From Thermococcus alcaliphilus (GTDB taxonomy: Archaea; Methanobacteriota_B; Thermococci; Thermococcales; Thermococcaceae): a stretch of DNA of 64,000 bases. Below the pieces are notes generated by a model, which saw only the letters and a list, made by a program, of their open reading frames with translations, searched no databases and was not told the origin of the DNA. The DNA lies in NCBI RefSeq assembly GCF_024054535.1, contig NZ_JAMXLV010000021.1:1-64000 (forward strand). Direction: 5' to 3'. Made by a program: the position numbers and the translations under genes. Below are positions 1 through 64,000 of this stretch, piece by piece (positions within the stretch are counted from its first letter, which is position 1; every line of letters starts with the position of its first letter).

Positions 1-1
1 T

Positions 2-115
2 GTTGCTCTGATTTTCTTTTCTGGTGGGATTTTGTTTCGGCGAAAAGGTTTTAAGGCTGAAACCATCCAGTGGATAATGGTTTCAGCTTGCATATTCCCC
101 TCTTTCTTTTTCTGA
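2..115 (+). CDS. Possible 3' end of a membrane protein gene (partial)
   Basis: From base 2 a reading frame stays open for 37 codons to a TGA at 113-115. The predicted peptide starts hydrophobic, has a basic stretch (RRKGFK), and ends in a strongly hydrophobic segment finishing in three Phe, like the end of an integral membrane protein. The start would lie before the window. I do not recognise the family. A perfect inverted repeat falls inside this frame, so the region could instead be non-coding. Low confidence. Confidence 0.3.
   Translation, partial: VALIFFSGGILFRRKGFKAETIQWIMVSACIFPSFFF
56..87. repeat. Perfect 11-bp inverted repeat
   Basis: The arms GCTGAAACCAT (56-66) and ATGGTTTCAGC (77-87) are exact reverse complements around a 10-base loop, and a G-T pair and an A-T pair extend the stem outward. 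It lies upstream of the Lrp-type gene and inside the possible partial frame. Its role is unknown: terminator-like hairpin, regulator site or chance coding palindrome are all possible. Confidence 0.6.
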
Positions 116-230
116 GGGAGTGTCTGAGATTTAAACCTGACACCCCACTGCTTATCCTGACAGTATCCATAACGTTTTACCAATGATAGTGACAAACTAC
201 AATCCATTATGTTAAGCAATTTTCAAAATA

Positions 231-238
231 TTTATATA
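231..238 (+). promoter_or_regulatory. TATA box of the Lrp-type gene
   Basis: TTTATATA sits about 40 bases before the ATG at 275. With normal archaeal spacing, transcription would start near 257-262, giving a leader of about 15 bases. Inferred from sequence only. Confidence 0.65.
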
Positions 239-254
239 ATTTAATAACCAAGAA

Positions 255-276
255 ATATACAAGGTGACTTGTATAT
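255..276. promoter_or_regulatory. Palindromic operator over start site and RBS of the Lrp-type gene
   Basis: ATATACAAG (255-263) and CTTGTATAT (268-276) are perfect inverted repeats separated by GTGA. The palindrome covers the predicted transcription start, the ribosome site GGTGA (263-267) and the first two bases of the start codon. Lrp-family regulators commonly repress their own genes by binding at the transcription start, so an autoregulatory operator is the simplest reading. An RNA hairpin hiding the ribosome site is an alternative. Confidence 0.6.
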
Positions 277-724
277 GAAAAAGAAAATCGATAAATTTGA
301 TTTACAAATTATGAAAATACTAGCAAAAAATTCCCGAATAAATTATAGACAACTTGCAGAACTTCTAAACACAACAAGACAGAGAGTTTCTAGACGTTTA
401 GAAAAACTTGAAAGAGAAGGAATAATAAAGAAATATACTATAATTCCAGACTTTGATAGATTAGGATACACCTACGTAGCTATTGGACTTTCACTAAAAC
501 CTGGTGCTCCTGTGGATAAAATTATTGAAACCCTAAAAGAAGACGAGGAAATTAAAGTTATTCAAAGAGCCATTGGATATCATCAATTAATAGTTCACAT
601 AGTGGCTCCCAAAAATATGAAAGAGATTGAAAGAAAAATTCACGAACTTTCTAAAAAAGTGGAAGGGTTAGAAAGTTATGACATAAGTTTTGTAACAGAT
701 ATAGTTAAATTTGAGCTCGTCTGA
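275..724 (+). CDS. Lrp/AsnC-family transcriptional regulator
   Basis: This 149-residue protein has the feast/famine regulator layout: an N-terminal winged helix-turn-helix (about residues 5-55, with NYRQLAELLNTTRQRVSRRL as the recognition region) and a C-terminal RAM/ligand-binding domain from about residue 65 to the end. Such proteins form dimers to octamers that sense amino acids and bind DNA. The ATG at 275 is preferred because GGTGA lies 7 bases upstream; the in-frame TTG at 269 is too close to it. The gene has its own TATA box and a palindrome over its start. The target regulon and effector cannot be read from the sequence. Confidence 0.9.
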   Translation: MKKKIDKFDLQIMKILAKNSRINYRQLAELLNTTRQRVSRRLEKLEREGIIKKYTIIPDFDRLGYTYVAIGLSLKPGAPVDKIIETLKEDEEIKVIQRAIGYHQLIVHIVAPKNMKEIERKIHELSKKVEGLESYDISFVTDIVKFELV

Positions 725-812
725 AAACTTTCCTTTTTTCGGCAATATGTGAAAGAAAAGCTAATAAAAGCTCGGATAAAAGAGACTGGCAGAGTCATAA
801 GCGGTGAGTACA

Positions 813-1517
813 ATGAACATTGCCACTGTTGCAGTAATTGCAGTATTGGGAACTTTGGCATATAAACTAAAGGCCCTCGATGCCAAAGGCACTATAGTAG
901 CTGCACTTATTGGAGTAATGACTATCGTATTTGGGGGGATTTTCCCATTTTTGGCGTTACTTACCTTTGTCCTTCTTGGAGTTTTTGCGACTAAGTATCG
1001 CCTTGCAGAAAAAGTCAAAAGAGGAATCGCTCAAGAAGGAAAGGGGACAAGAAGCTGGCAGAATGTTCTTGGGAATGGTCTTGCCGCTGTAATATTCTTG
1101 CTAATTGAATACTACACCAAGCAAGATGTTTTTTGGGCAGCTACGTTTTCCGCAATAGCGACTGCAAATGCTGACACTCTCGCCAGTGAGCTGGGGAAGA
1201 TATTCGGCAAGGCCCCAAAAATGATAACAAATCTAAAGCCAGCAAATGTGGGAGAAAATGGTGCTATCTCATGGCAAGGTGAGCTCATAGCCCTAATTGG
1301 AGCATTTGTTATAAGCATTTTTTCGGTGTTTTTAACTCCTCAAAAAACGGAAATGCTCTTTGCAGTAACCCTTGGTGGATTTATAGGGTGCAACATTGAT
1401 AGCTTACTCGGGGCAACACTTGAGAATAAGGGGATTATAAACAACCACCACACAAACTTTTTAGCCACTATCATAGGGGGAATAATTGGAGGGGTAATTT
1501 TCCGCTCCCTGCTGTGA
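813..1517 (+). CDS. DUF92 family membrane protein
   Basis: A 234-residue polytopic protein with about six to seven hydrophobic segments and the DUF92 signatures: KGTRSWQNVLGNG near residue 75, a TANADTLASELG loop near 125, and N-H-H-T-N near the C-terminus. The family includes the plant phytyl-phosphate kinase VTE6, so a role in isoprenoid-phosphate metabolism is possible, but that is family inference only. The ATG at 813 is preferred over the GTG at 804 because GGTGA lies at 803-807. The stop codon overlaps the C box of a guide RNA on the same strand. Confidence 0.85.
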   Translation: MNIATVAVIAVLGTLAYKLKALDAKGTIVAALIGVMTIVFGGIFPFLALLTFVLLGVFATKYRLAEKVKRGIAQEGKGTRSWQNVLGNGLAAVIFLLIEYYTKQDVFWAATFSAIATANADTLASELGKIFGKAPKMITNLKPANVGENGAISWQGELIALIGAFVISIFSVFLTPQKTEMLFAVTLGGFIGCNIDSLLGATLENKGIINNHHTNFLATIIGGIIGGVIFRSLL

Positions 1518-1562
1518 TGAGATGGCGGATTGCTGAATTGTGATGACGACCTTAGGATCTGA
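1514..1562 (+). ncRNA. C/D box guide sRNA (dual guide)
   Basis: All four boxes are present in order with correct spacing: C box GTGATGA (1514-1520), 12-base guide (1521-1532), D' box CTGA (1533-1536), 3-base spacer, C' box GTGATGA (1540-1546), 12-base guide (1547-1558), D box CTGA (1559-1562). This is the canonical compact archaeal 2'-O-methylation guide bound by L7Ae, Nop5 and fibrillarin. The C box overlaps the stop codon of the DUF92 gene, and the RNA fills the gap before the converging SPOUT gene, so it may be processed from the DUF92 mRNA. The guides would pair with CAATCCGCCATC and ATCCTAAGGTCG; I have not assigned targets. True ends probably extend a few bases each way. Confidence 0.88.
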
Positions 1563-1563
1563 G

Positions 1564-2619
1564 CTACACTTTGTCTCCTTTTTTCCTTAATTCTTCCCCA
1601 TAAATAGTCCAAAGGGCAATTAGAGCAGCTGGAATTCCGTGTTCCGTTGCAAAAGTCATATACGGAGCAAGATCAATGACATAGTCTGCGTATCTAAAAA
1701 GTCCCCTCGGGATGCCTTCCCTCGAACCTATAAAAACCACAACTTCCTTGGCATAGTATAGGTCTTTTGCAAGATTTTCTTTTACTTCAGAAACGCTGTG
1801 CCCCTTTGGATCGGTTATTATAAGCAACCTTTTGTTTCGTCTTTTGTCCCTTATAACTTGATAAAGATCCCACACGCTAACTGGGACTTTTTCCACTTTC
1901 CAGGGGTATGCCTCCCGCTGGATCTGATGCCTAGACTCCTGACCGATTTTTACCCCTTTTATGAATTCCATCAGCTCATAAGCATCCATTTTCTCTTTAG
2001 GTGCTATAATAAGCTCTCTCACCTCAAAAGCTTGAGCGGCTCTCCCGATTTTCTCCCCAAAATTTCTACAAGCCTTGTAATCACCCCAATAGGGCATCTG
2101 AACTATTGTAACTTTTTTAAAGAGCTTTCTTGCGTCTATCTTCTCTGGAGTAAACTTCTTCCACTCCTCTTTTCCGGTGATGGATATGTAAGCCCTATCT
2201 CCGATGATCTCCACCAAAACTGTTTTATCTGGAAAAGTTAAATCAACTTCGGCGTTTGTAAGCTCCTTTATCTTTCCCCCGAGAGCTACGTTAACATCAA
2301 CACTTGAGAACCCATGCTTTCCTCTTCTTTTAGTTTTTACTGCAAAGCTTTCGCCTTCCTTTATGTAAGCAGCTATTTGCTCTGAGACGCTTAAGATGTC
2401 CTCAATTGTTGCAGGCACTTCAAAGAGCACGGGGATAACTCTTTCAATCTCGGGAATATCAAAAAGCTTTTGTTCCACATCTTTATCTTCAGTTTCCACA
2501 AGAACAAGACCAGAATACCCCTGAGGAGCTATCCAAACTTTGGCATCCTCAAGAACATCCTTAATGTAATTGGCAGCAACAGCCTCCATTCCCCGCTGGG
2601 TTTTAATTAAAAACTTCAT
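1564..2619 (-). CDS. THUMP-domain SPOUT-like RNA methyltransferase
   Basis: A 351-residue protein. The N-terminal half (about residues 40-170) reads as a ferredoxin-like plus THUMP RNA-binding region (FAVKTKRRGKHGFSS, then VLVEIIGDRAYIS). The C-terminal part (about 175-345) resembles an SAM-binding SPOUT fold, with VVVFIGSREGIPRGLF and a DYVIDL strand near the knot. It probably modifies tRNA or rRNA in the cytoplasm; the target is not evident. ATG 2619 is chosen over upstream codons because GGTGG lies 5 bases before it. It converges on the C/D guide RNA and DUF92 gene. Confidence 0.75.
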   Translation of the reverse strand: MKFLIKTQRGMEAVAANYIKDVLEDAKVWIAPQGYSGLVLVETEDKDVEQKLFDIPEIERVIPVLFEVPATIEDILSVSEQIAAYIKEGESFAVKTKRRGKHGFSSVDVNVALGGKIKELTNAEVDLTFPDKTVLVEIIGDRAYISITGKEEWKKFTPEKIDARKLFKKVTIVQMPYWGDYKACRNFGEKIGRAAQAFEVRELIIAPKEKMDAYELMEFIKGVKIGQESRHQIQREAYPWKVEKVPVSVWDLYQVIRDKRRNKRLLIITDPKGHSVSEVKENLAKDLYYAKEVVVFIGSREGIPRGLFRYADYVIDLAPYMTFATEHGIPAALIALWTIYGEELRKKGDKV

Positions 2620-2654
2620 GAAAACCACCAAAAGCTAAGAGAAAAGAGAAATAA

Positions 2655-3257
2655 TCAAGCCTCTGGCTCTGCAAGGACCTTTATCTTTCTTATCTCAGCT
2701 CTCTTGAGTGGATATATCTTCTTGGCTTCTCTTGCTATTTCAGCAGCCATTTTTCCGTTAACTGCCTCAAGCACAAAGTCTGTGAAGTTAAGCTCCTCTG
2801 CCTTCTTACGGATTATGTTCTCCATTATTTCCCTGATAGCCCTCTCCTGGCTTGTCTGGATTCTTCTTATTGCTATAACCATACCCATAACTCTAAGCTT
2901 GTAACCGTCCTTTGTTGTTATGTTGAAGATACCATCGATTCTCGTGGTTCTTCTCCTAACAAGGCTTCTTATGTAGCTTCTCGCCAACTTGTGGCCCTTA
3001 AACTTAGTGTAGGCGTTCTGCCCTTTAACGTCGTAAATCTGGAAGTAAAGCTTTACCTGACCCTTTGTGAAATCTCCGGTTAGATCCTTCAAAGTGGTCT
3101 CAATTACCCTTCCCTTTACTTTTTCGGGATCATCTGCGGGAGTTAAACCAATTTCCTTGCTCCCGAAAAATTCTGGAGCGTAAACTATATACCAGTTCTT
3201 AAGCTTCCACTTATCCCTTGCAGCGGCAGCCCTCTTCCTTGGGTTAGCTCTTGCCAT
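2655..3257 (-). CDS. rps3ae: Small-subunit ribosomal protein eS1 (S3Ae)
   Basis: The 200-residue protein is recognisable as archaeal eS1/S3Ae by its basic N-terminus ([20 protein letters not shown]) and the [12 protein letters not shown] and R-R-R-T-T-R-I-D-G segments. It is part of the 30S platform. GGAGGTG precedes the ATG by 5 bases. It is the last gene of a minus-strand block uS15, GAN, Pcc1, eS1, an arrangement typical of Thermococcales. Confidence 0.96.
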
Positions 3258-3273
3258 CTTAACACCTCCAATT

Positions 3274-3519
3274 TCATTTCTTTATGACATCCTCAGCGAT
3301 CTTGATTGAAAACACCAAATCATCCAGCGCTACTATCAAGCTTTCAATCTCACCAAGGTATTTAACTTTTGTTATGACTCTACCATCTTCCCAGTAAGTT
3401 CTAAATTTAAAGTTTTCTGGTAGATTCAGATTGTCCACCTCAACGGCCTCGGCAATTGCCTTGGCGATACTTTCATCCCCATACTCCCAAATTATCTCTG
3501 CCCTGGCTTTAATTTTCAT
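3274..3519 (-). CDS. pcc1: KEOPS complex subunit Pcc1
   Basis: An 81-residue protein of the Pcc1 family. It forms the dimerisation platform for Kae1 in KEOPS, which makes the universal tRNA modification t6A. The family pattern is seen as a strand-rich start ([12 protein letters not shown]), a middle [10 protein letters not shown] helix and an end with [20 protein letters not shown]. The start is taken at ATG 3519 inside the 3' end of the GAN gene (11-base overlap). A second KEOPS subunit, Cgi121, lies at 52737-53159. Confidence 0.88.
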
Positions 3520-4936
3520 CTGTCCCACCGCTTGAGTTCTGCTCTTCAAGGAGCTTGTCTATTAGCTCAGCAAATTCGTCTATTTTATCTTTGGGAATTC
3601 TTATGCCTGCTGCTATTGCATGCCCTCCTCCTTCTCCTCCAAGAATTTCTGCGGCTTTCCTTAAGGCTTCTCCCAAGTCATATCCTTTTTCAATTCCTTT
3701 TTTCGTCGTTCTAGCAGAACCTTTTACCAATCCGTCCTCTTCGCTGTCTGCTAGGACAATAACGGGCTTTTCTGGCTTTGCAAGCTGGGCATTTATCGCC
3801 ATTGTTGCTGCTATTCCAACCATTGTGTCTTTGATGTTTTTGCCTGCGTAGAATATGTAAGCGTGTTCTTTTTCAACTGCATTGCTCCAGTTTTGTATCA
3901 GGTATCTCCTCATCTCTATTTGCTCTCTCTTGTACTCATCCACGAGTTTTAATGCATCTTTGAATGCCTTCTCGTCCCCCAAGCATATTGCAACGCCCAA
4001 AGTGCCCATGTTAAGCCTTCCTGTAGCATTTAGGAGGGTAGCAAATTCCCTTGCCTCGTGCCTAGGGTCTCCTTCAGGATAGAGCTTAATTAGCACAACG
4101 TCACCGATAAGCCTGTCAATGTCCTCTTTAGAAGCGTTGTTCTTAATCAAGTGAATAACAAGTGCATCGTGGAGCTTTCTTTTTTCCTCTTCTCTAAGCT
4201 GCCAGTACTTCATATCTGGATCAAAGCCCTTGCTACGCAGGAATTCTATTGCATTTCTCAAATCCCCTGTAATACCCGGAAGTTCTGGATTTGATGCATA
4301 AGCAAGCATTTGAGCCAAAGTCCGAGTTTCTCTTCCAAAGAGCCTCAGTTCTTTGCGGAGTTCTATCAAGTCCAACTCTTTTGCATCTTCTATTATATCA
4401 ATGTTCATTCCATGAAATTGTCCGTCGATTTCTTGCATATCACCAACTGCACCAACCAAAGCCAAGTAGCTTAGGTCTTTGTTTCTTTCGTTTATCGCCC
4501 TTGCTATGAAGTAAGCAACACCAGAACCGCTCAAGTCTCTAACGCTATCTGCTCCAAATTGGGTGGGATTTACGAGTATATGGTTTTCTTGTTCGATTTC
4601 ACCATCTTCTGGGGGATGGTGATCTGCTATAACAACACTAGCATCCTTTAGATAGTTCTCAATCAGCTTTATAGACCCGCTTCCAAGATCACTGAAAACA
4701 TAAATTTTCTGCTTTTCTTCTGCAAGCTCTTTTAACGTATCTTCCCCAAGCTGTTTCACTATGCTGAGATGAAAATCCGCACCTTCCCTAGCAAGCGCTT
4801 TTGCTAGAATTGCACCGGCAGTTATGCCATCTGCATCCCTGTGTGAAACAATACGGATAGTATGGCCTAACTCAATGTGCATCTTTATTAGCTCTGCACC
4901 TTCCCTAACCTTCTCCAAAAATGCGTTCTTATCCAT
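3509..4936 (-). CDS. GAN/RecJ-like DHH-family single-strand exonuclease
   Basis: The 475-residue protein is a DHH phosphoesterase with the RecJ-like metal motifs: [11 protein letters not shown] (about residue 31), DLGSGS near 83, DHHPP near 106 and, C-terminally, a DHHA1-type [12 protein letters not shown] loop near 440. In Thermococcales this protein binds GINS (GINS-associated nuclease), takes part in the archaeal CMG replisome and degrades single-stranded DNA or RNA. The neighbourhood (uS15, GAN, Pcc1, eS1) fits the T. kodakarensis gene order as I recall it. AGGTGG precedes the ATG. Co-transcription with ribosomal protein genes links replication and translation. Confidence 0.9.
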
Positions 4937-4967
4937 TATACCACCTTAATAAGGAAAAAGGTGAAAA

Positions 4968-5423
4968 TCAGCGAACGAGAAGCTTTGCTTGCTCTGGATC
5001 GTATCTCCACTTTGCTGGTAGCTTTCCGGTTCTCCTGTAGTATTTTACAAGTCTCCTGATCTTGCTCTCAGTAAGCTGAAGACCCCTCATTGAATGAAGG
5101 TCTTTGGGATGTTGTTCTAGGTGCTTCCTAAGTTTGACTGCCTTTCTAATGAGGAACATTAAATCCTCTGGAATCTCTGGAGCAAGGCCGTTCTCTTCGA
5201 GTATCTTGGTTATTTTCTTGCCAGTGATGAGTCTAACACTCGGAATTCCGTATTGATCCCTCAAAATAGTGCCTATCATGGCAGCACTATAACCTTCCTT
5301 CCTAAGCTTAACAACAAGATTTTCAACTTCCTCAGCAGTGTACTCCACCCATGTAGGTGGGGCTGTCCTCGGTGGCTTCTTTGATCCGGACTTTCCTCTT
5401 TTTCTTGCATGCAACCTTGCCAT
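4968..5423 (-). CDS. rps15: Small-subunit ribosomal protein uS15
   Basis: A 151-residue archaeal uS15: a basic, eukaryote-like N-terminal extension ([20 protein letters not shown]), then the conserved helical core with [20 protein letters not shown]. It binds the 16S rRNA central domain early in 30S assembly. GGAGGTG fixes the start at 5423 and excludes upstream in-frame codons. The upstream region 5440-5465 is unusually GC-rich, with GCTGGC repeated on the coding strand, in an otherwise AT-rich gap; it may be leader or promoter. Confidence 0.95.
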
Positions 5424-5621
5424 TTCCAACACCTCCCGGTGACGGCCAGCTACTGCCAGCCGCCCCTTATAAGATTGCCAATAGTGGGTGATAAAAGGGC
5501 TTTAAAAAGTTTGCCCTTGAGATGTTTTACGTTTTTAGAAAATAAGCAGGAAGACAATCTGCATTCGAAATTCTTATTAACATCAAAGGCAAAGATATTA
5601 TTTAGAGCGGAGGGTTAGTTA

Positions 5622-6359
5622 ATGAGAATTGAAATCAAACTTAAACCTGAAAATAAGAATGCTATAGTGCCCTTTAATTACAACGATGAAATTCATGACC
5701 AGCTGCTTGAAAAGATTTTCCTTGCGGCGCCAGATTTAGCTGAGGTGCTTCAAACGGAGTATAAGGATTACTTCACCTTTTCCAGGATAATGATTAGAGA
5801 GAGGGAGATTATTCCCGATAAAGGAATTAAAGTGCTCTCGGATGATATATCCCTCTACGTTTCATCTTCTCTCACCGAAATCATAAAGGCAATTGCAGAG
5901 GGGTTTATCTCGAATCCTATCTTAAAGGTGGGAGAAGCAACGTTCTCCATGGCCGACATAAAAATACTCCGGGAGCCAAAGATAAGGGATGGAACGCTTT
6001 TTTCAACGTTAAGCCCCATAGTTGTTAGGACAGCCAAGTTCGAAGACAATAAGGTAAAGATATGGGATCTTTATCCAAACAACGAAGGATTCCAAGACAA
6101 ACTCAGGAAAATAATGCTTACAAAGTTTTCAGAGATAAATGGCAGACTCCCGGAGGATACCGACTTTCACCTTGATGTCATAAAATTCAAGCCTGTGAGA
6201 ATAAAGGTTGGTAAGACGTATTACAGAGGCTCTCTGATGGTTTTCCGGTATTATGGGTCGAAGGAGATAGCAAAGTTTGGATACGAAAACGGCTTTGGAG
6301 ACAAAACCAGCTATGGTTTCGGGATGGTTAAAGTAATTGATGAAGAAGAAGGACAATAG
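5622..6359 (+). CDS. Solitary Cas6-like protein (catalytic residues apparently missing)
   Basis: A 245-residue RAMP protein of the Cas6 family with two ferredoxin-like folds, a VFSTLSPI-type mid motif (FSTLSPIVVR, about residue 127) and the glycine-rich C-terminal loop GFGDKTSYGFGMVKV typical of Cas6. Aligned by eye with P. furiosus Cas6, the catalytic Tyr31, His46 and Lys52 positions look like Leu, Gln and a gap. It therefore resembles the non-catalytic Cas6 paralogues described in Pyrococcus. No cas genes or CRISPR repeats lie within the window. RBS GGAGGGTTAG precedes the ATG. Its 3' end overlaps the converging GPT gene by 32 bases. It may bind RNA without cutting it. Confidence 0.85.
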   Translation: MRIEIKLKPENKNAIVPFNYNDEIHDQLLEKIFLAAPDLAEVLQTEYKDYFTFSRIMIREREIIPDKGIKVLSDDISLYVSSSLTEIIKAIAEGFISNPILKVGEATFSMADIKILREPKIRDGTLFSTLSPIVVRTAKFEDNKVKIWDLYPNNEGFQDKLRKIMLTKFSEINGRLPEDTDFHLDVIKFKPVRIKVGKTYYRGSLMVFRYYGSKEIAKFGYENGFGDKTSYGFGMVKVIDEEEGQ

Positions 6360-7227
6360 TGCCTAAGACTGTTTCTATCCCCCAAACCATGGCAACGAGC
6401 TGAGGCTCTTTTACTTTCTTTATTCTCATCAGCAAACCCAGAAAGCTTAGGTAAGGTGGGGCTTTTAAAGTTCCATCTTCCAAAACCTCTGTCCTTCCCA
6501 AAGGTCTGCCTTTAAATCGTATTTTAGACTTAAGGAGGAAGTCCACAAAATGGGGTAGCAGCAAAAATGCTGCAAATACTTCAACTTTACCTAAAATGCC
6601 AACCACTCCTATCAATGCCCCAAGGGACAACGTTCCAGTGTCCCCGGGGAAGATTCTAGCGGGGTATTTATTCCACCACAAAAATCCAAAGGCTACAGCA
6701 CTTCCCGTCAATGCCAAAATTTGAGCGTCTCCAGAAGTTATCAATCCCAAAAAGAAGAGGGCTATAGCGGAAGTCCCCACCTCCAGCCCATTGAATCCTG
6801 CTAAGAGGTTCACCAGATTGGCAGAGCCAGTGATAAAGAGTACTGCAAAGAGATAGTATAGTAAGCCCAGTTCAAAGGAAGCCAGCAGAATATCCAGATT
6901 AGTATCTATGGATATCGAAATTACTATTGAGGAGACCAGCAAAGATAACAGAACTTTATGAGACTGTTTAAGCTGAGTTATGTCATCTATTATACCTATA
7001 ATCCCAAAGAGAAGAAATATCAGAAGAGCCTTTGCGAGAGTTTCATTTAGAAGAGACACAAGACTTAGAGGCAATACGAGTAAAAGAGCAATGCCTCCCA
7101 TTTCTGGAACCTCGGGTTTATCTAGCTTATGAATATCTCTTCCAACTATGCCGGCTTTTCTCATTAGCGAGCCGATGTAGGGGGTAAGAAGAAGGGAAAG
7201 GATAAAACCTACAACAGGCGTTATCAT
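6328..7227 (-). CDS. GPT family polyprenyl-phosphate GlcNAc-1-P transferase
   Basis: A 299-residue integral membrane enzyme with about ten hydrophobic segments. Family motifs are visible: KPEVPEMGGIA (N-terminal), GIIDDITQLKQSHK (Asp pair for Mg), NLVNLLAGFNGLEVG and FPGDTGTLSLG. Such enzymes transfer sugar-1-phosphate from a UDP-sugar to dolichyl phosphate, the first step of N-glycan lipid assembly, so AglH/Alg7-like is the likely role. The start at 7227 follows GGGTGG; the upstream in-frame TTG lacks an RBS. The divergent neighbour is a HAD-GT2 glycosyltransferase, which supports a glycan role. Confidence 0.88.
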   Translation of the reverse strand: MITPVVGFILSLLLTPYIGSLMRKAGIVGRDIHKLDKPEVPEMGGIALLLVLPLSLVSLLNETLAKALLIFLLFGIIGIIDDITQLKQSHKVLLSLLVSSIVISISIDTNLDILLASFELGLLYYLFAVLFITGSANLVNLLAGFNGLEVGTSAIALFFLGLITSGDAQILALTGSAVAFGFLWWNKYPARIFPGDTGTLSLGALIGVVGILGKVEVFAAFLLLPHFVDFLLKSKIRFKGRPLGRTEVLEDGTLKAPPYLSFLGLLMRIKKVKEPQLVAMVWGIETVLGTIVLLLHQLL

Positions 7228-7305
7228 TATAACCACCCAAGCTAAATTAAGCAAGGACTTAATAACTCTTCCGCTACTATAAGAAATGTCACAGGGTGAA
7301 AAAGC

Positions 7306-8628
7306 ATGGACATCCAGCTAGTTGTCTTCGATCTCGATGGAACCCTTGTGGGTGCGCCAATGGACTTTGCAGAAGTAAAGGAGAGATTAAGAGAGAGGCT
7401 TGAGAAGGAGGGAATATCAAAGGAGCTCATCGGTGATTTGACGCCCATGTATGAAACTCTGCTCAAGATATCCCAAAATACAGGTATGGATTTTGAATAT
7501 CTGCATTCATTCCTCGTTGAACTGGAAGTAGAAAGGGCTAAGGACAGCTATTTGTTCGAAGGTTCCAGAGAGTTGCTAGAGCTTTTAAAAGAAAATGGGA
7601 TAAAACTCGCCCTGATGACTAGGAGCTCTAGAAAGGCCACAGAATATGTGCTAAAAAAACATGGTATTGAGGAATTTTTTGACCTTGTAGTTACCAGGGA
7701 TGATGTACCTCCAGAAGATGTTAAGCCAAATCCCGGCCATTTAAAGACAATACTAGAGCATTTTAATGTTCCACCAACAAAAGTAGTTGTAGTGGGAGAT
7801 CATGGATATGACCTGCTCCCGGCAAAAGAACTAAGGTGTCTGAGTGTACTTATAACCTCCAACGAAAGCGGAAGAATGAGCTTTAAAATTGAAGAAGACG
7901 CAAACTTTGAAGTAATGAACGTCAAAGAGGCGATTGAACTTTTCAAGCGATTACTCAAGACATACGTTGTTGTACCGGCGTACAATGAAGAGAAAACAAT
8001 AGGTAACGTCCTGAGGGACTTGCTCCAGTATTTCAAAGGAGAAGAGATTGTGGTCGTAAATGACGGGAGCAGAGACAAAACTAGAGAAGTGGCTCAAGAA
8101 AAAGGCGTGGTAGTGTTAACACACCTCGTAAACAGAGGGCTTGGAGGAGCATTGGGTACAGGGATAAGATATGCCCTCCTTAAAGGAGCTGAATTAATAT
8201 TGACCTTTGATGCAGATGGCCAGCATTTAGTTGATGATGCCCTAAGAGTAATGAAGCCAGTTGCAGAAGGGAAGGCAGATTTTGCCGTGGGCTCAAGATT
8301 GAAAGGGGACGTAAGTGAAATGCCTTTTGTAAAACGCTTTGGAAATTTTGTTCTTGACTTTATAACGGCAGTGTTTGCTAAAAAATACGTTTCCGATTCC
8401 CAAAGCGGATTGCGGTGCTTGAATAGAGAATGTGCATCCAAAATAAAAATCACATGCGATAGATACGCTGTTTCAAGTGAAATAATAATCGAAGCCTCAA
8501 AGAACGGATGCAGAATAGTTGAAGTACCCATAAAAGCGGTTTATACCGAATATTCCAAAAAGAAAGGGACCAATATTTTAGAGGGCGTAAAAATAGCTTT
8601 TAACTTGCTGTTGGATAGGATGAGGTGA
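7306..8628 (+). CDS. HAD phosphatase fused to GT2 dolichyl-phosphate-sugar synthase-like domain
   Basis: A 440-residue two-domain protein. Residues 1-220 form a HAD hydrolase of the phosphoglycolate-phosphatase type: DLDGT near 9, MTRSS near 105, KPNPGH near 145 and GDHGYD near 165. Residues 222-440 form a family 2 glycosyltransferase: PAYNEEKTIGNVL, VNDGSRDKT and DADGQH. The GT2 part resembles DPM/DPG synthases that load mannose or glucose onto dolichyl phosphate. The fusion suggests the HAD removes a phosphate in the same sugar pathway, but the substrate is unknown. The gene overlaps the next frame and lies opposite the GPT gene. Confidence 0.88.
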   Translation: MDIQLVVFDLDGTLVGAPMDFAEVKERLRERLEKEGISKELIGDLTPMYETLLKISQNTGMDFEYLHSFLVELEVERAKDSYLFEGSRELLELLKENGIKLALMTRSSRKATEYVLKKHGIEEFFDLVVTRDDVPPEDVKPNPGHLKTILEHFNVPPTKVVVVGDHGYDLLPAKELRCLSVLITSNESGRMSFKIEEDANFEVMNVKEAIELFKRLLKTYVVVPAYNEEKTIGNVLRDLLQYFKGEEIVVVNDGSRDKTREVAQEKGVVVLTHLVNRGLGGALGTGIRYALLKGAELILTFDADGQHLVDDALRVMKPVAEGKADFAVGSRLKGDVSEMPFVKRFGNFVLDFITAVFAKKYVSDSQSGLRCLNRECASKIKITCDRYAVSSEIIIEASKNGCRIVEVPIKAVYTEYSKKKGTNILEGVKIAFNLLLDRMR

Positions 8629-8633
8629 TAAAA

Positions 8634-8996
8634 ATGTATGCCGTACAATACATCGCCGTTATTATTATCTTGGCACTTATGGTATACGTACTTGGAAAAT
8701 ACGGGAGAAAAGAGCTTGACTGGCAGGATCTGGTGTTCTGGGAAGCTTTGCTCCTCATAATGCTGATAATTTCCCTGAAACCGGTGGAGATTTCCTTAAC
8801 AATAAAAAACATACTCGGGCTTGGAAGGGGTCTAGATGCATTGTTTGTGGTCTCTATAGGCCTCAGCTACCTGCTGTTGTTTAGGCTTTACATCGCAATA
8901 GACAAAGCTGAAAGGGAAATAACCGAACTAACACGTCGGATCGCAATAGAATTTCAGGAAATCAAGGAAATGCTAGAAAAACTAGAAAGGGATTAG
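8634..8996 (+). CDS. DUF2304 small membrane protein
   Basis: A 120-residue protein with three hydrophobic segments (about 3-20, 33-50, 62-88) followed by a charged helical tail (about 90-120, heptad-like). DUF2304 proteins regularly sit downstream of GT2 glycosyltransferases and probably help membrane assembly of the glycosyltransferase, although the function is unproven. ATG 8634 is preferred over the overlapping GTG at 8625 because GAGGTGA ends 6-7 bases before it. The 3' end overlaps the converging dCMP deaminase by 4 bases. Confidence 0.75.
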   Translation: MYAVQYIAVIIILALMVYVLGKYGRKELDWQDLVFWEALLLIMLIISLKPVEISLTIKNILGLGRGLDALFVVSIGLSYLLLFRLYIAIDKAEREITELTRRIAIEFQEIKEMLEKLERD

Positions 8997-9523
8997 TCAT
9001 TTCCAAAAAGCTCTTCCAGGAATACCTTAACCCTCTCCTTGGGGACTTTAAACTGTCTTATTTTCACAATCCCTTTCTCTTGAGCTTCTTTCAGCAAAAT
9101 CTCAGTTGCCTTGTTTGGATACATCTCCTCGTAAACTATTTCCCTAACTCCCGCATTTACCAGTAACTTAAAGCAGACATCGCATGGAAAGTGGGTAACA
9201 TAAAGTGTGGCCCCTTCAAGGCTTATCCCCTTTCTAGCCGCCATTGCTATGACGTTCTGTTCTGCATGAACCGCTCTATGACAGTGACCATCGACTATCA
9301 GGCAACCCACATCTATACAGTGATCCATGTTCCTCGGGGCCCCATTATAGCCTGTCGCCAAAATGTAGCCGTCTTTTACGGCAACTGCTCCAACCCTAAG
9401 TCTAGGACATGTAGCCCTTAGACTCACGAGCTTTGCAATGAGCATGAAGTATTCATCTTTCGTGGGACGTATTTTCTTTATATGCTCTGCTCGCTCTTTA
9501 TCTAGAACTATTTCTACCTCCAT
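8993..9523 (-). CDS. dCMP/cytidine deaminase family zinc enzyme
   Basis: A 176-residue zinc-dependent deaminase. The motifs HAEQN (zinc His and catalytic Glu) and PCDVC (two zinc Cys) are present, preceded by RVGAVAVKDGYILATGYNGAP. Length and layout fit dCMP deaminase, which makes dUMP for thymidylate synthesis, including extra Cys/His (DHCIDVGC, DGHCH) seen in that family. AGGTGG precedes the ATG. It is a single gene between converging and co-directional neighbours. Confidence 0.9.
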   Translation of the reverse strand: MEVEIVLDKERAEHIKKIRPTKDEYFMLIAKLVSLRATCPRLRVGAVAVKDGYILATGYNGAPRNMDHCIDVGCLIVDGHCHRAVHAEQNVIAMAARKGISLEGATLYVTHFPCDVCFKLLVNAGVREIVYEEMYPNKATEILLKEAQEKGIVKIRQFKVPKERVKVFLEELFGND

Positions 9524-9570
9524 AGTACCACCTAATAAAAAAGAAGCAACAAGCTTAAAAGAATTTTTGA

Positions 9571-10353
9571 TCAGTTGAAAATTCTCTCCCTGAGGGTCAT
9601 AGCTTCAACTTCTGCCATAATCTTCCATATCCTCTCTTCATAGCTTGGGTGTGTCTCAAAGAGCGATTTTTGGTGAGGTCTTTCTATCTTTGGCTCTATA
9701 GAGGGCAACGCAGATTCCTTAACCTCGATCCTTAAGTCCTCGTAGTACTTAAGTTCTTCGAGGGCTCTTTTTAGAGCCAATGGGACAGGTATTAAGCGCA
9801 ATGCTGTTTCATCAGCTTTAAATTCTCTCTGTTTTAAATAATCAGACCTACGAACCTCGTAGAGGAGGCAAAATATGAAGGAAGCCAATGAAACCAAAGT
9901 GTTTCTTGAGATTAGGAAATTCAAAAGGGCTATAGCGAGCATGAGGTATCTCCCATAAGAGATGAGCGGGAAGAGAACAGTATCTCCGTTTTTTATATGG
10001 CCTATCTCATGGGCCGCAACTGCAAGGATTTCTTCTTCATCGAGAACCTCAAATAGACCCATGGAAAGTACAATCGAATTTCTAAAAGAGTAAGCATTGG
10101 GTATATAGTCATCCAGCAGATAAATTTCTGGAGTTGCTATCCCAGCCTTATTTGCCATCCTCATTATTCCATCGTAGAGCCATGGGAGGTCTTCATAGGA
10201 AAGCTTCCTTTGTTTCTTCTTTAAGGAGCTCTTAATAGTCCACAGGTACAGTCCAGCAAGAATAAGAAATACCCCAACTACGAATAACAGGCCAAGTTTT
10301 CCCAAGTACAAAATTGTAATCAACACTTGGGCGAGGAATATAAGTTTAAGCAT
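9571..10353 (-). CDS. M48 family membrane zinc metalloprotease (HtpX-like)
   Basis: A 260-residue protein with an N-terminal pair of membrane segments (about 5-40), a cytoplasmic gluzincin domain with HEIGH (H115, E116, H119), a further hydrophobic pair near 130-165 and the third-ligand region REFKADETA near 190. HtpX-like proteases degrade misfolded membrane proteins. It starts 6 bases after the BlaI-type repressor gene ends, so the two are one operon. This resembles a BlaI/BlaR logic in which a membrane protease relieves repression, although here the protease is M48 and not M56. Confidence 0.86.
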   Translation of the reverse strand: MLKLIFLAQVLITILYLGKLGLLFVVGVFLILAGLYLWTIKSSLKKKQRKLSYEDLPWLYDGIMRMANKAGIATPEIYLLDDYIPNAYSFRNSIVLSMGLFEVLDEEEILAVAAHEIGHIKNGDTVLFPLISYGRYLMLAIALLNFLISRNTLVSLASFIFCLLYEVRRSDYLKQREFKADETALRLIPVPLALKRALEELKYYEDLRIEVKESALPSIEPKIERPHQKSLFETHPSYEERIWKIMAEVEAMTLRERIFN

Positions 10354-10359
10354 CTATTA

Positions 10360-10725
10360 TCACTTCTTTATCTTTGAGAGGTACGCAACGGTTGCCTCCT
10401 TAAAATTACTCATGAGGGCATTCAAAATGCTCTCTACAACTTTCTTCTCAAACTCCTCTTTGCTTGTAGCCACACTGTAAACGTATCTCATTCCTCCCCT
10501 TCCCGTATCCACACTTCTCTTTAATAGCCCTCTTTCACAGAGCCTGTTCATTAGTATACTAACTGTAGAACGTCTTAAGTTCTCATGTTTCTCTTTTAAA
10601 TATTCATAAACCTCTCCAGCCGTTGCAACCTTCACATTCCACATATACTCCATTATCTCGGCTTCCATTGGAGGTAGAACTGCTCTTAAACCGTCTTCAT
10701 TTATCTTGAATTCATGAGGCTGCAT
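10360..10725 (-). CDS. BlaI/MecI-type winged-helix repressor
   Basis: A 121-residue protein whose N-terminal 85 residues match the BlaI/MecI/CopY winged helix: EAEIMEYMWNVKVATAGEVYEYL, then RRSTVSILMNRLCERGLL, then a wing with GRGGMRYVYS. The C-terminal helix would dimerise. It is the first gene of an operon with the M48 protease. GGAGGAG precedes the ATG at 10725 and a TATA-like ATTTATGTA lies further upstream on the coding strand. By analogy the protease may cleave or release this repressor; that is inference. Confidence 0.87.
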   Translation of the reverse strand: MQPHEFKINEDGLRAVLPPMEAEIMEYMWNVKVATAGEVYEYLKEKHENLRRSTVSILMNRLCERGLLKRSVDTGRGGMRYVYSVATSKEEFEKKVVESILNALMSNFKEATVAYLSKIKK

Positions 10726-10821
10726 TGAACATCTCCTCCGGTTTATTCACTATCCAGTTTAATTAACCCGGCATCATACATAAATTTTTTGGAACATGAA
10801 CTCCCTGTAGAAGAGCCTATT

Positions 10822-10899
10822 TGGCGGGCCGGGGGGGATTTGAACCCCCGACCTGCGGATTAAGAGTCCGCCGCTCTAACCATGCTAAGCTACCGGCCC
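10822..10899 (-). tRNA. tRNA-Lys (CUU)
   Basis: On the minus strand the acceptor GGGCCGG pairs with CCGGCCC, followed by discriminator G and an encoded CCA. The anticodon arm GCGGA-CTCTTAA-TCCGC gives anticodon CTT. The T arm GGGGGTTCAAATCCCCC is complete. No intron is seen. A TATA box for it lies at 10929-10936. Confidence 0.97.
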
Positions 10900-10928
10900 A
10901 CGCCCAATCCAATAAGGATTGAAGGCTA

Positions 10929-10936
10929 TTTATAAA
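10929..10936 (-). promoter_or_regulatory. TATA box of tRNA-Lys
   Basis: TTTATAAA (minus strand, in GGTTTATAAATAGCC) lies about 30 bases before the tRNA 5' end, as usual for archaeal tRNA genes. Between it and the tRNA is a short inverted repeat CAATCC/GGATTG (10905-10921). Confidence 0.7.
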
Positions 10937-10962
10937 CCTTTCGGTTAAAGGGGACAGAAAAA

Positions 10963-10970
10963 TTTATAAA
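10963..10970 (+). promoter_or_regulatory. TATA box of tRNA-Leu
   Basis: TTTATAAA lies 32 bases before the tRNA-Leu 5' end. It is back to back with the tRNA-Lys promoter in a roughly 100-base divergent control region. Confidence 0.7.
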
Positions 10971-11001
10971 CAAACTAAGAAGACAAATAAACGGCGCTCT
11001 T

Positions 11002-11089
11002 GCGGGGGTTGCCGAGCCTGGTCAAAGGCGCGGGATTGAGGGTCCCGTCCCGTAGGGGTTCCGGGGTTCAAATCCCCGCCCCCGCACCA
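11002..11089 (+). tRNA. tRNA-Leu (GAG)
   Basis: Acceptor GCGGGGG pairs with CCCCCGC, with discriminator A and encoded CCA. The anticodon arm CGGGA-TTGAGGG-TCCCG gives anticodon GAG. A long class II variable arm (CCGTAGGGGTT region) is present as expected for leucine. No intron. Confidence 0.97.
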
Positions 11090-11180
11090 AAAAGAACTTT
11101 TCTGAGTGCATTAAAAACAAACTAACCTTCTCCCCATCGAGAATATGACGACCCAAAAGAAAAATGTAAAAACAAAGAGT

Positions 11181-12404
11181 TCACTCGCCAAACTTTTCCT
11201 TATAAAGCTTAGCAAGTTTCTCGATTCCTATTGGAATTTCTTCCTTGCTTGGCCTTGAGAAGTTAAGCCTTATAGCATTCTTTCCAGACTCGTCTGTGTA
11301 GAAAGGCTTTCCCGGAACTACCACAACTCCCTCCCTTTCCATGAGCTCGTTGGCAAATGAGATACCATCTGCTTCCTCTGGAAGGAATAGCATAACAAAC
11401 ATTCCCGCTATTGGCTTTGTAAATTCTGCATTTGGCAAGTGCTTTTCAAGAGCCTTCAGCATGATATCCCTCTTCTCTTTATAACCGAGCAGTGCTCCCT
11501 CCAAGTGATACTTTTCAAAATAGCCCCTCTTTAAGTATTCCAGGGCAATATATTGGGAAATAGCTGGAGCACAGAAGTCAATTGGCTGTTTCTGCATGAG
11601 AACTTTTTTGAGGATTTCTCCCTCTGCTATTATCCATCCAATTCTGAATCCTGTTCCAAGGACTTTGCTGAGCGTTCCCGCCACGATAACTCTCCCTTCA
11701 TTGTCCAAAGCCTTTAAGGGGACTATATCCCCTCCTTCATATCTCATGAAATTATAAGCAGTGTCCTCAATTATTAGGAGGTCGTATTTAGAGGCAATCT
11801 CAAGTAGTGCCTTTCTCCGTTCCATGCTCATAGTGACGCCCATTGGATTCTGGCCAGTCGGAATAGTATAGATCAACTTAACTTTCTGTCCTTTAGCTTT
11901 AAGCTCCTTTATTTTCTCCTCCAACACATCAACCCTCATTCCATCGTTATCAACTGGAACCCCCTCAATTTTGGCTCCCAGTTGCTCAAATGCTAGCAGA
12001 GTGTTTATATACGATGGGTTCTCTGTTATCACGACATCTCCAGGATCTATCAAAACCCTTCCAAGAAGATCCAATGCTCCCGTTCCTCCTATTGTAATAA
12101 CAATGTTTTCTGGAGAAACTTCTAAATGGTCGTATTTTTTCAAGAATGCTGCCAGCTCTTCCCTAAGCTCGGGGATTCCATTTGCCGGAGTATACATAAC
12201 GGATTTTGGTTCCCTTTCAAGAACTTCTTTTGCTATTTCCCCAAGAACAGCCCTTGGAATTAACTCTGGATCAGGATCCCCAGCTGCGAGAGAAATTAGT
12301 TTCACCCCTTTCTTTTGGAGTTCCGATGCCTTTTTCATCACATCGGCCAAAGCTGAGCCCTTAATCCAATTCGCCCTTCCGGCTAGGTATTTTGTGTAAT
12401 CCAT
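11181..12404 (-). CDS. Class I PLP aminotransferase (multiple-substrate / alanine:glyoxylate type)
   Basis: A 407-residue fold-type I aminotransferase with the PLP pattern: SLAAGDPDPELIP start, TPANGIPELREELA, IIEDTAYNFMRYEG (cofactor Asp/Tyr) and GTLSKVLGTGFRIGW (Schiff-base Lys). It belongs to the archaeal LysN/kynurenine-like group. The T. litoralis homologue was reported as an alanine:glyoxylate, later multiple-substrate, aminotransferase. The divergent glyoxylate reductase 73 bases away fits a glyoxylate theme: this enzyme could consume or make glyoxylate. GGTGAT precedes the ATG. Confidence 0.88.
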   Translation of the reverse strand: MDYTKYLAGRANWIKGSALADVMKKASELQKKGVKLISLAAGDPDPELIPRAVLGEIAKEVLEREPKSVMYTPANGIPELREELAAFLKKYDHLEVSPENIVITIGGTGALDLLGRVLIDPGDVVITENPSYINTLLAFEQLGAKIEGVPVDNDGMRVDVLEEKIKELKAKGQKVKLIYTIPTGQNPMGVTMSMERRKALLEIASKYDLLIIEDTAYNFMRYEGGDIVPLKALDNEGRVIVAGTLSKVLGTGFRIGWIIAEGEILKKVLMQKQPIDFCAPAISQYIALEYLKRGYFEKYHLEGALLGYKEKRDIMLKALEKHLPNAEFTKPIAGMFVMLFLPEEADGISFANELMEREGVVVVPGKPFYTDESGKNAIRLNFSRPSKEEIPIGIEKLAKLYKEKFGE

Positions 12405-12477
12405 TCAACATCACCATTAACTAATCTTCATAAAGATATTTATACGTTTTGACCATTATCTTAGAAAGGGAAATACC
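12405..12477. promoter_or_regulatory. Divergent promoter region, aminotransferase / glyoxylate reductase
   Basis: The 73-base gap holds start signals for both genes, including a TATA-like ATATTTATAC (about 12433-12442) reading toward the reductase, and the RBS AAAGGGAA just before its ATG. The close divergence makes joint control plausible. Confidence 0.5.
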
Positions 12478-13473
12478 ATGAAGCCCAAGGTGTTTATAAC
12501 CCGACAAATTCCGGAAAATGGAATTAAGATGATTGAGAAATTCTATGAAATAGAACTCTGGAAAGATCCGAAGGCACCTCCACGGGGAGTGCTTCTAGAG
12601 AAAGTCAGAGAGGTTGATGCCTTAGTGACCCTTGTAACGGACAAAGTAGATAAAGAACTACTGGAAAACGCTCCCAAGTTAAAAATAATAGCCCAATATG
12701 CAGTCGGCTATGATAACATAGACATAGAAGAGGCTACAAAAAGGGGAATATACGTTACAAACACTCCTGGAGTCCTTACAGACGCAACGGCTGACCTTGC
12801 ATTTGCCCTTCTTCTAGCAGTGGCAAGGAGAATTGTAGAGGCTGATGCCTTTGTGAGGAGTGGCGAATGGAAGAAAAGCGAAGTCGGCTGGCATCCTCTA
12901 ATGTTTCTAGGATATGGATTGAAAGGAAAGACTTTGGGAATAGTGGGCTTTGGAAGAATCGGCCAGGCCCTCGCAAAGAGAGCCAAAGGGTTCGGGATGA
13001 AAATCCTCTATTACTCAAGAACACGTAAACCTGAAGCAGAAAAAGAGATTGGTGCAGAGTATGTGGATTTTGAGACCCTTTTGAAAGAGAGCGACTTTAT
13101 AAGCCTTCACGTTCCCCTAACCAAAGAGACCTACCACATGATAGGAGAAAAGGAGCTCAAGCTTATGAAGTCCAACGCAATCTTAATAAACACATCTAGA
13201 GGGGCAGTTGTCGATACTAATGCTCTAATCAAAGCATTAAAAGAAGGGCGGATTGCTGGAGCAGGCTTGGATGTATTTGAAGAAGAACCCTACTATAACG
13301 AGGAGCTTTTCAAGTTGAAGAACGTTGTTTTAGCTCCACACATAGGCAGCGCAACTCATGAAGCTCGAGAAGGCATGGCAGAGCTGGTTGCAAAGAACTT
13401 AATAGCATTTGCCAAAGGTGAAATCCCACCGAACCTTGTCAACAAAGATGTTCTGACCTCCTCCTCGCCGTGA
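12478..13473 (+). CDS. gyaR: Glyoxylate reductase (D-2-hydroxyacid dehydrogenase)
   Basis: A 331-residue NAD(P)H-dependent dehydrogenase that reduces glyoxylate (or hydroxypyruvate). Visible are the Rossmann [10 protein letters not shown] motif (about residue 157), [15 protein letters not shown], the catalytic Arg in [11 protein letters not shown], Glu in [11 protein letters not shown] and His in [13 protein letters not shown]. From memory the sequence differs from T. litoralis GyaR at only a handful of residues, which is my main clue to the organism. Its last codons (TSSSP) and stop lie inside a 20-base hairpin, discussed separately. It faces the aminotransferase divergently. Confidence 0.95.
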
Positions 13474-14224
13474 ACGGCGAGGCTTTCAAAAGAAAAAAGT
13501 AAAAATTAGAAAGCCAGATTTGAATAAAACGCTTGGCATCGTCGCACATATAAACGTTGTTGAAGTAAACGTAGCTCTCTGCCTTGTTCCACTCTTTGAC
13601 TTTTTTGGCTATTCCCCTTAACTCTTCTTCACTGTATTTGTGTTTGTATATTATCCTTCCTTCCTGATAAGCTCCGTGAAGGCGGTAGTAATTGATCACT
13701 CCCCCATGAGTGGGTTCCCGTATTGTAAGGTCTGTGACATCGATGAGATCAAACTCCCTAACGAATTTCTTTATTCCCCTTTCACTCCAGCCTCTAAGTT
13801 CAACTGCAATTTCAAACTCTTTTCTCTCTATCTGCTCAAAAAACTTTTCTGCATTAGCAAAGCTCTCTTCACTTTCTCTAAAGCTTTTGGGAAGCTGAAT
13901 CAGAATAAACCTTGCCCCTAACGCCTCAGCTTCTTTAAGTGTAAGCTCCCAGTATTTAAAAACCTCCTCCGTTGGTCTTAGCAACCCTACATTCCCAGAC
14001 GGCTTTACATTACTCCGTCTCCAAGTTGGGCTGGTTGAGGGATGTGTTATACCCTGAAATGCCTTAATGGAAAACACAAAATCTTCTGGAGCCTCTTTTC
14101 TCCATTTTTGAAGGGTCTTTTCCTGCAAGATTTTGTAAAAAGTTTGCTGAACTTCCACAGTGCTGAAGTCTTCAAAATATCTTTTCTTGGCCTCACAAAA
14201 ACCACATGTTCCGACGAGTATCAT
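13439..14224 (-). CDS. DUF72 family protein
   Basis: A 261-residue protein of the DUF72 TIM-barrel family (start [71 protein letters not shown]). Function is unknown; some members have been linked to nucleic-acid metabolism. The last 15 or so residues (after FYFFLLKA) are read through the GC-rich hairpin and into the gyaR 3' end on the other strand. They look like a fortuitous extension of the family's usual end. No RBS is seen before ATG 14224, while a TATA-like TATTTAATTA lies about 25 bases upstream, so the mRNA is probably leaderless. Confidence 0.82.
13463..13482. repeat. GC-rich 9-bp hairpin over the gyaR stop codon
   Basis: CCTCGCCGT and ACGGCGAGG are perfect complements around GA; the gyaR TGA is at 13471-13473. 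The motif (CTCC, GC-rich hairpin, GGCTTTC) resembles the right-end hairpins and guide-RNA 3' ends of IS200/IS605 TnpB elements common in archaea. No transposase is adjacent, so it may be a scar, a captured terminator or a structured 3' end shared by gyaR and the converging DUF72 gene. Confidence 0.6.
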
Positions 14225-14247
14225 GATAAAGAATAAAGAAAAGGTAA

Positions 14248-14706
14248 TTAAATACTTTTTTCCTTAGCTTCGGGAGGTTCTTCTATAAGGTTGTCACTGT
14301 ACTTGTCGTAATCAGCAATGAGGAATTCATCGCTCATTGATAGTGCCTTTACAGCTTTTTCTTCTCCTGGGAACTTTTTACCTGGACAAACGTCTACACA
14401 GAGAGCACAAAACATACAGCGGGAAACATAGTGCCTTATTTTCCTAAGCTCCGGGATCCATTCCATGGCGTTTGCAGGGCATACCATTATACACAGCCTG
14501 CACCCAATGCATCTCTCGGGATCGTAGTGTAGCTTCCCTCTAAATCCTTCTGGAACAGGGACGGGGGGATATATTTTTACTTCCCCTTTTTGGATCTTTT
14601 CAACGAGCGATGTTACATCTTTTGGAGCGTGCTTTACTGGAAATGGATTTGTGAACGGCCTCTGAAGCATCTGTTTTATCATTAGGAACATTGCTTTTGT
14701 TGGCAT
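14248..14706 (-). CDS. mbhN: Mbh-type hydrogenase ferredoxin subunit, operon 1 (MbhN/NuoI-like)
   Basis: A 152-residue polyferredoxin-like subunit with two [4Fe-4S] motifs: CIGCRLCIMVCP and CMFCALCVDVCP, followed by a DEFLIADYDKYSDNL segment typical of MbhN. It passes electrons from reduced ferredoxin toward the small subunit MbhJ. It lacks the extra ferredoxin domain found in its operon 2 counterpart. It is the last gene of the 14-gene operon 1 and is one base downstream of the NuoH-like gene. Confidence 0.9.
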   Translation of the reverse strand: MPTKAMFLMIKQMLQRPFTNPFPVKHAPKDVTSLVEKIQKGEVKIYPPVPVPEGFRGKLHYDPERCIGCRLCIMVCPANAMEWIPELRKIRHYVSRCMFCALCVDVCPGKKFPGEEKAVKALSMSDEFLIADYDKYSDNLIEEPPEAKEKSI

Positions 14707-14707
14707 T

Positions 14708-15676
14708 TCACATCACCTCCGCCCATATCAGTAAAAGTCCAAGCAGGGCTATTATGTTCACATATACCCAAAAGATCCTCGATGCCTGCTCTATCCTGAA
14801 CCTTGCGAAGGATGTCCTGACCAGCGTTACTGCTAGAATATAAAGCACCAGCACTTTGAAGAGGAACCACAGACCTTCAGCTATATAGAGAGCGGCTCCC
14901 GAGAGATTCAAGCCAAATAAATAGCTCAATGTGAAGGGGAAGAACAAGACCACCTCTATTGCTATCATAGCAAAGCCCCTAACTGCATCTGAAAGGTAGA
15001 ACAAGGCAAGATTTCTCCCGCTGTACTCCGCAAGCATACCTTCTGCTATTTCCGTTTCAGCCTCTGCTATATCGAACGGAAGCTTTGCAAGCTCTGCTGG
15101 AGTTACCCATAGGAATGCTATCAAGAGCAATAGAACTCCCAATCCTCCCAAAGGACCTACAATGCTCCATACGGGAGTAGAGGCTATTGTGCTCAACGAA
15201 AAGCTCTTGTAAATTAGAGCAAAGCCCGTTATAACTATTGCAAAGGGCATTTCGTAGCTCATCATTAGAACCATTTCTCTCTGTGCTCCCACTGAAGAAA
15301 ACGGGCTGCCTGAGGCAAATCCTCCAATAGCCATTGCAAGCGCCTGAAGAGTTAAGAGGTACAAGATGACTACCAGATCACCGTATCCTTCTAAAGGCGC
15401 CTTTAAGATGCCGAATGGGATATAAAGGAGGAGAGTCATTGATGAAGCAAATGCCAAGATAGGCATTGCGTTGAAGATCCACCTTACTGCGTTTTCCGGT
15501 ACAACGGTTTCTTTAAGGAGAAGCTTTCCAACGTCCCAGAAGGGCTGTCTTATTGGAGGCCCTATTCTCGATGTCATTCTTGCAGATACTCTCCTGTCAA
15601 TACCTTTGTACACCAACCCAAGGAATACTCCTATTATTGGCATTCCTATAGCATAAAAGAGAGTTTCGGGGGTCAT
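14708..15676 (-). CDS. mbhM: Mbh-type membrane anchor, operon 1 (MbhM/NuoH-like)
   Basis: A 322-residue protein with about eight membrane segments and the NuoH signatures: RIGPPIRQPFWDVGKLLLKE near the N-terminus and PFDIAEAETEIAEGMLAEYSGR near residue 205. It anchors the hydrogenase arm and carries the acidic pathway proposed for proton transfer at the quinone-like cavity. It overlaps the large-subunit gene by 4 bases. Confidence 0.92.
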   Translation of the reverse strand: MTPETLFYAIGMPIIGVFLGLVYKGIDRRVSARMTSRIGPPIRQPFWDVGKLLLKETVVPENAVRWIFNAMPILAFASSMTLLLYIPFGILKAPLEGYGDLVVILYLLTLQALAMAIGGFASGSPFSSVGAQREMVLMMSYEMPFAIVITGFALIYKSFSLSTIASTPVWSIVGPLGGLGVLLLLIAFLWVTPAELAKLPFDIAEAETEIAEGMLAEYSGRNLALFYLSDAVRGFAMIAIEVVLFFPFTLSYLFGLNLSGAALYIAEGLWFLFKVLVLYILAVTLVRTSFARFRIEQASRIFWVYVNIIALLGLLLIWAEVM

Positions 15677-16911
15677 TTTCTCACCCCCAGCTCCTTTTCG
15701 AGTTTCCTAGTTTTTTCTACAGCTTTCTTGTGTAAGTAAGAGTAGTCAAGAATTCTTCCGCTCGAATCCTTCACGACAGCCACCCTATCGTTACAGCACA
15801 TACACGGGTCTATGTAAGCCACAACCACAGGAATATCAGCAACCTCTGCTCCAAGCAATAATGGCGCCCATGAATTTATGTTGTTGTAACTCGGCGCTAT
15901 GACCTTCCAAACCGCCGGACCATCCCTTTTTCCATCATACTTGAAGTAGTGGATAACTTCTCCTCTTGGAGCTTCATGTGCTCCAATTGCCTCTCCCTCG
16001 GTCTTTTTGATCTTGTTAAGCAACGCTACGTAGTTTGGAATTGCAAGTATCTTTCCTTCTGGAAGGTTGTCAAGACAGAATTCTATTATATCCAAACTCT
16101 GCTCAATCTCGTAAAGCCTCACCATTGTAATATCGTAGGCATCTCCCCTTGCTTCTCCAACTATGTCTTGAGGAACAACCGCCTTAATGTCCATATCCGC
16201 ATAAGCGTCGTATGGAATATCCTGCCTAATGTCCATTCTTAAGCCGGCCGCTCTCGCTGTTGGCCCGACTACGTTGAACTTCAATGCCATCTCCTTTGAG
16301 AGCTGTGCAACTCCCCTTGTCCTAGCCTTATAAACTGGATCAGACAAGAAGACTTCCTTCATGTGCTCTGTGAACTCCCAATAGTAGGTTATCATGTCTC
16401 TCAAGGCTTTTATGTGGCTCTCTTTCAAGTCTCTCCTGACTCCTCCAATCATGTACATGGAGTAGTTTATCCTGTTGCCCGTAATGGCTTCAAGAATATC
16501 AAGGACTTTTTCCCTTCCCTTCCATGTCCAAAAGAGGAGCGGATCAAAGCCTATCTCGTGTGCTATAACTCCAAGCCAGAGGATGTGAGAGTGAATTCTC
16601 TCAAGCTCGGCTATTATTGTCCTTATGTACTGAGCTCTTGGGGGAGCCTCAATGCCTAAAGCCTTTTCGCTGCCAATGACGAATGCATACGGGTGAGATA
16701 TCGAGCATATCCCACATATTCTTTCCGAGAGGTACAAAGTTTGTATTGCATTCCTTTTCATTCCCATGTACTCAATTCCCCTATGGGCAAAGCCCCTCTT
16801 AACGTCAACCTTCACTATCTTCTCTCCCTCAACCTCCGCTTCTACTCTTATCGGTTCCTTTAATGCTGGATGAATCGGACCAATGGGGACGTAGTAAGTT
16901 GTTTTAGCCAT
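15673..16911 (-). CDS. mbhL: [NiFe] hydrogenase large subunit, operon 1 (MbhL-like)
   Basis: A 412-residue group 4 [NiFe] hydrogenase catalytic subunit. Both Ni/Fe-binding pairs are intact: ERICGIC (C66, C69) and DPCMCC (C370, C373). This separates it from the Mbs/Mbx sulfane reductase subunit, in which these pairs are altered. It differs clearly from the operon 2 copy (for example DPCMCCNDR against DPCLSCTDR, and no Cys-containing tail). It should reduce protons to H2. The start at 16911 follows GGGTGG; the in-frame codon at 16920 is not preferred. Confidence 0.93.
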   Translation of the reverse strand: MAKTTYYVPIGPIHPALKEPIRVEAEVEGEKIVKVDVKRGFAHRGIEYMGMKRNAIQTLYLSERICGICSISHPYAFVIGSEKALGIEAPPRAQYIRTIIAELERIHSHILWLGVIAHEIGFDPLLFWTWKGREKVLDILEAITGNRINYSMYMIGGVRRDLKESHIKALRDMITYYWEFTEHMKEVFLSDPVYKARTRGVAQLSKEMALKFNVVGPTARAAGLRMDIRQDIPYDAYADMDIKAVVPQDIVGEARGDAYDITMVRLYEIEQSLDIIEFCLDNLPEGKILAIPNYVALLNKIKKTEGEAIGAHEAPRGEVIHYFKYDGKRDGPAVWKVIAPSYNNINSWAPLLLGAEVADIPVVVAYIDPCMCCNDRVAVVKDSSGRILDYSYLHKKAVEKTRKLEKELGVRK

Positions 16912-17464
16912 TCTGCCCACCCCTCTGCTTTCTAATTTCTTTTACACTTTTATGAGTGTGTTTGATCATATCTTCAACCCCATACTCATCTCTTCTCCAC
17001 GGATACTTTCCTTCGGGCCAGTCATCAGGTAAGAAGAGGTGTCTCTTGTTCTTAAGTCCCTCAAACTCAATACCAAGCATTTCCCTAATTTCCCTTTCAT
17101 TAGTCTCTGCACCTATCATAAGATCCGTTATCGTGGGGAGAACAAGGTTGCTCTTCGGGAGGTCAAGCTTCATTACTATACTCACTTCACCCCATGGATG
17201 GGAGTGGAAGACCCCAAAGGAGTATATCATCTTGATTACCTCGCCAACGTCTTCTCCGGCTATAAAGTGTAAATGCGGATAGTCTATTTCGAATATTGCC
17301 TCAACTGCCTTCCTGAAAGCATCTTTGTTAATCTCCATCCAGATTTCCTGATAAGTTCTAGGCCTTTTAACACCCATTTTGTATTCCTTTATCTCATAGT
17401 TTAATATCGCATCTCCAAGTTTTTCCTTTAACCTCTCAAGGATTTCTTCAGCGGTTAGTGTCAT
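16904..17464 (-). CDS. mbhK: Mbh-type subunit, operon 1 (MbhK/NuoC-like)
   Basis: A 186-residue NuoC-family subunit. Its conserved end (NEREIREMLGIEFEGLKNKR, then LFLPDDWPEGKYPWRRDE) is typical. It wraps around the large subunit in the peripheral arm. Coding overlaps join it to both the small-subunit and large-subunit genes. Confidence 0.9.
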   Translation of the reverse strand: MTLTAEEILERLKEKLGDAILNYEIKEYKMGVKRPRTYQEIWMEINKDAFRKAVEAIFEIDYPHLHFIAGEDVGEVIKMIYSFGVFHSHPWGEVSIVMKLDLPKSNLVLPTITDLMIGAETNEREIREMLGIEFEGLKNKRHLFLPDDWPEGKYPWRRDEYGVEDMIKHTHKSVKEIRKQRGGQNG

Positions 17465-17907
17465 TTCTCCTTCCCCTCCAGCTCCTTTTCAAGCCTCTCA
17501 ATCTTGAGCCATGCTTTTACAATTCCGTCTATTATTGCCTCTGGCCTGGGAGGACACCCCGGAACATAGACATCTACGGGTATTATCTCGTCTATGGGTC
17601 CAGCTATGTTGTAAGAGTCGTAAAAGACCCCTCCCGTGGTTCCGCAGTTCCCTATTACAACAACGGCCTTTGGGTCGGGCATCTGTTCGTAGATACGCCT
17701 AAGCTTGTCAGCAAAGTCTCTTGGAATAGCTCCCGTGACAAGTAAAACATCTGCATGTCTCGGAGAACCAACGAGCTTTATTCCAAACCTCTCTGCGTCA
17801 TATCTTGGAGTAAGCACAGCCACTATTTCAATATCACATGCGTTACATGAACCCCCTGAAGCATGGAAAACCCAAAGAGAGCGCTTAAAATTGGTCAGCT
17901 TGCCCAT
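17461..17907 (-). CDS. mbhJ: [NiFe] hydrogenase small subunit, operon 1 (MbhJ/NuoB-like)
   Basis: A 148-residue NuoB-family subunit with the four Cys for the proximal [4Fe-4S] cluster: GGSCNACD (two), VIGNCGTTGG and VPGCPPRPEAI. It hands electrons to the NiFe site. The GNCGTTGG stretch differs from the GACPTGG of operon 2, supporting deep divergence of the two operons. The start at 17907 follows GGAGGGG. Confidence 0.92.
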   Translation of the reverse strand: MGKLTNFKRSLWVFHASGGSCNACDIEIVAVLTPRYDAERFGIKLVGSPRHADVLLVTGAIPRDFADKLRRIYEQMPDPKAVVVIGNCGTTGGVFYDSYNIAGPIDEIIPVDVYVPGCPPRPEAIIDGIVKAWLKIERLEKELEGKEK

Positions 17908-17908
17908 A

Positions 17909-18250
17909 TTACACCCCTCCAATTAGTATGAATGTTATTATAGCCCCAATGCCAAGATACCACAAAATGTAGTCTCTCATGTCGCCGGTATGGATTGCTT
18001 GGAGTACTTTGTAGTATCCTTTCAAAGCCTCAATGAATCCCCAATAGATGTCTCCAGCCTTTACCTGAACCTTTTCCTTTGTAGGCTCTGGATTACCGCT
18101 CAAATAGGGCTTTATCTGTTCGGTATCCTTCTTATACGAGGGGTTGCCCCTAGAGTATATCAGATAGGCTATTATGCCAAAGAGGGCTAGGAATAGCAGC
18201 CATAGGAGTGGATTCCAAAATCCCGAAGGAGTAGTAAGTGTAAAGCTCAT
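17909..18250 (-). CDS. mbhI: Mbh-type linker membrane subunit, operon 1 (MbhI-like)
   Basis: A 113-residue protein with an N-terminal helix (about 12-32) and a C-terminal helix (about 92-112) joined by a charged linker. Size, position between the antiporter MbhH and the small subunit MbhJ, and layout fit MbhI, which links the hydrogenase and antiporter membrane arms. Sequence similarity to the operon 2 copy is weak but recognisable (WGFIEALKGYYKVLQAIHTG against WGLIRGAHRMFLVFRREHTG). Confidence 0.82.
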   Translation of the reverse strand: MSFTLTTPSGFWNPLLWLLFLALFGIIAYLIYSRGNPSYKKDTEQIKPYLSGNPEPTKEKVQVKAGDIYWGFIEALKGYYKVLQAIHTGDMRDYILWYLGIGAIITFILIGGV

Positions 18251-19800
18251 GCCAGACCACCCCAGCTGTGGTATTGAGCAAAGTTAATTAACGCATCAAC
18301 AGCCGGATAAACAAGCTTGTCAAGTACCAAGTTCGGGAAGAGACCGAAGATTATACAGAGCGCTGCTAGGATTATCATTGCAATTATCATTGGCTTGGGA
18401 ACTTCTCTTGTATTCTCGAACTTTTCAAGCGGAGGACCAAGGAAGGCTGATGCAAATACCTTGACGAACGAAGCCAGAGTTAAAACACTGGTAACCATTG
18501 CAAACACCGTTAGGAGTGGGTTGAGCCTGTATGATGTCTCATATATGAGAAGTTTGCTCGCAAATCCGTTAAACGGCGGCAAGCCAGATATTGCAGCGGC
18601 TCCTACCATGAAGCTTATTGCGGTTATAGGCATCTTCCTAGCCAATCCTCCCATCTCATTAAGGTTCCTCGTTCCCGTAACGTAGAACAGAGCTCCAGCG
18701 GTCATCAAGAGTAAGCTTTTGTAGATTATGTGGTTTATTATGTGGAACACTCCACCAGCCATGGCATCTCTTCCGAACTCAGCGAGCTTTGAAGGATCGT
18801 GTAAGACTGTCAAACCAACACCGACACCAAGAAGCATATAGCCGGTCTGGGAAATAGCGTGGTAGCTCATTAGTCTCTTAACGTCCTTCTGCACCAGAGC
18901 CATTGTAACGCCTATGAACATTGTAAGCACTCCTAGGATAGACATGATCCATCCTACTCTTGCCAAATCTACTACAACGTTTGCAAAGAGTGTGAAGCTC
19001 ACCCTAAAGAGGGCATAAAGGCTTGCGTAAGTCGCTACCAGGAGGGGTGGGTTTATTCCTGCAGGAACTTCTGTATACGCATCCGGCACCCAGTAGTGCA
19101 TTGGGACAGCACCACATTTCATTGCAAAGGACGTAAAGAGCAATCCAAGCGCAATCATATCAACCATGTTAAAGGACACGTTCTTGGCTATGTATGCGAG
19201 GTTTAAGTTTCCGTACTGTCCATAGAGTATACCTATTGCAAAGAGCACCATTAAAGAGGCTACAGCACTAACAATGAGATATTTTATTCCCGCTTCGCTT
19301 GCTTCACCGCGATAGTTCCTAAATCCTACTAATGCAGATCCCGCTATACCAGCTATTTCTAGGAACACAAAGAGGTTGAAGAGATCTCCCGTAAGCACCA
19401 TGCCAAGGATTCCCACCTCAAGGAGCATTAACAGGGCATAGTACTTTTCAAGACCTGTTTCTCTATCTACATGGCTGTAAGAGTAGAGAGCCCCTATAAA
19501 ACTCATCAGCGTTGCGGATATTGCCATAAAGGCACTCATAGCGTCTACTTCAAACATGATCCTTATTGGAACAGAGTAACCAGAGGGTAACACGAGGGTT
19601 GGCTTGTCTGCTCCAAAGACGTAGACCATTATTCCCCCGGTAACCACTTCCTTGGCAAGCAGGAGGGAGAGTATTACAGTTATGCCGGTTATTATAATTG
19701 CCCATATTGAGACTTCCTTGTAGTGTTTCTTAAATAGGGGTGCTGTAAATGCTCCAAATAAGGGAACGGCAATCATTAAGGCAGGTAAGTGCTCAATCAT
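18247..19800 (-). CDS. mbhH: Mrp/NuoN-type antiporter subunit, operon 1 (MbhH-like)
   Basis: A 517-residue ion-translocating subunit with about 14 membrane segments. Typical motifs include LLMLLEVGILGMVLTGDLFNLFVFLEI (acidic residue on TM5), the Lys-containing helices near AGIKYLIVSA, and DVKRLMSYHAISQTGYML. It is the main Na+/H+ antiporter-like pump of the complex. Flanking genes overlap by 4 bases. Confidence 0.93.
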   Translation of the reverse strand: MIEHLPALMIAVPLFGAFTAPLFKKHYKEVSIWAIIITGITVILSLLLAKEVVTGGIMVYVFGADKPTLVLPSGYSVPIRIMFEVDAMSAFMAISATLMSFIGALYSYSHVDRETGLEKYYALLMLLEVGILGMVLTGDLFNLFVFLEIAGIAGSALVGFRNYRGEASEAGIKYLIVSAVASLMVLFAIGILYGQYGNLNLAYIAKNVSFNMVDMIALGLLFTSFAMKCGAVPMHYWVPDAYTEVPAGINPPLLVATYASLYALFRVSFTLFANVVVDLARVGWIMSILGVLTMFIGVTMALVQKDVKRLMSYHAISQTGYMLLGVGVGLTVLHDPSKLAEFGRDAMAGGVFHIINHIIYKSLLLMTAGALFYVTGTRNLNEMGGLARKMPITAISFMVGAAAISGLPPFNGFASKLLIYETSYRLNPLLTVFAMVTSVLTLASFVKVFASAFLGPPLEKFENTREVPKPMIIAMIILAALCIIFGLFPNLVLDKLVYPAVDALINFAQYHSWGGLA

Positions 19801-20162
19801 CCTCTCAACCTCCTTATCTTGGTAACGTCGAGAGTTCCATAGTGTTTGTAGATGTTAACGGCAAAAGCCAGCATTAGAGCGGTTACAGCAACACCGATAA
19901 CTATGCTCGTAAGCGTTAGTGCCTGTGGCGTTGGCAAAACCATTTTTCCTACAGCTTCAGGCGGTGCCTGAGTATAAATTGGAGCGTAGCCACCTTTTAC
20001 ATAACCTAACGCCACAATGAACATATTTACTGCTCCTTCAAGGATTTCAACACCAATTACGACCTTTATGAGGTTCCGCTTGAATCCGATTGTGTAAAAG
20101 CCGAGAGCAAGCAGCACTGCAACTACGATAAACGGGAAGTTCACAAAGACACTACCATTCAT
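19797..20162 (-). CDS. mbhG: Mrp MnhC/NuoK-like subunit, operon 1 (MbhG-like)
   Basis: A 121-residue protein with three membrane segments and the MnhC motif IGVEILEGAVNMFIVALG with its buried Glu, then PTPQALTLTSIVIGVAVTA. The C-terminal TLDVTKIRRLRG is almost the same in the operon 2 copy. It is part of the Na+ translocation module. Confidence 0.91.
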   Translation of the reverse strand: MNGSVFVNFPFIVVAVLLALGFYTIGFKRNLIKVVIGVEILEGAVNMFIVALGYVKGGYAPIYTQAPPEAVGKMVLPTPQALTLTSIVIGVAVTALMLAFAVNIYKHYGTLDVTKIRRLRG

Positions 20163-20619
20163 CTCTCTCCCTCCTTAGTATAAGGAAGAATATCAGAACT
20201 ATACTTGTAAGACCGGCTAATACCTTCGTTCCTACGAAGATGTTGAGGTACGAAAGCGTTCCACCGGTGTTAAGATAACCCGGATTGATCCCTTTAGGTG
20301 TTGGTGCTCCAAAGAGGAATCCGCTGTTTGCAATTACGTTTTTCAAGAACGTATATCCCATAAGGCCTAATGCACCAATTCCCAAGAATCCCAAAGCTCC
20401 AAGGCTTTCTAACTGACTTAGAGGAACCTTATCGAAGAGTTCCTTGACCTTTTCTTTGTTGTTTGCCACTATCAGCAGAGCTAAGCCGCTTGCAAATACC
20501 GCCCCGCCTTGAAAACCTCCACCAGGTGTTAGGTGACCATGTAGAATGATATACGAACCAAATACCAATATTAAAGGTGCTAAAATTTTTGTTGTTGTTC
20601 TTATGATTGTGGTGGTCAT
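20152..20619 (-). CDS. mbhF: Mrp MnhB-like subunit, operon 1 (MbhF-like)
   Basis: A 155-residue membrane protein carrying the MnhB signature [17 protein letters not shown]. It has four hydrophobic segments. Its 3' end overlaps the MbhG gene by 11 bases. It is part of the Mrp-like arm. Confidence 0.91.
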
Positions 20620-20891
20620 TTCTCCTTCCCTCCGTAGTGTCTTAATGCCATTAGAACGCCAGAAACTGCGGTGAAAAGGACTGTTGCCTCTCCCAGAGTA
20701 TCAAAACCCCTGTAGTCAAATACAACACTCGTAACAACGTTGTTTGCAGAGGCTTCTTCTTGGGCATGCTCTATGAAGTAAGTGTCCATCTCTGCATGAG
20801 GAGGTTCTCCAAAAGGTCTCAAGCTTATAGCTGTAGCTAGAAGGAAGATTATGAACGATAAGAACGCAAATAATCCGAGTGCTCTTCTCAT
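20616..20891 (-). CDS. mbhE: Mrp-like small subunit, operon 1 (MbhE-like)
   Basis: A 91-residue protein with two membrane segments. Its end, [29 protein letters not shown], is the conserved C-terminal piece of MrpA-like proteins, with the buried Asp and Glu. In Mbh this MrpA C-terminal region is split into MbhD and MbhE. Confidence 0.9.
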
Positions 20892-21151
20892 TCTATCACC
20901 TCCTCGTCGGTGGTGTTTCTGATAGCGAGAAGGTACATTGCTGTTGTAAGTCCAGCTCCAACACCTGCTTCTGCTATAGCAACATCTGGAGCTTGTAGAA
21001 CGTAGAACTCCACGGAAAGAGCTAAGCTAAAGACTGCCATTGCTATTACAGCAGCAATTAAGTTTTTGAACCTAATGGCGGCTATTGAGCTCCCTATTAG
21101 GCCGATTGCAATGAAGATTTGTAGAATCCAGAAAAAGTTTTCAAAGTTCAT
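20888..21151 (-). CDS. mbhD: Mrp-like small subunit, operon 1 (MbhD-like)
   Basis: An 87-residue protein of three hydrophobic segments with the [20 protein letters not shown] motif (NuoJ-like/MrpA C-terminal). The start at 21151 follows GGAGGG and lies inside the 3' end of the MbhC-like gene. Confidence 0.9.
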
Positions 21152-21497
21152 AGTATCCCTCCAGTTCATCTATTACAGCGCCATAAGGCCTTATCCCGGA
21201 TTTTCTAGCTGCCCTACCAATTGCATGGGCTCCAACTGGGTTTGTTAGTACTAAGAAGATCACCACAAGTGCTGAGTGAATTCCTATTGTGATCCATCTT
21301 GCGTCGTGGTTTGGAAGCCATCTGTAAATTGAGTACACTACGGTTGCCAAGACTATGAAAATTGTTCCAAAGGTAGTGCATTTTGTCGAGGCGTGGATCC
21401 TTGTGTAAACGTCTGGAAACCTCAGTATTCCAACGCTGGCTAGTAGATTAAACCCAACTCCAATTGCAAGGAGTATTGCCAAAACTCCTTCTATCAT
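21141..21497 (-). CDS. mbhC: Mrp MnhG-like subunit, operon 1 (MbhC-like)
   Basis: A 118-residue protein with three membrane segments and the MnhG motif GILRFPDVYTRIHASTKCTTFG followed by LTNPVGAHAIGRAA. It belongs to the antiporter module. It is joined by ATGA-type overlap to the MbhB-like gene. Confidence 0.92.
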   Translation of the reverse strand: MIEGVLAILLAIGVGFNLLASVGILRFPDVYTRIHASTKCTTFGTIFIVLATVVYSIYRWLPNHDARWITIGIHSALVVIFLVLTNPVGAHAIGRAARKSGIRPYGAVIDELEGYYEL

Positions 21498-21769
21498 GCC
21501 AATCCCACCCTCTTCTTTACTAAGTACCTCGCTATATACAGAGTTGCGATATAGCTAAGGACCGCATAGACAAGTGCAACATCGATAATCACCGCTTGCT
21601 CCGTAATTACTCCATATAGAACCATAGCACCGGCAGTCGTGGTTGTTAAGGCATCCAATGCCACAACCCTGTCAGGAATTGTTGGTCCGATTAGCATTCT
21701 TATCATCGTTAATGTGGCTGAAAGGAAGAGCAGTATCATTGCCCCCATAAACAAACTTTCAGGCGTCAT
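21494..21769 (-). CDS. mbhB: Mrp MnhF-like subunit, operon 1 (MbhB-like)
   Basis: A 91-residue protein with three membrane segments. The MnhF motif IGPTIPDRVVALDALTT and the IIDVALVYAVLSYIATLYIA helix are clear. The start at 21769 forms an ATGA overlap with the stop of the first gene; upstream in-frame codons would lie deep inside that gene. Confidence 0.92.
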   Translation of the reverse strand: MTPESLFMGAMILLFLSATLTMIRMLIGPTIPDRVVALDALTTTTAGAMVLYGVITEQAVIIDVALVYAVLSYIATLYIARYLVKKRVGLA

Positions 21770-22269
21770 TCCGCAATCCTCCTTGCCCATTTTGGTAAGT
21801 ATCCACAAAGTTCTTCGGGAGTTGGCTTTTCTTTTCCAGGCGGAACGTTAATCCAGTGCACGTATAGGTTCCCTTCATCGTCAATTTCCAAAGTAAATGT
21901 TCCAGGAGTGAGGGTTATTGAATTTGCAAGAAGAGTCCTGCTTTCATCTTTAGTTAATCCCGGGGATATTTTCACTATTCCTGGCCTTATCTTTCCTGTT
22001 ATAACTCTGTAAGCAACGTCAAGGTTTGCCCTTGCCATGGCATAAAAGAACGGCCCTACTGCATAAATCAGGAAAAGCACCCATCGTTTTGGATTAAAGA
22101 AATAATCAAGTCTTTCGTCCATTATGTTTCTCGTTGCATAACCTATGAGAGCTGCTATTATAATTCCCGCCACTAGCTCTGCCGGGCTCCATAGTAAAAC
22201 ACTACCGGAACCTGCTGTTAAGATCAGGTACACAATCAACGACCATAGGAAAGATGTCGTAAAGGGCAT
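21766..22269 (-). CDS. mbhA: Mrp MnhE-like subunit, operon 1 (MbhA-like), first gene
   Basis: A 167-residue protein with two or three membrane segments followed by the MnhE core ARANLDVAYRVITGKIRPGIV and NSITLTPGTFTLEI. It opens operon 1. GGTGGGA precedes the ATG. A SurR-type site lies about 100 bases upstream and a GTTTTAAAC palindrome 20 bases upstream. Confidence 0.92.
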   Translation of the reverse strand: MPFTTSFLWSLIVYLILTAGSGSVLLWSPAELVAGIIIAALIGYATRNIMDERLDYFFNPKRWVLFLIYAVGPFFYAMARANLDVAYRVITGKIRPGIVKISPGLTKDESRTLLANSITLTPGTFTLEIDDEGNLYVHWINVPPGKEKPTPEELCGYLPKWARRIAE

Positions 22270-22288
22270 TCTCCCACCTCAACTTTAG

Positions 22289-22297
22289 GTTTTAAAC
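22289..22297. promoter_or_regulatory. GTTn3AAC palindrome close to mbh operon 1 start
   Basis: GTTTTAAAC is a core SurR half-palindrome and lies 20 bases before the operon 1 ATG, near or within the basal promoter (CTTTTAAGAG next to it). It could be a second SurR contact or simply part of the TATA region. Confidence 0.4.
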
Positions 22298-22365
22298 CTT
22301 TTAAGAGCATATTTCAAACTATCTCCATTATCTGCTTGTCCAAAATCCATTAAATACGTTTCTTT

Positions 22366-22382
22366 AACAAAAGGTTAAAAAC
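22366..22382 (-). promoter_or_regulatory. SurR-type site upstream of mbh operon 1
   Basis: Read on the minus strand the site is GTT-TTT-AAC-CTTTT-GTT, a full match to the published SurR motif GTTn3AACn5GTT. SurR is the redox-switch regulator that in P. furiosus activates hydrogenase operons without sulfur and releases DNA when S0 is present. The site lies about 97 bases before the first ATG, upstream of the likely TATA region, which is the position expected for activation. Confidence 0.7.
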
Positions 22383-22552
22383 ATGTAATTTGACAAATAT
22401 AAAGGTAACAAAGCTTTACATAAAATAGAACATAAGAATACAAAAATGTTCAAAAAAGTTCAGTGATGTTAAAAAATCTGAGGGTTATGACAATAAATGG
22501 ACAGAATTTTCAGCTAAGAACCATAAAAGTAACAGAGAAAAAGAGATAGCGT

Positions 22553-23122
22553 TCACTCTTCGTATTCTTCTATTGCACCAAAGCGACATACCGTTGCACA
22601 TATTCCGCATCCAACACATTTATTTGGATCAATTTTATGCACTTTCCCAGGTGCTCCTTCAATAGCATTTTGAGGACAGTTTCTGGCACATAGTGTACAT
22701 CCCTTACATTTCTCTGCAATTATGCGATACTTCTTTGTTTTTCCTCCCTGTTTGGCAAGCATTTCTTCAATTTCCTCATTTTTAAGCCATCTGAGGTTAT
22801 CGTCGTATTTATCGTAAGTAGCCAAGAGAAACTCATTGCTCATCTCTAGTGCATTTACCGGACAAACGTCGACACACTGCTGGCAAAAGACACATCTTCC
22901 TAGCCAGAGGGTCACCTTTTTGAGCTCTGGCACATATTCAAACACTCCTGCTGGGCAAACTGTAATACAGAGCTTACAGCCTATACACTTATCCACGTGA
23001 TAAATTAGTTTCCCCCTAAATCCCTCTGGAGTTGGAACTGGATCACTTTGAGGAAATGGGTTTGTTGCAGGCTTTTTGAAGAGGTTGCTTAAAACTACGG
23101 AGAGAGTTGGGGGAATCTTCAT
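22553..23122 (-). CDS. mbhN: Mbh ferredoxin subunit with extra 2x[4Fe-4S] domain, operon 2 (MbhN)
   Basis: A 189-residue subunit. The first 135 residues match MbhN (MKIPPTLSVVLSNLFKKPAT; motifs CIGCKLCITVCP and CVFCQQCVDVCP; NEFLLATYDKYDDNL). A second bacterial-ferredoxin-type domain follows with CKGCTLCARNCP and CVGCGICATVCR, so four [4Fe-4S] clusters are predicted where operon 1 and, as I recall, P. furiosus MbhN (about 139 residues) have two. The extra domain may be a built-in ferredoxin or a docking extension. The start at 23122 overlaps the stop of mbhM (ATGA). Confidence 0.92.
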   Translation of the reverse strand: MKIPPTLSVVLSNLFKKPATNPFPQSDPVPTPEGFRGKLIYHVDKCIGCKLCITVCPAGVFEYVPELKKVTLWLGRCVFCQQCVDVCPVNALEMSNEFLLATYDKYDDNLRWLKNEEIEEMLAKQGGKTKKYRIIAEKCKGCTLCARNCPQNAIEGAPGKVHKIDPNKCVGCGICATVCRFGAIEEYEE

Positions 23123-24108
23123 GCAATCACCCCCAGAACGTCTATGACCAACAACAATACGCCTATTAGACTCATTGGAAGTATCCTGCTCCAAAACATG
23201 CCAACTGCCTGTGTAATCCTGAGTCTTCCGGTTATAGCTCTAAATACGCTCATACTAACAAAAAGCACTGCAAAAACTTTAAGCGTATGGAATACTAAGT
23301 CAAGAACCATTGCTGCAATACCGGTTAAACCGATGTACCCGCTTATACCCCATGGGAAAAAGATAGCCACAACTAAACTAGCACTCGCGAATTCTTTTAG
23401 AGCATTGCTTAGCTTAAATAATGCTAAATGTCTTCCGCTGTATTCGGCCATGGGCCCTTCTGCTACTTCCGTTTCTGCCTCCGGAATGTTGAAGTAACCA
23501 ACTTCAATCTCACTTGCAAGCCAGAGCAAGAACACTATAAGGAGAACAAATGTACCAACGATCGTCAAAGGAGTGCCAATTTCCCAGATGTTGTACTGAT
23601 AAAATGTTCCCAGGCTAAAGGGTTTTTCAACTCCGAGCTTGCTTAAGCGCCAGAGTATTGCAAAGAGTCCTAACATCATAGGCACTTCCCTGGAAGCAAG
23701 CATAATTATCTCTCTCTGAGCCCCTATTTGTGCATATGGAGAGCCTGAGCTAACGGCACCGATTACTCTTATGAAAGCTATGAGACCAAGTAGATAAATG
23801 AAAACTATTACATCACCCTTTGTTGCTAAGAGTGGCTCAAATCCAAGAGGAGTGTAAGCCAATAGGGCTATTGAAGATGCTAAAGCTAATACCGGAGCGA
23901 TTTCAAAGAGTTTATTGGCGTCTCTTGGGATTATGGACTCTTTACTCACCAGTTTTAGGAAGTCATAAAACGGTTGGAGTATAGGAGGACCCATTCTTCT
24001 CTGCATTCTCGCAACGAGCTTTCTATCTATTCCTTCCCAAAGGAGAGAAGCAGAGGAGACGTAAAGGTAAATCGCTATTAGCCCCAAAGTTAAATAAACG
24101 ATGGTCAT
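23119..24108 (-). CDS. mbhM: Mbh membrane anchor, operon 2 (MbhM/NuoH-like)
   Basis: A 329-residue NuoH-family protein with about eight membrane segments, RRMGPPILQPFYDFLKLVSKE near the start and YFNIPEAETEVAEGPMAEYSGR near residue 210. It anchors the catalytic arm. Four-base overlaps bind it to both neighbours. Confidence 0.93.
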   Translation of the reverse strand: MTIVYLTLGLIAIYLYVSSASLLWEGIDRKLVARMQRRMGPPILQPFYDFLKLVSKESIIPRDANKLFEIAPVLALASSIALLAYTPLGFEPLLATKGDVIVFIYLLGLIAFIRVIGAVSSGSPYAQIGAQREIIMLASREVPMMLGLFAILWRLSKLGVEKPFSLGTFYQYNIWEIGTPLTIVGTFVLLIVFLLWLASEIEVGYFNIPEAETEVAEGPMAEYSGRHLALFKLSNALKEFASASLVVAIFFPWGISGYIGLTGIAAMVLDLVFHTLKVFAVLFVSMSVFRAITGRLRITQAVGMFWSRILPMSLIGVLLLVIDVLGVIA

Positions 24109-25397
24109 AGCCTAACACCCCCACAAGAACCCCCAACGGGTTCTGGTTTTGCCTTTATGTTGGGATTAATTTCTCTTGTTTTCTCAATTGAAGCCTTGAG
24201 AAGATCTTTTTCTGTAAGAACTTTTTTCTTGCCGGTTTTGGCATCTATAACGGCTACTCTATCTGTACAGCTCAGGCAGGGATCTATTGATGCTATTGCA
24301 ACTGGCACATCAGCAAGCTGTTCTCCCACTAGTGCTCTCGCAACTGCAAAGAGGTTTGGAAAAGTAGGTTCTCTCATTTTCCACCTTTCTGGAATTTCGC
24401 TTCCAGGGTTGGCCATCACATAGTGAATGAGCTCCCCTCTTGGAGCCTCATACCTACCGATGCCCTCTCCTTCTGCTTTTTTAAGCCGGATCAAAGTTAC
24501 GTTATCCTTCGGAAATGCCTTTATTTTTCCTTCTGGCATTTGGTCTAAAGCCCTTTCTATGAGCCCCATGCTCTGCCAAAGTTCTCCAACTCTGACGACC
24601 ATCCTATCAAACACGTCTCCCTTGATAACTCCCGTGAATTCCTTTGGAGTTATTGGTTTAACTCCCAAATCTGGATAAACTCCCAGTTGCTCATTGTACC
24701 TAACGTCCTTCTCAACGCCACTCCCCCTTGCTGTTGGACCTTGAGCGCTGTACTCAATGGCTACCCTTTTGGGTATGACTCCTGCATCCCTAAGTCTAGC
24801 TTCAACAGTTGGATCATAGAGGAATATTTCCTCAATCTTTGGCATGACTTCTTCGCGGTAGTATTTTATCATCTCCAGAATCGCCCTTTTGTGCTTATCC
24901 TCTATATCCCTCCTCACGCCTCCAATTGTGTTCATAGCATAGTTTACCCTGTTCCCCCCTATTGCCTCTAGGAGATCCATAACCCTCTCCCTGGCAAGCC
25001 AGCTTAGGTGAAGGACAGTGTCATAGCCTATAGCGTGCCCTACAACTCCAAGATTGAGCAAATGAGAGTGGATTCTTTCCAATTCTCCTATTATCACCCT
25101 TATGTACTCGGCTCTCTCTGGTACCTCTATCCCCGCCATTTCTTCGACTGCTCTAGAATACGTATAGTTGTGAGAAAAAGAACATATCCCACACATTCTT
25201 TCAGCAAGGTAAAGTATCTGGATGTAATTCCTTCTCATGCCAATCCATTCTACGCCTCTCAAGTTGTATCCAAGCTTTACATCAACATTTACTATTCTTT
25301 CTCCATCAAGGGTAATGATGAACTTTTCAGGTTCTTCAAGTGCTGGGTGAATAGGACCAATTGGGATTTTAACCCAATATTCAACTCTATTCTCCAT
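24105..25397 (-). CDS. mbhL: [NiFe] hydrogenase large subunit, operon 2 (MbhL)
   Basis: A 430-residue catalytic subunit that from memory aligns closely with P. furiosus MbhL, including the positions of the four ligands: C69 and C72 (ERMCGIC) and C374 and C377 (DPCLSC). It evolves H2 from electrons of reduced ferredoxin. It keeps the family tail after residue 377, ending GGSCGGVRL. This is the canonical Mbh of the organism; operon 1 is the divergent copy. Confidence 0.95.
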   Translation of the reverse strand: MENRVEYWVKIPIGPIHPALEEPEKFIITLDGERIVNVDVKLGYNLRGVEWIGMRRNYIQILYLAERMCGICSFSHNYTYSRAVEEMAGIEVPERAEYIRVIIGELERIHSHLLNLGVVGHAIGYDTVLHLSWLARERVMDLLEAIGGNRVNYAMNTIGGVRRDIEDKHKRAILEMIKYYREEVMPKIEEIFLYDPTVEARLRDAGVIPKRVAIEYSAQGPTARGSGVEKDVRYNEQLGVYPDLGVKPITPKEFTGVIKGDVFDRMVVRVGELWQSMGLIERALDQMPEGKIKAFPKDNVTLIRLKKAEGEGIGRYEAPRGELIHYVMANPGSEIPERWKMREPTFPNLFAVARALVGEQLADVPVAIASIDPCLSCTDRVAVIDAKTGKKKVLTEKDLLKASIEKTREINPNIKAKPEPVGGSCGGVRL

Positions 25398-25399
25398 TT

Positions 25400-25921
25400 T
25401 TAACCCTCCTTTTTCATTTTGTAAGGATGGCCTGCGTTCTTTATCATTTCACTGCTAATACCTTTCTCATCTTTTCTTAAAGGATAAACGCCCTCTGGAA
25501 AGTCTTCTGGTAAAAACAGCTTTCTTGGGTCGGGTATCCCATCAAAGAACAATCCCAAGAATTCTTGAACTTCTCTCTCATAGGGGAGTGCACTCGGAAA
25601 CACATCTGTAACAGTGGGAAGTTTTGGGTCATCTTTGGGGCATTTAGTTCCAACTATAAGGGAGATACTGGGAGTTTGCTCGTAAAATAGTTCAAGATGA
25701 TATTTAGCCTCTAAATACTCTCCACCATCTCTAGCTATTATTATGGAAAACTGTGCTTTAGGGTCAATCTCCTTGATAAGTTTCATAAGATCCTTGAAGT
25801 TCTCTCTCTCGACGTTTATCCAAACCCTCTTTCTTGGATGGGGAAGTTTGTTTTCACGAACTTCTCCCTCAACATTAGGGAATTTTGTTAAAATTATCTC
25901 TAAGAACTCTTCAGGGGTCAT
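25400..25921 (-). CDS. mbhK: Mbh subunit, operon 2 (MbhK/NuoC-like)
   Basis: A 173-residue NuoC-family subunit. The signature YEREVQEFLGLFFDGIPDPRK followed by LFLPEDFPEGVYPLRKDEKG is clear. It lies between small and large subunit genes, with a 4-base overlap upstream and a two-base gap downstream. Confidence 0.92.
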   Translation of the reverse strand: MTPEEFLEIILTKFPNVEGEVRENKLPHPRKRVWINVERENFKDLMKLIKEIDPKAQFSIIIARDGGEYLEAKYHLELFYEQTPSISLIVGTKCPKDDPKLPTVTDVFPSALPYEREVQEFLGLFFDGIPDPRKLFLPEDFPEGVYPLRKDEKGISSEMIKNAGHPYKMKKEG

Positions 25922-26388
25922 TCTTTCTCACCTTCTATCTTTTTTATGAGCTTTTCTAATCCTAGAACCACACCATAGAGTATTGCCTCTGGTCTGGGAG
26001 GACATCCTGGAACAAAAACGTCCACAGGGATGTGTTTGTCTAGGGGGGCATTTGTAAAGGGACTCTCAAAAAATACGCTGCCACCAGTTGGGCATGCTCC
26101 CACAGCAACAACAACTTTTGGATCGGGAGTTTGTTCATATATCAATTTAACCCTTTCAAGGCTTTGATCTGTAATAGGTCCAGTTACCAACAAGATATCC
26201 GCATGTCTTGGTGTTCCAACAAGTTTTACCCCAAACCTCTCCGCATCGTATCTAGGTGTGAGAGCGGCTATTATCTCAATGTCACATCCATTGCATGAAC
26301 CACTGTTAACGTGAAACACCCATGGCGATCTCCCAAGATACTTACAAAGTTTTGAAATTTTTTTCTCAAGTATTTCTCTCTCACTCAT
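25918..26388 (-). CDS. mbhJ: [NiFe] hydrogenase small subunit, operon 2 (MbhJ/NuoB-like)
   Basis: A 156-residue NuoB-family subunit with the proximal cluster Cys in GSCNGCD, GACPTGG and VPGCPPRPEAI. The sequence SPWVFHVNSGSCNGCDIEI is near-identical to P. furiosus MbhJ as I recall it. The start at 26388 follows a GGGGGGTGA run. Confidence 0.94.
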   Translation of the reverse strand: MSEREILEKKISKLCKYLGRSPWVFHVNSGSCNGCDIEIIAALTPRYDAERFGVKLVGTPRHADILLVTGPITDQSLERVKLIYEQTPDPKVVVAVGACPTGGSVFFESPFTNAPLDKHIPVDVFVPGCPPRPEAILYGVVLGLEKLIKKIEGEKE

Positions 26389-26392
26389 AGTT

Positions 26393-26740
26393 TCACCCCC
26401 CAATGACGAGCGCTCCAAGCACTATTGCTACAGTGAGCAATAGGTATGCAACATAATCTGTAAGAAGACCAGTGTGCTCCCTTCTAAACACCAAAAACAT
26501 TCTGTGGGCCCCTCTTATCAAACCCCACATTACATGTCTCCCTGTAAAGTGACCTCTAAGGTGTTCAAAATGAGGGATAATTTTATCTTGATCCTCACCA
26601 CTGATGTATATCTTCGTTCCATCTCCTGCTCTCCTAGTGCCAGTGCTAACTTTTTCTGCCCATTTCATGAGTAAGTAGCTAATCACCAGGCCAATTAAGA
26701 AAGCATAAATGAAATAGAGAGCATCCCAATAACCGAACAT
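26393..26740 (-). CDS. mbhI: Mbh linker membrane subunit, operon 2 (MbhI)
   Basis: A 115-residue protein with an N-terminal helix (about 5-25), a charged middle and a C-terminal helix (about 95-113). It links the antiporter and hydrogenase arms. The start at 26740 follows GGAGGTG and is just past the mbhH stop. Confidence 0.85.
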   Translation of the reverse strand: MFGYWDALYFIYAFLIGLVISYLLMKWAEKVSTGTRRAGDGTKIYISGEDQDKIIPHFEHLRGHFTGRHVMWGLIRGAHRMFLVFRREHTGLLTDYVAYLLLTVAIVLGALVIGG

Positions 26741-26741
26741 T

Positions 26742-28325
26742 TCATGCACCTCCAATGAATTTTAAGAGAGCAAGTATGTACTCACCATTGAGTTGTTCAA
26801 GCATTTTTGCAGCCGGTATCATTATTTTGTCGCTTATTTGCCATGGAAGGAGCCCCATCACGATTATTGCTACCACTAGGATCAGCATTGGAAGTAACAT
26901 GCTCTTTTCTGGTTCCTTTGCGTCCCTTACTCTCTCACTCTCTTTGCCCAAGAACGTGAAGAGCACTTTAGTGTATGCTGCAAGAGAGAACACTGTGCCA
27001 ACAACGGCAATGGCAGCTAAGATTGGATTGTACATAGCGGAGCTTTCGTAAATGATCCACTTGCTCGCAAACCCATTTAGCGGTGGGAGACCTATTATCG
27101 CAGCTGCTCCAATTATAAAGAAGAACGTCGTCAACGGCATTCTTTTTGCCAGTCCACTCAATTCATTAAGGTTCTTTGTGCCAACTTCATGGATAACAAC
27201 TCCCGCCACAAGGAAGAGGAGAGCCTTTATCAATGCGTGGTTCACTATGTGGTATATCGCTCCAGCCAGCGCTAATTCCCCTGCTCTAGTGCCATAAGCG
27301 AGGACTCCGATTCCAATTCCAAGCATGATATATCCTATTTGACCTACACTTGAGAAGGCAAAAAGCCTCTTCATGTCAGTCTGCACTACCGCCATGGCAT
27401 TTCCCACAAGAAGTGTTAAGCAAGCAAAGAACACTATAACCCAGCCAATTACGTCCATATTGATTGCGGGAGCATTGAATGTTCTCAAGTATGTGTGCAA
27501 TCCTGGATTGAAAATGCTGAATATTATCCTTGCTATAGCATAAACTCCACCAGCTTTGATGACTAATCCCGAGAGCATTGCAGAGATTGAACTTGGAGCT
27601 GCCGGGTGTGCATCAGCTAGCCACATGTGAACCGGAACCGCACCACTCTTAAAGAGCAGCCCACCAATAAGGAAAGCCAAAGCCACTTTTGCCACAAGTG
27701 TTGGATTTTCGGCTATTTTTATGGCGAGATAGCTCATTGTAAGCGTTCCATACTGACCATAAAGCAATGCGATGCCCAAGAGAATAAAGGAACTTGCCAA
27801 TGAGCCAACGAACATATATTTAATCCCTGCTTCAATTCCTTCCCACGTGTCGTTTCTGAAGGCAACTAAAGCATAGCTTGCAATGCTCATTATCTCCAAA
27901 AATACGTAGAAGTTGAAAATATCCCCGGTAACAACAATTCCCAACATTCCTAGCTCTAAAACAAGCACTAGCGTGTAGTACTTCTCTAGGCCAGTGTCAT
28001 GCTTCATATATCCGAGAGAATAAATTATCGCCAAAAAGCCTACAAAAGTTATTGTTAAGGCTAAGAGTGCCCCAAATAAGTCCACTTCCCACACAATCCT
28101 GATCGGGAAATTCACTCCCCGACCAATTGGATTATCGCTTCCAAGGGTATAAAGGATGATTTCATTGGTCTTCCATACCGTATAAAATATTTTGGCGGCA
28201 ACTGCAAATGTAGCGCCGCTGATGATAACCGCCCAATACTCCTTGAGTTTCTTCCCAAGTAAGCTAACTATTGGCATTGAAAATGCCCCAAATAATGGAA
28301 GTATAACCAGAAACGGGAGCGTCAT
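26742..28325 (-). CDS. mbhH: Mrp/NuoN-type antiporter subunit, operon 2 (MbhH)
   Basis: A 527-residue protein of about 14 membrane segments. LVLELGMLGIVVTGDIFNFYVFLEI (acidic TM5), AGIKYMFVGS, LLFKSGAVPVHMWLADAHPAAPSS and DMKRLFAFSSVGQIGYIML are diagnostic. It is the proton/sodium-translocating core of Mbh. It keeps the classical AHPAAPS loop, whereas the operon 1 copy has AYTEVPAG. Confidence 0.94.
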   Translation of the reverse strand: MTLPFLVILPLFGAFSMPIVSLLGKKLKEYWAVIISGATFAVAAKIFYTVWKTNEIILYTLGSDNPIGRGVNFPIRIVWEVDLFGALLALTITFVGFLAIIYSLGYMKHDTGLEKYYTLVLVLELGMLGIVVTGDIFNFYVFLEIMSIASYALVAFRNDTWEGIEAGIKYMFVGSLASSFILLGIALLYGQYGTLTMSYLAIKIAENPTLVAKVALAFLIGGLLFKSGAVPVHMWLADAHPAAPSSISAMLSGLVIKAGGVYAIARIIFSIFNPGLHTYLRTFNAPAINMDVIGWVIVFFACLTLLVGNAMAVVQTDMKRLFAFSSVGQIGYIMLGIGIGVLAYGTRAGELALAGAIYHIVNHALIKALLFLVAGVVIHEVGTKNLNELSGLAKRMPLTTFFFIIGAAAIIGLPPLNGFASKWIIYESSAMYNPILAAIAVVGTVFSLAAYTKVLFTFLGKESERVRDAKEPEKSMLLPMLILVVAIIVMGLLPWQISDKIMIPAAKMLEQLNGEYILALLKFIGGA

Positions 28326-28693
28326 CCTCTCAACCTCCTTAACTTGTTAACATCAAGTGTTCCGTAGTGTCTGTAGGCGTTTATTGTCAGTGCCATCGCC
28401 AATGAAAGCACACAAACTCCAATGACTATGCTTGTGAGCACTAAAGCCTGTGGTATTGGACCAACCATTGGAGTGCCCTTTAATGTTTCATACCCGGTGT
28501 AAATTGGTGCCGTGGGTAAAACTCCGTTTTCCAATCTGTATCCAAGACTTATCAGCAAGAGGTGTATGCCTGCATCAATTAAATTGAGAGCCAAGATTAG
28601 CTTGATGAGGTTCCTCTTGTACAAGAACGCATAAATGCCCATGAAAATCATTAAAAATGCTGTAACAAATTGGAGAGGTATCACTTCCTCCAC
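28322..28693 (-). CDS. mbhG: Mrp MnhC/NuoK-like subunit, operon 2 (MbhG)
   Basis: A 123-residue protein of three membrane segments with LALNLIDAGIHLLLISLGY in the place of the usual buried Glu helix (Asp here), then PIPQALVLTSIVIGVCV and the end TLDVNKLRRLRG. It is part of the Na+ module. Confidence 0.92.
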   Translation of the reverse strand: MEEVIPLQFVTAFLMIFMGIYAFLYKRNLIKLILALNLIDAGIHLLLISLGYRLENGVLPTAPIYTGYETLKGTPMVGPIPQALVLTSIVIGVCVLSLAMALTINAYRHYGTLDVNKLRRLRG

Positions 28694-29127
28694 CTCCTAA
28701 AAAGGGCCATTGCGAAAACAGCGCTCACTAGTCCAGTATAAACCTTCAGCCCTACAGCTAAGTTCATTATTGGGAGGTAACCCGCTGAGAGAAGTGTACC
28801 TGGTTCTCCATTGAAAATTGGGCCGTTGTGCCACAATGTGTTGTAAAAGAACGCTACACCAAGACCAAGCATGCCTGCTGCTAGAAAAACTAGCCCTCCT
28901 AACCCCTCAAGGGCAGAATATAAGCTTTTGTTTATCTTTTCTTTGGCCTCATTGATACCAAATGCTATAAGGAACAATATCCCTGCTCCAGCAATTGTTG
29001 CTCCTCCCTGAAAGCCTCCTCCGGGGGTAAGGTGACCATGAGAGATCACGTAAGCTCCAAAGATCCCAATGAGAGGTATCGTAGCCCTCGCCATTGTTTT
29101 AACTATAAGCCCCATGTCACTCCCCAT
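28681..29127 (-). CDS. mbhF: Mrp MnhB-like subunit, operon 2 (MbhF)
   Basis: A 148-residue four-helix membrane protein with the MnhB motif [19 protein letters not shown]. The start is placed at 29127 (MGSDMGLI) because GGAGGG lies 6 bases upstream; the ATG at 29133 directly abuts that RBS and upstream codons lie inside mbhE. Confidence 0.88.
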   Translation of the reverse strand: MGSDMGLIVKTMARATIPLIGIFGAYVISHGHLTPGGGFQGGATIAGAGILFLIAFGINEAKEKINKSLYSALEGLGGLVFLAAGMLGLGVAFFYNTLWHNGPIFNGEPGTLLSAGYLPIMNLAVGLKVYTGLVSAVFAMALFRRWRK

Positions 29128-29416
29128 TTTCATCCCTCCATTTTCTAAGCAATGCAACAGCTCCCGCTATTGAAGTGAAAAGAACAGTAGCCTCTCCAAG
29201 GGTATCGTATCCTCTGTAATCAAAGACTATGTCAGTAACAACGTTAGTTCCTCCCACTTCTTCAACTCCGTGATCTATGTAATACTGGTCGGTGTAGCGA
29301 TATTTTTGCCAGTCTTCTCCACCTAAACCAAATTTTAAGCCATAATTTGGATTAGCGATTAGGAGTAATATCCCAAATATAAAGAGCAAGGATAATGCTC
29401 CGAAAGTCCTTCTCAT
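29117..29416 (-). CDS. mbhE: Mrp-like small subunit, operon 2 (MbhE)
   Basis: A 99-residue protein with two membrane segments and the MrpA C-terminal motif [29 protein letters not shown]. An acidic, aromatic-rich loop (EDWQKYRYTDQYYIDHG) separates the helices. Confidence 0.91.
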   Translation of the reverse strand: MRRTFGALSLLFIFGILLLIANPNYGLKFGLGGEDWQKYRYTDQYYIDHGVEEVGGTNVVTDIVFDYRGYDTLGEATVLFTSIAGAVALLRKWRDENGE

Positions 29417-29679
29417 GGACCCTCACGCTCCCATCTCTCTGTTTTTGAAATTCCATAAACAACTATTGCAGTAACAACGCCCGCACCAACCGCCGCTTCC
29501 GCTATAGCAACATCTGGTGCATGGAGCATATAGAATTCCAAACTAAGAAGGAGGCTCATGGCTGCAGAAGCCAAAGCTGCTGAAAGCAAATCCCTTGTAG
29601 TTATCATCCAGTATGAGGAAAGGAGTATCCCAATAAGCAGTCCCGCCTGAATCGCCATATCAACGGTTAATACGTTCAT
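29413..29679 (-). CDS. mbhD: Mrp-like small subunit, operon 2 (MbhD)
   Basis: An 88-residue three-helix protein with [21 protein letters not shown], the NuoJ/MrpA-like element. Overlaps of 4 bases join it to both neighbours. Confidence 0.91.
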   Translation of the reverse strand: MNVLTVDMAIQAGLLIGILLSSYWMITTRDLLSAALASAAMSLLLSLEFYMLHAPDVAIAEAAVGAGVVTAIVVYGISKTERWEREGP

Positions 29680-30041
29680 GCTTCTTCACCTCTCAACTTC
29701 CTCTCATATGCATCGATCACGGCTTTTGCTGGTTTATACCCGCTCAAATGTGCAGCTTTCGCTATTGCATGAGCTCCTGTTGGATTTGTAAGCATCAAAG
29801 CTATCAGAGCAACCAAGCTGTGCAATGCCATTTGGAGGTACTTTGGATCACCTGTTTCTTTTATCTGCCAAATCGCATGAACGATCACGGCCAAAACAGC
29901 AAATATTGTCCCAAAGGTTGTGCACTTTGTGGCTCCGTGTAATCGGGTATAAACATCAGGGAATCTGTGAAGTGAAAAGCTCCCAAGCAAGTTGAAGGTA
30001 ATACTGATTGCTAGAAAAAGGTAGATTATACTTTTAATCAT
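29676..30041 (-). CDS. mbhC: Mrp MnhG-like subunit, operon 2 (MbhC)
   Basis: A 121-residue three-helix protein with SLHRFPDVYTRLHGATKCTTFG and LTNPTGAHAIAKAAHLSG, diagnostic of MnhG. Confidence 0.93.
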   Translation of the reverse strand: MIKSIIYLFLAISITFNLLGSFSLHRFPDVYTRLHGATKCTTFGTIFAVLAVIVHAIWQIKETGDPKYLQMALHSLVALIALMLTNPTGAHAIAKAAHLSGYKPAKAVIDAYERKLRGEEA

Positions 30042-30301
30042 TCTAATCCCCCCTGAAGATACTTGGCAATTACCAAAGTCCCAATATAACTGAGCAGAGC
30101 ATAAACTATGGCTATATCGATGTAGATCACTCTATCATAGGCTACTCCTAGGAGAATCATTCCAGCTACAACAAGGGTATTTAATGTGTCGACGCCAACA
30201 ACTCTATCGGGAACACTGGGGCCAAACATGATGCGAATCAAAGTTATAAATGCTCCAAGGGCGATTGCCATCACTCCATAGAAAAATTCAGCAAAAATCA
30301 T
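30038..30301 (-). CDS. mbhB: Mrp MnhF-like subunit, operon 2 (MbhB)
   Basis: An 87-residue three-helix protein with FGPSVPDRVVGVDTLNTLVVA and YIDIAIVYALLSYIGTLVIA. The ATG at 30301 overlaps the stop codon of mbhA as ATGA. Confidence 0.93.
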   Translation of the reverse strand: MIFAEFFYGVMAIALGAFITLIRIMFGPSVPDRVVGVDTLNTLVVAGMILLGVAYDRVIYIDIAIVYALLSYIGTLVIAKYLQGGLE

Positions 30302-30798
30302 CTCCCCAACCTCCTTGCCCATTTTTCAAAAGAACCTGCGACAGGCTCAGAACTTTCTGGCTCTTCTTCTTTTACATAAATCCAATGAACGTAGAGGGCT
30401 TTTTCTTCTGGACAGGCATCTACAGTCAGAGTTCCAGGAGTGAGAGTAATTGAATTGCTCAGTATAGTATATTGAGCCTCATTTTCAAGATCAACGGGCA
30501 CTCTAACAATTCCAGGTTTTATTTTTCCGGTAATCACTCTATAAGCAACGTCTAAATTTGCTTTTACCATTCCCCAGAAGAGGGGACCCAATGCATAAAC
30601 AATAAACCCAAGCCATTTTACTGGATTTAGAAATCTCTGTGTCTTTTCTCCTATGATGTTCCTTGTTGAAAACCCAATTATCATAGCGAATATAATCCCT
30701 GCTATCACCTCTTCTGTGCTCCAGAGCATTCCCTTAGTACCTGCTGTAAGTACAAGCCAGAGCACGAGCGACCATATAAATGCAACAATGAAACTCAT
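30298..30798 (-). CDS. mbhA: Mrp MnhE-like subunit, operon 2 (MbhA), first gene
   Basis: A 166-residue protein with N-terminal membrane helices and the MnhE core KANLDVAYRVITGKIKPGIV and NSITLTPGTLTVDA. The start is placed at 30798 (MSFIVAFIW) because GAGGTGGGA directly precedes it and the operon 1 protein begins at the same point; in-frame codons upstream add an unsupported 11 residues. Confidence 0.92.
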   Translation of the reverse strand: MSFIVAFIWSLVLWLVLTAGTKGMLWSTEEVIAGIIFAMIIGFSTRNIIGEKTQRFLNPVKWLGFIVYALGPLFWGMVKANLDVAYRVITGKIKPGIVRVPVDLENEAQYTILSNSITLTPGTLTVDACPEEKALYVHWIYVKEEEPESSEPVAGSFEKWARRLGR

Positions 30799-30876
30799 TT
30801 TTCCCACCTCGAATTTCAATTTAGGCTCCAATTCTCACCAGTTTTTACTTCTGTCGATATAGATTTCAACAATTTC

Positions 30877-30884
30877 TTTTAAAA
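30877..30884 (-). promoter_or_regulatory. TATA-like box of mbh operon 2
   Basis: TTTTAAAA lies about 80 bases upstream of the mbhA ATG, predicting transcription start near 30855. It is below the SurR-type site, the order expected for an activator site upstream of the TATA box. Confidence 0.5.
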
Positions 30885-30930
30885 GGCTTTTGTAAAAGTC
30901 TAAATTAACAATAAAGGTACAAAAAGCCTT

Positions 30931-30947
30931 GTTTTTAACCAAAGGTT
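30931..30947 (+). promoter_or_regulatory. SurR-type site upstream of mbh operon 2
   Basis: GTT-TTT-AAC-CAAAG-GTT matches the published SurR consensus GTTn3AACn5GTT exactly. It lies about 135 bases before the operon ATG and 47 bases upstream of the TATA-like box. Its core palindrome GTTTTTAAC is the same as that of operon 1 but in opposite orientation relative to transcription. Confidence 0.75.
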
Positions 30948-31066
30948 ATGTAGAAAAGCGTTTTCTTCTGCCAAGTTACAGACTATGCAGTACAATAATA
31001 TGCATTAAGCAACTCTTAATTACCCCAACTATTACTATTGTACATGGTCAAAACAAAATGCAAACC

Positions 31067-31074
31067 TTTATAAA
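31067..31074 (+). promoter_or_regulatory. TATA box of the TRAM protein gene
   Basis: TTTATAAA at 31067-31074 predicts transcription start near 31090-31096, right at the 5' arm of a hairpin. The remainder of the 340-base gap between mbhA and this gene holds the SurR site and otherwise no gene that I can see. Confidence 0.65.
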
Positions 31075-31091
31075 CCTTCAAAAGAACTAAA

Positions 31092-31116
31092 TTCAGCGCT
31101 CTTCTAGGGTGCTGAA
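31092..31116 (+). promoter_or_regulatory. 5' leader hairpin of the TRAM mRNA
   Basis: TTCAGC (31092-31097) pairs with GCTGAA (31111-31116) over a 13-base loop, with flanking A/T bases extending the stem. It would form the very 5' end of the TRAM mRNA, before the GGAG ribosome site at 31126. It could control stability or translation, for example with temperature. Confidence 0.45.
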
Positions 31117-31139
31117 AATTTGAAAGGAGATTGTTGGAA

Positions 31140-31355
31140 ATGTATGGAGATAGATTTGGTGGAAGAAGATTTGAAGCTCCAGTTAAGGTTGGAGAAAGAT
31201 ATAAGGTAAAGATAGAGAGTATTGGACAAGGTGGAGATGGAATTGCTAGAATCAAAGGGTTTGTAGTATTCGTTCCAAACACAAAAGTTGGGGACGAAGT
31301 AGAGATTGTAATTAACAGTGTGAAGAGAAAATTCGCCTTCGCTGAAGTTATCTGA
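31140..31355 (+). CDS. Small TRAM-domain RNA-binding protein
   Basis: A 71-residue protein made almost entirely of one TRAM domain (about residues 13-70): [35 protein letters not shown] followed by [24 protein letters not shown] domains are OB-like folds that bind RNA. In methanogens, single-TRAM proteins act as cold-responsive RNA chaperones, a likely role here. The ATG at 31140 is chosen over 31131 on spacing from GGAG. Confidence 0.88.
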
Positions 31356-31474
31356 TATTATTTACTCCTAAAACCAATCCAGAGATTCAAATTTGATCGT
31401 TTCTCTTAATTTTTTACCTTTGAGCTACGAAAGGTTTATTTATCATACTTTAGTTATTTTTCATAGTGACAGCA

Positions 31475-32293
31475 ATGGAGTATTACCAAGCCATTTTTAT
31501 TGGACTACTGCAAGGGATTACGGAGTGGTTACCAATAAGCAGTTCTGGACAGGTAATGCTATTTTTAATAAACCTTCTCAAGATTCCCCCAGAACAGGCT
31601 TATTCTTACTCGTTGCTTTTGCATTTGGGGACTCTCATGGCCTTATTTTTCAAATTTAGATACGATCTGGGCAGAATTCTGCTCAAATTAATTCTCTTTA
31701 GATGGGAAGAAGAGGAAAGGTTCTTATTCTATTCCACCCTATTCACGGGAATAATAGGTCTGCCCATTTACAAAACTTTCAAGATTGTTGCATCTTCATT
31801 CAATGGAGAAGCAATTAACGGAATAATAGGTATAGCCCTAATACTTACCGGTGTAATCTTAAAGAAAGCTCAAGAAGCTCCTTTGGAAAAGCTGGAAAAA
31901 GGATTAAAAAAGGAAAAAGAGGAAGTTACAATATTCGATGCAATAGTTGCAGGAGTGGCGCAGGGAATAGCAGTAATCCCGGGAATATCAAGATCGGGGA
32001 TGACAGTGGGGAGTCTATTGCTCTTAGGCGTAAAACAAGAAAAAGCTGTAAGGCTTAGTTTTTTAATGGCAATTCCCGCTATTACAGGAGCGCTATTTCT
32101 AGAGCTACCCGAGGTTTCAAGTACTTCTGAACCCCTAACAATCCCATTAGCTGCAGTTATAACTGCATTTGTAGTTAGCCTCCTTATGATTGAGGTCATG
32201 CTGAAAATTGCCAAGCGGCTTAACTTTTCCAAGTTCTGCATTTTCTTTGGTTTCATAGCTTTGATAGCATCTCTTTTGGGGGTGTTGGCATGA
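31475..32293 (+). CDS. uppP: Undecaprenyl pyrophosphate phosphatase-like protein (UppP/BacA family)
   Basis: A 272-residue membrane enzyme with about eight helices. The family motifs GLLQGITEWLPISSSGQ (N-terminal) and IPGISRSGMTVG (about residue 170) carry the catalytic Glu, Ser and Arg. In archaea it would recycle dolichyl or polyprenyl pyrophosphate released by glycan transfer. A TATA-like TTTATTTA near 31435 leaves only a short leader; GTG at 31466 is an alternative start. It overlaps the GlmU-like gene by ATGA. Confidence 0.9.
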   Translation: MEYYQAIFIGLLQGITEWLPISSSGQVMLFLINLLKIPPEQAYSYSLLLHLGTLMALFFKFRYDLGRILLKLILFRWEEEERFLFYSTLFTGIIGLPIYKTFKIVASSFNGEAINGIIGIALILTGVILKKAQEAPLEKLEKGLKKEKEEVTIFDAIVAGVAQGIAVIPGISRSGMTVGSLLLLGVKQEKAVRLSFLMAIPAITGALFLELPEVSSTSEPLTIPLAAVITAFVVSLLMIEVMLKIAKRLNFSKFCIFFGFIALIASLLGVLA

Positions 32294-33549
32294 AGGGTGT
32301 AGTGCTCGCGGCTGGAAAGGGTGAAAGACTAAGACCACTCACAGACGATAGACCAAAAGTTATGCTCAAGGTTGCAAATAAAGCGATAATAGATTACGTC
32401 TTTGAAAATATATATCCCTTTGTTGATGAGTTCATAGTAGTTGTGAGGTATCAAAAGGAAAAGCTCATGGATTACTTAGGAGACGAATACGGTGGGAAGC
32501 CAATAACCTACGTGGAGCAGGTAGAAGGAGAAGGGACAGCAAAAGCTATCTATTCCGCAATTGAATACGTAGAAAATGAGGAGTTTTTGGCAGTTAACGG
32601 GGACATATACTTTGAGAGGGAAGGCATAAAAACTCTTTTACAGTCCTTCAGAAAAAGTAGTGCTGATGCCGCGTTGCTTGTGAAGAGGTTTGAGGATTTA
32701 ACCCATTTCGGAATGGTGGAGGTAGAGGGAGAGCTCGTAAAGAGCATTAGAGAAAAGCCCGGAGCTGTTTCCGGATACGCAAACTTAGGAATTTACTTAT
32801 TCAAGCCAGAAGTTTTTGAGTTCATAGAGAACACCCCACAAAGCCAGCGCGGAGAATACGAGATAACGGACACAATAAACCTTATGATAAAAGAAGGCAA
32901 GAAAGTAACCTATGCGGTTTATGAGGGCTACTGGAACGATATAGGAAGACCGTGGAACCTCTTAGAGCTAAACGAGTACATTCTCAAAAACCATCTCCGG
33001 CACAGTATAAAAGGTATTGTGGAGGAAGGAGCAACAATTCTCCCCCCAGTGGAAATAGGAGAGGGGACGGTTGTTAGAAGCGGATCATACATCATAGGGC
33101 CAGTGAAAATCGGGAAAAACTCCAAAATAGGGCCTAATTGCTTTATAAGACCCTACACAAGCATTGGAAACAAGTGCCACATAGGAAACGCCGTTGAAAT
33201 CAAAAACTCAATAATAATGGATCACAGCAACGCTCCTCACTTGAACTATGTAGGAGATTCAATTGTTGGAGAAAACACCAACCTAGGGGCTGGAACAATA
33301 ACGGCTAACTTAAGACACGACAACAAAACTATAAAGGTGGAAATAAAAGGCAAACTCGAAGATAGCGGAAGAAGGAAACTGGGAGCGATAATAGGGCACA
33401 ACGTGAAAACAGGAATTAACGTAACGATATATCCGGGAAGAAAAATAGGAAGCAACTCTTTTATTGGCCCAGGTGTGATAGTTGATAAGAACGTCCCTCC
33501 CAATGTGCTGGTTGTTGCTAAACAGGAAAAAGAGATTATAGAAAGGTGA
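32290..33549 (+). CDS. glmU: Bifunctional sugar-1-phosphate nucleotidylyltransferase/acetyltransferase (GlmU-like)
   Basis: A 419-residue protein. The N-terminal domain (1-240) has the nucleotidyltransferase loop AAGKGERLRPLTDDRPKVML and the metal Asp in VNGDIYF. The C-terminal half is a left-handed beta-helix of hexapeptide repeats (from IVEEGATILPPVEIGEGT onward), with NFG-like NLGAGTITANLRHD. Archaeal homologues make UDP-GlcNAc or dTDP-/UDP-sugars. The operon with UppP fits supply of lipid-linked glycans. Confidence 0.92.
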   Translation: MKGVVLAAGKGERLRPLTDDRPKVMLKVANKAIIDYVFENIYPFVDEFIVVVRYQKEKLMDYLGDEYGGKPITYVEQVEGEGTAKAIYSAIEYVENEEFLAVNGDIYFEREGIKTLLQSFRKSSADAALLVKRFEDLTHFGMVEVEGELVKSIREKPGAVSGYANLGIYLFKPEVFEFIENTPQSQRGEYEITDTINLMIKEGKKVTYAVYEGYWNDIGRPWNLLELNEYILKNHLRHSIKGIVEEGATILPPVEIGEGTVVRSGSYIIGPVKIGKNSKIGPNCFIRPYTSIGNKCHIGNAVEIKNSIIMDHSNAPHLNYVGDSIVGENTNLGAGTITANLRHDNKTIKVEIKGKLEDSGRRKLGAIIGHNVKTGINVTIYPGRKIGSNSFIGPGVIVDKNVPPNVLVVAKQEKEIIER

Positions 33550-34667
33550 GGGGAGTGGCTTTCATTCCCTACCTTAATTTCCTCTCAAGATGGTTGCTTT
33601 TCCTTGCTGTGTTTTATAAAGCCGCAAAAACTAGGGAAAAAAGATGGGGATTAATAACCGTTGCATTATTTGTAAACGCCCTTGATGTGGAAAGTTATAT
33701 CCTAACTCCTCTTGGTGTTTCCATTAGGCCAGAGGCGTATGACATTGCCTCTAAGATACCAAATTTCTTTGTAGCTGGCCTGCTAACTTGGGGAGGAATT
33801 CAGCTAAGGAAAGAGAGGAGCGAGTTTAGGGATGTTGTAACTTTAGGGATATTCGCCATTGCAGCATATATCTGGCTCTTTCTACTTGCAACGGAGTTTT
33901 TTGACAGGTTTGAACATTCATTTGCGATCAAATCATCATTTCCCAGCTTCGTCTTTGGAGCCTCCTTAATTTATGTTGGATACATGTTGAGGAACTACGT
34001 GATCTCCAAGAACACACTTGAGGAACTCTTTCCGTGGGGATTAATTCTTTTGGGAGCAATAAACTTAACATACCCGTTTACAAGAAACATTGAGTCAATT
34101 GCATCAGTGGCATTTCTGCTGGCAGCAGTTTTTCGATTAATGGCTGCAGTTGGAGCATTGAAATTTGCAATACATCCCTCCGAAATGGCAGTATTTGAAA
34201 AGCCAAAACAGCAAAAGCCTCCAGAAGTTAAGGGCGCATTTATCTTCAAAAGCAAAGAAGAACTGAAAAAACTAATCCCAAATTTCTTTGACCAAAACGT
34301 TATCATGATAACAAGAAACCCACCAAAAGAAAAAGTTCCCGAAAATACTTTAGTTTACTGGCTCACAAAAATGGAAGAGAGTAGCATCAAAGCAGACGGG
34401 AAAATCTATCCAGTCTCGCCAACGAGAATAGATATCTTGATTCATCTCCTAACCAAGAACCTTGAAAGCGGTTACAATGCAGTTTACATGGACGGATTCG
34501 AGTATTTAATGATAGAAAATGGATTTGAGAGTGCCGTTAAGTTCCTATTTGATTTGAAGGATAGAGTTGTAAGCGAGGGAAAGGTTATAGCTCTAATAAT
34601 AGACCCGAGAACCCTAACCGAGAAGCAGATGGCACTTCTAGAAAGAGAATTTAGCAACAGAATATAA
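33546..34667 (+). CDS. Polytopic membrane protein with cytoplasmic DUF835 domain
   Basis: A 373-residue protein. The first 210 residues hold about seven hydrophobic segments. After a linker (FEKPKQQKPPE), residues 230-373 form a DUF835 domain: FIFKSKEELKKLIPNFF, TLVYWLTKMEE, GYNAVYMDGFEYLMIENGF, LIIDPRTL. DUF835 is common in Thermococcales, often joined to sensor-like membrane parts; function is unknown. The GTG start overlaps the stop of glmU. Confidence 0.8.
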   Translation: MRGVAFIPYLNFLSRWLLFLAVFYKAAKTREKRWGLITVALFVNALDVESYILTPLGVSIRPEAYDIASKIPNFFVAGLLTWGGIQLRKERSEFRDVVTLGIFAIAAYIWLFLLATEFFDRFEHSFAIKSSFPSFVFGASLIYVGYMLRNYVISKNTLEELFPWGLILLGAINLTYPFTRNIESIASVAFLLAAVFRLMAAVGALKFAIHPSEMAVFEKPKQQKPPEVKGAFIFKSKEELKKLIPNFFDQNVIMITRNPPKEKVPENTLVYWLTKMEESSIKADGKIYPVSPTRIDILIHLLTKNLESGYNAVYMDGFEYLMIENGFESAVKFLFDLKDRVVSEGKVIALIIDPRTLTEKQMALLEREFSNRI

Positions 34668-34677
34668 AAAAGAAAAC

Positions 34678-35850
34678 TCAGAAGCCAAGATACTCTATAA
34701 ACCTCCTGGTGTGCTTTGTCTCTCTTTGAAGCTCCACTTTTTGGAGTATCTGCCTTTCTATGGCCCTCAAGGCATCATGAACTGCCTGTATTGCTCCCCA
34801 TGTTTCACCCGTGGCTATAAACTGCCCTTTGTCAGTCACAATTCTCATCCTTGCTTGGTAGAGGTGAACCCCGCGGAGTTTCTCCGGGAATCTCCTGATC
34901 CTAAGGTATATTATTCCTTCATTTCCGAGAAGGTCTTCATACCCCTCAACAAATCTCCTTATGTCGGAGATTATTCTCTCCCTTGTAAAGTCACTTAAAT
35001 AGTGGGCATCTCCACCAAGCTGTAAGTAGAACCTGGCCTTCTGCTCAACCATTCTTGATATTGGGAGCAGGAGATCCTTAACCGTAAGAACTCCTCTAAC
35101 TACGTTTTCATTATCAACTACAACAAGCCCATCGATGTTGTGCTCCTTCATTAACTCCACGGCTTCCCTAACGCTTGCTTCAGGCTTTATTGTTATCACT
35201 CCTCTAAACATGACTTCCCTAAGCTGAGTTGAGAACGGTGGGATTTTTTCTCCAGCTACTTCTCCAAACTGTGCTCTGAATCTGGGTTTTATAAACCTGA
35301 TAATCAGGTCGTGCAGTGTTACCAAGCCTTCGAGCTTTCCCTCTTCGTTTACAACTGGAATTCTTGAGATAGCATGATCTCTCATTGTTGCAAGTGCCTT
35401 AGCTACGGTATCATACGGTTTGAGAGTGATTACATCGCTGCTCATGAACTCTTTTACGGGTCTTTTTCCAAATTCTTCCTTGGCAACCCTCTCAAGTAGG
35501 GCAATATCGCTTATTACACCAATAACATTGTTCTTATCCTCCCCAACAGGGAGTGAACGTAAGTCAGTCTCTATCATAAGTTTAGCCGCTAAACTTAGAT
35601 CTTCATCAGGTTTTACAACGGGTGCGGGCTTGTATACATCCCTAACCTTAGCCTTTGTCGGATCCCACTTTAAGTGGGAGCGGATTATCAAGTCTTGGGT
35701 CAATACACCCTTATACAGCTTTCCATCAAAAACAACAATTAAATCCGGATCTTCTTTTTCAAAAATTCCAATCGCCTCAGAAAGGGGGGCGTTTATGTCG
35801 ATTTTTGCAAATTTTTCTGTCATAACTTCCTGGACAGAAATCCCGACCAT
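34678..35850 (-). CDS. Four-CBS protein with C-terminal HPF/RaiA-like domain
   Basis: A 390-residue protein. Residues 1-260 hold four CBS motifs (VQEVMTEKFAKIDINAPL; VRDVYKPAPVVKPDEDL; VKEFMSSDVITLKPYDT; LREVMFRGVITIKPEAS), which usually bind adenine nucleotides. Residues 265-375 have the strand-helix-strand-strand-strand-helix order of HPF/YfiA ribosome hibernation factors, ending QARMRIVTDKGQFIATGETW and AVHDALRAIERQILQKVE. An energy-sensing ribosome-inactivation factor is a good hypothesis. The start at 35850 follows GGAGGTG. Confidence 0.82.
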   Translation of the reverse strand: MVGISVQEVMTEKFAKIDINAPLSEAIGIFEKEDPDLIVVFDGKLYKGVLTQDLIIRSHLKWDPTKAKVRDVYKPAPVVKPDEDLSLAAKLMIETDLRSLPVGEDKNNVIGVISDIALLERVAKEEFGKRPVKEFMSSDVITLKPYDTVAKALATMRDHAISRIPVVNEEGKLEGLVTLHDLIIRFIKPRFRAQFGEVAGEKIPPFSTQLREVMFRGVITIKPEASVREAVELMKEHNIDGLVVVDNENVVRGVLTVKDLLLPISRMVEQKARFYLQLGGDAHYLSDFTRERIISDIRRFVEGYEDLLGNEGIIYLRIRRFPEKLRGVHLYQARMRIVTDKGQFIATGETWGAIQAVHDALRAIERQILQKVELQRETKHTRRFIEYLGF

Positions 35851-35947
35851 TCTTGACACCTCCTTCAATTTTATATTGGTTTTCATTCCATTTAAACCTT
35901 TCCGAGATAAGATTTAGTTACATTAAGTTAATAAAGTTTTCGATTGC

Positions 35948-36598
35948 TTAATGGTTCAAATCCATTTCAAATGGGTACCCTCCTTTGAGAACTAAGTACA
36001 GAGCAAACAATCCCCCAAATGTGTTCATAATGATGTCCCTCAGTTTATTCCCAGCATCCTCATGAATAAACGAAATTTCGCTTTCACTAAGCTTTTCAGC
36101 AACTTCCCATCCAAAACTTAAAATGAAAAGAGCCAAAAAAGAATAAAGAACCAATTTTCTTCTTGTTAACCTTAAATACCCTCCATCTGATAGGTTAAGG
36201 AGAACTTCAGCAATTATAGCCCAAACAACCATTCCTCCAAGGAAGTGGCTTATCATGTCCGCGTTTCTCCATTCTTTGTGGAATAGGTCAACCGTAGTGA
36301 AGGGAACATTTACAAGAGAAACATGAACCGCTATAAAAACTCCCAAGAGTACCATCGTCTTTTTGTTGTAGATTGGAGCCAAAAATTGTCTCAATCTAGG
36401 ATGGGGGTTTGAGAAATATCTCTCAACCACATCCGGGATGTAAAGGCCAATTAAGGCCACAAGGGTCCGGTATATGTGATCCACCCTTTGATAGATGAGA
36501 GCAGTTATAAATCCTAGGAAAACAATGAATCTGCTTATATTGAGAGCTGTTTTTGGCTCTATATAAATCACCAAAATAGTAGTACGAGAATATTCCAT
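35948..36598 (-). CDS. Six-helix membrane protein, DUF2238-like
   Basis: A 216-residue polytopic protein. The ADMISHFLGGMVVW, FGWEVAEKL and DAGNKLRDIIMNTFGGLFALY segments resemble the DUF2238/YjdF type of membrane proteins (H, WE and DxxxNxxG positions). Function is unknown. No clear RBS precedes the ATG, so it may be leaderless. It lies between the CBS and subtilisin genes. Confidence 0.65.
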   Translation of the reverse strand: MEYSRTTILVIYIEPKTALNISRFIVFLGFITALIYQRVDHIYRTLVALIGLYIPDVVERYFSNPHPRLRQFLAPIYNKKTMVLLGVFIAVHVSLVNVPFTTVDLFHKEWRNADMISHFLGGMVVWAIIAEVLLNLSDGGYLRLTRRKLVLYSFLALFILSFGWEVAEKLSESEISFIHEDAGNKLRDIIMNTFGGLFALYLVLKGGYPFEMDLNH

Positions 36599-36611
36599 TT
36601 AAAAGTTTCTG

Positions 36612-36623
36612 AAAAATAAAAAA
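36612..36623 (-). terminator. T-rich terminator after the subtilisin gene
   Basis: On the minus strand TTTTTT-A-TTTTT follows the subtilisin stop by a few bases, a typical archaeal oligo-T terminator. Confidence 0.65.
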
Positions 36624-36627
36624 GGAA

Positions 36628-37902
36628 TCAGCCAATAGTGGCAACGGCTAAATCCGCTCTAACTATTCCGTATCCATAATCTGGATCCCATCCATTTGAA
36701 TTGACATCATCAGCTGTCACGTGTAGAATTCCCCTAACAGTACTCGTGGTATTATCATCAAACACTCCAACTGGAAGGACATACCCATATTTGTTGTAGT
36801 GTGCTGCTTGGATTAATGCTACAACTCCACTAACGTGAGGTGTTGCCATTGAAGTACCGCTAAGTGTCTCATAAGTATCGTCCGGATACGTGCTTAGTAT
36901 ATCAACGCCTGGAGCACTAACTTCTACTCCCCTATTACTCCACCAAGGTACTTGGTCATTAATGTCAGTTGCACCAACGGCTATAACCTCTGGATAAGCT
37001 GCAGGGTAACTTGGACTTGATGCTCCATCATTACCACTTGCCGCTACGATGACAACTCCGTAATTGTATGCCTCTATTATTGCATCATGGAAGGCTTGAA
37101 CATCGCTTGAACCTCCAAGGCTCATGCTTATGACTTCAGCCGCATCATCATCTGGATCACCCACTATTATTCCATCTCCATCACTGTCGAGAACTCCATC
37201 GGGGCCAAGCAATGCCTGCTCTATTCCAAGGATTATGTCGCTATAAGATCCTCTACCACTTGCATCAAGAACCCTAACAGCATAAATCTCCACAGCTGGA
37301 GCGACTCCTACCACTCCAATGTCATTATTGAGTGCCGCTACAGTTCCCGCAACATGAGTCCCATGGCCATTCTGGTCTTTGTAATCTTTGGGCTTTGTAG
37401 ACACTTTGCCCCTAAGTACGCTTACACCCCACGCGAGATTTGCCGCTAAATCTGGATGGTCATAATCAATTCCAGTATCGAGGATTGCAACCTCAATTAC
37501 TCCACCACTTGAACCATCAGTTATGCTCCATACATCCGGGGCTTTAATCCTTTCAATTCCCCATGGAATCGTTTGAGCTGGTTGTGAAGGCTTTGGCTTA
37601 CCTGCTCCCGGTGGTTTGCCCTTTAATATATGGGCCTCCGCATCGTACTCTACTCTCACGACACCCTTAGCATTCTTTAGTCTTTCAACTGCTCGTGGAG
37701 GAAGCTCCGCTATAACGATTGGAAATACCTTTCCTCTTGCAACAACGTTGCCCCCAAGTGCAAAGACGGAGTTTTCGTTAAAGTCCTTGTCTATTGTTAT
37801 TATCACTCGAACTTTCTCAGCAGGCACTGCCCCTACTATCCCTGCTGTAGCTCCAAGTACAACAAAGACCAACAGCAGAGAAAAAACTTTGTTAAATCCC
37901 AT
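36628..37902 (-). CDS. Secreted subtilisin-like serine protease (Tk-subtilisin type)
   Basis: A 424-residue prepro-protease. It has a signal peptide (1-25, cut after IVGA), an I9-like propeptide (about 26-95) and an S8 domain with catalytic D142 (AILDTGID), H180 (NGHGTH), the oxyanion region ASGND near 290 and S350 (GTSMATPHV). A calcium-binding insertion DSDGDGIIVGDPDDD (238-252) matches the one that drives Ca-dependent folding of Tk-subtilisin. It should degrade proteins outside the cell, feeding peptide fermentation. A hairpin GGAAAC/GTTTCC lies just upstream. Confidence 0.95.
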   Translation of the reverse strand: MGFNKVFSLLLVFVVLGATAGIVGAVPAEKVRVIITIDKDFNENSVFALGGNVVARGKVFPIVIAELPPRAVERLKNAKGVVRVEYDAEAHILKGKPPGAGKPKPSQPAQTIPWGIERIKAPDVWSITDGSSGGVIEVAILDTGIDYDHPDLAANLAWGVSVLRGKVSTKPKDYKDQNGHGTHVAGTVAALNNDIGVVGVAPAVEIYAVRVLDASGRGSYSDIILGIEQALLGPDGVLDSDGDGIIVGDPDDDAAEVISMSLGGSSDVQAFHDAIIEAYNYGVVIVAASGNDGASSPSYPAAYPEVIAVGATDINDQVPWWSNRGVEVSAPGVDILSTYPDDTYETLSGTSMATPHVSGVVALIQAAHYNKYGYVLPVGVFDDNTTSTVRGILHVTADDVNSNGWDPDYGYGIVRADLAVATIG

Positions 37903-37921
37903 ATCTTTTCACCTCATATTT

Positions 37922-37939
37922 GGAAACTTTTTTGTTTCC
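37922..37939. promoter_or_regulatory. Inverted repeat in the subtilisin leader
   Basis: GGAAAC (37922-37927) and GTTTCC (37934-37939) flank six T/A, about 20 bases before the subtilisin ATG. A second short repeat AACAC/GTGTT lies further upstream (about 37970-37985). Either may be an operator; T-run orientation (A on the mRNA) argues against a terminator. Confidence 0.4.
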
Positions 37940-38101
37940 GTATAATCTATCTTGACCTCCAAACTATTTAACACTTTAGGTGTTTTATTTGAACTAATTA
38001 CAGCAACCTCTAGTTGGAAAAGGAAGGTTTTAAAAAAGCTTTTATTTGGTGTTACCTTACTAAGACATAGTGCTACTAGATAATCAGAGGAGGTGAGCTA
38101 T

Positions 38102-38716
38102 GTGCACATCCCCGATGGGCTGTTGAGTCTTCCCGTGATAGTGGTAACATATGCAGTGACAATTGGGATCCTTGCGTATTCATTAAGGAAGTTAAAGGAC
38201 TTCCCAGAAGAGAAAATCCCTCTTTTGGGGCTGTTTGCGGCTGGCATCTTTGCTGCTCAGATGGTAAACTTCCCAATTATAGGGGGAGTAAGCGGACATT
38301 TACTTGGAGCCGTGCTTGTAGCGGTGCTCTTGGGCCCATATGCAGCAGTGCTTGTAATGACCACAGTACTATTGATCCAAACCCTTCTCTTTGGAGATGG
38401 TGGAATAACTGCCATAGGGGCAAACATACTAAACATGGGGATAGTTGGGGCTTTTGTTGGATACTGGATATACTCCAAGCTCAAGAACTTCAATGAAGCG
38501 TTTGGGATAGCCCTCGCCTCTTGGTCAGCAGTGGTTTTAGGGGCATTTCTGACTTCGATAGAGATAGGCATAAGTCACAGCTTGCCTTTTGGAAAAGTAT
38601 TGGGTCTGATGGTAGGTTACCATGCAGTAATAGGGATTGGGGAGGCTTTAATAACTCTCTTTGTGGTGAACGCTCTCAAGTCTAAACTCCCCGAGATAGG
38701 GGGTGTTCCAGCATGA
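38102..38716 (+). CDS. cbiM: Ni/Co ECF transporter substrate-binding membrane protein CbiM
   Basis: A 204-residue S-component with about six helices. I choose GTG 38102, which gives the N-terminus Met-His-Ile-Pro-Asp-Gly: in CbiM/NikM the N-terminal Met-His directly binds the metal, so the longer reading from 38093 would spoil the site. GAGGAGGTGA ends 5 bases before it. VSGHLLGAVLVAVLLGPYAA and LLFGDGGITAIGANILNMG are family motifs. It imports nickel or cobalt; nickel suits the two hydrogenases nearby. Confidence 0.93.
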   Translation: MHIPDGLLSLPVIVVTYAVTIGILAYSLRKLKDFPEEKIPLLGLFAAGIFAAQMVNFPIIGGVSGHLLGAVLVAVLLGPYAAVLVMTTVLLIQTLLFGDGGITAIGANILNMGIVGAFVGYWIYSKLKNFNEAFGIALASWSAVVLGAFLTSIEIGISHSLPFGKVLGLMVGYHAVIGIGEALITLFVVNALKSKLPEIGGVPA

Positions 38717-38961
38717 GAAACATCATAAAAGGATTGCTCATAATCCTTATCCTGCTCGCAATTGCCTTGCCCTTTGCATCTGAAAACCCAGATGGGCTTG
38801 AAGCAACAATGGAAAAAGTACATCTGGAGGAATCTCCAGTTTACAGCGCTCCTCTCGACTATGGCGAAACATGGGGACAAAGTCTTATAATGGGAGCAAT
38901 TGGGATAACACTTGTCTTTGGAATAGCTTACGGACTTGGAAAACTGATAAAAGGTGTCTGA
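38713..38961 (+). CDS. cbiN: CbiN-like / PDGLE-domain ECF component
   Basis: An 82-residue protein with helices at about 5-22 and 58-76 and the motif SENPDGLEATMEK between them, which defines the PDGLE domain that replaces or extends CbiN in many archaea. It assists CbiM in metal loading. It overlaps cbiM (ATGA) and cbiQ. Confidence 0.88.
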   Translation: MRNIIKGLLIILILLAIALPFASENPDGLEATMEKVHLEESPVYSAPLDYGETWGQSLIMGAIGITLVFGIAYGLGKLIKGV

Positions 38962-39619
38962 CTTGTACCTCATTTTTATTTTTATTTATGCACTGCTGAT
39001 CGTTACAAGAACAAGCTTAGTTGAGCTGTTTTATTTTCTCCCAGTGCTGATGGCTTTGATATTATTACTCAAACCAAAAAGAGCGCTTTTTAAACATTTG
39101 GGATTTCTTTTGGGCTTTGAGGGACTACTCTTTATTCTGGCGTTATTTATACCAGGAAAGCCCGTAGTAGTGACTCCCCTTGGAGTAATAACCTACGAGG
39201 GCCTTCAAAGATTCTCCATCCTACTTGGAAAGGCCTTTCTCTCATCTTCCGCTGTTGTTGTAGTCTCAAATTCTTTGGGATTCCCTTACATATTAGCCGA
39301 GATGGAAACCCTTCGCTTTCCGCGAATACTGGTGCTAACTCTTGCATTCACCTATCGATATCTTGAACTTTTTGAAGAAGAGGCCCTTAGGATGAAAAGG
39401 GCACTTGATTCTAGAGCATTTAACATTGGAAAAATAGAGTACTATAAAAAGCTAGGAATGCTTATAGGCGAGATATTTGCCAGAGCATACATGAGAAGTG
39501 TGAGAATACACTGGGCAATGCTTTCGAGGGGCTTTGGAGAATTTCCCAAAGTAGCAGAAGAAAGAAGAGTTGAACCCATAGTTCTAACCCTAATCGCATT
39601 GGGGGTGGCGTTGCTTTGA
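38954..39619 (+). CDS. cbiQ: ECF transporter transmembrane component CbiQ
   Basis: A 221-residue EcfT-type scaffold protein. The coupling motif region ALRMKRALDSRAF and the second arginine motif IHWAMLSRGFGEFP are visible; they contact the ATPase. GTG 38954 overlaps the cbiN-like gene. Confidence 0.9.
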   Translation: MSDLYLIFIFIYALLIVTRTSLVELFYFLPVLMALILLLKPKRALFKHLGFLLGFEGLLFILALFIPGKPVVVTPLGVITYEGLQRFSILLGKAFLSSSAVVVVSNSLGFPYILAEMETLRFPRILVLTLAFTYRYLELFEEEALRMKRALDSRAFNIGKIEYYKKLGMLIGEIFARAYMRSVRIHWAMLSRGFGEFPKVAEERRVEPIVLTLIALGVALL

Positions 39620-40404
39620 TAGAACTCGTGAACATCCATTTCTCGTATAACAACCGAGAAGTGCTGAGGGGTATTTCACTTAAAATAAACGACGGGGAGG
39701 TATTTGGAATTCTGGGCCCAAATGGAGCAGGGAAATCAACCCTTATAATGCATCTAAACGGCATATTGAAACCCAAAACGGGCAAAGTTATTGTAAACGG
39801 GATAGAAGTCAATAAAAATCCAAAAGAAGTTAGAAAAATAGTTGGAATAGTGTTTCAAGACCCAAACGACCAGCTATTTTCCCCCAAGGTATTTGACGAT
39901 GTTGCTTTCGGCCCTTACAATCTTGGTTTGCGGGGAAGAGAATTAGAAGAAAGGGTTGAAAAAGCCCTAAGGCTTGTTGGTATGGAGGGATATAAAAACA
40001 GAGAAACAAAAGAACTTAGCTTTGGAGAGAAAAAGAGGGTAGCAATAGCGACAGTACTTGCAATGGAACCGGAGATTTTAGTGTTTGATGAACCCTTCGC
40101 TAACCTTGATTTCCGGGGAAAGAAAATGTTGAGGGAGTTAATTGAGAAATTCAGAGGAGAAAAGACTATAATCTTATCCTCTCACGAAGCTGAGTATCTT
40201 ACACTCTGCGACAGGATAGCCCTTTTAGATGGAGGCAAAGTTATAAAAGTTGGACGTCCAGAGGAGATTTTAGGAAACGCAGACCTTCTCAGAGATCATA
40301 ATTTAGATGTTCCTCCCCTGGTAGATTTATTCTCAAGTCTTGGACTGGAAATACCCAAGAGCATAGAAGAAGCAAAAAGGAAGCTCAAAAAGGTTCTAAT
40401 ATGA
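39616..40404 (+). CDS. cbiO: ECF transporter ATPase CbiO
   Basis: A 262-residue ABC ATPase: Walker A GPNGAGKST near 34, Q loop FQDPNDQLFSP near 80, signature ELSFGEKKRVAIA near 135 and Walker B EILVFDEPFANLD near 155, with H-loop SSHEAEYL. The Q-loop form with DQLFSPKVFDDVAFGP is typical of ECF ATPases. Start codon is TTG at 39616 overlapping cbiQ stop; GGGGGTGG is upstream. It powers metal import. Confidence 0.93.
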   Translation: MIELVNIHFSYNNREVLRGISLKINDGEVFGILGPNGAGKSTLIMHLNGILKPKTGKVIVNGIEVNKNPKEVRKIVGIVFQDPNDQLFSPKVFDDVAFGPYNLGLRGRELEERVEKALRLVGMEGYKNRETKELSFGEKKRVAIATVLAMEPEILVFDEPFANLDFRGKKMLRELIEKFRGEKTIILSSHEAEYLTLCDRIALLDGGKVIKVGRPEEILGNADLLRDHNLDVPPLVDLFSSLGLEIPKSIEEAKRKLKKVLI

Positions 40405-40437
40405 ATTCGCTCGTCGCTTTTTATTTTCTCCAAAATC

Positions 40438-40445
40438 CTTATAAT
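40438..40445 (+). promoter_or_regulatory. TATA box of maltodextrin phosphorylase
   Basis: CTTATAAT at 40438-40445 predicts transcription start near 40465-40470, giving a leader of about 30 bases. Confidence 0.6.
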
Positions 40446-40446
40446 G

Positions 40447-40463
40447 TATCACTGCGAATGAGT
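40447..40463 (+). promoter_or_regulatory. Partial TGM (TrmBL1/TGR) operator in the malP promoter
   Basis: TATCAC-TGCGA-ATGAGT has one perfect half of the Thermococcales glycolytic motif TATCACn5GTGATA; the second half agrees at three of six positions. It lies directly downstream of the TATA box, where TrmBL1/TGR binding represses maltodextrin and glycolysis genes. Confidence 0.5.
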
Positions 40464-40495
40464 AACAAAGTTGCATAAGCTTGTGGGGTGATATC

Positions 40496-43731
<3,236 letters not shown>

Positions 43732-43781
43732 GTTCACAATTTTTTTATACTCTCTGGCTTTTCTCCTATTTGGTGATAATT

Positions 43782-45101
43782 ATGAGAATAGTGGTTATCG
43801 GTTCCGGAACAGCAGGAAGTAATTTTGCCCTCTTTGCAAGGAAGCTTGATAGAAAAGCGGAAATCATCGTGATAGGAAAAGAAAAAACAATGCAGTATTC
43901 TCCATGTGCGTTGCCCTTTGTTTTAAGCGGGAAGATACCAAAGCTGGAAAACATCATAGTATTTCCAAACGAATTCTACGAAAAACAGAAGATTCAGATG
44001 ATGTTGGACACTGAGGCAAAGGAAATAGACAGAGAAAGGAAGGTCGTGATTACAGACAAAGGTGAAGTCCCTTATGATAAGCTCATCCTTGCCACAGGCT
44101 CTAAAGCGTTTGTTCCTCCAATAAAGGGCGTGGAAAGTGAGGGGGTCTTTACCCTAAAGACAATGGAGGACGTAAAGAAAATCCAAGCATATCTGGAGGA
44201 AAGAAAACCAAGAAAAGCCGTTGTGATCGGAGCGGGCTTGATAGGATTAGAAGGGGCGGTGGCATTTAGGGAGCTCGGACTGGAAGTTCTTGTTGTCGAA
44301 CTGCTCGAGCATTTGCTCCCAACAATGCTGGACAAGGATATTGCCTCAATAGTCCAGTCCCATCTTGAGGAAAGGGGAATAGAGTTTAAATTCGGCGTTG
44401 CAGTAAGTGAGATTCTTGGAAACCCTGTGAGAGCTGTTAAAATAGGAGAAGAAGAGATTGAAGCAGATCTTGTTCTTGTGGCAACTGGTGTAAGGGCTAA
44501 CGTCGATCTTGCCCAAAAAGCCGGATTGGAAGTTAACAGAGGGATTGTTGTTGATGAATACCTTAGAACAAGCGATCCCGACATCTATGCCATTGGAGAT
44601 TGTGCTGAGGTCTTCGATGCGGTTACGGGAAAAAGAACGCTAAGCCAACTCGGCACTACGGCAGTAAGAATGGCAAAGGTGGCGGCGGAAAATGTCTTTG
44701 GAAAAGGCGTAAAATTCAGACCCGTTTTTAACACTGCCATAACTGAGCTCTTTGACTTAGAAATTGGGACGTTTGGGATAACTCAAGAGAGGGCAAGTAA
44801 AGAAGGAATTGACGTCGTTGTGGGCAAATTCAAGGGCTCAACAAAGCCAGAATATTATCCCGGAGGAAAACCAATAACCGTGAAGCTGATCTTTAGAAAG
44901 AAAGACAGGAGATTAATAGGAGCTCAGATAGTTGGTGGAGAGAGGGTATGGGGCAGAATAATGGCTCTTAGCTTTGCCGCTCAGAAGGGGGCAACGGTGG
45001 AGGATATAGCCTATGGAGAAACTGCCTACGCTCCTCCGATAAGCCCCACAATAGACCCGATTACAGTCGCAGCTGAAATGGCATTGAGAAAGTTTAAATG
45101 A
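43782..45101 (+). CDS. Pyridine nucleotide-disulfide oxidoreductase (CoA-disulfide reductase/NADH oxidase type)
   Basis: A 439-residue flavoprotein with the FAD loop [10 protein letters not shown] (7-16), single redox Cys C42 in YSPCALPF, the NADH loop [15 protein letters not shown] near 150 and the second FAD motif YAIGDCAEV near 280. Thermococcal relatives act as CoA-disulfide reductases, NAD(P)H oxidases or S0-linked NSR. The start at 43782 follows GGTGAT; a TATA-like TTTTTTATAC lies upstream, so it has its own promoter. Confidence 0.9.
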
Positions 45102-45124
45102 TCCTTTTTCTATTTTTTAAAATG

Positions 45125-45691
45125 ATGAGGAGCAAAGACGAGTTCTTGAGGAGCAGAGAAAGGATTAAAATTAGCAAACTAATGAGCTACATCTTAAGGC
45201 ACGCTCCTTGGGAATTTGACGTTGAGGTAGATGAAGAAGGTTTCGCCAATATTGAAGAGGTTGTCAGGGCTGTTAAAAAGTCCTATCCATGGGTAGAAAA
45301 AGAGCACCTCCTCTGGATAATCGAGAACGACCCAAAGGGCAGGTTTGAGACTAGAGGAAACAAAATAAGAGCCAGATACGGACACACTTTTGATGTTTCT
45401 TTGGATCATGAGGAAGATGTTGAAGTTAAGGTTCTCTATCATGGAACTCCTCGAAGAAACCTTGAAAAGATACTAAAAGAAGGCATAAAATCGATGAAAA
45501 GAAAGTTTGTCCATCTAACAACAAGCAAAGAAGAGGCCTACGAAACAGGGCGTAGGTATGGACGAGATGTGGTGGCTATCTTGGTAGATGCTGAATGTCT
45601 GAGGAAAAAAGGCTACAGAATTTACAAAGCTGGGAAGAATGTTCGTATAATTAAATTTGTTCCTCCTGAGTGCATAATTCTCTACGAATAA
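45125..45691 (+). CDS. kptA: RNA 2'-phosphotransferase KptA/Tpt1
   Basis: A 188-residue protein of the Tpt1 family, which uses NAD+ to remove an internal 2'-phosphate from RNA. Family pieces are [12 protein letters not shown], the lobe [18 protein letters not shown] and [21 protein letters not shown] 45122 is equally possible (tandem ATGs). No clear RBS is present, and the gene follows the flavoprotein by about 20 bases. In archaea the substrate is uncertain. Confidence 0.9.
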
Positions 45692-45907
45692 CCAAAAACC
45701 CTTATTCAGCTTCGACTTTTTTGACATAATGACAAACAAAACTGGAAAATATTTTTATAGGGGAAGAACATTCTAATGCGTTGATGCCCTATGACGTTCA
45801 GGAGTGAGTGTTTTTGGGAGTATAGTTGGTGAACCTCTTCTATTATTAATTCAAGGTAGGGATTGTTTTTGGCGCTGATCCAATAAAACCTTTTGGAGGT
45901 GTAGTTT
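45692..45907. other. Intergenic leader region of the NSS transporter
   Basis: The 216-base gap holds a TATA-like TTTTTATAG near 45750, implying a leader of roughly 130 bases before the transporter. That is long for this genome and could carry regulation or a small RNA. I found no complete C/D box set and no convincing reading frame. Confidence 0.4.
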
Positions 45908-47191
45908 GTGGCAAGAGAAACTTGGGGAAGTAGAGTAGGGTTTGTTGCAGCTGCAGTAGGAAGTGCAGTAGGGCTAGGAAACATCTGGATGTTCCCAATG
46001 AGAGCAGGTCTCTACGGTGGAGCGGCATTCTTGCTTCCATACTTAGTGTTGCTTTTTGCAGTGGGAGTAGTTGGCCTTACAGTGGAGTGGACTCTGGGAA
46101 GGGCAACTAAAGGAGGGCCCATAGAGGCATTTGCCAAAACACTGCCGGGAGGAAAATACCTTGGAATACTTGTAAATGCGATAATGGTCATGATATTTGC
46201 CTTCTATTCCCTGGTGCTTGGATGGATACTTAGGTATTTCATAGCCTCTCTAACAGGAGAACTGACGGGAGTTAATCCAGGGGCGTTTTTTGACGGCCTA
46301 GCCTTCAGTAAAGAGGCTATCTTATGGCAGTTTATCGTGATAGCAATAACGGTAGCCATAGTAGCTATGGGCGTTCAAAAGGGAATTGAAAGGGCAAACA
46401 AGGTCATGATGCCTGCTCTGTTTGTGCTACTGGTGATATTAACGATAAGGAGCGTTACATTGCCAAATGCGTATGAAGGTTTGAGGTTCTATCTCCTTCC
46501 AGACTGGAGCAAAGTGATGAGTGGAAAAACTTGGATGATAGCCCTGTCGCAGATGTTCTTTTCCTTAAGCGTCTTAGGAACTACAATGGTAGTTTACGGA
46601 AGTTATCTAAAAGAGAAAGACGACATCCCATTATCAGCAATAGCAACGGCCTTTGGGGATACAGCGGTAGCCGTTACAGCTGGATTTCTAGTATTTCCTG
46701 CGGTTTTTTCGTTTGGTCTTGAGCCTACAGCCGGTCCAGGGTTAGTTTTCGTAACGTTACCAATGGTATTCCAGAAAATGCCTGGAGGAATGTTCTTTGG
46801 CGCATTATTCTTCCTCTTGCTAATATTCGCCGGGCTTTCTTCAACGGTCTCAATGCTCGAAGTTTATGTAGACTCAGCTATTACAAAGCTCAACATGAGC
46901 AGAAGGAACGCTTCAATCCTCTTGGGGCTCTTAACTTTCCTAGTAGGGGCACCTTCTGCAGTTAATCCATCCTACTTTGAGTGGCTGATTAACATCTCAA
47001 CGGTTTACATAGGGCCATTGGGAGCTTTAATAGCCGCTCTAGCACTGATAAAGCTTGGAGTAGACAAAGCATATGAGGAACTTAAAAAAGGAGCCCTGAT
47101 AGATGTGCCAGAACTCTGGAAGCCCTGGGTAAAGTTCCTATACCCAATAGTGATAGCTGTAATATACATTTCACAATTCCTGCTGGGGTGA
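45908..47191 (+). CDS. Sodium-dependent amino-acid transporter (NSS/SNF family)
   Basis: A 427-residue transporter with about 11-12 helices. The N-terminal GSRVGFVAAAVGSAVGLGNIW motif holds the first Na+/substrate site of the LeuT fold. Start codon GTG 45908 follows GGAGGTG by 6 bases. It imports amino acids with Na+, using the Na+ gradient that the Mbh complexes maintain. A 32-residue membrane peptide gene follows after 5 bases. Confidence 0.93.
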   Translation: MARETWGSRVGFVAAAVGSAVGLGNIWMFPMRAGLYGGAAFLLPYLVLLFAVGVVGLTVEWTLGRATKGGPIEAFAKTLPGGKYLGILVNAIMVMIFAFYSLVLGWILRYFIASLTGELTGVNPGAFFDGLAFSKEAILWQFIVIAITVAIVAMGVQKGIERANKVMMPALFVLLVILTIRSVTLPNAYEGLRFYLLPDWSKVMSGKTWMIALSQMFFSLSVLGTTMVVYGSYLKEKDDIPLSAIATAFGDTAVAVTAGFLVFPAVFSFGLEPTAGPGLVFVTLPMVFQKMPGGMFFGALFFLLLIFAGLSSTVSMLEVYVDSAITKLNMSRRNASILLGLLTFLVGAPSAVNPSYFEWLINISTVYIGPLGALIAALALIKLGVDKAYEELKKGALIDVPELWKPWVKFLYPIVIAVIYISQFLLG

Positions 47192-47196
47192 TCCAA

Positions 47197-47295
47197 ATGG
47201 ATGCAGTGTACATAATAGCCCTGTTTGTAGTGCTCATAGTCTATGGACCTTTGATATGGGCTCTTTACAAACTTTCAAAGGCCTCAACCCCTTAA
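47197..47295 (+). CDS. Small single-helix subunit of NSS transporter (MetS-like)
   Basis: A 32-residue open frame (MDAVYIIALFVVLIVYGPLI..., ending SKASTP) directly after the transporter, with GGGGTGAT 6-7 bases before its ATG. It forms one hydrophobic helix with a short basic tail. Small MetS-type subunits encoded right after NSS transporters are known from Corynebacterium MetPS and are annotated in many prokaryotes. Translational coupling to the transporter is likely. Confidence 0.75.
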   Translation: MDAVYIIALFVVLIVYGPLIWALYKLSKASTP

Positions 47296-47316
47296 TTTTT
47301 ATTTTTGGTGATATTG

Positions 47317-48360
47317 ATGCTTCCAAAGGACATTGAAGAGATAGGTAAAGACTACGGGAAAAACCTGCCAAAAGGGGAATACTTGGACTGTGCCCTCGCA
47401 TACAACCCATTTGGGTGCTCTAGCAGAGTGATTGAGGAGATTAAAAACATCCGCCCTCAAGCTGTTTATCCCTACCCAAGGGAAGAGGAAAGGCTCAAAG
47501 AGGCTATAAAAGCGTATTGGGGTGTAAAAAGCGAACAAATTTTCTTAGGGACAGGTTCCATGGGATGTCTTCAGAAGATCAACAAGCTCCTCTCCCCGGG
47601 TTCAGTCGTCCTTGGTTACGCTCCACAGTTTCTTCCATATATCAACGACGCACGATTAAACGGGGCAGTTTACGAGTATGTCCCCCTTAGAAAAGAAAAC
47701 GACTTTACAATAGACGTTGGGGAGATAATAGAGAAGATAACAGAAAAGACCTCATTCATTTATATCGACAATCCACATAACCCCACAGGGCAGGTCTTAA
47801 AGCTAAAACAAATTGAGGAAATTGCAGAAGTGGCAGAGAGAAAAAGTGTAGTGGTGATAGTAGACGAAGCTTTCGGAGAGTTTATGAGCAAGAAAAATTC
47901 AGCAATAAACCTTGAGTTTCCAAACATCCTCGTTACAAGGTCTTTCTCTAAAGGATTTGGGCTGGCTGGTCTGAGGATTGGATATTGCATTGTTAAAGGC
48001 GATGAGATGAAAAAGGCAATTTCCAAAGTTGACTTTCCTTTTTCGGTAACAACGATTTCACTTGTTGCCGCTTTAAAGGCCCTAGAGGATCAAGATTTTC
48101 TAAGAAAAACGGTAGAGCAGACAAGAAAAAACAAGGAGAAGCTCATGAGAACATTAGGTAAAAACTTTCACATCGCAAAAACTGACAAATCAACACCAAT
48201 ATTCCTTTGTGGTGGAAATGGCAATACTTACCAATATTTCCTCAGTAAGGGGATTTTAACAGTACCAGGTGAGGAATTCATGAACCTTGACAACAGCTAT
48301 GTTCGAATAAGGATTCCCAAAAGTGCAGAAGAATTTATAAAGAAAATCAACGCCGCTTGA
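47317..48360 (+). CDS. PLP aminotransferase, histidinol-phosphate aminotransferase-like
   Basis: A 347-residue fold-type I protein. LFLGTGSMG, IDNPHNPTGQVL, VIVDEAFGEFM and RSFSKGFGLAGLRIGY (PLP Lys) are present, with the HisC/CobD-like short form and EEFMNLDNSYVRIRI at the end. Since no his genes are nearby and the gene follows an amino-acid transporter, amino-acid catabolism or another phosphorylated substrate is as likely as histidine synthesis. The start at 47317 follows GGTGAT. The 3' end overlaps the converging RumA-type gene. Confidence 0.82.
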   Translation: MLPKDIEEIGKDYGKNLPKGEYLDCALAYNPFGCSSRVIEEIKNIRPQAVYPYPREEERLKEAIKAYWGVKSEQIFLGTGSMGCLQKINKLLSPGSVVLGYAPQFLPYINDARLNGAVYEYVPLRKENDFTIDVGEIIEKITEKTSFIYIDNPHNPTGQVLKLKQIEEIAEVAERKSVVVIVDEAFGEFMSKKNSAINLEFPNILVTRSFSKGFGLAGLRIGYCIVKGDEMKKAISKVDFPFSVTTISLVAALKALEDQDFLRKTVEQTRKNKEKLMRTLGKNFHIAKTDKSTPIFLCGGNGNTYQYFLSKGILTVPGEEFMNLDNSYVRIRIPKSAEEFIKKINAA

Positions 48361-49600
48361 GCTTTATAACTGCCTCCATGTGAGAAGTATGTGGGAACAT
48401 ATCAACTAAAATGGCATCCTCTACCTTGTAAATCTCCTTCAAGTGGGAATAATCTTTGCTAAATGCTTGCGGGTTGCATGAGACATAAACGATGTTTTCT
48501 GGTTTCTCTCTTTTTAGGGTTTTTACGCCATCTTTCAAACCTTTTCGTGGAGGATCGACAATAACTGTATTGTAATCTCTTATCGGGAAAGATTCGGCAT
48601 CCCCTACCAAAAAATTTGCTTCCACACCGTTTATTTCAGCGTTTTTATTTGCCATTTCAACTGCAAAGGGGTTTATTTCAACTCCCTTAACCCTAATTCC
48701 TTCCTTTGCTAAAAACACTCCAAAGGTTCCCACACCAGAATAAAGGTCAAGAACTTTCTCCCCTTCAACAAAATTTAAAACAGTCCTCAAAAGTATGGAA
48801 AGGGCATAGGAATTTGTCTGGAAAAAGCTGTTTGGATGTATCAAGTAAATAGTTCCCTCAATTTTCTCCTTTATAAACGGAGACCCACTTACAAGTTTTG
48901 GTATGCCTTTAGGGTCGTCTTTAGGATCTTCTTTAAAGCTCCAATAGATGGAATCTGCGAAGTCAAAATAATCAGGGAAGCTTTGTGAGGCTTTTTCAAG
49001 GTGTGCAATTAGGTTCACCATAGTTTCCCCGGTAAACTTCCCCTCTCTAACGGAAAGGTAGTGAACATCGCCGCTTTTCTTTTTTGGATCCCACGGGGAA
49101 AGTTTTTCTTCCTCCATGAACTGTTTTAAAGCCTTTATGAACCTCGAAGTACGGTTAGAAAAAACGGGGCACTGCTTAATGTTCACAATACGTTGAGAGT
49201 TCCTCTGCTTGAATCCAATGCCTTCCGTTGAAACAATAAAATTGCTTATGTTTCTAAAGCCCCAAAGCTTGGGAGAACCTTTTATTGGGGCCATAATTCC
49301 GGTCATCTTCTCAAAGAGTTTTATCTTAAGGTTCAGCTGTTCTTTGTACTTTACGTGCTGCCAAAAACAGCCTCCACACCTTCCAAAATAGGGACATCTC
49401 GGATTTTGTCTCAAAGGTGACTCCTCAAGAACTGTGAAATCTTTCGCGATTAAACGTCCAAACCTCCTGAATGTTTTTCTAACCTCCACAAAATCTCCAA
49501 TAACAGTGTAAGGAACATAAACCTCTTTCTTCAGCTTCAAAAGCCCATAGCCGTCTGGACTTATCTCCGTTATGTACCCCTTTCCTTTCATTACCCTCAT
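48347..49600 (-). CDS. RumA-type RNA (uracil-5)-methyltransferase with TRAM domain and Fe-S cluster
   Basis: A 417-residue protein: N-terminal TRAM domain (1-60), four Cys for a [4Fe-4S] cluster (CPYFGRCGGCFWQ and KQCPV), SAM motif VLDLYSGVGTFGVFLA near 285, DPPRKGL near 350 and catalytic Cys in VYVSCNPQAFSKD. In Pyrococcus, two such enzymes acquired from bacteria make m5U54 in tRNA and an m5U in 23S rRNA; which one this is cannot be decided here. The start at 49600 or 49591 is uncertain. Confidence 0.9.
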   Translation of the reverse strand: MRVMKGKGYITEISPDGYGLLKLKKEVYVPYTVIGDFVEVRKTFRRFGRLIAKDFTVLEESPLRQNPRCPYFGRCGGCFWQHVKYKEQLNLKIKLFEKMTGIMAPIKGSPKLWGFRNISNFIVSTEGIGFKQRNSQRIVNIKQCPVFSNRTSRFIKALKQFMEEEKLSPWDPKKKSGDVHYLSVREGKFTGETMVNLIAHLEKASQSFPDYFDFADSIYWSFKEDPKDDPKGIPKLVSGSPFIKEKIEGTIYLIHPNSFFQTNSYALSILLRTVLNFVEGEKVLDLYSGVGTFGVFLAKEGIRVKGVEINPFAVEMANKNAEINGVEANFLVGDAESFPIRDYNTVIVDPPRKGLKDGVKTLKREKPENIVYVSCNPQAFSKDYSHLKEIYKVEDAILVDMFPHTSHMEAVIKLKRR

Positions 49601-49932
49601 TAATAACCAAACTTTATTTCATTTTTAAATTCGTCGCTGGTTATCAGCACAAGGCAAATTGCTGCCAGAAAAGTTAAACTAGCAGATGCGGGCTCAAAGC
49701 TTACTAATACCCACAGTATGCCAAAGATAAGGTCCAGAAGTGTTATATATGTCCCTATTTGGATAACAATCTCCCTGCTTAGCAAAATCCCCAATAGAAT
49801 AAGGAAGTGAATCAGAGCGATTATAAAAAACCCAAGCGCAGTTGATCTCTCACTTGAACTCAACACGCCCATTCCAGCAAAATATACTCCCATTAAGAAA
49901 AAGAAGAGAGAAACAACGGGTTTAAGCCTCAT
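49600..49932 (-). CDS. Small four-helix membrane protein, unknown
   Basis: A 110-residue protein that is nearly all hydrophobic, with four predicted helices (about 5-24, 32-52, 55-75, 80-96) and a charged end (SDEFKNEIKFGY). I do not recognise it. It overlaps the MFS gene upstream by 11 bases and touches the methyltransferase gene downstream, so all three may be one transcript. Confidence 0.7.
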   Translation of the reverse strand: MRLKPVVSLFFFLMGVYFAGMGVLSSSERSTALGFFIIALIHFLILLGILLSREIVIQIGTYITLLDLIFGILWVLVSFEPASASLTFLAAICLVLITSDEFKNEIKFGY

Positions 49933-51124
49933 CTCCGAGTTCCTCCACAGGTAGCTTCATTCTCGACACTGCTATTAAAGTCAATATTCCTAGTATTGGC
50001 ATAAAAGCAAGCTCTGCGAGTGCTAATGCTTCACTATGCCTTGCTAGGGCTTCCGTTATAGAGGGAGCAATTGCATTTGCTGAGTTAGAAATTAGTCCCA
50101 AAGCAAAGGATGCCCGAGGATAAATGCTCTTTGGATAAGTTGCTGGAGCAGAAGTCCAGAATGCCGGCCCTGTACCTTGAAGAGCACCAATAAGCCATAC
50201 TGAAGCTAATGCTAATGAGTAATTCCCTTGAAGCATTGCCCTAGAGTAAACGCTTAACCCAACAAACGCCATAGCGTAGGAAAGTATCATAACCTGAACG
50301 ATGGCCTTAAAGAGGCCTCTTGGACTTGGATTTTTCTTGGAAAGCTGGAAGCCAACGAATCCCATAATTATTGACCAAAGGGCTTTTGATATGTTAAGAT
50401 TCGTGCTTAAAGTGGCTACTTGGTTTTTGCTCCAACCGGCTTCGTATCCCAGGGAGGATGAGAAACCAACAATTGTGAAGATAACCCATAGTGCTGGGAA
50501 GAAAGTGAATCCAAGCACCCATGTAAATTTCATCTTCCAGATGTTTACCTTGTCTCTACCTTCTTTTTTGTGAATTATCTCAAAGTCCTCCGTAAATAGC
50601 CACCATATCAAAAGAACGGCATACATTATAGCAACCGTTATCAGGAAAGCCGTTTTCCATCCAAAGGCACTTACCAGATATTTGGCGCTCATTGAACCAA
50701 AAACGCCTCCCCAAAATATACCTGAAAGGATAATACCTTTAGCAAACGGCCTTTCTGCGACAAAGTAATTGGCTATCTGGGTGCTGAACAGGGGAACCAA
50801 GCTCACAACAAAACCCTGGATAAACCTGAGAAAGACCACCAAATACCAGTTCCCAACATAAGGGATCAAAGCTTGGGGTATCGCTGCAAAGCTGAGAGCT
50901 ATAGCAACACTTCTTTTGAAACTCCCTTCGTAGAGCCTTGTGTGTCCAAGCAAGAACGCTATAAAAAGACCAAACACATATGCCACGTGCTGGAGATCAT
51001 AAGCCTCGGCACTTATCCCAAAGTGGGAAATTATATCCGGCTTTGCAACACTCATCATGCTTAAAGTTCCAAATCCTGCAGTCATGACCAGCGTATCCAA
51101 TATAACGGATTTCCAGCGTTTCAT
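49922..51124 (-). CDS. Major facilitator superfamily transporter
   Basis: A 400-residue protein with about 12 helices and MFS features such as the loop LLGHTRLYEGSFKR after helix 2 and RFIQGFVVSLVPLFS in helix 4. The substrate is unknown. The start at 51124 follows GAGGTGAT, and the gene begins 10 bases after the GDT1-like gene. Confidence 0.85.
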   Translation of the reverse strand: MKRWKSVILDTLVMTAGFGTLSMMSVAKPDIISHFGISAEAYDLQHVAYVFGLFIAFLLGHTRLYEGSFKRSVAIALSFAAIPQALIPYVGNWYLVVFLRFIQGFVVSLVPLFSTQIANYFVAERPFAKGIILSGIFWGGVFGSMSAKYLVSAFGWKTAFLITVAIMYAVLLIWWLFTEDFEIIHKKEGRDKVNIWKMKFTWVLGFTFFPALWVIFTIVGFSSSLGYEAGWSKNQVATLSTNLNISKALWSIIMGFVGFQLSKKNPSPRGLFKAIVQVMILSYAMAFVGLSVYSRAMLQGNYSLALASVWLIGALQGTGPAFWTSAPATYPKSIYPRASFALGLISNSANAIAPSITEALARHSEALALAELAFMPILGILTLIAVSRMKLPVEELGDEA

Positions 51125-51134
51125 AGTTATCACC

Positions 51135-51398
51135 TCACAGCTTTCCAAGCAGCATCAGTACTCCAAAGACAATGAACAAAATGCCGGCTCCCTTGTGAAT
51201 AACTTCAAGGGGCAATGCATCGCCTATTTTGTCCCCTAAAACTGCCCCAATCAAATTGACCAATGCTAAACCAAAAATTGCCCCTAAAAATGCCTTGATC
51301 CACCCATACTTAGAAGCAAAGGCAATTGTGGCTAACTGAGTCTTGTCTCCCAATTCTGCAAGGAATATTGCAACAAAGACATAAAGGATCTCCTTCAC
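51135..51398 (-). CDS. GDT1/TMEM165 (UPF0016) half-size cation exporter
   Basis: An 87-residue protein with three helices and one copy of the family motif ELGDKTQ near residue 15. Half-size members dimerise to form a transporter exporting Mn2+ or Ca2+ from the cytoplasm. A second acidic motif of full-size forms (here LGDKIGD) is present as a partial echo. It is upstream of the MFS gene in the same direction. Confidence 0.85.
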   Translation of the reverse strand: MKEILYVFVAIFLAELGDKTQLATIAFASKYGWIKAFLGAIFGLALVNLIGAVLGDKIGDALPLEVIHKGAGILFIVFGVLMLLGKL

Positions 51399-51427
51399 GT
51401 TACCACCTCAAAAAGAATATTAAAGAA

Positions 51428-52603
51428 CTAAAGCTCCTCAAGAGCTTTTTTCATTCTTTCCATAGCCTCTAAGAGCTTTTCCTTGCTTGTTGCATAGCTT
51501 ATTCTGATGTAGCCTTCGCCATTAGGTCCAAAAGCCGTTCCTGGAATAACAACTACTTTTGCCTTCTCCAACAACCATTCTGCAAACTCCTCGCTTTTCA
51601 TTCCCGTGTCCCTTATGTTGGCAAAAATATAAAATGCTCCTTTTGGCTCAAAAGCCTTTATATAGGGCATTTCTTTTAAATGCTCTAAAACGAGTTTTCT
51701 CCGATCCGCATATTCCCTGCGCATCTCTTCCACAGCTTTCCAGCTTGCCTCTTCCCTAAGGGCCGCAACTCCCGCAACCTGGACAAAAGAGGCAACGTTT
51801 CCGATGATATAAGCGTGGAGTTTTATCATGTCCCTTATTATTTCTTCCGGAGCTATTGCAAATCCTAAGCGCCATCCGGTCATTGCGAAAGTTTTTGAAA
51901 AACTGTTTGCCAGGATTGTATTATCGGGGGCATACTTTATCATTGGTATATGCTTTGCCCCATCGTATAGAAAGTGCTCATAGGGCTCATCACTAAGAAT
52001 GTAAATGTTGTAGTCTTGAGCAATATCCGCTATAGCCTTTGCAACTTCTTCATCCAAAACTGCACCAGTGGGATTATTCGGGTAGTTAATCACAATCATT
52101 CTCGTTCTCTTGGTAATAAGTTCAAGAAGCTCATCTGGATCAGGTTGAAAGCCGTTCTCTTCTTTTAGGGGCAGCCTAACCGGCTTCGCCTCTGCAACCT
52201 TTGCATCTTCAACATAGCATACAAAAGCCGGATCGGGGATTATTACTTCATCACCATTTTCCAGCAGAGTTTCGAAGGCAAGGTAAGTGGCTTCATAAGC
52301 TCCAGCCGTTACGATTACCCTTTCTGCTGAGACATCCAATCCGTAGTGATTCTTATAGTACTCCGAAACTGCCTCTCTAAGCTCTGGAATACCTGCATTT
52401 GGTGTATAGTGAGTCCACCCCTCGTCGAGAGCTCTCTTTGCTGCTTCCTTTATATTTTGAGGGGTTTCGAAATCTGGTTCGCCTATTCCGAGGGAAATGA
52501 CGTTCTGCATCTTTGATGCCCTTTCAAAAAGCTCCCTAATCTTTGATCTCTGGATAAGATTTATACGACCCGCAACGAAATATTTATGCTTTTTATAACG
52601 CAT
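51428..52603 (-). CDS. Aspartate/aromatic aminotransferase
   Basis: A 391-residue class I aminotransferase: SLGIGEPDFETP, THYTPNAGIPELREAV, NYPNNPTGAVLDEEV, DEPYEHF and ANSFSKTFAMTGWRLGF (PLP Lys), with RISYAT near the end for the carboxylate Arg. It resembles thermococcal aromatic/aspartate aminotransferases used in amino-acid fermentation. GGAGGG precedes ATG 52603, and TTTATAAG (about 52643-52650) is a likely TATA box on this strand. Confidence 0.9.
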   Translation of the reverse strand: MRYKKHKYFVAGRINLIQRSKIRELFERASKMQNVISLGIGEPDFETPQNIKEAAKRALDEGWTHYTPNAGIPELREAVSEYYKNHYGLDVSAERVIVTAGAYEATYLAFETLLENGDEVIIPDPAFVCYVEDAKVAEAKPVRLPLKEENGFQPDPDELLELITKRTRMIVINYPNNPTGAVLDEEVAKAIADIAQDYNIYILSDEPYEHFLYDGAKHIPMIKYAPDNTILANSFSKTFAMTGWRLGFAIAPEEIIRDMIKLHAYIIGNVASFVQVAGVAALREEASWKAVEEMRREYADRRKLVLEHLKEMPYIKAFEPKGAFYIFANIRDTGMKSEEFAEWLLEKAKVVVIPGTAFGPNGEGYIRISYATSKEKLLEAMERMKKALEEL

Positions 52604-52736
52604 GATTCATCCCTCCAAGAGCATTTATGAGTGATGCCAAATTCTTATAAATTTATCGAGAGAAAAGTTTCAAAACTGGGCACAAATAATAAAAATTCTT
52701 CGAAATTTTGCCAGAAAATAAGTGAACACGCCGGTA

Positions 52737-53159
52737 TTAGAGAACATCGACTAAAGCAGCCTTTTCAAAGAGTTTTTTTACTTCCTCTTTTTCACAGTCA
52801 TTGAATGGTATCTCTTCCGCAGGTATCTTTGAAAGTATTTCTTGGAGAACTTTTTCTGCATTGTCTCCAAATGCTACTATGAAGTTCTCGCCTTTTTTTG
52901 CCCCCACCGCTTTAATAGCATCTTTGATCTGAAGTGTTCCACTTGCCCTAAGAAGTATCTCCCCTTTAATTGTTTTCGCTTTGTTTGTTTTTCTTTCAAA
53001 CGATTTTAGGGCCAATATAGTAGAAAAAGCTACCTGTTCCCAACATTTTACGTTCAATATTTGGACATTATCTGGGAGAATTTCAAAAATATCTGCAATA
53101 TCATCGAGCAAAATCTTTGCAATTGCGATCTTAATTGTGCCGTAGTTTAATACCTTCAT
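52737..53159 (-). CDS. cgi121: KEOPS complex subunit Cgi121
   Basis: A 140-residue protein matching Cgi121, the KEOPS subunit that binds the tRNA 3' CCA end and activates Bud32. The family pattern EILLRASGTLQIKDAIKAVG followed by GENFIVAFG is clear, as is the central helix WEQVAFSTILALKSFERKT. It is monocistronic, far from Pcc1 in this window. An AT-rich gap follows up to the RHH gene. Confidence 0.85.
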   Translation of the reverse strand: MKVLNYGTIKIAIAKILLDDIADIFEILPDNVQILNVKCWEQVAFSTILALKSFERKTNKAKTIKGEILLRASGTLQIKDAIKAVGAKKGENFIVAFGDNAEKVLQEILSKIPAEEIPFNDCEKEEVKKLFEKAALVDVL

Positions 53160-53366
53160 TCTATCTCCCCAAGCTTATTGCTTCGTTGTTTATTAAATTT
53201 TTTGCTTATACAGAAATGTGTACTCAATAAAAATATTTTAATTATCTTCCAATTTTTTTAAAAATTTTTGAAATTAATAATATGCCAATATTAAAGCAGA
53301 GGCAAAAAGTATTTAACTAATTAAAACTAGATATACGTTAGATGCACTCATGTAATGGTGGGCAGA

Positions 53367-53558
53367 ATGGCAAAGATGAGAATCATTAGTGTCCAGCTGC
53401 CACAGGGACTCATAAATGCTCTTGATGTCTTAGTCAAAAGAGGGGTGTATCCCAACAGAAGTGAAGCAATTCGGGAAGCTATCAGGGAACTCATAAAGAA
53501 GGAATTGTACACAACAGAGGCAGGAGAAAAGGAACTTCCAGAATACGTGGTTGAATAA
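53367..53558 (+). CDS. Ribbon-helix-helix regulator upstream of ftsZ (CdrS-like)
   Basis: A 63-residue ribbon-helix-helix DNA-binding protein: strand [20 protein letters not shown], then [23 protein letters not shown]. It lies 20 bases before ftsZ in the same direction. In haloarchaea the RHH regulator CdrS is encoded next to ftsZ2 and controls cell division, so a parallel role here is plausible. The start at 53367 follows GGTGGG; the codon at 53355 adds four residues. Confidence 0.85.
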
Positions 53559-53578
53559 GAATATTGGGGGGAATTAAG

Positions 53579-54826
53579 ATGGTGTTTAAACTGCTAGAAC
53601 AAGCTGGTATTGATTTGGATATGGATAACAACGGTAGCAAAACACAAGAAGCCCTCAGTGATCTGGAAACTTCTAGATCTTTCATTAAGATAGCAATTAT
53701 AGGTGTTGGCGGTTCTGGAAACAATACAATAACAAGACTGTATGAACTGGGGGTTGAAGGAGCAGAATTAATAGCCATGAACACCGATGCCCAGCATCTT
53801 TCAAGAACAAAGGCCCATAAAAGAATCCTCCTCGGAAAGAACATCACTCATGGAAAGGGCTCGGGTGGAAACCCAAGAATTGGATATTTGGCTGCAGAGG
53901 CCAGTAGAGATGAAATAGCAGAGGCAGTTAGAGATGTTGATCTTGTGTTCATAACCGCTGGTATGGGTAATGGAACAGGAACAGGAGCGGCACCTGTTGT
54001 TGCTAGAGTTATAAAAGAGGAGGCAAGAAACTCTGGAAGAATCCAAGAGCCGCTTGTTGTGAGTGTTGTGACATACCCCTTCAAAAACGAAGGGACAAGG
54101 AGAATTGAAAAAGCAAAAGCAGGTATACAAGCCCTTCTAAAGTATTCAGACACTGTTGTGATAATAGAAAACGACAAACTTCTTGAATTGGTGCCAAAGC
54201 TCCCAATTTCAGCCGCATTTAGATTTGCCGATGAAATAATAGCGAGAATGGTTAAGGGTATAACAGAAACAATAATGCTCCCCTCCATGGTAAACATAGA
54301 CTTTGCGGATGTGTACAGCGTCATGAAAAACGGTGGTGCTGCGTTAATTGGAATAGGCGAGAGCGACTCAAACAAGAGAGCCGTCGATGCCGTAAATAAC
54401 GCCTTGAGCAACAAAATGCTTGAAGTGGAGTTTGGAAGTGGGGAAGCCGCATTAGTGCACTTTACAGTTGGTCCAGACGTCAGCCTTGGAGAGATAAACG
54501 ACGCCATGCAGATTGTATATGAAAAGCTCGGAGCAAAGTCAGAAATAAAATGGGGAGCGAGAATTGACAAAGAGCTTGGAAAGGTTGTTAGGGCAATGGT
54601 AATAATGACGGGAGTAAGATCCCCTCACATCCTCAGCAGCGATGTTAATGCATTAACAACAGAGGACAACGTGATAATCTCAAATCCAATAACCAGGAAG
54701 ATAAACAAGGACTCAGAGCTTGAAAACCTATTTGACGAAGTTTCAGGAAAGAAAAAGGCCAACGTAGTTGTTAACCCCGAAATTGAGAGGATTGTAAAGG
54801 GAGCCGTAGATTACGACTTAAGTTAA
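53579..54826 (+). CDS. ftsZ: Cell division GTPase FtsZ
   Basis: A 415-residue FtsZ with an N-terminal extension of about 35 residues, GVGGSGNNT (42-50), the GTP signature loop [12 protein letters not shown] (the third position is Asn in place of the usual Gly), a T7 loop [13 protein letters not shown] and a polar C-terminal tail. It polymerises at midcell to drive division. GGGGGGAATT places the start at 53579. It is co-transcribed with the RHH gene. Confidence 0.95.
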
Positions 54827-54830
54827 ATCC

Positions 54831-54860
54831 TTTACCCTTTATAATCATAAAAGGGGTAAA
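54831..54860. terminator. Imperfect hairpin between converging ftsZ and ribL
   Basis: TTTACCCTTTAT pairs with ATAAAAGGGGTAAA across a four-base loop with two single-base bulges. It sits in the 51-base gap between converging genes and could stop transcription from both sides. Confidence 0.55.
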
Positions 54861-54877
54861 ATCAGAAGTTGCTAAAA

Positions 54878-55324
54878 TCACTCGCAAAATATTTCTACTA
54901 TTTTTTGAATTATTTTGCTTGTCTTAGCGACATCCGTCTTGTATGCGTAGGGTATTCTAATAACTTCTGCCTCGATGCCATGCTTTCTGAGTTCTTCTTT
55001 TAGGGCACACAAGTCGAAGTTCTGATCTGGACCTAAGGCAATAACATCTGGATTAAGCTTTTTAACAAGTTCGAAACTTATGTGCTCCGGTTCCCCAATT
55101 ACAACTCCATCCACCATCTTGAGCGCCTTTAAGAGCTCAGCCCTTTCGTACATAGAGTTTATCGGTGGTCTGCCTTTTCTTTCTTTTACCGTTTCATCGT
55201 GAGCTACTATTACTATAAGCTCATCTCCCAGCTCTTTCGCCTTTTTCAGAAAGTGGATATGTCCCACATGGAGAATATCGAAAACACCTCCAACAACAAC
55301 TCTTATCTTTTTCTTTTCACTCAT
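54878..55324 (-). CDS. ribL: Archaeal FAD synthase (RibL-like cytidylyltransferase-type)
   Basis: A 148-residue nucleotidyltransferase with [22 protein letters not shown] (HxGH motif HVGH) and [19 protein letters not shown]. Archaeal RibL joins FMN and ATP to FAD; glycerol-3-phosphate cytidylyltransferase-like activity is the alternative. Its conserved Cys near 121 and at the C-terminus (EIFCE) match RibL reports of redox-sensitive Cys. It starts by ATGA overlap with the PUA gene. Confidence 0.85.
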
Positions 55325-55833
55325 ACCGCAGTCAACTCCCAAATTTTATCTTTTGCGTGGTGTATCACTTTCACAGCCTTCCCCTTCGTTTTCTCCTTCA
55401 TAGTTTTTCCATCCATCAATGCGATCCCAATTGCCAACGGCCTCCCATATTCCTCCTCCACTACAAACACAAAATCGCCCTCTTTTATTCCCTCATCTGC
55501 GTCAACTATACCCGGAGCCATCACATCGGCGCCATTCAATATGTATGGAACAGCACCCTGATCGACAACGACTCTACGCTTCCATTTTCTTAAATCTTCC
55601 TTGTCGGAAATCTCGTACAGAGTTATCACCAGTGGAAATATAAGCTTCTCCCTCCGTATAAAGCGAGGCTTTCCGTTAACAAACAAAATCTGGGTAGTCT
55701 TATCAAACTCACCCACCAGAACTTGATCATTTTTTGATATTAACTTCTCGGCCACTTCTTCTCCGAAGATTCTAGCCATCTCTTCCATTATCTTCTTGAC
55801 TTCTTTCTTGCTCAATGGATGTTTTATTTTCAT
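55321..55833 (-). CDS. PUA-domain RNA-binding protein
   Basis: A 170-residue protein with an N-terminal MCT-1/Tma20-like pre-PUA part ([18 protein letters not shown]) and a C-terminal PUA domain ([25 protein letters not shown] then [22 protein letters not shown]). It probably binds tRNA or the ribosome. The start at 55833 follows GAGGTG. It is the middle gene of a three-gene operon. Confidence 0.85.
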
Positions 55834-55844
55834 CTCAGAACACC

Positions 55845-56444
55845 TCACTCAACAAGCTTTTTGATTTCTTCTGGCAATAATTCCCCTTTCAGGCTCAATG
55901 CGACATGAATTAAACTTTTCAAAGCATCTGCTTTATTTTCAGCCCACGTAACAATTACAAGATCACCATTTTCAATAGGGAGCTTTTTAAGATCCTCGGA
56001 AAGTTCAGGGAGGGTTTCCCTTAGAGGCCTTCCATCCTCTGGAAAAACTATCTCACCGTTCTGTACTGTTAAAATCATGGCGCCCTTAGCGAAAAAACGA
56101 ATTGCCTCGTCTCTAAGTTCTATACTCTTAAACTCCGGAGGGTTTCTCACGACGAGTGCATATGTCACAAAACCTTCGAGGGGAGTTACCTCCAAGGGCT
56201 CTGAGAACAGCTCTGAAATTTCCTGGATGATTTTAACACCCTTCTCACTCAGTGAATGTCCCTTTTGCTGAGATTCAACAAGACCAATTGAGGAAAGCTT
56301 CTTTAAAAGCGTTCTAACAGTCCCTTCTCCAAGATTCAACTCTTCAGAAATCTGTTTTCGCCCTTTGGGTGTTTTTAATAAGAAAAGCACGGCAATAGCA
56401 TCCTCAATTTTAAACTCCGGATATGCACCTCGCTTCCAATCCAT
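55845..56444 (-). CDS. Winged-helix protein with DUF4443 domain
   Basis: A 199-residue protein. Residues 10-80 are a winged helix (GRKQISEELNLGEGTVRTLLKKLSSIGL); residues 85-199 form the DUF4443 domain (FVTYALVVRNPPEF, GAMILTVQNGEIVFPEDGRPL). It is probably a transcription regulator with an unknown ligand. Placed upstream of PUA and RibL genes, it might control flavin-related genes. Confidence 0.75.
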   Translation of the reverse strand: MDWKRGAYPEFKIEDAIAVLFLLKTPKGRKQISEELNLGEGTVRTLLKKLSSIGLVESQQKGHSLSEKGVKIIQEISELFSEPLEVTPLEGFVTYALVVRNPPEFKSIELRDEAIRFFAKGAMILTVQNGEIVFPEDGRPLRETLPELSEDLKKLPIENGDLVIVTWAENKADALKSLIHVALSLKGELLPEEIKKLVE

Positions 56445-56492
56445 CTTTTCACCTCTGTTTTCGATTTAATGGCAAAATATAAAAACTTTAGG

Positions 56493-57635
56493 CTAGTCAA
56501 CAAAAGCATGTCCGCTCCAAAGCTCCCTAATTTCCCTTGTAGCATCCGGGTAAACTCTCTTAAACGTAATCCTCCAGTAACCTTGGGGCATTTCTTCTAT
56601 GTCCTCTATGTGAATCTTTAAGCCCAAACGTTCAAAGTGGGATACCATCTTATAGGCCGTTTCTATGTGCTTTACTCTTACAGTAAAAACTTCTGCTATT
56701 TCTTCTCCAGCGCTAACGTCCCATATGCTTTCCACAAAGGGTTCCAGAAGTGCTCTCCCCAAAGCTCTTGCATACTTTTCGAATTCTTCATCTTGCACTC
56801 TCTTTTCGGCCAAATAAAAAGCAAGTCGCTTTATTCTCTGCATAAAGTATCCATGTGGAAGATCAAAGAAAATTCTTGCTCCAATTTTAATATCATTGAC
56901 ATTAGCGTAAGGGGTGACGTACTTTACGATTTTCTTCATATCGGGGCTTTTCATGACTATTCCTTCTCTCTTTTCCCTGCTTAGCTGCTCTATGAGTTCC
57001 TTAAGCTCATCAATTTTTGATATGTCATATACTCCAAAAACCTCAACACTTGGAATCCCATATTCTTCAGCTATTTTAAGCCTCTCTTCCACAGTAAGAG
57101 ACTTCCCGGTTTTCTTTTCTTGGATGTCAAAAAGAAAGAATTCTATGTCTTCTTTCACATAGGGTGGTCCTTCAACAAGATACGGGCTTTCTGGCCCTGC
57201 CATTTCTCCACAGAGAACCAAATTCGGATAATCTTTAAAAAACTCCATATTAACAAAATCTTCAATTCTCTCAGTAGTGAATGGACATACGAAACCACCC
57301 CTAGTAAAGGCAAAAACTCTTCCCTCAATTTGAGCAACCCTTATATTGTACCCATCGACCTTTTCTTCCACGTAGAAGGGCTTCCTCTTGAATACCCTCT
57401 TTATTCCATTTTCCAGATGAACTACCCTCTTTATGTGGGGAAAGCCAAGTATGATGTTGTGAGAATCAAAAACGACAGTCCCCCTTCTTAAGCTTCCGGT
57501 AGAATCCTTAAACCTAAGGTACCTTATTCCCTCGAACTCATCCTCCACTATGCCCCCTTTACTTTCCAGTATCTCAATACGCTCCCTACTGATACCAAGC
57601 TCAAGAAGAAGACTTTTGAAATGGGAACTCACCAT
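56493..57635 (-). CDS. ATP-dependent RNA ligase Rnl3 (RNA-circularising)
   Basis: A 380-residue ligase of the Pab1020 family. The nucleotidyl motif EEKVDGYN puts the AMP-accepting Lys at K92; further motifs are AFTRGGFVCP, GEMAGPESPYL, EGIVMKSP and KIVKY. Pyrococcal Rnl3 circularises C/D box and other small RNAs. The start MVSS at 57635 fits the P. abyssi protein from memory; ATG 57647 would be leaderless. A TATA-like CCTATAAACC (about 57668-57677) lies just upstream. Confidence 0.92.
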   Translation of the reverse strand: MVSSHFKSLLLELGISRERIEILESKGGIVEDEFEGIRYLRFKDSTGSLRRGTVVFDSHNIILGFPHIKRVVHLENGIKRVFKRKPFYVEEKVDGYNIRVAQIEGRVFAFTRGGFVCPFTTERIEDFVNMEFFKDYPNLVLCGEMAGPESPYLVEGPPYVKEDIEFFLFDIQEKKTGKSLTVEERLKIAEEYGIPSVEVFGVYDISKIDELKELIEQLSREKREGIVMKSPDMKKIVKYVTPYANVNDIKIGARIFFDLPHGYFMQRIKRLAFYLAEKRVQDEEFEKYARALGRALLEPFVESIWDVSAGEEIAEVFTVRVKHIETAYKMVSHFERLGLKIHIEDIEEMPQGYWRITFKRVYPDATREIRELWSGHAFVD

Positions 57636-57758
57636 CCTCAGCACCATTATTATTTTCTGGTTTGAGGTTTATAGGTTTTTGGACGTTACTTCCAAGACCT
57701 GCCAAATGTTCAATCCCTACAAAAGCTTAGAAGAAAAGAAAAATAAATCAAAAGCACA

Positions 57759-58469
57759 TTAGCCGTTAAAAACTGCTATCTCATTCCCCTCTGAATCAAG
57801 AACGTGGAGAACTACATTTCCGTTGAGTTCTTTCTCAAGATCAGAGAGCATTTTCTTGTATTCACTCTCCACAGAACTTACTTCTTCCCTGCTTGTGAAG
57901 CCGCTCATTGCCCTTACATGATATGTATCTCCGCTTTTTTCAAGGATGATGTCCCAAGGTCCTTCTCCCACAAGAGAGAGGGCATAGTTTAAGACTGTGT
58001 TTGCTTTGTCCTCGCCTACTCCAGAATACCACACGTATATCCTGTTGGATGTGACGTAGTGATATTTGCTCTCCGTGGAAAAGAGAACGTTTTTCTGATC
58101 ATCAAGGAGTTGAAGCGTCACATGGGATCCTTCAAAGACCTCCTGTGACATCTCCGAGGCTATCATGGGGAGATAAAATTTGAGCAAATCTTCTATCTCT
58201 TCAGGGGAGGTATAAGTGGTCACTAACCCTACAGTATAGCCGTTATCTTTTTTCACATAGACGCTCATCTCATCGGGATTTAGAGTGTCCTTTATGAAAT
58301 TTATAAGTGCCTTTGCTTCTGAGGCACTAACATCACCTGAATAGTGCACGGTTATCCCGTTCAAGGTAAGCGTTTTTTCTGCCTCAATATTCACCTCCGG
58401 ACTTTCACAACCGCTCGCAAGCATTACTAGCACGAGCAGCAGAGCCGAGAGCATGTAAACTTTCTTCAT
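57759..58469 (-). CDS. Lipoprotein with two tandem repeats, unknown
   Basis: A 236-residue lipoprotein: signal helix ending in lipobox LASGC (C20). The mature part looks duplicated: residues about 38-132 (ITVHYSGDVSASEAK, VTTYTSPEEIEDLLKFYLP, VTLQLLDDQKNVLFS) and 145-236 (IYVWYSGVGEDKA, MSGFTSREEVSSVESEYKK, VVLHVLDSEGNEIAVF) align in order. I do not recognise the fold. It is the last gene of the five-gene minus-strand cluster and would sit on the outer face of the membrane. Confidence 0.75.
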   Translation of the reverse strand: MKKVYMLSALLLVLVMLASGCESPEVNIEAEKTLTLNGITVHYSGDVSASEAKALINFIKDTLNPDEMSVYVKKDNGYTVGLVTTYTSPEEIEDLLKFYLPMIASEMSQEVFEGSHVTLQLLDDQKNVLFSTESKYHYVTSNRIYVWYSGVGEDKANTVLNYALSLVGEGPWDIILEKSGDTYHVRAMSGFTSREEVSSVESEYKKMLSDLEKELNGNVVLHVLDSEGNEIAVFNG

Positions 58470-58478
58470 TTTCTCACC

Positions 58479-58868
58479 TCACTCTTTTACCAATAGATAT
58501 ATACCAACTGTAGCAGTGTAACTCTCGTCGGGATTCGGCGGTGCATAATCAATTCTTACTACAAATGGCTTTGCTGAGCCGTAGATTAGTTTAGTGCTAT
58601 CCTCATAAGTTGAAATGATTTCCTTAGTGTCAGGATCTAGTATCTTGATGGCCTTGACGATGCCCGTTCCCCCTGCCTCGATCTTATACGTACCCGGCTC
58701 AAGGGTGTGTGAAAGGTAGAAGACCTCTCCACTCACAGTATCGCTCTTCACTTCTACGGGAACCTTCTCGTAGAAGGTCTCGTAGTAGTACTGCATGCCA
58801 AATGCTCCAATTATCCCAAGCACGAGCAGAATGAAAAACCCCAGGATCAGTTTCTTAAAGAATCCCAT
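58479..58868 (-). CDS. Single-helix-anchored small ectodomain protein, unknown
   Basis: A 129-residue protein with an N-terminal helix (about 6-28) and an outside beta-rich domain (VSGEVFYLSHTLEPGTYKIEAGGTG...). It ends in strands with YTATVGIYLLVK. GGAGGTG precedes the ATG at 58868. Function is unknown; it lies between the PH-like and lipoprotein genes. Confidence 0.7.
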   Translation of the reverse strand: MGFFKKLILGFFILLVLGIIGAFGMQYYYETFYEKVPVEVKSDTVSGEVFYLSHTLEPGTYKIEAGGTGIVKAIKILDPDTKEIISTYEDSTKLIYGSAKPFVVRIDYAPPNPDESYTATVGIYLLVKE

Positions 58869-58888
58869 ATTTCTCACCTCCATTACCT

Positions 58889-59338
58889 CTAAAACCCGAA
58901 GAGACCTCCTCCCTTGACCTTAACGCCGAGATCAGAGAGTTTCTTCTTTATCTCCCGCTGGTTCATGTTCCCGGAGAACTTGCTCTTCTCTTTCCACTTT
59001 ATCTCCATCTCCTCCTTTTTGCCCTCGTCAATGTTGCCGCTCTTGAGCTTGACTTCCTTTATCCCATCCAGGGGAATTGAGAAGTTCTCCGGGGCCCCTT
59101 TAAGAATCTCTTCGGGGGACATGTCATAGTAGCGTTCGTGCATCGTCCAGCCGGAAGAAACCCTCTTGAAGAAACCGTCTCCTCTCGCCTTTGCCTCTTC
59201 TCTAGCCTTCTGGATCATCTCCTTCTTCACATGGGCAACGATTATCCTCCGGTCGGTCACGACCAGATTTACAAGGGCGCTCTTGAGGAAGCCCTTGTGA
59301 TATTCCAAGTTGGGTATTACGTAAACTACATTCTCCAT
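58889..59338 (-). CDS. PH/GRAM-like cytoplasmic protein, unknown
   Basis: A 149-residue protein without signal peptide or helix. The start (VVYVIPNLEYHKGFLKSALVNLVVTDRRIIVAHV) and the later FSIPLDGIKEVKLKSG resemble bacterial PH-like domains that have the 'lvVTdrRii' strand, a guess from pattern. It is the only clearly cytoplasmic member of the cluster. GGAAGGTG precedes ATG 59338. Confidence 0.6.
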   Translation of the reverse strand: MENVVYVIPNLEYHKGFLKSALVNLVVTDRRIIVAHVKKEMIQKAREEAKARGDGFFKRVSSGWTMHERYYDMSPEEILKGAPENFSIPLDGIKEVKLKSGNIDEGKKEEMEIKWKEKSKFSGNMNQREIKKKLSDLGVKVKGGGLFGF

Positions 59339-59371
59339 ATCAAACACCTTCCAGTTTTCTTTCCAATCTCA

Positions 59372-59508
59372 TCAAACAAGCCTCCTAATGAGCATTAGAG
59401 CGAGCTTCACAAACAAAACAAGGAGAGCTAACGCTATCAAAATCAAGAAAAGGCCCAGAAGCGGGCCGAGGACGTGGAATCCCGTTAAAGGTTCCGTTTC
59501 AGCCCCCC
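59372..59508 (-). pseudogene. Out-of-frame C-terminal membrane anchor after a G6 run
   Basis: One frame off from the 445-residue protein, an open frame directly follows its six-G run (C6 on the plus strand, 59503-59508) and reads ...TEPLTGFHVLGPLLG then about 22 hydrophobic residues, then basic LIRRLV and a TGA at 59372-59374. It has no good start codon of its own. One extra G would fuse it to the upstream protein as a classical C-terminal anchor. Frameshift mutation, programmed slippage or sequencing error are possible. Confidence 0.55.
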
Positions 59509-60822
59509 TCCAAGGTTTGCATACTTTATTGTTATTCTGTGGGAGCAGTCTCCAGTTTTCTCGTGGGAGACGAGCTCGAAGGCGGTTAGGCTTCCATCGT
59601 AGTTGAGGTTCACATAGACGTGGCCCGCTTTTATCTCGCCGCTCACTTCCTCCGTTGGGTAGCCGGAGGTCGGCACCGTGCTAGGATCCAAGCTATTGAG
59701 GCTCCCCTCACCGAGGTCTATGTAGTGCCCAAGCAGTGCAGGATACTCGACGCACCATGGCTCAAGCATAATGTCGATGTTATCCCACGTCAAAGATTGA
59801 TCGGAGCTCCTTAGCCCACCTGTGGAAAACTTTACCCCCATCGCCCCCTCGGTATCGAGAGTCACGCTTTTAATTTCTCCCATTTCTCCATTGGAACTCA
59901 CGGAAGTTGTAGTGGTTAGAAAAGACTCGTAGCAGGCTCTAGCCTTCTGGTATTTGGCGTAGGCTTCCTGAATCTCTTCGTTGCTAGCTCCCGAGGATTG
60001 GAGGGAGGTGACGTTGTTGTAGGCCTGGACGAAGAGTCTATATGCTTCTTCCTTGTTTGGAGCACATGTGGACTCGCTGTTCCCGCCGGCATTCTGGGCG
60101 CTTATGTGGACTATGTTGGGAAGCTCTTCCGCTGTGATTTCTCCCGAATGGAGCCTCAAGAGGTCGTCGCTTGAGGTGGAAATCGTTAAGCTTCCGTTGT
60201 CAGCGAGGTAGGTTATAGAGATTTCCCTAACCCACGGGGCATCCTCAAGGATAAGAAAGCTCATTGCGAAGTAGTCCTTCCAGAAGCTCTCCTCGTCGGC
60301 GAGGTACTCAAGCGTGACGCTGGCCGTTTCGTTGGTAACCGTGACGTTGTGAACAAGCACATCGAAGAGCCACAAATCAGACTCCACCTTGAATTCCGGT
60401 CTCCTTATGTCCTCGAATTCGGGGTTATCAAAGTCACCATTGTTCACGGTGAGCCCCAAAATGGGCTCGCCAAGGTAATACGCCTCCACCCTGACTTCCT
60501 TTGTAGGGTTGGCTTCGTAGGCTTTCTTTGCCACCTCATAGGTCATGCCCATAAGGGCCTCGTCCACAGCAGGGGCCTCGAACTGGACGAGCGTTCTTTC
60601 ACTTGAGAGGGAGACATAAGCATCTGAAGCGCCCATATCTATCACTGTTTGTCTAAGACCCTTGGCAACTTCTCCAGTACTGAAACTTCCCGAATTTGAA
60701 CCTCCATCAGGGGGGTAGGGGTTGTTGTCGGGACCTAAGTTATCTGGAATCTTTATGTAGCCGCTTATGTAGAGGTAACCCCCTATCAGGATGATCAATA
60801 GAAAAATGACTTTTCCCTTCAT
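59485..60822 (-). CDS. Signal-anchored ectodomain protein, unknown (probably frameshifted at its 3' end)
   Basis: A 445-residue protein with an N-terminal helix (about 4-22) and a large outside domain with four widely spaced Cys (TCAP, ACYE, WCVE, DCSH). A helical stretch NKEEAYRLFVQAYNNVTSLQ to KARACYESF lies in the middle. It ends GGGLKRNL after a G6 run, while a membrane helix continues in the next frame. Not recognised. It overlaps the secreted 614-residue gene by 4 bases. The base composition looks richer in GC than the rest of the window. Confidence 0.72.
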   Translation of the reverse strand: MKGKVIFLLIILIGGYLYISGYIKIPDNLGPDNNPYPPDGGSNSGSFSTGEVAKGLRQTVIDMGASDAYVSLSSERTLVQFEAPAVDEALMGMTYEVAKKAYEANPTKEVRVEAYYLGEPILGLTVNNGDFDNPEFEDIRRPEFKVESDLWLFDVLVHNVTVTNETASVTLEYLADEESFWKDYFAMSFLILEDAPWVREISITYLADNGSLTISTSSDDLLRLHSGEITAEELPNIVHISAQNAGGNSESTCAPNKEEAYRLFVQAYNNVTSLQSSGASNEEIQEAYAKYQKARACYESFLTTTTSVSSNGEMGEIKSVTLDTEGAMGVKFSTGGLRSSDQSLTWDNIDIMLEPWCVEYPALLGHYIDLGEGSLNSLDPSTVPTSGYPTEEVSGEIKAGHVYVNLNYDGSLTAFELVSHEKTGDCSHRITIKYANLGGGLKRNL

Positions 60823-62663
60823 ATCTTACCCTCCTCGCGGAGTTTTTTGAGGTAGAACTTTATTCTCTCCGCCTGGCTCTGGTACTTCCCCTTGGACTGG
60901 GCGTTGAGCGTTTGAGTTTGGCGGGAAAAGCTCGTCTCCTCCTCAACGTCCCTTATCGTTAAGTCAACAATATCCTCATATTTCATGCCGGCTTTTTTGT
61001 AGTACATTGCCGTCTTTGCTGTTTTTTCAAACTCCCATTTGTAGTCATTTGCTAGGTGTCGCTTGAACCCCTTTTCCAGTGCACCAAAAGTGAACTCGAA
61101 TGGCTTGGTCAGCGGATTCGATGGGGCGAGGTTCTTGTAGGGTGATGACGCGAGCTGTCTATCTTCAATTCCGCTCATCTCATTGTAGCTTTCAGCCCCT
61201 TCCTTGCTCACGTGCAGATCCTGCATGGTCTTTTTAGTTGCCTCCTCCCCCTGGAAGAGCTGAGTATCCTTCTCGGCCTTGACATAGTCTTTGAAGAGAC
61301 CAACTGGGGAGGGCATGAACTTTTTCACCAGATTGTCAAGGGCACCTGAGGCAGAATCAATGACCTTGTCAAGCGCCTTGCCGGTGTAATATTTGAGCTT
61401 AAACCAGAGGGAAGAGCCCTTTTTTGCTTCAACTTTCTCGTCTTTCTGGAGAACCTTGACGTCCTTTCCGTAAGGAGTTTTTACTTCAACAGTTTCAAGG
61501 CCCTCAGTACTTCCTATGCCCTTGAGCTTGTCGAGGGTTATCTCCATCCGAGCTTTAGCCCCTTCGCTGAGCATCCCCTCCACCCTTATTCCTTTGAAGG
61601 GATTATTGAACTTCGATGGGTCTCCAGCTTCCTGTTTCCCCTCTATTGGAGCTCTGCTTGATGGTGGTGTGCTTGTAATGGAAGAAACGCTGGGAGTGGT
61701 AGAGCTAGTGGATGAGACTGCAGAGCTCGTGGAGATAGGTTTCTTCCGAAGGTAGACGGTTATAGTTTTTTCGACTTCATTCCCGGTAGAATCTCGGGCG
61801 TAAGCTTTTATCTTTCCCTCCCCTTCTGCAATCTCATCCGGTTGGAGAGTTACAACCTTAGACCCTGTTCCTCCGCTTGAACCGAGCTTGGGCTCAAGTT
61901 CCCCACCCACCATTATGGTTTTTGGTGTTCCGCTCTCATAGTGTGCCCCCGCATATGTCAAATCGTCATCCTTGACTGCTACTTTAATGGTAAATGTCAA
62001 AGGCTTTCCGGGTTCGAAATATAAAGTCTCACCGTCTTTTGGTGAAAGGATCTGAACTTGAGGGGCTGTCCCTTTATATTCCCCTGAAATCTTCGAAGAG
62101 ACTAGATTCATGACGCTCCTTCCAAGAGCCGGGAGAGGATTTGTTATGTTATACTTAGCGATAATAAAAACCTCAACACTTATAGCACCCGTTTCAGAAC
62201 AGAACATTGAAGGATCATCTGCACACACTTCAACTTCTCCTATGACCCTTTCGCCCCTATAATAAGAGTGATACTGATAGACATTGGGATTCCACTCTGC
62301 GGAATTGTCTTTTTCAACTTTTATACATTCAAGAGTTCTTTCGTTAACAGCAGAGCACTGGTATCCTTCTCCGCTGTAAGATTTAATTACGCTGTTAATT
62401 GTTGGCCCTTGTGTAAACCTTGTAATAGTTATTTTCACTGCTACAGGAGGAGTATCCGGAGCATTGTACTTTCCAGAATAGGATTTATACACTCTGAGAT
62501 TCTTGAAGTTGTGGCTATCGTACATCTTTACGTTATAGAGATTCATACCTTCAAACTCGCTGTTTGTAGGGAAATACCTGTCAAAGTCTACTTCTGCTAA
62601 TATCTGCGATAATTGAAGAAGCATCAGCCCTATAAGAATAATAAACCAGACTTTCTTCTTCAT
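60819..62663 (-). CDS. Secreted modular protein, unknown, first gene of cluster
   Basis: A 614-residue protein. Signal peptide 1-23; beta-rich domain about 24-195 with Cys in YQCSA, LECIK, EVCAD and MFCSE; an Ig-like domain about 200-305 (PQVQILSPKDGETLYFEPGK); a Ser/Thr linker about 309-340 (STSSAVSSTSSTTP); then about 270 charged, mainly helical residues without a membrane anchor. Not recognised. The helical C-terminal part has the look of an effector or scaffold, but no motif supports a function. It heads the cluster and has its own AT-rich upstream region. Confidence 0.75.
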   Translation of the reverse strand: MKKKVWFIILIGLMLLQLSQILAEVDFDRYFPTNSEFEGMNLYNVKMYDSHNFKNLRVYKSYSGKYNAPDTPPVAVKITITRFTQGPTINSVIKSYSGEGYQCSAVNERTLECIKVEKDNSAEWNPNVYQYHSYYRGERVIGEVEVCADDPSMFCSETGAISVEVFIIAKYNITNPLPALGRSVMNLVSSKISGEYKGTAPQVQILSPKDGETLYFEPGKPLTFTIKVAVKDDDLTYAGAHYESGTPKTIMVGGELEPKLGSSGGTGSKVVTLQPDEIAEGEGKIKAYARDSTGNEVEKTITVYLRKKPISTSSAVSSTSSTTPSVSSITSTPPSSRAPIEGKQEAGDPSKFNNPFKGIRVEGMLSEGAKARMEITLDKLKGIGSTEGLETVEVKTPYGKDVKVLQKDEKVEAKKGSSLWFKLKYYTGKALDKVIDSASGALDNLVKKFMPSPVGLFKDYVKAEKDTQLFQGEEATKKTMQDLHVSKEGAESYNEMSGIEDRQLASSPYKNLAPSNPLTKPFEFTFGALEKGFKRHLANDYKWEFEKTAKTAMYYKKAGMKYEDIVDLTIRDVEEETSFSRQTQTLNAQSKGKYQSQAERIKFYLKKLREEGKI

Positions 62664-62916
62664 CTTATCACCACATCACCTTTACCGTAGCTCAGCTTTT
62701 CTCGCAGAAAAGAAAAGCGAGATAGGCATAGACCAGCTTTAATTTTTCATATTTCACTTTTGATCTTAATAAAGTTTTGGTCAAAAATTGTAAAGATTAA
62801 CCAAAAATTCTTCGATTGATAGTGAATTATATCAAATCCGATAGCACAAAATGCCCAATTGTCCAATGTTACTGGCAATAGAAAACCAAATAAACTTTAA
62901 AAAGCAAAAAACCAGT
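62664..62916. other. AT-rich intergenic region before the secreted cluster
   Basis: The 253-base gap has a perfect 7-bp inverted repeat CTTTTCT/AGAAAAG (62696-62712) just before the cluster start, which could be an operator or leader hairpin, and AT-rich sequence around 62760-62850 that may hold the cluster promoter. No gene is seen. Confidence 0.45.
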
Positions 62917-63642
62917 TCAATCCTTTAAAAACGCCTCAACTAAATTCCTTGTTTCTTTTAGGGCATCTAATGAAATTCCCTTTGGTAGACCGCCAATCTC
63001 ACCCTTTACATCCTTTAAAACTCCTTCTCCAGCTCCCAAGAACATTCCTTCGCTCGTTATTCCTCTGAAGTTTGCGGGGGGTAAAAGTGCCACAGCAACT
63101 CTGTGACCTTCCTTCACGGTTAAATCGTTTGTGACCACAGTAACCGCCCTATCCCCTATGTTGACATTGCATACGAGAAGCTTATCTGCATTTGGATGCT
63201 TACCGGCACTCATGACTTCCCCGACCTTTATGTCTACGGCAATGACGGGATCGTTTATCTTACCAAGTGCCAGCCTCTTATCAAGGTTAAGAATTGTGTT
63301 TAGGAAAAAGCGAACCTTTGCGATGCTCTCTTCAACTTTCTCCCTCTCACTTCTATCAGCCAGCTCGAGAAACTTGGTGTACCAGTCTTCACCACCTAAG
63401 GCTTCAATTATTCCCAAGGCTTTTTCCTTTAGTTCTTTCATCTGGGGAGTATCAATTAACTCCTGCGGCTCTAGATATGAGTAGCGCAACGCCTGGAGCT
63501 CGGGAATCATTTCTTTCGCCAATTTTACTGCCCTCTTTTTGTCCCACTTTCCCTTGAATTTAGCCCCTTCAATGGTTTTCAAAAACAGCTCAACTGCCTT
63601 TTCAGCAACCAGCAACCGATAATCCTTACTCGTGTCCCACAT
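62917..63642 (-). CDS. Protein with tRNA-binding (EMAP II-like OB) domain
   Basis: A 241-residue protein. The N-terminal 120 residues are helical and charged. The C-terminal part has the tRNA_bind OB domain: [57 protein letters not shown]. Such domains, as in Arc1p/EMAP II or CsaA, supply tRNA to synthetases. The start at 63642 follows GGTGAGG and overlaps the upstream gene by 17 bases. Confidence 0.88.
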
Positions 63643-64000
63643 TTTCCTCACCCTCGATCGCTTTTAAAACATCTCTCTTAATATTTTCGTCGGAAATCGC
63701 CTCTGCAACCGTGATTGCCTTGAGCTTTTCACCTCTCTTTGCATAAGTTAAAGCAATTTTTTCAAAAACTCTGGATGCTATCCTATCGTCAGAGATGATT
63801 GCTCCTACCGTCAAAGCTTCCTCAATCCTGCCTATTTTCAAGAACTTTAATGCAATTTCCTCAAGCTTTTCGTCGTTTGGCTTTATTTTTCTTTCTGTAG
63901 CCATCCTAAATGCATCTTCAACAATACTCTTTGCAAGGCCCTTTTTGTCATGGAGGAAGAGCCAGTAAGCTATTTCCAAGAGCGCCAAGACCTTTTCTTC
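63626..64000 (-). CDS. Helical-repeat protein, partial at window end
   Basis: The frame is open from the stop at 63626 to the last base ([15 protein letters not shown]...), so the start is beyond the window. The 125 visible residues form about three helix-turn-helix repeats of roughly 33 residues ([57 protein letters not shown]), like TPR/HEAT-type scaffolds. It is probably co-transcribed with the tRNA-binding protein. Function unknown. Confidence 0.7.

Follow-up and report, generated by a model that had tools for sequence, protein, structure and literature searches.

Staphylococci use a repressor-cutting switch against penicillin, and the pairing of BlaI-type repressors with M56 membrane proteases is itself established. 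In the system of Staphylococcus aureus, as described in PMC9834060, BlaR1 cuts the repressor BlaI between Asn101 and Phe102, and the Phe at the cut position is almost invariant among BlaI proteins. The archaeal locus presented here resembles the S. aureus BlaI/MecI and BlaR1/MecR1 (M56) systems in the family and fold of the repressor, in having a membrane zinc protease as partner, and in the presence of Asn-Phe at the aligned cleavage position. It differs from them in that the Thermococcaceae protease is assigned to M48 by a full-length profile with a THP...R motif, the penicillin-binding sensor domain is missing, the host is archaeal, no TACANNTGTA operator occurs in the window, and the third gene codes for a deaminase.

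The window, a stretch of 64 kb of DNA, belongs to an archaeon, as the earlier note had stated: a contig scan for repressor relatives gave 22 named loci, all labelled Thermococcus, Thermococcaceae, Thermococcales or Thermococci. The repressor (121 amino acid residues, positions 10360-10725, minus strand) is followed by the protease (260 residues, 9571-10353, minus strand), with six bases between the repressor stop and the protease ATG; both reading frames were found where that note had placed them. After a further 47 bases comes the gene of a dCMP-deaminase-type enzyme (ComEB-like, 176 residues, 8993-9523, minus strand), the third gene of the cluster. Ahead of the repressor ATG a ribosome-binding site, GGAGGAGAT, can be read from the sequence at 10731-10739 on the minus strand, and a probable TATA box of the repressor-protease operon, TTTATGTA, is located at 10777-10784 on the same strand with an A-rich, BRE-like stretch before it. 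TTTATGTA is found in all 12 same-genus upstream regions; its role as a TATA box is presumed from archaeal promoter anatomy. Further upstream, a tRNA-Lys (CTT) in the same orientation (10822-10899, minus strand, ARAGORN) limits the promoter region and is outside the system.

The repressor scores 64.7 bits against Pfam Penicillinase_R (PF03965, cut-off 22.6) over residues 19-117, and by this profile it is a member of the BlaI/MecI/CopY family, in agreement with its first description as a BlaI-type repressor. Among the Penicillinase_R matches of the host genome the operon repressor (64.2 bits) stands far above the next two (23.7 and 22.2 bits). The AF2 model has a mean pLDDT of 85.9 and contains a single long C-terminal helix, residues 89-120. 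Its best Foldseek match in the PDB is MecI (1okr, E 1.6e-4, TM 0.54), with PadR and other winged helices close behind, and the monomer model thus predicts a MecI-like winged-helix fold with a C-terminal dimerisation region. PMC7253601 describes C-terminal Cys-X-Cys metal motifs in the CopY copper repressors. No such motif is found in the present repressor, whose sole cysteine, Cys63, is located in the DNA-binding domain.

The boundary between M48 and M56 was tested for the protease because the two families share a fold. The protein matches Pfam Peptidase_M48 with 79 bits (cut-off 20.3) over profile positions 6-183 of 186, and Pfam M56 with 20.9 bits, under the cut-off of 31. Together with the THP residues these matches led us to reject an M56 or BlaR1 type. 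Three further Thermococcaceae copies have a similarly complete M48 match; across these and the window protease it runs from positions 4-6 to 181-184 of 186. The best eight NCBIfam models are all HtpX; because their scores are far under the equivalog cut-offs (80.1 bits for the top model, cut-off 355), true HtpX was rejected and the label HtpX-like is used. The motifs are HEIGH (residues 115-119), REFKAD (176-181) and THPSYEER (234-241), and H115, E116, H119, E177, D181, T234, H235, P236 and R241 are the same in every one of the 84 full-length Thermococcaceae proteases aligned; the truncated copy at L117, in which the HEXXH part is missing, is left out of this alignment. Hydropathy indicates two hydrophobic blocks, 1-44 and 126-164, which leave no room for a penicillin-binding sensor domain within 260 residues. 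Many small M56 partner proteases also lack an extracellular sensor domain. The predicted model (pLDDT 88.3) matches ZMPSTE24 (E 4.4e-6), HtpX (E 4.4e-4) and, more weakly, BlaR1 (E 3.6e-3) in the PDB. With BlaR1, as PMC9834060 presents it, the operon protease shares HEXXH and a Glu ligand with Asp four residues on. The paper also notes that the equivalent of thermolysin His231 is absent in BlaR1 and present in ZMPSTE24; the His of the THP motif in the operon protease is probably this equivalent.

The operon protease is thus similar to the M48 quality-control and CAAX proteases HtpX and ZMPSTE24 in its whole-length M48 profile and closest solved structures. Unlike HtpX, it is tied to a repressor gene, it is shorter (260 residues, compared with the 294-residue frame of the genome's own HtpX-like paralog), and it is 28-36% identical to the HtpX-like paralogs compared. 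The host genome has two further M48 genes. When the window protease was compared with other genomes, the full-length operon copies scored 187-555 bits, the truncated copy 69 bits, and other M48 genes of these genomes at most 75.5 bits.

The bacterial comparison covers four of the seven plasmid records with a repressor match; records with an HtpX-like match number 81. The BlaI-M56 pairs on Paenibacillus and Priestia plasmids, as well as the sister archaeal pairs at loci L148-L155, resemble the present operon in that the repressor comes first and the protease second, the two genes adjoining or sharing a few bases. However, the partner in Paenibacillus lautus differs: it scores 59.3 bits as M56, over the cut-off, and its M48 match spans positions 26-154 of 186. 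On a plasmid of Meiothermus taiwanensis (NZ_CP021131) a protease annotated as M48 (30.7 bits as M48, 22 bits as M56) lies 4 bp behind BlaI, but its match is confined to M48 profile positions 27-101 and, by reading, it has no C-terminal THP motif. Since this plasmid pairs BlaI with an annotated M48 protease, we do not claim that the combination is unique to archaea or occurs nowhere else. No study of an archaeal BlaI-M48 pair was found among the literature matches listed, most subscription journals being outside the coverage. The locus is a very conserved gene cluster of the BlaI-protease kind in which M48 replaces M56 and a deaminase is added, and a switch is plausible in view of the invariant Asn-Phe and the intact catalytic residues.

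The arrangement of the genes suggests that the repressor may be cut by its neighbour, and an operon relieved by proteolysis of its repressor is the best explanation of the locus, though we hold it tentatively, at somewhat less than an even chance. A BlaI-family dimer would repress its own operon, which comprises the repressor and the M48 protease and, at least in loci with very short gaps, extends to the deaminase. Some signal in or at the membrane would activate the membrane-embedded M48 protease, and its zinc site, presumably cytoplasmic, would cut the C-terminal helix of the repressor, most likely between Asn107 and Phe108. The cut dimer would fail, and the operon would be expressed. The sequences show what the genes are, that their order is conserved and their spacing tight, that the catalytic residues are intact and that Asn-Phe is aligned with the known site; autorepression, cleavage, signal and targets are the parts of this switch that we infer. 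The earlier note had described the switch as stress-sensing, a term that finds no support in a 260-residue protease with no space for a sensor domain and a third gene of dCMP-deaminase type.

The repressor is present in 87 of 94 Thermococcaceae genomes and in 73 of the 74 of good quality, making the cluster near-universal in the well-sequenced members of the family. The locus was read in all 87 carriers. In 85 of them the gene that comes next, in the same orientation, is the protease (84 full length, one truncated), and the other two loci (L025 and L123) stop at a contig end, so the pairing is far beyond chance. In 82 of the 85 loci the protease ATG lies 3-15 bp past the repressor stop, and the three spacing exceptions are broken-gene loci with an in-frame TGA (L011), a frameshift (L105) and a deletion (L117), respectively. 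The TGA of L011 (genome G077) falls at repressor codon 78 in a single-contig genome with an intact protease; it is possibly a natural loss of the repressor or a sequencing error. At L117 (genome G005) the 121 residues of the repressor are kept, but the frame has lost its stop and continues beyond them, while the protease is without its HEXXH part and a C-terminal reading frame of 110 residues remains, which is a natural protease-less case. Two further loci were set apart: L125, a paralog locus that has no repressor, and L033, a duplicate of L124. Core genes often stay together in the compact genomes of the Thermococcaceae, and the cluster might accordingly be an old stable neighbourhood without shared function. 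This is very improbable in view of the variable upstream side, where the gene before the repressor falls into 36 clusters among 83 loci (the biggest has nine members, and some clusters probably contain spurious reading frames) while the repressor-protease junction is kept.

The third gene scores 93.2 bits against Pfam dCMP_cyt_deam_1, and its best solved relative in the PDB is the dCMP deaminase 2hvv (E 3.5e-34); against the ComEB equivalog it reaches 147 bits, under the cut-off of 219. A HAE...PCxxC motif is found in 83 of 83 copies, and by zinc motif and profile the protein is of the dCMP deaminase family. The copies are 79-100% identical to that of the window. By direct search the gene immediately follows the protease, in the same orientation, in 83 of 85 loci (a count of the nearest downstream reading frame gives 79 of 85), and in both readable loci of genus g2 (L097 and L103) it lies on the opposite strand. 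The gap between protease and deaminase is at most 15 bp in 56 of the 83 loci; it is 32-59 bp, and 123 bp in one case, in 27, namely every locus of the window's genus and the majority of those in g3, g5 and g6. The earlier note had described an operon of repressor and protease, and its adjacency of repressor and protease holds in the 85 loci given above, but the conserved gene at 8993-9523 was overlooked. Because the deaminase is conserved, the unit is a three-gene cluster, and this changes what the repressor might control; the deaminase gene offers the first idea of a repressor target.

The constant position, the short gaps of the 56 loci, the high identity and the intact motif could be taken to mean that the cluster chiefly serves the deaminase, with the repressor and protease tuning dCMP deaminase (dUMP/dTTP supply) and the protease being minor or auxiliary. 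However, the longer gaps, including those in the window's genus, have room for a separate promoter, the gene is on the opposite strand in both readable g2 genomes, and no deaminase is found nearby at 16 sister-lineage repressor loci. We regard this reading as rather improbable.

These 16 further repressor loci were read in the same class, leaving out a relative in genome G114. At the eight closer relatives (L140-L147, 101-145 bits) no recognisable protease is present in the 1-3.6 kb on each side. At all eight more distant relatives (L148-L155, 62-79 bits) the repressor overlaps a downstream protease reading frame by 4 or 8 bases. Four of these partner proteases were scanned; they score 42.7-87.1 bits as M56, their M48 match ends at positions 86-113, and three of the four score higher as M56. 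The fourth, L154, scores higher as M48 (65.5 bits, compared with 42.7 for M56), and by its profiles this type of protease is intermediate between the two families; at L154 and L155 BlaI overlaps a protease of 311 residues. A tree of 36 rows unites the Thermococcaceae repressors in a single clade (99/98) and places it with the protease-less relatives, and the eight protease-paired archaeal repressors stand apart (100/97); the tree covers archaeal repressors only and carries a long-branch warning. Fourteen of the 17 sister-class genomes gave no close relative of the operon protease (best match 85 bits). Because the closest repressor relatives have no neighbouring protease, and because of the grouping in the tree, the M48 pairing appears to have been assembled separately and not to be an M56 pair with a drifted protease. 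The profile, motif and tree tests uphold the earlier claim that M48 stands in place of M56 beside a BlaI-type repressor.

The same eight protease-less loci and the tree also speak for a reading in which the protease is the regulated output. The repressor would then itself sense a ligand or the membrane or thermal state and control an HtpX-like quality-control protease together with the deaminase; HtpX-type proteases are quality-control enzymes in bacteria. Conservation is higher in the repressor (mean column identity 83%) than in the protease (58%, 20 rows each), as expected if the repressor has tasks beyond its own operon, and genome G005 kept the repressor and lost the HEXXH part of the protease. 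Against this explanation, gene order and coupling copy those of the sister-lineage BlaI-protease pairs, and the Asn-Phe of the cut site is invariant in the M48-partnered lineage, although this counts as one evolutionary change only. It is a serious possibility, a little less credible to us than cleavage of the repressor.

The candidate cleavage site was located by phmmer, which aligns Asn107-Phe108 of the repressor with residues 101-102 of MecI. All 85 Thermococcaceae repressors in the alignment carry Asn-Phe at this position. The alignment leaves out L011 and L105, which are also Asn-Phe when read on past the stop or in the other frame. In the 16 more distant relatives, used as a control, the P1' Phe is present in 15, that is in eight of eight with an adjoining protease and in seven of eight without, and P1 Asn is found in none of the 16. 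Because the Phe is present with or without a protease neighbour, it is no evidence for a local protease; its role may lie in the dimer core, and the Asn may have been inherited within the lineage. Asn-Phe was consequently rejected as proof of cleavage, the Phe being family-wide and the Asn one change on the tree. The dipeptide permits the cleavage mechanism and does not prove it.

Repressors of the BlaI/MecI/CopY family bind operators of the TACA/TGTA type. The TACANNTGTA site is absent from the 64-kb window; since only 0.49 occurrences are expected by chance, this absence says little about other operators. No perfect 6+6 dyad is present in the window promoter region, 10726-10790. Perfect 6+6 dyads were also counted in 87 upstream regions, each made up of the 120 bp ahead of a repressor gene, with L033 standing for genome G061, and compared with shuffled sequences. 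They are found in one of 12 regions in the window's genus g1 (shuffle mean 1.8), one of three in g2 (0.5), one of nine in g3 (1.1) and none of one in g6 (0.3). Genus g4 has 16 of 55 (mean 8.6, maximum 14), several of them tRNA arms by reading, and g5 has seven of seven (mean 1.9, maximum 4), the seven sequences being close relatives. The g5 palindrome, TTGTCAnnnTGACAA, sits 92-94 bp before the repressor in all seven g5 loci. Across whole genomes the palindrome has 2-3 sites in each of five genomes from g5, compared with 0-1 for a reversed control, one site each in G093 and G077, and none in the window's genome. Its sites (L179-L190, mostly in g5 genomes) also precede other genes, one of them glutamine synthetase-like by reading, and in g5 the repressor has its promoter in common with a divergent gene. 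For these two reasons TTGTCAnnnTGACAA was not assigned as the repressor operator, and neither the TACANNTGTA search in the window nor the dyad search in the 87 upstream regions gave a recognisable one.

The order and tight coupling of the genes, which match the sister-lineage BlaI-protease pairs, were counted for the proteolytic switch, as were the constant adjacency beside a varying upstream neighbour, the invariant Asn-Phe, the intact catalytic residues and the structural resemblance of the protease model to ZMPSTE24, HtpX and, more weakly, BlaR1. Counted against it were the distribution of Phe and Asn among the more distant relatives, the closest relatives without a protease, the protease loss in G005, the lack of an operator and the lack of a sensor domain. 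Because of the difference in conservation between repressor and protease, the loss in G005 and the lack of a recognised operator, the switch is placed just slightly above the protease as regulated output. If the switch is real, archaeal signalling would proceed by membrane-protease cleavage of a repressor, with M48 doing the job of the bacterial M56. A more elaborate proposal, which we consider unlikely as a whole, is a second assembly of the repressor-cleavage switch: a BlaI-type repressor from a lineage without a neighbouring protease would have joined an HtpX-like M48 protease in the Thermococcaceae ancestor, would carry the Asn-Phe cut site, and would now set the expression of the dCMP-deaminase gene, linking membrane state to nucleotide supply in hyperthermophilic archaea. 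The family includes genetically tractable species, Thermococcus kodakarensis and Pyrococcus furiosus.

Two observations concern neighbouring genes. At L140, L143 and L144 the protease-less repressor lies, by reading, directly before a gene like the small subunit of replication factor C (clamp loader), and a different role for that repressor lineage is possible. In the window, a single reading frame at 7306-8628 (plus strand) appears by reading to join a HAD-type phosphatase and a GT2 glycosyltransferase in one fusion, and it is followed by a DUF2304 gene (8625-8996, Pfam).

Follow-up and report, generated by a model that had tools for sequence, protein, structure and literature searches.

A gene within the window, by which we mean the whole stretch of 64,000 nucleotides of Thermococcus alcaliphilus DNA that was analysed, raises the question of whether it encodes a CBS protein with an HPF-type ribosome hibernation domain, as an earlier note on this DNA had claimed, and what such a protein would do. 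The claim is borne out by HibA orthology and by the fold: as judged from sequence comparison, the gene is almost certainly hibA of a Thermococcaceae archaeon, coding for a 70S hibernation factor with four CBS domains and an HPF-like domain, and no observation made here contradicts this assignment. Its product is homologous over the full length to the characterised HibA of Pyrococcus abyssi, with 311 of 388 residues (80%) identical and zero gaps across residues 1-388, and a sequence search of solved structures returned the P. abyssi chain in 9SR9, 9SRA-9SRF and 9T7H at E=6.5e-204. The entries 9SR9-9SRF and 9T7H are given as HibA structures in the data-availability section of the paper that describes them (PMC13324472). 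The PDB molecule name of the HibA chain in these entries is 'Dehydrogenase', which is misleading and could propagate via annotation.

The earlier note had placed the gene correctly at 34678-35850 and left out its strand, which is minus (Table 1). The mechanical open reading frame begins at ATG 35886 and encodes 402 aa, 12 codons more than hibA as assigned here. In a comparison of orthologues, however, their starts coincide with the codon ATG 35850, and we take this codon as the start of hibA because both the orthologue starts and the GGAGGTG at 35857-35863 point there.

Table 1. Positions of hibA, its encoded domains and motifs, its upstream elements and the CRISPR-adjacent palindromes of the same genome
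Feature	Positions	Strand	Basis
hibA, 390 aa	34678..35850 (stop codon counted in)	minus	ORF; 80% identity to P. abyssi HibA; sole full-length genome match
C-terminal HPF/RaiA-like domain, residues 270-390	34678..35043	minus	best Foldseek matches all HPF/RaiA/protein Y
N-terminal CBS module, four CBS domains, residues 1-269	35044..35850	minus	Pfam PF00571; boundary per PMC13324472
CBS4 T-x-x-D motif, T256-D259 (T256-V-K-D259), adenylate-site signature	35074..35085	minus	T, K, D invariant in 30/30
PTC loop, residues 190-207, RFRAQFGEVAGEKIPPFS	35230..35283	minus	position from PMC13324472; 61% of positions invariant, 30 orthologues
CBS3 T-x-x-D motif, T178-D181 (T178-L-H-D181), adenylate-site signature	35308..35319	minus	invariant in 30/30 aligned proteins
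Shine-Dalgarno GGAGGTG	35857..35863	minus	sequence; found in every upstream region listed
Proximal promoter element AGGTTTAAAT (BRE/TATA-like)	35890..35899	minus	AGGTTTA[AT]AT at -47 to -51 in 30/31 upstream regions, window counted
Palindrome TTTATTAAC-TTAAT-GTAACTAAA, probable Phr heat-shock operator	35913..35935	minus	1 mismatch to TTTANTAACN5GTTANTAAA
Distal BRE/TATA-like element CGAAAACTTTATTAA, overlaps palindrome	35928..35942	minus	sequence + upstream-region comparison
CRISPR-adjacent Phr-like palindromes, own genome	L049 C14:18919, L050 C18:127292, L051 C20:289064, L053 C23:14027		

The HibA family is already described (2026, with structures and a gene deletion), and the window protein is an ordinary member of it; the earlier note's mention of recent reports on CBS-containing archaeal hibernation factors was thus accurate. 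HibA consists of four CBS domains (1-269) and an HPF/RaiA-like domain (270-392) (Madru et al., Nat Commun 2026; PMC13324472). Both parts can be recognised in the window protein. The four CBS motifs claimed earlier appear in a Pfam search as four tandem N-terminal stretches of PF00571 (total E=3.9e-48), whereas the C-terminal part has no significant Pfam match, so that the CBS part alone is recognised. This part also matches the NCBIfam model of HhpR at 69.9 bits, and HhpR is a CBS-module transcription regulator in Pyrococcus yayanosii, which raises the alternative of a regulator like HhpR (CM-3), made up of a CBS module alone and targeting transcription rather than ribosomes. But the score is far under the NF053603 (HhpR / CM-3) cut-off of 520 bits, the extra HPF-fold domain contradicts an HhpR-type architecture, and full-length orthology to HibA already refutes it. 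Score and architecture together rule this alternative out, and we give it next to no credence.

For the C-terminal region, the earlier note had claimed a likeness to HPF/RaiA together with a particular order of secondary-structure elements, and had proposed a fold comparison with HPF. This was carried out on residues 262-390, predicted together with two relatives, and an HPF-type fold was found, which upholds the claim independently of the HibA paper. Mean pLDDT was 82 in the best of five models and 81-82 in three of the five, the other two being poor (44 and 41). The predicted order is strand-helix-strand-strand-strand-helix, with a short low-confidence strand ahead. In a Foldseek search against the PDB, the 26 matches at E<=0.001 were all HPF/RaiA/protein Y-type chains or ribosome entries containing one, including chloroplast pY and the HPF of Listeria and Vibrio, along with E. 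coli HPF and protein Y; TM-scores were ~0.5-0.8 and identities 9-19%. This HPF-only result for the predicted domain is far above chance level. At the sequence level, the C-terminal domain matches that of HibA at E=1.6e-57.

Membership of the HPF family by sequence profile had to be rejected, since the cut-off of PF02482 (HPF/RaiA) was not reached: the profile gave no match at E<=1 in the window protein and missed the gene genome-wide even at E<=10. This failure is in keeping with the HibA paper, which notes that sequence identity to bacterial HPF is low (PMC13324472). The sole weak genomic match to PF02482 (E=0.049, below the cut-off, C21:66015-66230) is a different short open reading frame and was taken as chance.

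What the protein probably does can be read from its orthologues. P. abyssi HibA inhibits translation in vitro and binds to the 70S ribosome, cryo-EM of 70S:HibA places the CBS module in three positions on the 50S subunit, and deletion of hibA in Thermococcus barophilus leads to slower recovery and fewer 70S ribosomes (PMC13324472). All of this, together with the nucleotide binding described below, is carried over from these orthologues, and we infer the same role here. The N-terminal four-CBS module would then sit at tRNA sites on the 50S side, at the PTC, uL5 or the L1 stalk, and HibA would keep the 70S ribosome idle and protected in stress and permit a later restart. The PTC loop, which in P. 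abyssi HibA reaches the peptidyl-transferase centre (PMC13324472), is long in the window protein as well; it aligns without a gap and is mostly conserved.

T-x-x-D is a signature of adenylate-binding CBS pairs. The window protein carries it in CBS3 and CBS4 (Table 1), whereas T-x-D in CBS1 and S/N-D in CBS2 do not have the T-x-x-D spacing. Its placement agrees with the nucleotide site between CBS3 and CBS4 of the P. abyssi CBS module, which binds AMP, ADP and ATP, with a Kd of 12 uM for AMP (PMC13324472). The CBS3/CBS4 pair of the window protein may accordingly take up AMP, ADP or ATP. The earlier suggestion that the protein senses adenine nucleotides and shuts down ribosomes stands in part: nucleotide binding and translation inhibition have both been reported for P. 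abyssi, whereas nucleotide control of ribosome binding is not established, because AMP had no effect and ATP little effect on the classes of ribosome-bound HibA (PMC13324472). Sensing of the energy state coupled to ribosome shutdown is thus a hypothesis and not a result.

hibA is a single-copy gene, with one full-length match in the genome, the remaining matches being partial CBS hits at 28-38% identity. Across the taxonomic family it occurs in 60 of 61 genomes at 76-99% identity, including 53 of the 53 good-quality genomes, and the only genome that lacks a match is 79% complete. Among 30 aligned proteins, 49% of the positions in the CBS module and 60% of those in the HPF-like domain are invariant.

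The gene's neighbours offer little by way of function. The convergent DUF835 gene at 33546-34667 (+) is kept next to hibA in most Thermococcaceae loci compared; its product, probably a membrane protein, carries DUF835 at its C-terminus and falls to ~32% identity across loci while HibA stays near 80%. Upstream, the gene at 35948-36598 (-) encodes a 216-aa probable membrane protein with zero Pfam matches and is found there in nearer relatives only. A conserved functional neighbourhood was rejected, as neither gene suggests a ribosome-linked function. The conserved neighbourhood likewise holds no pointer to DNA metabolism. This bears on another reading, in which HibA has a second job: in response to AMP it would team up with proteins of DNA replication and recombination, limiting the HibA that is free for ribosomes. 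The evidence for it consists of pull-downs, cited in the HibA paper, that connect Pab0961/TK1186 (HibA) with replication and recombination proteins (PMC13324472), and we consider it unlikely.

Returning to HibA as a hibernation factor, its upstream region suggests how expression may be controlled. Proximal AGGTTTAAAT begins 49 nt ahead of the start codon and 36 nt downstream of the start of a palindrome. The upstream regions of hibA orthologues show conservation of this palindrome and of the two TATA-like boxes. The palindrome halves are largely retained in relatives and the spacer is variable. Twenty-six of 30 related upstream regions, which are not independent of each other (L010 and L022 stem from a single genome or from two nearly identical ones), lie within 3 mismatches of TTTANTAACN5GTTANTAAA, and 0 of 200 shuffles per region were as good. 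Among these 30, the palindrome is absent upstream of hibA in L017, L018 and L021, which form one branch, and in L028.

The same class of palindrome is found directly ahead of the PbaA-like and Hsp20 genes of T. alcaliphilus, PbaA and HSP20 are Phr-regulated in P. furiosus (PMC10746257), and hibA is reported to be under Phr control (PMC13324472). Hence the palindrome upstream of hibA is probably an operator at which Phr would repress the distal promoter. The case for an operator rests on conservation in relatives and on known Phr targets, since the genome has only slightly more matches to the pattern than to the control (33 vs 22 places at <=3 mismatches). The four best genomic matches, each with 1 mismatch, have a known Phr link for hibA and the PbaA-like gene only; the remaining two sites (L042, L043) precede transporter-like and kinase-like genes. 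It is possible, though still tentative, that two promoters in tandem serve hibA in Thermococcaceae: the proximal one would be basal, and the distal one, with its TATA region under the Phr operator, would be derepressed upon heat shock. If true, heat shock would add a burst of hibernation factor. We found no description of such a two-promoter layout of hibA in the literature, where Phr control itself is already reported (PMC13324472).

A separate Phr-like palindrome, GATAGTAAC-N5-GTTACTAAAGA, lies ~370 bp from the nearest CRISPR repeat at all four of its genomic occurrences (Table 1), and the same distance is seen in 3 of 4 relatives' loci checked (L057, L058, L060). It is present in 14 of 61 family genomes, with zero matches for a reversed control pattern, and its halves are kept with a variable spacer. 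It looks like a putative protein-binding site at the leader's far end, for Phr or another regulator.

In summary, HibA extended HPF-type ribosome hibernation to Archaea and coupled it with an AMP-binding module, and the window contributes one further orthologue together with a coherent promoter picture. With bacterial and chloroplast HPF/RaiA/protein Y, the window HibA has the fold of its C-terminal domain in common; however, bacterial HPF/RaiA are without the CBS module, identity to HPF/RaiA/protein Y is 9-19% among the significant matches, and PF02482 misses the window protein. Dri of Thermoproteota and HhpR of P. yayanosii share with HibA a long loop inserted in the CBS modules (PMC13324472), but both are without the HPF-like domain, Dri having two CBS modules and HhpR being a transcription regulator. 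The CBS domain-containing protein in PDB entries 9l96, 9l98, 9l9c and 9l9v, to which we found no publication tied, aligns over the CBS part as well as over the C-terminal domain (E=3.8e-35 over the full length and 2.5e-9 for the C-terminal domain alone), although it is distant in sequence from the window HibA. Closest are HibA of P. abyssi (Q9UYR4, Pab0961) and T. barophilus (F0LKU5), which match the window protein in length, order of domains, PTC loop and C-terminal fold and differ from it by ordinary orthologue divergence only, at ~20% of residues.
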